Below are positions 1 through 12,140 of a DNA stretch of 12,140 bases, one piece after another. The notes below the pieces were generated by a model. The model saw nothing but the letters and a program-made list of their open reading frames with translations, made no database searches and had not been told where the DNA came from. Each line of letters begins with the position of its first letter. Positions within the stretch are counted from its first letter, which is position 1. This stretch comes from Cohaesibacteraceae bacterium. Lineage in GTDB: Bacteria > Pseudomonadota > Alphaproteobacteria > Rhizobiales > Cohaesibacteraceae. The position numbers and the translations under genes were made by a program. The DNA lies in contig JAESRR010000010.1 of the NCBI GenBank assembly GCA_016764535.1, forward strand, positions 18,812-30,951. The letters run 5' to 3'.

Positions 1-671
1 CAGGCATATCCGCGCCCCATCTTTTGGACATGCAATTGTCCCTGCTCCAAATAGACCTGGTTAACAGCTGTTATTTCCAATTCCCCGCGCGCTGATGGCT
101 TTATTGAGCGAGCTATATCGACAACGTTTTCATCATAAAAGTACAAGCCAGTCACGGCCCAGTTTGATAAATACTCTTTTGGTTTCTCGACAAGTTCAAC
201 AGGGCGGCCATCTTCATCAAATTTACATATTCCAAAGCGGCCTGGATCCTGAACATAATAAGCGATATTGCATGCACCGGCCTCCATCGCTGAAATATCG
301 GTCAATAATTCAGAAAATCCAGATCCAAAATAGATATTATCCCCTAAAATCAGAGAACAGTGTGAGCCATTTAGAAAATCTTCTGCAATATGAAAAGCTT
401 GTGCAATCCCTTCGGGTTTCGCTTGAACTTCGTACTCAAGCTGTATACCCCATTGGCTGCCATCGCCTAAAACCTTTTGGAATAGCGGTTGATCAGCAAG
501 AGTTGTAATGACAAGAATTTCCCGTATCCCAGCCAGCATTAATGTAGTCAGCGGATAATAGATCATCGGCTTGTCGTAAACCGGCAATAGCTGTTTACTA
601 ACAGGAACGGTCAATGGCCAAAGGCGGCTTCCTGATCCGCCAGCCAATATGATCCCTTTTCTTTTTTTCAA
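1..671 (-). CDS. rfbA: Glucose-1-phosphate thymidylyltransferase, 3' end outside the window
   Basis: This enzyme condenses glucose-1-phosphate with dTTP to give dTDP-glucose, the entry step of dTDP-deoxysugar synthesis in the cytoplasm. About 223 of the usual ~290 residues are present. The N-terminal nucleotidyltransferase signature is clear: [16 protein letters not shown] near residues 6-21, followed by [17 protein letters not shown] with the conserved Lys at 26. A metal/sugar-binding LGDNIYFG lies near 109-116 and a VEKPKEY motif near 163. The start is a TTG at 671. No ATG is available between it and the in-frame TAA at 687-689, and the family N-terminus aligns exactly there; the ribosome-binding site is weak. 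The gene starts 40 bases after the final stop of rfbB, so the two are probably co-transcribed. Reading continues through base 1 with no stop. Identity is secure; the exact start is less so. Confidence 0.95.
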
Positions 672-711
672 AATTAATACTCTGCTTTAAACTGATGGAA
701 TTAAACAACAA

Positions 712-1803
712 CTATCCATAATGTTGTTCGATCCAACTTTGATGCTCACCGACCTGTATTGCACGCCACCAATGTTCATTTTGCAAATACCAATCCAGTG
801 TCAAATTAATACCCGTCGTAAAATCTACACCGGGTTCGAAACCCAGTTCAACTGATATTTTGGCTGCATTAATAGCTTAACGCCGATCATGCCCCGGACG
901 ATCTTTAACAAACTGAATGAGAGATTCAGATTTCAACCTGTTTGCCACTGAACATTTAGGAAAGTTACTCAGTAACTCCGGACTTGATTCAAGCCTGGCG
1001 TCAAGCAAATTACAAATTAGTTTTACAAGATCAATATTTGTAATCTCATTGTCACCACCAACATTGTAGGTTTCACCAGACCGGCCTTTGTCCAATACAA
1101 CCGCAATTGCTCTACAATGATCCTCAACATAAAGCCAATCTCTCACATTCATACCAGTGCCATAGATCGGGAGTGGTTTGCCATCAAGAGCATTCGTTAT
1201 TACCAGGGGAATCAATTTTTCAGGAAAGTGAAATGGTCCATAATTATTGGAACAATTGGTAATTGTGACCGGCAATCCATAAGTAATGTTATACGCTCTT
1301 ACCAAATGATCACTTGATGCTTTTGTAGCTGCATAGGGTGAACGTGGAGCATAAGGCGTTTTTTCAGTAAATGCCGGGTCTTCTACTCCCAAATCGCCGT
1401 ATACTTCATCAGTGGAAATATGGTGATACTTCTTATTCGAGAAATCCTCTTTCCAGGAATTATATGCCACAGACAGAAGGGTATGAGTTCCCAATATATT
1501 TGTCTGCAGAAAATCATCGGGCGAAGCAATGGATCGATCAACATGACTTTCAGCAGCAAAGTTAATTACCGTGTCTATTGCATGGTCTGAAAATATATCC
1601 GATACCAGCTCTTTATTGCAGATATCGCCCCGGATAAATGTAATTTTATTATCATCAATCAAGTGTTTGATACTTGATATAGTACCTGCGTAAGTAAGAG
1701 CGTCCAGAATGGTCAATTGATCATCTTTATTATTATGATGCCAAAAGTTCACAAAATTTGAACCAATGAACCCCGCTCCTCCGGTGATTAAAATTATCCG
1801 CAT
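712..1803 (-). pseudogene. rfbB: dTDP-glucose 4,6-dehydratase interrupted by an in-frame TAA
   Basis: RfbB/RmlB converts dTDP-glucose to dTDP-4-keto-6-deoxyglucose using bound NAD. The open part (877-1803, 308 residues) has the Rossmann motif GGAGFIG (8-14), the catalytic STDEVYG (130-136, Thr131-Asp132-Glu133) and YAATK (157-161). It stops at TAA 877-879, immediately after RPGHDRR. In this family the next residue is Tyr (RPGHDRRYAID). Reading past the stop in the same frame gives 54 more family-typical codons, beginning AINAAKISVELGFEP and including LDWYLQNEHWW, to TAG at 712-714. The repaired length of 363 matches the family's 350-360. A single base change from TAT or TAC explains the stop. 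The truncated protein loses the C-terminal part, which helps form the nucleotide-sugar site, so I expect it to be inactive; a sequencing error is possible. The ATG lies 3 bases after the upstream SDR stop. Confidence 0.9.
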
Positions 1804-1806
1804 TAC

Positions 1807-2769
1807 CTAGCTGATTTCCCGAATGGAATTGGCTTGTTTCAACAAGGAAATAGTTTCACCAACGCCGCGCCTCAAATCGCCTGCAAAGGTAAAACCTCTG
1901 GATTTGAATCGTTCACAACTTACTTCATACGATAATTGGTTCATAATTTTATTATCAACAAAACCAACTTCAAGATCCGGGACAAACTCCCGAATGGCAT
2001 TAACAATATCACAAACCGTCAAATTATGAGTTAGGACGTTGTACAGTCTTCCGTCAAACAAATCGTTGCGGATAATAAAAGCCAATGCACGAGAGGCATC
2101 AAACAAATCCAGATATGGTCGCTTTTGATTGTAAGCAGTACTCCAAACTGATATCGGCACTCCCATGGCAGCCTGCCAACAAAATTTATTGACCGCAGTG
2201 TGAAATCGCATGCCGGGTGATGCGCCAAAAATTGTGCCAAATCGACATGACACCCCCTTCAGGCCTTTACTCACGCACAAATCAGCAACCAGATTTTCTT
2301 CTTTTAACTTGGTCACAGCATAGGGGCTTTGTGGCTGAAGTTCTTCCGGGGAGCAATCCTCTGCTACTACTTCATTTTGCGTCCCGTAAACACTCGTCGA
2401 AGACAGAGCAATCATCCGGACACCAGTTTCAGCACATGCCAAAGCTACTTTTGATGTCGATTGAAAATTATTGGCTTCAATTTCCTCAGCCCTACCAAAA
2501 CTTCCCGCGGCATCCGTAATTGCAGCCAGATGTATAACGACATATGCACCTTGAAACAAAGCCTTCAAATCAGTCTTGGTTATGTCTGCTTCGATAAATT
2601 TATATTGAGCTATTGTCGGTAAACTAAACAATGAAGCAAACCGTTGTGTCATCATGTTATCAATCAGCACAATTTCAGAGCCTGGAAATTGTACGGCTAA
2701 ATCACGAATAACATAGGATCCAATGTGCCCGACGGCTCCTGTAACAATAACTTTCATTGAATGGTTCAT
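1807..2769 (-). CDS. Extended SDR-type NAD-dependent epimerase/dehydratase (sugar nucleotide)
   Basis: This is a cytoplasmic extended short-chain dehydrogenase/reductase acting on a nucleotide sugar. The 320 residues contain a Gly-rich NAD motif TGAVGHIG (10-17), the acidic ribose-binding LIDN near 35-38, LAA at 81-83, the SSTSVYG strand (123-129) and the catalytic Tyr150-x-x-x-Lys154 pair. A C-terminal NQLSYEVS stretch resembles SDRs from lipopolysaccharide clusters. The substrate cannot be read from the sequence; 4-epimerase, dehydratase or a reductase filling the role of the missing RmlD are all possible. The start at 2769 has a weak GGA just upstream. An ATG at 2757 (MKVIVTG) is an alternative that fits the family N-terminus equally well. 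The stop is 3 bases before rfbB, so the two are probably translated together. Confidence 0.85.
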   Translation of the reverse strand: MNHSMKVIVTGAVGHIGSYVIRDLAVQFPGSEIVLIDNMMTQRFASLFSLPTIAQYKFIEADITKTDLKALFQGAYVVIHLAAITDAAGSFGRAEEIEANNFQSTSKVALACAETGVRMIALSSTSVYGTQNEVVAEDCSPEELQPQSPYAVTKLKEENLVADLCVSKGLKGVSCRFGTIFGASPGMRFHTAVNKFCWQAAMGVPISVWSTAYNQKRPYLDLFDASRALAFIIRNDLFDGRLYNVLTHNLTVCDIVNAIREFVPDLEVGFVDNKIMNQLSYEVSCERFKSRGFTFAGDLRRGVGETISLLKQANSIREIS

Positions 2770-2963
2770 TTTTCCAAATTTAGTGTTGGATAATCAAAAT
2801 TTGATGGTCGTTAGCCATTTAGAGGAAATCGGCACACCAATTCTCACACACGCCAGAAGACTATCACAATTAAATGGGCTGAAAGCTGACCAAAAAATAA
2901 ATCCGACTTCAACAATATCTTCATACCGGAAGATAGAATTACAGTTTTAGAGCGTGGCAGCAA
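2770..2963. other. 194-bp gap inside the minus-strand gene train
   Basis: This is the only long spacer in the left operon; every other junction is 40 bases or less. I see no convincing coding sequence, no hairpin followed by a T-run and no good -35/-10 pair on either strand. A stop-free stretch of about 50 codons on the minus strand lacks a good start and any recognisable family motif. The gap could hold an internal promoter or be the scar of a lost gene; neither can be shown from the sequence. Confidence 0.4.
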
Positions 2964-3584
2964 TTATTTCTTTGTCGCTGTTAAACCTAACATGTGATCC
3001 CGATCCCCTTTCCACTGGAAATGTTCAATTTTATTCACTTCAAGACCCAAATAGTTGCAAACAGCGCGAAGTTTTTTTGATGTATAACAATTAGTATGGA
3101 ATTGACCGGCACCATTCTGACTGCCGTAGATTGTTGCCGCCAAATAACCCCACCTGTTTGTTGGCTTATATGTATAAGTACCGAACCAGTGTTGCTCTCG
3201 TATGGCTTCTTCGTCATCCCGATAGAAGCCCTTCCAATCATCCTCGGCTGCCAACCATTGTTTCGCAGTTTTTTCAAAATCTACAGTAGAGAGATAAAGT
3301 GTTCCACCTGGTTTCAAGACACGAATAATTTCATTAAAAAACTTCGGTTCTTCAACAAATGACAGATGTTCGATCAATGCTTCCGAGCGAATTTCATCAA
3401 CTGAATTATCCTCGAAAGGAAGGTCGAATAAATTGTATTGGAGAACCACCAAATCATTCTCAAATGGTTGGTTTGGATATCGTTCCCGAATTTGATCAAG
3501 AGTGTCCATATCTACGTTGATGTAATTACGTAAAGGGCGCCCGCCACATCCCAGATTTAATCGAATAGGAGATTGTTCAGTCAT
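2964..3584 (-). CDS. Class I SAM-dependent methyltransferase
   Basis: This is a small (206-residue) cytoplasmic methyltransferase of the Methyltransf_11 type. Motif I is LNLGCGGRP near residues 9-17, followed by the acidic YINVDMD that binds the SAM ribose. Further on are DLPFEDNSVDEIRSEALIEHL and the post-motif strand IRVLKPGGTLYLSTVD. The ATG at 3584 is chosen because AAGGA lies at 3591-3595 with a 6-base spacer. It also gives an 8-base overlap with the FdtA-like gene upstream. A TTG at 3602 in the same frame would add six residues and has no better ribosome site. The position between a ketoisomerase and an SDR suggests sugar methylation or another late modification, but the substrate is inferred only from context. 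Confidence 0.85.
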   Translation of the reverse strand: MTEQSPIRLNLGCGGRPLRNYINVDMDTLDQIRERYPNQPFENDLVVLQYNLFDLPFEDNSVDEIRSEALIEHLSFVEEPKFFNEIIRVLKPGGTLYLSTVDFEKTAKQWLAAEDDWKGFYRDDEEAIREQHWFGTYTYKPTNRWGYLAATIYGSQNGAGQFHTNCYTSKKLRAVCNYLGLEVNKIEHFQWKGDRDHMLGLTATKK

Positions 3585-4017
3585 TTGGATTCCTTGATGC
3601 AATCATCAATGTATTGTTTTTTCGAAAATCAATGAATTTCGAATAATCACGAAGATAGTCTTCCTCATCGTACTTTTTATTACACAGTACAGTGAGTATG
3701 GAATTCTCTTTTTTATAAATTTGTTGCGCCCAAATTCCCGGAGGTATGAACAACCCCTGATCCGAACTATCCAGGATATACGTTTTTTCTTGCTCCCCAT
3801 CATCACAGAGAACTTCTATGACCCCGGTTGTACAGTGCAAAAATTGACTACAATGACGGTGAGCATGATTACCCCGAATGGCACCGTTGTCAGCAAGAAC
3901 AGTAAACACCCTGGCTATCGAGAATGGTATATTCCCACTTTCCATCACGACAAGCTCACCATTATCTCGAGAGTGGTGAGGCAAGGAAATAAGAATTACG
4001 GAATCGATGAAGTTCAT
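3577..4017 (-). CDS. fdtA: dTDP-4-keto-6-deoxyglucose 3,4-ketoisomerase, FdtA/QdtA (WxcM-like cupin)
   Basis: Proteins of this cupin family move the keto group of dTDP-4-keto-6-deoxyglucose from C4 to C3, making the substrate for a 3-aminotransferase. The 146 residues match the usual single-domain length. The signature is RGNHAHRHCSQFL near 48-60, with His51 and His53 in the cupin pocket. It is followed by GVIEVLCDDG, LFIPPGIWAQ and the C-terminal YDEEDYLRDYSKF. Whether the product is the galacto (FdtA) or gluco (QdtA) isomer cannot be told from sequence, so the symbol is provisional. The ATG at 4017 lies 12 bases after the preceding stop, with a poor ribosome site. The usual partners, FdtB/QdtB aminotransferase and an N-acyltransferase, are absent from the window. 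They may lie to the left of it. Confidence 0.88.
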   Translation of the reverse strand: MNFIDSVILISLPHHSRDNGELVVMESGNIPFSIARVFTVLADNGAIRGNHAHRHCSQFLHCTTGVIEVLCDDGEQEKTYILDSSDQGLFIPPGIWAQQIYKKENSILTVLCNKKYDEEDYLRDYSKFIDFRKNNTLMIASRNPND

Positions 4018-4029
4018 GCCGGATAGTTA

Positions 4030-4929
4030 CTAACAAGAATAAAGTGCATGATGAAAGTATGGAAACATTAACATAGGCATATCATTAACAAGGTGCCATT
4101 CTCTTCCATCAGGCTTATAGGCTTTTAAACAATCATTTCGTGCCATCTGAAGGGCGCGATCATCAAAAATATCAATTACATCCTGACAACGACCCAATTC
4201 GAATACATCCAACAATTTATCAGGAGATAGCTCAGGCATACCGATTGTCTCCGGCAGATATTTTCCAACTGCATTTTTACTATAAAAGAAATCAGAATTA
4301 TTAATAACGCGTTCCATATACCCATCTATAACACTCATAGGCATTTCTTGGAAACTGTCGATATTTATTGCCAGATCTGCGGACAGTGATGACTGCTGTT
4401 TATGGTCATCACTGGTTATAAACTGTATGCGGTCAAAGTGTTCAGGCGCAACTTTCTTTAGGTATGCTGAACTCAATGCAAGCATTGGTTCGAGATCTAT
4501 AATCGAGTACTTCTCTAAATTGGGCAGTAAAGTCAAAAAACTGTGACAAGTCCTGCCAAAACCCGCACCAATTTCAACGACATGTTTTATATCACTTACA
4601 AATAAGGGTTTTGCATTCTCCAAAAATTCGAACTCTTCAATCGCTGCAAAATAGTCAGAGTTAATTTCGCACCCACCGAATTTTACGCTTATTGGTTCAC
4701 CCTGGTCCACACAACTAATTTTATTATATTTTTCTAAAAACATTGCAGACTGTGCTTGAGCCATCGTGAATAGTAAAAATTTCAAATAGCGAGTTGATTT
4801 TTCATATGGGTCCCAGGCAACAAATTTATTTGTCGAGCCAGGCATTCTAAAATCAGATATGAATTGATCATTTATATTTGAAAAAGTACCGCTGGTTAAG
4901 ACATTCCACAATTTGGATCCATTGCTCAC
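4030..4929 (-). CDS. Putative sugar O-methyltransferase, NanM-like
   Basis: The protein resembles the putative sugar O-methyltransferase family found in polysaccharide clusters (often labelled methyltran_NanM). It has a SAM-binding motif VVEIGAGFGRTCHSFL in its first half, then KYSIIDLEPMLALSSAYL, the family-typical DLAINIDSFQEMP, and a C-terminal region ending in HHALYSC. A likely job is O-methylation of a sugar residue, possibly capping the chain, but this is inference. The GTG at 4929 is chosen because it forms a GTGA four-base overlap with the stop of the upstream SDR, a common translational coupling arrangement; this gives 299 residues. A TTG at 4953 in the same frame would give 307 residues with a 28-base overlap. 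The family N-terminus is too variable to decide between them. Confidence 0.8.
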   Translation of the reverse strand: MSNGSKLWNVLTSGTFSNINDQFISDFRMPGSTNKFVAWDPYEKSTRYLKFLLFTMAQAQSAMFLEKYNKISCVDQGEPISVKFGGCEINSDYFAAIEEFEFLENAKPLFVSDIKHVVEIGAGFGRTCHSFLTLLPNLEKYSIIDLEPMLALSSAYLKKVAPEHFDRIQFITSDDHKQQSSLSADLAINIDSFQEMPMSVIDGYMERVINNSDFFYSKNAVGKYLPETIGMPELSPDKLLDVFELGRCQDVIDIFDDRALQMARNDCLKAYKPDGREWHLVNDMPMLMFPYFHHALYSC

Positions 4930-5903
4930 GATTTTACACTCACGTGAAAACAATTAGTCATTTTTCTCACTCCCAACGACAAAGAGACCTCTGGGCACCA
5001 CTTAAATGCTGCATACATGGCATCTATATTTCCAATAAAATCCCTGTGTTCAATTGGATCAGTTTTGTCTGGCCAAGGAAAACACGATACCTTAACTCTA
5101 TTCCCGGTCAATTCGACCGCGCTAACCGCAACCAATTCGAACGCTTCTTTTAATGTATGCCCGATGCCACTTGCTACATTGAAAACTTGGCCGGCATTAC
5201 TATCGTATGCACCCGAAAGTAAAAATGCCTCGATGACATCATCTATATAAATATAGTCACGCACATAGTTTCCATCACCATATACATGCAGATCCTGACC
5301 ACTTAAAGCTATTTTTGATACCCTGTTAAGCACTCCGCGATCTTTAGCTGAACTGACCGATGGGCTTGGCCCATATACATTTGCAAGACGTAATGAAATG
5401 CTATTGATTATTCCATGACAAGAGGCCAAAGCCAATTGTTGCTCGGCGAAATATTTATGTAAATCGTAAATTGTTATCGGGTTTGCCAGATTTGTTTCCG
5501 CAACTGGTAAATCTTTAGTGAGACCATATATTGTTGCCGTTGAGGCAAGTACCACCCGAGGGCAGTTGTCTGACTGTTGAGCCGCAGCAATTAAATGGTT
5601 TATAGGTAACAGAGTAGATTTTAAACTTTCTGAAGGGTCGCTTGCGGATGCATAAACACTTGAATTTCCTGCCAAATAAAAAATAATATTGGCCTGATGG
5701 ACAATTTTTTGCCAACAATCTGGGTCTGTTATATCAGCCTGCAAATCAATCATTCCAGGTTTCGGATCCAGCCTGCTTCTGCAGACACGGATGACCTTTT
5801 CTGAGTGACGGCTCAAGGCCTCTATTAATGAACTACCTATATAGCCATTTGCGCCGATAACGGCAACAGTTTTCCCTTTATATAGATTAACAGCATTGAT
5901 CAT
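4926..5903 (-). CDS. NAD-dependent sugar-nucleotide epimerase/dehydratase (extended SDR)
   Basis: This 325-residue cytoplasmic SDR has IGANGYIGSSL near 16-26 for NAD binding, an Asp at 56 in DLQADITD, the STATIYG strand (121-127) and the catalytic Tyr146-x-x-x-Lys150 in YDLHKYFAE. A VRDYIYIDDV segment of the UDP-glucose 4-epimerase type lies near 210-220. It is therefore galE-like in overall form, but the nucleotide sugar is not determined. The ATG at 5903 starts 5 bases after the rfbC stop, with only a weak ribosome site. Its end overlaps the next gene by four bases. It differs clearly in sequence from the other SDR at 1807-2769, so the pair looks like two separate activities rather than a recent duplication. 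Confidence 0.87.
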   Translation of the reverse strand: MINAVNLYKGKTVAVIGANGYIGSSLIEALSRHSEKVIRVCRSRLDPKPGMIDLQADITDPDCWQKIVHQANIIFYLAGNSSVYASASDPSESLKSTLLPINHLIAAAQQSDNCPRVVLASTATIYGLTKDLPVAETNLANPITIYDLHKYFAEQQLALASCHGIINSISLRLANVYGPSPSVSSAKDRGVLNRVSKIALSGQDLHVYGDGNYVRDYIYIDDVIEAFLLSGAYDSNAGQVFNVASGIGHTLKEAFELVAVSAVELTGNRVKVSCFPWPDKTDPIEHRDFIGNIDAMYAAFKWCPEVSLSLGVRKMTNCFHVSVKS

Positions 5904-5908
5904 TGGTG

Positions 5909-6475
5909 TTATTTTTCAACTATAGAATTGTGCGGCAACTGCTCAGTTGACAAATTTTTCAACCGACCAAATGTATTGTCCCTTTTCGAAATCCTGGGAT
6001 TAATGACAGGCCAATTAATTCCAATATCCGGATCATTCCACAATAAACCAGCTTCATCAGAAGGATCAAACAATCTACTGCACTTATAATGCAGATCAAC
6101 ACGATCACTCAATACGCAGAATCCATGGGCAAATCCAGGAGCCATGTACAACTGCCTTGGCCCATCATCACATAATTCAACGCTATAACATTTTCCAAAA
6201 GTTGAAGATTCGAGCCTCAGATCCACACAAACATCAAATATTCTTCCAGACATTACTGTTACAATTTGCGCCTGGGGACGGAGTATTTGGAAATGCAATC
6301 CTCTCAACACTCCCTTTATTGAGTGAGACTGATTATCTTGCACAAATTCATCCGAAATTCCCATCTTTTGGTACCTATCACGTTGATACGTCTCCAAAAA
6401 AAAGCCACGCTCATCGTCAAAACAATCTGGTTCGATGACAAGAAGGCCAGCAAGTGGGGTTTTTACAATTTGCAT
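5909..6475 (-). CDS. rfbC: dTDP-4-dehydrorhamnose 3,5-epimerase family protein
   Basis: RfbC/RmlC epimerises C3 and C5 of dTDP-4-keto-6-deoxyglucose on the way to dTDP-L-rhamnose. Length (188) and motifs fit: FDDERGFFLETY (19-30), FVQDNQSHS (44-52), GVLRGLHFQ (55-63) with catalytic His61, GRIFDVCVDLR (77-87), APGFAHGF (112-119) and Tyr130 in LHYK. The partner Asp in the SKRD segment near 163-166 is also present. One oddity is that the conserved Lys of the usual QxKLV segment is Gln70 here (PQAQIV). The fold should be intact, but activity or specificity might differ from a standard RmlC. The ATG at 6475 has AGG about 5 bases upstream. It follows the GT2 gene after 25 bases. RmlD, the following rhamnose enzyme, is not in the window. 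Confidence 0.93.
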   Translation of the reverse strand: MQIVKTPLAGLLVIEPDCFDDERGFFLETYQRDRYQKMGISDEFVQDNQSHSIKGVLRGLHFQILRPQAQIVTVMSGRIFDVCVDLRLESSTFGKCYSVELCDDGPRQLYMAPGFAHGFCVLSDRVDLHYKCSRLFDPSDEAGLLWNDPDIGINWPVINPRISKRDNTFGRLKNLSTEQLPHNSIVEK

Positions 6476-6500
6476 GGCACCTAAAGATCTTACTTAACAG

Positions 6501-7511
6501 TTATTTTACCAATTTTTGCCGAACCAAATTTTTACAATATAAAACACTCTGATTCACAGAAACCCTAATTACATAAATAGAAGTACCAAACCAATATTTT
6601 TTTTCCAGTCGCGGAAGATTCACTCTCAATTGATACGAGCCAAACTTGATCAGTGACCAAATCAAACCATCTGATTTGTTCCGCAAAAGCACTATCAATT
6701 CATTGTCAATAAACCATCGTATCAACAACGCTGAATAATATCCAAAATTTTCTTTTTTTGTTTTTAATAAACATACTCTTTCCAAATGATTCAGAAAATC
6801 CACTTCCGCGGAAGTAAATGCATCGAATTCTGCTGAAGAAGCAGACAATGAATTTTGGTGCGTTCGTAGAAAAACCTGTTGTGAATTCAGCCAGATAATA
6901 TCTCCGCTCTGCGTCAGCAATATTGGTAATATAGTGTCGCTATATGGCCCATACCCATTTCCCAACAAGATCATACCCGACATCTCTTTTAGAGCTTTTG
7001 TGCTTATTAATCCATAGCAACCAACCAATGTAATTTTTCTATTCAGATAGTTCACAAGGAACCGGTCCTGGGTATATATTTCAACAGAATAATTCTCTAA
7101 CGGACCATAAAACGCATCCAGAATCTGACACCCGGATGCAAAACCTGTAAACACCGCAGATACACAAATATCAGGAACTTTTTCTACTGCATCAATCATG
7201 TTTTTCAAAAAATCTGGATGAAAAACATCATCATCACACAACCAGCTGAACCACTCACTTACCGTTTGATTAAGCACATAATTCAGATTATCAATTTCAC
7301 CCATATTCTCTTCATTGTTGATTATAGTAATACGCGGGTCTGGTTCTATTTCCAAACTCTGAAATGTAACCGGAATGGCAATATAGTCATTGCCAATAAT
7401 CAATCGAAAATTTTTATATGTTTGACGTAAAATCGAATGCACAGCCTCTTTCAGCATATCGGGTCGATTATAGGTTACAAGGCCAATCGTAACATAAGGC
7501 TCGTCGTTCAT
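6501..7511 (-). CDS. Family 2 glycosyltransferase
   Basis: This is a 336-residue GT-A-fold transferase, probably adding one sugar of the repeat unit on a lipid carrier at the inner face of the membrane. The N-terminal strand VTIGLVTYNRPDMLKEAV lies near 7-24. The metal/nucleotide-binding Asp triplet is in SWLCDDDVFHPDFL (Asp93-95). The C-terminal third is basic and aromatic, without a clear membrane span. The ATG at 7511 is chosen because AAGGA stands about 7 bases upstream and the GT2 fold starts right after it. The frame stays open for 54 more codons upstream to 7673, but that stretch lies antisense to the divergent GT2 gene and has no GT2 features. This is the first gene of the minus-strand train. 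Donor and acceptor sugars are unknown. Confidence 0.88.
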   Translation of the reverse strand: MNDEPYVTIGLVTYNRPDMLKEAVHSILRQTYKNFRLIIGNDYIAIPVTFQSLEIEPDPRITIINNEENMGEIDNLNYVLNQTVSEWFSWLCDDDVFHPDFLKNMIDAVEKVPDICVSAVFTGFASGCQILDAFYGPLENYSVEIYTQDRFLVNYLNRKITLVGCYGLISTKALKEMSGMILLGNGYGPYSDTILPILLTQSGDIIWLNSQQVFLRTHQNSLSASSAEFDAFTSAEVDFLNHLERVCLLKTKKENFGYYSALLIRWFIDNELIVLLRNKSDGLIWSLIKFGSYQLRVNLPRLEKKYWFGTSIYVIRVSVNQSVLYCKNLVRQKLVK

Positions 7512-7626
7512 TTTGTATCCTTGCAAACCGAAACTATTGAATATATGCACTCGACATCCAGGATGAGAAGCAGATAGAAATGCATCAATATTGGTCATTT
7601 TTATTCGCATAATGTATGAGAATAGA
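7512..7626. promoter_or_regulatory. Divergent spacer between two glycosyltransferase genes
   Basis: This 115-bp spacer separates the two divergent transcription units and must hold the start signals of at least the minus-strand train unless transcription enters from outside. It is AT-rich. I find only weak -10-like strings (for example TATATT on the minus strand near 7540 and CATAAT at 7608-7613 on the plus strand), without good -35 partners. No operator-like palindrome stands out. The regulatory role is inferred from layout alone. Confidence 0.35.
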
Positions 7627-8484
7627 ATGAAAACCACGTCCCCTCTTCTAACCATTGCCCTGCCCGTCTTCAATGGTGGAAATACCCTGCAAGTGGCAAT
7701 TCAATCAATTCTCGATCAAACATTCCAGGATTGGGAATTACTGGTAATTGACGACGGCTCCAGTGACGGAATGGTGGAAAAACTTGATTTCTCACTTGAC
7801 CACAGAATTCGTATTATTAGCGACGGCACAAACAAAGGACTATCCTACAGACTAAATCAGGCGGTCAACGTAGCGAGGGGCATTTATTTCGCGCGAATGG
7901 ACCATGACGACATCAGCCATCCCCAGCGGTTTGAAAAGCAAATTACCTATCTACAATCCCGTGAGGACATAGATTTACTCGGAACATACTGCATCACACT
8001 AAATGAACATTCACAAATTACGGGAAGATTACCCCTCTCCAAAACACACAAAAACATCTGCAAAAGACCCTGGTTAGGCTTTTATATACCCCATCCCACA
8101 TGGTGCGGGAAAACGGAATGGTTTCGACAGAATAAGTACAAACAAAATCCGGCTCCATATTGCTGCGAAGATCAGGAACTACTTTTAAGAACGCATACAC
8201 ATAGCAAATTTGAAGTACTACCTTTGTATTTACTAGCCTATCGGAAAACAAACAGATTCAATTTTCGAAGGGTGTTTAAAACAAGATGGGCAAATTTGAA
8301 GTTTAAAACCAAATTTTTTAGTAAAAATCGACAATATGACAAACTACTACTTGTACTGGTATTATTTATAACAATCATTCCATATGATGGATTGATTAAA
8401 TTATTTGGCCGAAGTCGCCTGGCTAATTTAAATAATCAACCCAGTTTAATCAAATGGGAATTCATTATTAGGAATCTTGTTTGA
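7627..8484 (+). CDS. Family 2 glycosyltransferase
   Basis: This 285-residue GT2 protein has the N-terminal strand LLTIALPVFNGGNTLQVAI near 7-25. ELLVIDDGSSDG (37-48) binds the nucleotide, ARMDHDDISHPQRF (89-102) carries the DxD metal site, and CEDQELLLR holds the expected acidic residues of the acceptor side. The last ~60 residues include a hydrophobic run (LLLVLVLFITIIPYDG) that may touch the membrane. The ATG at 7627 has GAG about 7 bases upstream. In-frame starts at 7612 (ATG) and 7591 (TTG) are possible but lack a ribosome site. It is divergent from the GT2 at 6501-7511; the two share only family-level features. Sugar specificity cannot be read. Confidence 0.9.
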   Translation: MKTTSPLLTIALPVFNGGNTLQVAIQSILDQTFQDWELLVIDDGSSDGMVEKLDFSLDHRIRIISDGTNKGLSYRLNQAVNVARGIYFARMDHDDISHPQRFEKQITYLQSREDIDLLGTYCITLNEHSQITGRLPLSKTHKNICKRPWLGFYIPHPTWCGKTEWFRQNKYKQNPAPYCCEDQELLLRTHTHSKFEVLPLYLLAYRKTNRFNFRRVFKTRWANLKFKTKFFSKNRQYDKLLLVLVLFITIIPYDGLIKLFGRSRLANLNNQPSLIKWEFIIRNLV

Positions 8485-8503
8485 AATCAATGCGGATTAA
8501 TTT

Positions 8504-8533
8504 TTGACAGAATAAACTTGGTACTCATAAAAT
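8504..8533 (+). promoter_or_regulatory. Sigma70-type promoter for the membrane protein gene
   Basis: A perfect TTGACA at 8504-8509 is followed after 18 bases by TAAAAT at 8528-8533 (5 of 6 matches to TATAAT). It lies in the 95-bp spacer after the GT2 stop. It would give a leader of roughly 40 bases before the GTG start at 8580. The match is seen directly; activity is inferred. Confidence 0.5.
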
Positions 8534-8579
8534 CCTTTAGACCAATTCTCAACTCATTATTTTGTCAAAGGGTTTAATT

Positions 8580-9974
8580 GTGATTGTTGAATATCAATCG
8601 AAAAGACAAAAGTTTATATTTCTGGCTGTGTGTGCGGCTGTGTTTATCGCCCTTTACATACAAATATTCATTGGAGGCGCGGCATTACCACCCGATTCAA
8701 ATGGCTACATTGGACTTGCCAACGAGATTCGTAACGGTCTGCTACTTGATCAAACCCGAGCAATTACCGGATTTCGCACATTCGGATATCCTCTAGTTAT
8801 CGCTTTTTTCCAAACAATATCAGTCGAATACTGGCAAATATTGCTCATTCTATTTCAAAATGGTCTTGCCGTTCTCGTCTGCGTCGTAATTTTTTATACA
8901 CTACGATTGAACAACTTCTCTCATTTGCCTTCAATATGCCTTGCCTGCCTATATTTATTTGGTATTCATCTCGAGATCGGATCTACAATCCTTCCGGATT
9001 CACTCTGTAACTCCCTGATTGCAATGAGTTTATTGTTCATATTGAACATCCGAAAAAATGGACATATCATCAAATTTACTATTGGTGCGGGAATTTTTTG
9101 GGCTTTTGCCTTTATAATTCGCGAAAGCACTGTGTTCCTAACTTTATCTCCAATATTACTAATTATAACAGCAGTATATTTTTTGGGTACTCGCCGTATT
9201 TTCATAACAATATCAGTATTAGTGTTTATTGTTCCTGTTTCTTTTACTTATAACCTCATCGGCTTTGTTAATTATGGAAGAACAGGCATTTTTTTTATTA
9301 CAACGGGCGGCCAAACGGTAATGATCCAGGCGTTGCTGCCGGTTGCACAGTCTGAGCCGCTCCTGTTTTCAGCGAATAGCCCACTTGACAAAACCGCTCG
9401 TAAATATCTCAAGAAATTTAGTTTTGACGAAATCATTGAAATTCGGAATGATTTGAGAAGACAGGGAATATATGACCATCAATTATCAAAACTTGCATTT
9501 GATAAATATCAAAAATCCTGGCTTGAATTCCCCTTGCTGATGATATGGAGAACATCCAGGGAATTTCGCGTTGAACGTCAATTGGGTAGTATATTCTCTC
9601 CCTGGGATGGACTACGGAAATACTCAATCTGGAAAACCGGCTCAAAATTGAGAGATCTCACTTCTCCACTTTCAGGACTTGTGTTCAGAAGCTTGTCCAG
9701 GGCACTGTCCGGCATCATCATGCTTCCATTTTATGCTGGAATTCTTTGCAGCCTTGTACTTGTCATATTTGGTCAAAAACACCGACAACCACTTTACTGG
9801 CCTTTTGTAGGAGCGGGTTGCGTCTATCTGGGATTTTTGCTTGTTTTTGCACTCAGCCATCTCGAAATGCGATATGTTGGCGGTGTGACCATTATTCCCC
9901 TGGTTTTAGTACCGCTTATGTTACGTACTTTTAGAACCACAATATTCATAAGGTCTCAATCAACAATCGAGTGA
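8580..9974 (+). CDS. Multipass membrane protein, GT-C glycosyltransferase-like
   Basis: The 464-residue protein has about nine or ten hydrophobic segments. One comes right after a short basic N-terminus (FIFLAVCAAVFIALYIQIF) and a dense group occupies the first half. A hydrophilic loop follows in the middle (SPLDKTARKYLKKFSFDE and on), and the last segments surround HLEMRYVGGVTIIP. Directly after the first span comes LPPDSNGYIGLANEI, an Asp in the first outer loop as in polyprenyl-phosphate-sugar-dependent GT-C enzymes (PMT/ArnT type). RYxxxxxxP near the C-terminus also suits that class. A transfer from a lipid-linked sugar on the periplasmic face is therefore plausible; a polymerase-like role is the main alternative. 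The GTG at 8580 is chosen because AAGGG lies 7 bases upstream. A TTG at 8562 would add six residues without a ribosome site. Confidence 0.72.
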   Translation: MIVEYQSKRQKFIFLAVCAAVFIALYIQIFIGGAALPPDSNGYIGLANEIRNGLLLDQTRAITGFRTFGYPLVIAFFQTISVEYWQILLILFQNGLAVLVCVVIFYTLRLNNFSHLPSICLACLYLFGIHLEIGSTILPDSLCNSLIAMSLLFILNIRKNGHIIKFTIGAGIFWAFAFIIRESTVFLTLSPILLIITAVYFLGTRRIFITISVLVFIVPVSFTYNLIGFVNYGRTGIFFITTGGQTVMIQALLPVAQSEPLLFSANSPLDKTARKYLKKFSFDEIIEIRNDLRRQGIYDHQLSKLAFDKYQKSWLEFPLLMIWRTSREFRVERQLGSIFSPWDGLRKYSIWKTGSKLRDLTSPLSGLVFRSLSRALSGIIMLPFYAGILCSLVLVIFGQKHRQPLYWPFVGAGCVYLGFLLVFALSHLEMRYVGGVTIIPLVLVPLMLRTFRTTIFIRSQSTIE

Positions 9975-9977
9975 ACA

Positions 9978-10070
9978 ATGAGCCGACCTGACAATCTTCC
10001 AGCTATTTCAGTTGTTGTACCATTTCTTTGTAGAGTTTCTGGCATTGGTGGATGCTTATTCAACGCCTGA
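9978..10070 (+). pseudogene. 5' remnant of a third GT2 glycosyltransferase gene
   Basis: Three bases after the membrane protein stop, an ATG preceded by GAGTGA opens a frame starting MSRPDNLPAISVVVPF, a typical first strand of a GT2 glycosyltransferase. The frame then loses family character (LCRVSGIGGCLFNA) and ends at TGA 10068-10070. From about 10083 the DNA reads as IS3-type orfA. The simplest reading is a GT2 gene whose remainder was removed by insertion or recombination at the IS element. The exact junction lies somewhere in about 10025-10085 and cannot be fixed by eye. Only the first 16 or so residues support the call. Confidence 0.55.
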
Positions 10071-10082
10071 TGCGATCCACTG

Positions 10083-10208
10083 CTGCGGTTGCGTGCGCTT
10101 GAAGACGAGAACGGTAAGTTGAAGAAGCTGCTTACCGAGCAAATGCTGGACAATGCAATGCTCAGAGATATCAATTCAAAAAATGGTGACGCCCGTCGTA
10201 AGGCGTAA
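10083..10208 (+). pseudogene. IS3-type orfA, C-terminal remnant
   Basis: The translation LLRLRALEDENGKLKKLL followed by TEQMLDNAMLRDINSK is the C-terminal leucine-zipper region of an IS3-type OrfA. The helix-turn-helix N-terminus is absent, since an in-frame TGA lies at 10068-10070. Family proteins usually end SKKW and stop. Here the A-run has six bases instead of the seven needed for that reading, so the frame continues to GDARRKA and stops at 10206-10208. This inferred one-base loss also puts orfB in the +1 rather than the expected -1 frame. Confidence 0.75.
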
Positions 10209-10941
10209 AGCTGCGGCTCGGTTGATGGAGACCTATCAAGTGAGCCAACGTCGGGCGTATGATGTGTTGCAAGTTGATCGGTCATCGATGCGATATCAGT
10301 CGCGCCGGGGTGATGATACTGAACCGCGGGATGCCATCAAGCAGGTTTCGCGTGCGAGACGGCGGTTTGGTTATCGTCGTATCCACGTGATGGTCGCACG
10401 GGAAGGGTTTGTTGTGAACCAGGAAGCCAATGGTGTTGCCGGACGGTCCCAATCAATGTTGGAGCCTGGATTTCGTCTCCGATGCGTTGCCAGACGGCCG
10501 CCGATTTCGGGTTTTGACAGATATCGATGACTTTAGTCGCGAGAACCTGGTGCTTGCGGCGGATACTTCATTATCTAGTCTGCGTGTTGCACGCGAGTTG
10601 GATCGGATCGTAGCTGAACGAGGGATGCCAAAACAATTGTGTCGGATAATGGCACCGAATTCACGAGTATGGTAATCCTGAAATGGGTGCAGGAAACGGG
10701 GATTGATTGGCATTATATTGCCCCCGCAAAGCCGCAGCAGAATGGATTCATTGAGAGCTTCAATGGAAAACTCAGGGATGAATGCCTGAACGAAACGCTG
10801 TTTACTACATTGGACGATGCCCGAGACACGCTGGAAAAATGGCAAGAAGATTACAACTGGTGCAGACCACATTCAGCTTTGGGTAACATGACGCCCATGG
10901 AATTTTTGCAAGGAATGGCTATGGACAAAATGGCCGCATAA
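10183..10941 (+). pseudogene. IS3-type orfB (DDE transposase), broken into three frames
   Basis: Piece one (10183 onward) reads MVTPVVRRKAAARLMETY and then RRFGYRRIHVMVAREGFVVNQE. Piece two, in another frame from about 10430, reads VLPDGPNQCWSLDFVSDAL and continues to AERGMPK. Piece three (from 10639) reads [29 protein letters not shown] and ends at TAA 10939-10941. The catalytic Asp (codon 10469), Asp (10645) and Glu (10753) are all present, with 35 residues between the last two, the DD(35)E spacing of IS3 transposases. Between pieces one and two roughly 30 residues usually found after VNQ are missing, and the frame shift implies a deletion length that is 2 modulo 3. Between pieces two and three one A is missing in CCAAAACAATTG. 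No functional transposase can be made. Confidence 0.85.
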
Positions 10942-11017
10942 GGTCACAAATTTAACCTCAAAGACTCTGCGCGTGCTGGAGGGAACCTGGGGCTCAGGTC
11001 ATTCCTTACATTAAATA

Positions 11018-11869
11018 ATGATGAAAGCGATAAGTTACATGACGCCTTTGGAACGTAAAACTACATTAAACGATTGGGCCATGAGCGTTCTTGCTGACCC
11101 TATTACGAAACTCCCTGCATATCTAAATAGCTTTAGTTTAGTTGAAGGGGTTGTGGATGCTAGAGTTCAACTGAAGCATACATTTGGGTACACGGATTGG
11201 AAAATTGGACAAGATATTTTTGAAACTTGGGAGACAGACGGAGTGGGCTATAAAGGGCGAGTGGATGAATACAAAAAAGAAATAGAAAATGACAGGCCAA
11301 TTTATGACCACTTTAAAATAACGGGTGATGTACTTGATGTTGGGGGACTGGCTGGAACAGTTCGTGAGTTTCTTCCACAAAATACTCGATATATATCAAT
11401 GGATCCATTTATAGATGCCATTACTAAGATTCCAAAATCTAAAATAGAAGCTTATAAATGTCTATCAGAAGTATTTAATTTTATTGGTGCTGTGGCTGAA
11501 TTTATTCCATTTCAAGCAGAGACATTTGACTGGGTTCATATGCGGTCAATGCTGGATCACGTCCAAGTTCCAGACCTTGCTATAAAGGAAGCATGTAGGG
11601 TTTTAAAGCCCAATGGATCCATTCTCATTGGACTACATGTTGAAGGAGGAAAGTCGGGCAGAAAACCTCCATTGATTTTAATGAAAGACTTCATAAAATG
11701 GGTATTTGAATTAGTTGGATTTGACAAATATAAAGATCGTCATACTTGGCACCCAACATATAATAAACTGCTGAAACTAATATCTGATAATGGTTTTACA
11801 ATTGCAGACTCTTACTGGCAACCGCATTGGAAAGACCAGGTAGTTTATGTTTTAGCTCATAAAGTATAA
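11018..11869 (+). CDS. Class I SAM-dependent methyltransferase
   Basis: This intact, AT-rich gene encodes 283 residues. A ~100-residue N-terminal part without recognised motifs precedes the SAM-binding domain. That domain has VLDVGGLAGTVREFL near 105-119, the acidic YISMDP (Asp129), FDWVHMRSMLDHV at the motif IV position (170-182) and CRVLKPNGSILIGLH (193-207). It resembles Methyltransf_11 proteins of polysaccharide clusters; the substrate is unknown. The first ATG is at 11018, only 16 bases after the presumed IS right end, with a second ATG at 11021 and another at 11039. None has a good ribosome site, so the native start region may have been replaced by the IS. It is flanked on both sides by pieces of the same IS, which suggests it was brought in or isolated by rearrangement. 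Confidence 0.82.
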   Translation: MMKAISYMTPLERKTTLNDWAMSVLADPITKLPAYLNSFSLVEGVVDARVQLKHTFGYTDWKIGQDIFETWETDGVGYKGRVDEYKKEIENDRPIYDHFKITGDVLDVGGLAGTVREFLPQNTRYISMDPFIDAITKIPKSKIEAYKCLSEVFNFIGAVAEFIPFQAETFDWVHMRSMLDHVQVPDLAIKEACRVLKPNGSILIGLHVEGGKSGRKPPLILMKDFIKWVFELVGFDKYKDRHTWHPTYNKLLKLISDNGFTIADSYWQPHWKDQVVYVLAHKV

Positions 11870-11916
11870 ACTGAATCAACCATTATTTTATCGCCACTGA
11901 AGACATTTCTATTGTT

Positions 11917-11932
11917 CTGGAACAAATTCCAG
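11917..11932. repeat. Small inverted repeat after the methyltransferase gene
   Basis: CTGGAA and TTCCAG form a perfect 6-base stem around the loop CAAA, 47 bases after the methyltransferase stop. No T-run follows, so it is at best a weak terminator. It ends one base before the start of the IS homology of copy B. The remaining bases of this spacer (11870-11933) hold nothing I recognise. Confidence 0.4.
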
Positions 11933-11933
11933 G

Positions 11934-12140
11934 ACTGCACTGCGAGGTGTCATCAAGCGGGTTTCGCGCGCGCGACGGCAGTTTAGTTATCGTCGTGTCC
12001 ACGTGATGGTTACACGGGAAGGGTTTGTTGTGAACCAGGAAGCCTCTGGTGTCGCCGGACGGTCCCAACCAATGTTGGAGCCTGGATTTCGTCTCCGATG
12101 CGTTGACAGACGGCCACCGATTTCGAGTTTTGACAGTTAT
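11934..12140 (+). mobile_element. IS3-family fragment, copy B (orfB middle part, continues past the window)
   Basis: Bases 11934-12140 align without gaps to 10318-10524 of copy A at an offset of 1616. By hand I count about 21 mismatches in 207 bases. It reads RRQFSYRRVHVMVTREGF, then VVNQE, and after the same internal deletion near 12039-12050 changes frame to PDGPNQCWSLDFVSDAL with the first catalytic Asp. orfA and the start of orfB are missing on the left, so this copy is also 5' truncated. Its right part lies outside the window. Confidence 0.85.

Follow-up and report, generated by a model that had tools for sequence, protein, structure and literature searches.

The sugar locus

The window analyzed here, a 12,140-nucleotide stretch of a Cohaesibacteraceae genome, lies in contig C199 (30,951 bases) of a draft assembly of 3.86 Mb in 302 contigs that is 87.31% complete. 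A search for 16S in the genome gave none; its RpoB fits chain 7ye1, from Caulobacter, best (1679.5 bits, with 1296.6 for the runner-up), which points to a probable alphaproteobacterium. The window carries a minus-strand run of sugar genes. From right to left, these encode a family 2 glycosyltransferase (6501..7673; PF00535), the 3,5-epimerase RfbC/RmlC (5909..6475; TIGR01221, 210.8 bits, cut-off 155.75), an SDR sugar epimerase/dehydratase (4926..5903; PF01370, PF16363), a NanM-type putative sugar O-methyltransferase (4030..4953; TIGR04371, 87.9 bits, cut-off 44), an FdtA-like 3,4-ketoisomerase (3577..4017; PF05523, 134.2 bits), an SAM methyltransferase (2964..3602; PF08241), an SDR sugar epimerase/reductase assigned by profile matches (1807..2769, directly upstream of rfbB), RfbB, and the glucose-1-phosphate thymidylyltransferase RfbA/RmlA. 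The last of these genes is cut by the window start (3..671); the whole rfbA occupies C199:18607-19482, contains one N, and scores 440.9 bits, over its cut-off. Past the window, C199 continues with a C-methyltransferase gene (PF08484) and a DegT-type aminotransferase gene. Promoter and terminator scans of positions 600-7800, the latter covering inverted repeats, performed no better than on shuffled sequence.

The TIGR01221 and PF05523 matches bear out the RfbC and FdtA-like enzyme named in the initial annotation, and both genes belong to the same gene run as rfbB. We take the FdtA-like 3,4-ketoisomerase to use the RfbB product. For RfbC, use of the RfbB product is described in passages of PMC3438125. 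None of the eight RmlD matches in the source genome exceeded the cut-off. Judging from the FdtA-like, aminotransferase, and C-methyltransferase genes in the vicinity, the locus would seem to serve the making of an amino or branched deoxysugar, not of plain L-rhamnose.

The G+C content of C199 is 36-44%, against 47.5% in a sample of the assembly; that of contig C191 is 44-51% over 20 kb. An insertion sequence (IS) whose rve-type transposase is split over several open frames lies at window positions 10153-10941, and a second IS part, 90% identical, at 11934-12140, the contig end, where it fits the start of C191. One IS is divided between the two contigs: part of it lies at the right end of C199 and part at the left end of C191, with order and strand in agreement. 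We considered C199 as a stray contig and rejected the idea, since the shared IS parts would tie it to the same genome.

An in-frame stop in rfbB

The frame for RfbB/RmlB (dTDP-glucose 4,6-dehydratase) is read on the minus strand and stays open for 308 codons from position 1803 (880..1803), up to a TAA at 879-877. After the TAA, the same frame runs on for 54 further RfbB codons (876-715) to the original stop codon, a TAG read in the sequence at 714-712. The open reading frame at 877..1803 (minus strand) encodes 308 amino acids with the C-terminal end RPGHDRR. Searched alone, the 308-residue piece matched TIGR01181 with 423.5 bits over model positions 2-280 (cut-off 365.1), and the 54-residue piece matched the same model with 36.4 bits over positions 282-321, as well as NF007490 (44.5 bits) and NF007582 (40.6 bits). 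The stop therefore occupies the single model position between the two pieces, and by these scores the homology on either side of it is far beyond chance. A whole-genome TIGR01181 search that passed over the stop gave rfbB 476.5 bits. All 119 relatives have Tyr where the frame has its TAA, and all 119 share the Arg at the preceding position. These results confirm the initial reading of an in-frame TAA at the Tyr of the GHDRRY motif.

The NAD motif TGGAGFIG and the catalytic STDE...YAATK, read in translation, are both intact in the 308-codon part. The catalytic pattern, [ST]DE...Yx3K, was taken from a table in PMC8987622, which in the passages concerned prints the two domains in reverse arrangement. 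The gene thus exceeds the TIGR01181 cut-off even without its last part and has both motifs, marking it as an RmlB by ancestry alongside the solved structures 1bxk and 1g1a; the aligned chains of those structures have 355 and 361 residues, whereas the window's frame is cut at residue 308. With the TAA after codon 308, the complete C-terminal substrate-binding part that a working enzyme has in one chain is missing, and the gene shows what is expected of a nonsense pseudogene, one in-frame stop flanked by homologous sequence.

A match at 1e-90 is present in 211 of the 397 genomes in the order. The window's rfbB is the only one of the 150 matches listed in the order to have an inner stop, and the other 149 reach model position 319 at least; weaker matches, two of which ended early, lie outside these 150. 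One apparently short rfbB in a relative (G010) was rejected as such: its alignment stops at model position 298, but the frame continues past that point and has the motif where expected.

Predicted consequences of the truncation

Invariant residues in the lost part, in an alignment of 30 rows, are Y309, K315, G331, T335, and W338. In the predicted structure of an intact relative (mean pLDDT 92.1), the segment corresponding to the lost part contains four helices (314-320, 328-341, 343-351, and 353-362). After the Tyr, the chain goes on for 40 residues or more in 114 of the 119 relatives and for 33-35 in four; the remaining one, with 11, is marked as partial by its source. Loss of RfbB activity is likely, judging from this alignment and model.

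We propose the following course of events. Translation would end after 308 residues, and the product would keep its NAD-binding and catalytic motifs but lack the conserved Tyr together with the final four helices of the C-terminal, substrate-binding part. The truncated RfbB would probably be inactive or fail to fold correctly. The dTDP-glucose that RfbA supplies would then not become dTDP-4-keto-6-deoxyglucose, leaving RfbC and the FdtA-like branch starved of the RfbB product. So understood, the allele would be a strain-level loss of function, neither a switch nor a recoding.

Age of the stop

We fitted last-part identity against first-part identity over 741 pairs of 39 relatives; long drift after the stop would put the identity of the remainder below that predicted from the first part. 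The window's 54-codon remainder instead lies 0.043 above the fitted line (0.68 SD), exceeding the value of 35 of the 39 relatives, and so shows no measurable decay. The absence of an additional stop in the remainder is a weaker sign of recency, because only 27 of the 486 possible single changes there would create one. On the evidence of the sequence, the stop is either very recent or not real. The residual of +0.043 and the two-piece TIGR01181 matches agree with the earlier view that the downstream part is undecayed and the change recent.

A real allele or a consensus error

We consider it probable that the TAA arose by one very recent nonsense change in the one rfbB located in this draft genome, that it is real in the strain from which the reads of the contig came, and that it costs that strain the function of rfbB. 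An alternative that we take seriously, while judging it unlikely, is that the TAA is a wrong consensus base in a mixed-strain draft assembly and that the gene is intact in the organism. The undecayed downstream codons would suit such an error, as would the absence of inner stops from the other 149 matches. Against it, an identical 308-residue RfbB product heads a protein cluster and is listed on a 9,700-base contig rather than on C199, which makes a one-off assembler slip less likely; the 9,700-base contig may, however, derive from the same reads as C199, in which case it is not independent.

The adjoining SDR bears on the same question from the other side. A 316-residue protein 100% identical to it over 99% of its span is listed on two contigs, the longest of 40,623 bases, whereas the truncated RfbB is listed only on the 9,700-base contig, in a cluster that has a second member. 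The 40,623-base contig may carry a different RfbB, namely that second member, and this would favor a consensus error.

Doubtful bases are given as N in this assembly, but the stop has no N, which speaks against an error. The window contains no N, against 611 in a 230,403-base sample of the assembly (20 stretches). Among the isolated Ns inside frames of at least 200 codons (n = 408), the third codon position accounts for 288, the first for 83, and the second for 37; outside such frames the sample has another 42 isolated Ns. The mostly third-position Ns have the pattern of strain differences, as if these had been masked. Contigs dotted with single Ns are, for example, L130, L129, L113, and L151, and positions 8001-16000 of C191 (L155) hold 216 Ns.

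C199 itself carries four Ns, at C199:18811, 18446, 18303, and 15388 (codons TGN, GNA, NTG, and NAC). They fall in rfbA, the C-methyltransferase gene, and a gene at C199:15040-16218, and C199:18811 is one base to the left of the window. Three of them (TGN, GNA, and NTG) stand 877, 1242, and 1385 bases from the stop. For these three codons, the number of silent changes among the six pairs of alternatives is 1, 0, and 1, respectively, unlike the mostly silent Ns elsewhere. Some base calls near the stop are thus uncertain and, unlike those in the rest of the assembly, mostly not silent, a point in favor of an error.

Inner stops are rare in the assembly, which argues that base errors creating stops are rare as well. 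None was found in 121 ABC_tran matches in the source genome (nor in 89 in a control genome of a relative, G001), in the one rpoB match, or in the eight rmlD-like matches, although such counts are blind to frameshifts and so measure the assembly error rate only in part. A TAG in one of three rmlA-like matches (contig C110) was rejected as a second inner stop, being the natural end of a 344-residue gene. At C44:2849-3303, an ABC_tran match is in two pieces (model positions 1-84 and 95-137) with different open-frame lengths, possibly from a frameshift.

Same-frame pairs of open pieces number 20 in the 230,403 sampled bases plus C199. Apart from rfbB and one IS pair, which has no start codon, there are 18 such pairs. 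In 15 of them, one of the first nine codons past the stop is a start codon, as with neighboring genes; in the remaining three, the start codon comes at offsets 11, 12, and 16. In the rfbB remainder, the first start codon is codon 25, so re-initiation would not rescue RfbB.

Tolerance, a second copy, or switching

Instead of abolishing RfbB, the stop could be real but harmless, with the TAA read through or the 308-residue protein active enough. The catalytic motifs do precede the stop (by the pattern from the passages of PMC8987622), and the conservation of the 54 codons looks like that of sequence still in use. The initial annotation had raised readthrough, and our results do not support it: none of the 30 tRNA loci in the tRNA set of this 87% complete, and to that extent incomplete, genome has a TAA-reading anticodon, and 11 of the 27 other genes on C199 have TAA as their natural stop. 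These observations equally speak against a recoded or suppressed stop. An active 308-residue protein would have to dispense with the invariant residues and the four predicted helices of the lost part, and with an extension present at 40 residues or more in nearly all relatives; re-initiation, with its late start codon, would be of no help. We hold a harmless stop to be improbable. It is about as improbable that the cell goes on making dTDP-4-keto-6-deoxyglucose, either by useful readthrough without a suppressor tRNA or with a working 308-residue core, although the conserved 54 codons would be compatible with this.

A second rfbB had also been suggested as a source of tolerance. The TIGR01181 search of the source genome, 87.31% complete, gave 10 matches with one over the cut-off; the nine others were rejected as second copies, being other sugar SDRs that score below it. 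The search thus found no second rfbB in the assembled part of the genome. A copy in the missing part of the genome could still supply the activity, and two matches are listed in 15 of the 211 carrier genomes in the order (E 1e-90 or better), a lower bound since at most five candidates were scored per genome. The share of carriers with two copies, about 7%, multiplied by the 13% of sequence missing gives a chance of only roughly 1%, and we regard a hidden second copy as very improbable.

Switching of polysaccharide loci is known in general, and an IS copy is part of the sugar locus that contains rfbB. ON/OFF or phase variation of the polysaccharide with rfbB as its switch, a possibility voiced at the outset, is nevertheless highly improbable and finds no support here: the change is a point substitution, no homopolymer of at least five bases lies within 30 bases of the stop, no repeat tract lies at the site (a tandem scan gave one hit, a TC run of 6 bases lying some 45 bases upstream of the stop), and the window lacks the ambiguity marks that a mixed ON/OFF population might give.

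Related cases and meaning

If the stop is the recent nonsense change that we favor, the window is a snapshot of one surface-sugar branch being lost in one strain, before the remainder of the gene decays. A strain carrying this allele alone should then lack the locus's dTDP-deoxysugars in its polysaccharide. A nonsense allele of rfbB is an ordinary kind of event. For mixed-strain draft genomes in general, the case means that read checks are needed before gene loss is called.

A parallel comes from a genome of the same family (G017, 99% complete), where rfbB, clustered with rfbA and rfbC, is broken as well. It is split over two frames, with the break after about model position 256, so that the lesion is a frameshift and not an in-frame stop. 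The rfbC and rfbA pieces beside it (L160, G017:C19:415700-418200) apparently change frame too. That cluster represents either a dead dTDP-sugar pathway or indel errors, and the pathway may thus have been lost elsewhere in the family.

A broader precedent is the genome decay of Aliivibrio salmonicida, for which passages of PMC2627896 give over 300 disrupted genes. The point change to a stop in a conserved frame and the nearby IS copies resemble what those passages describe; here, however, one gene is hit, and the families that we searched hold no further inner stop. The passages concerned of PMC2627896 and PMC3438125 report no premature stop in rmlB.

A scan of genome contigs kept 80 named loci with a best-segment identity of 50-60%, all excluded from the counts above. 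RfbB and SDR proteins are listed on contigs of matching length, 7,514 bases (P0002/P0124), 39,790 bases (P0003/P0135), and 51,631 bases (P0005/P0229). This suggests that rfbB keeps its SDR neighbor in distant relatives, whose RfbB has 364 residues.
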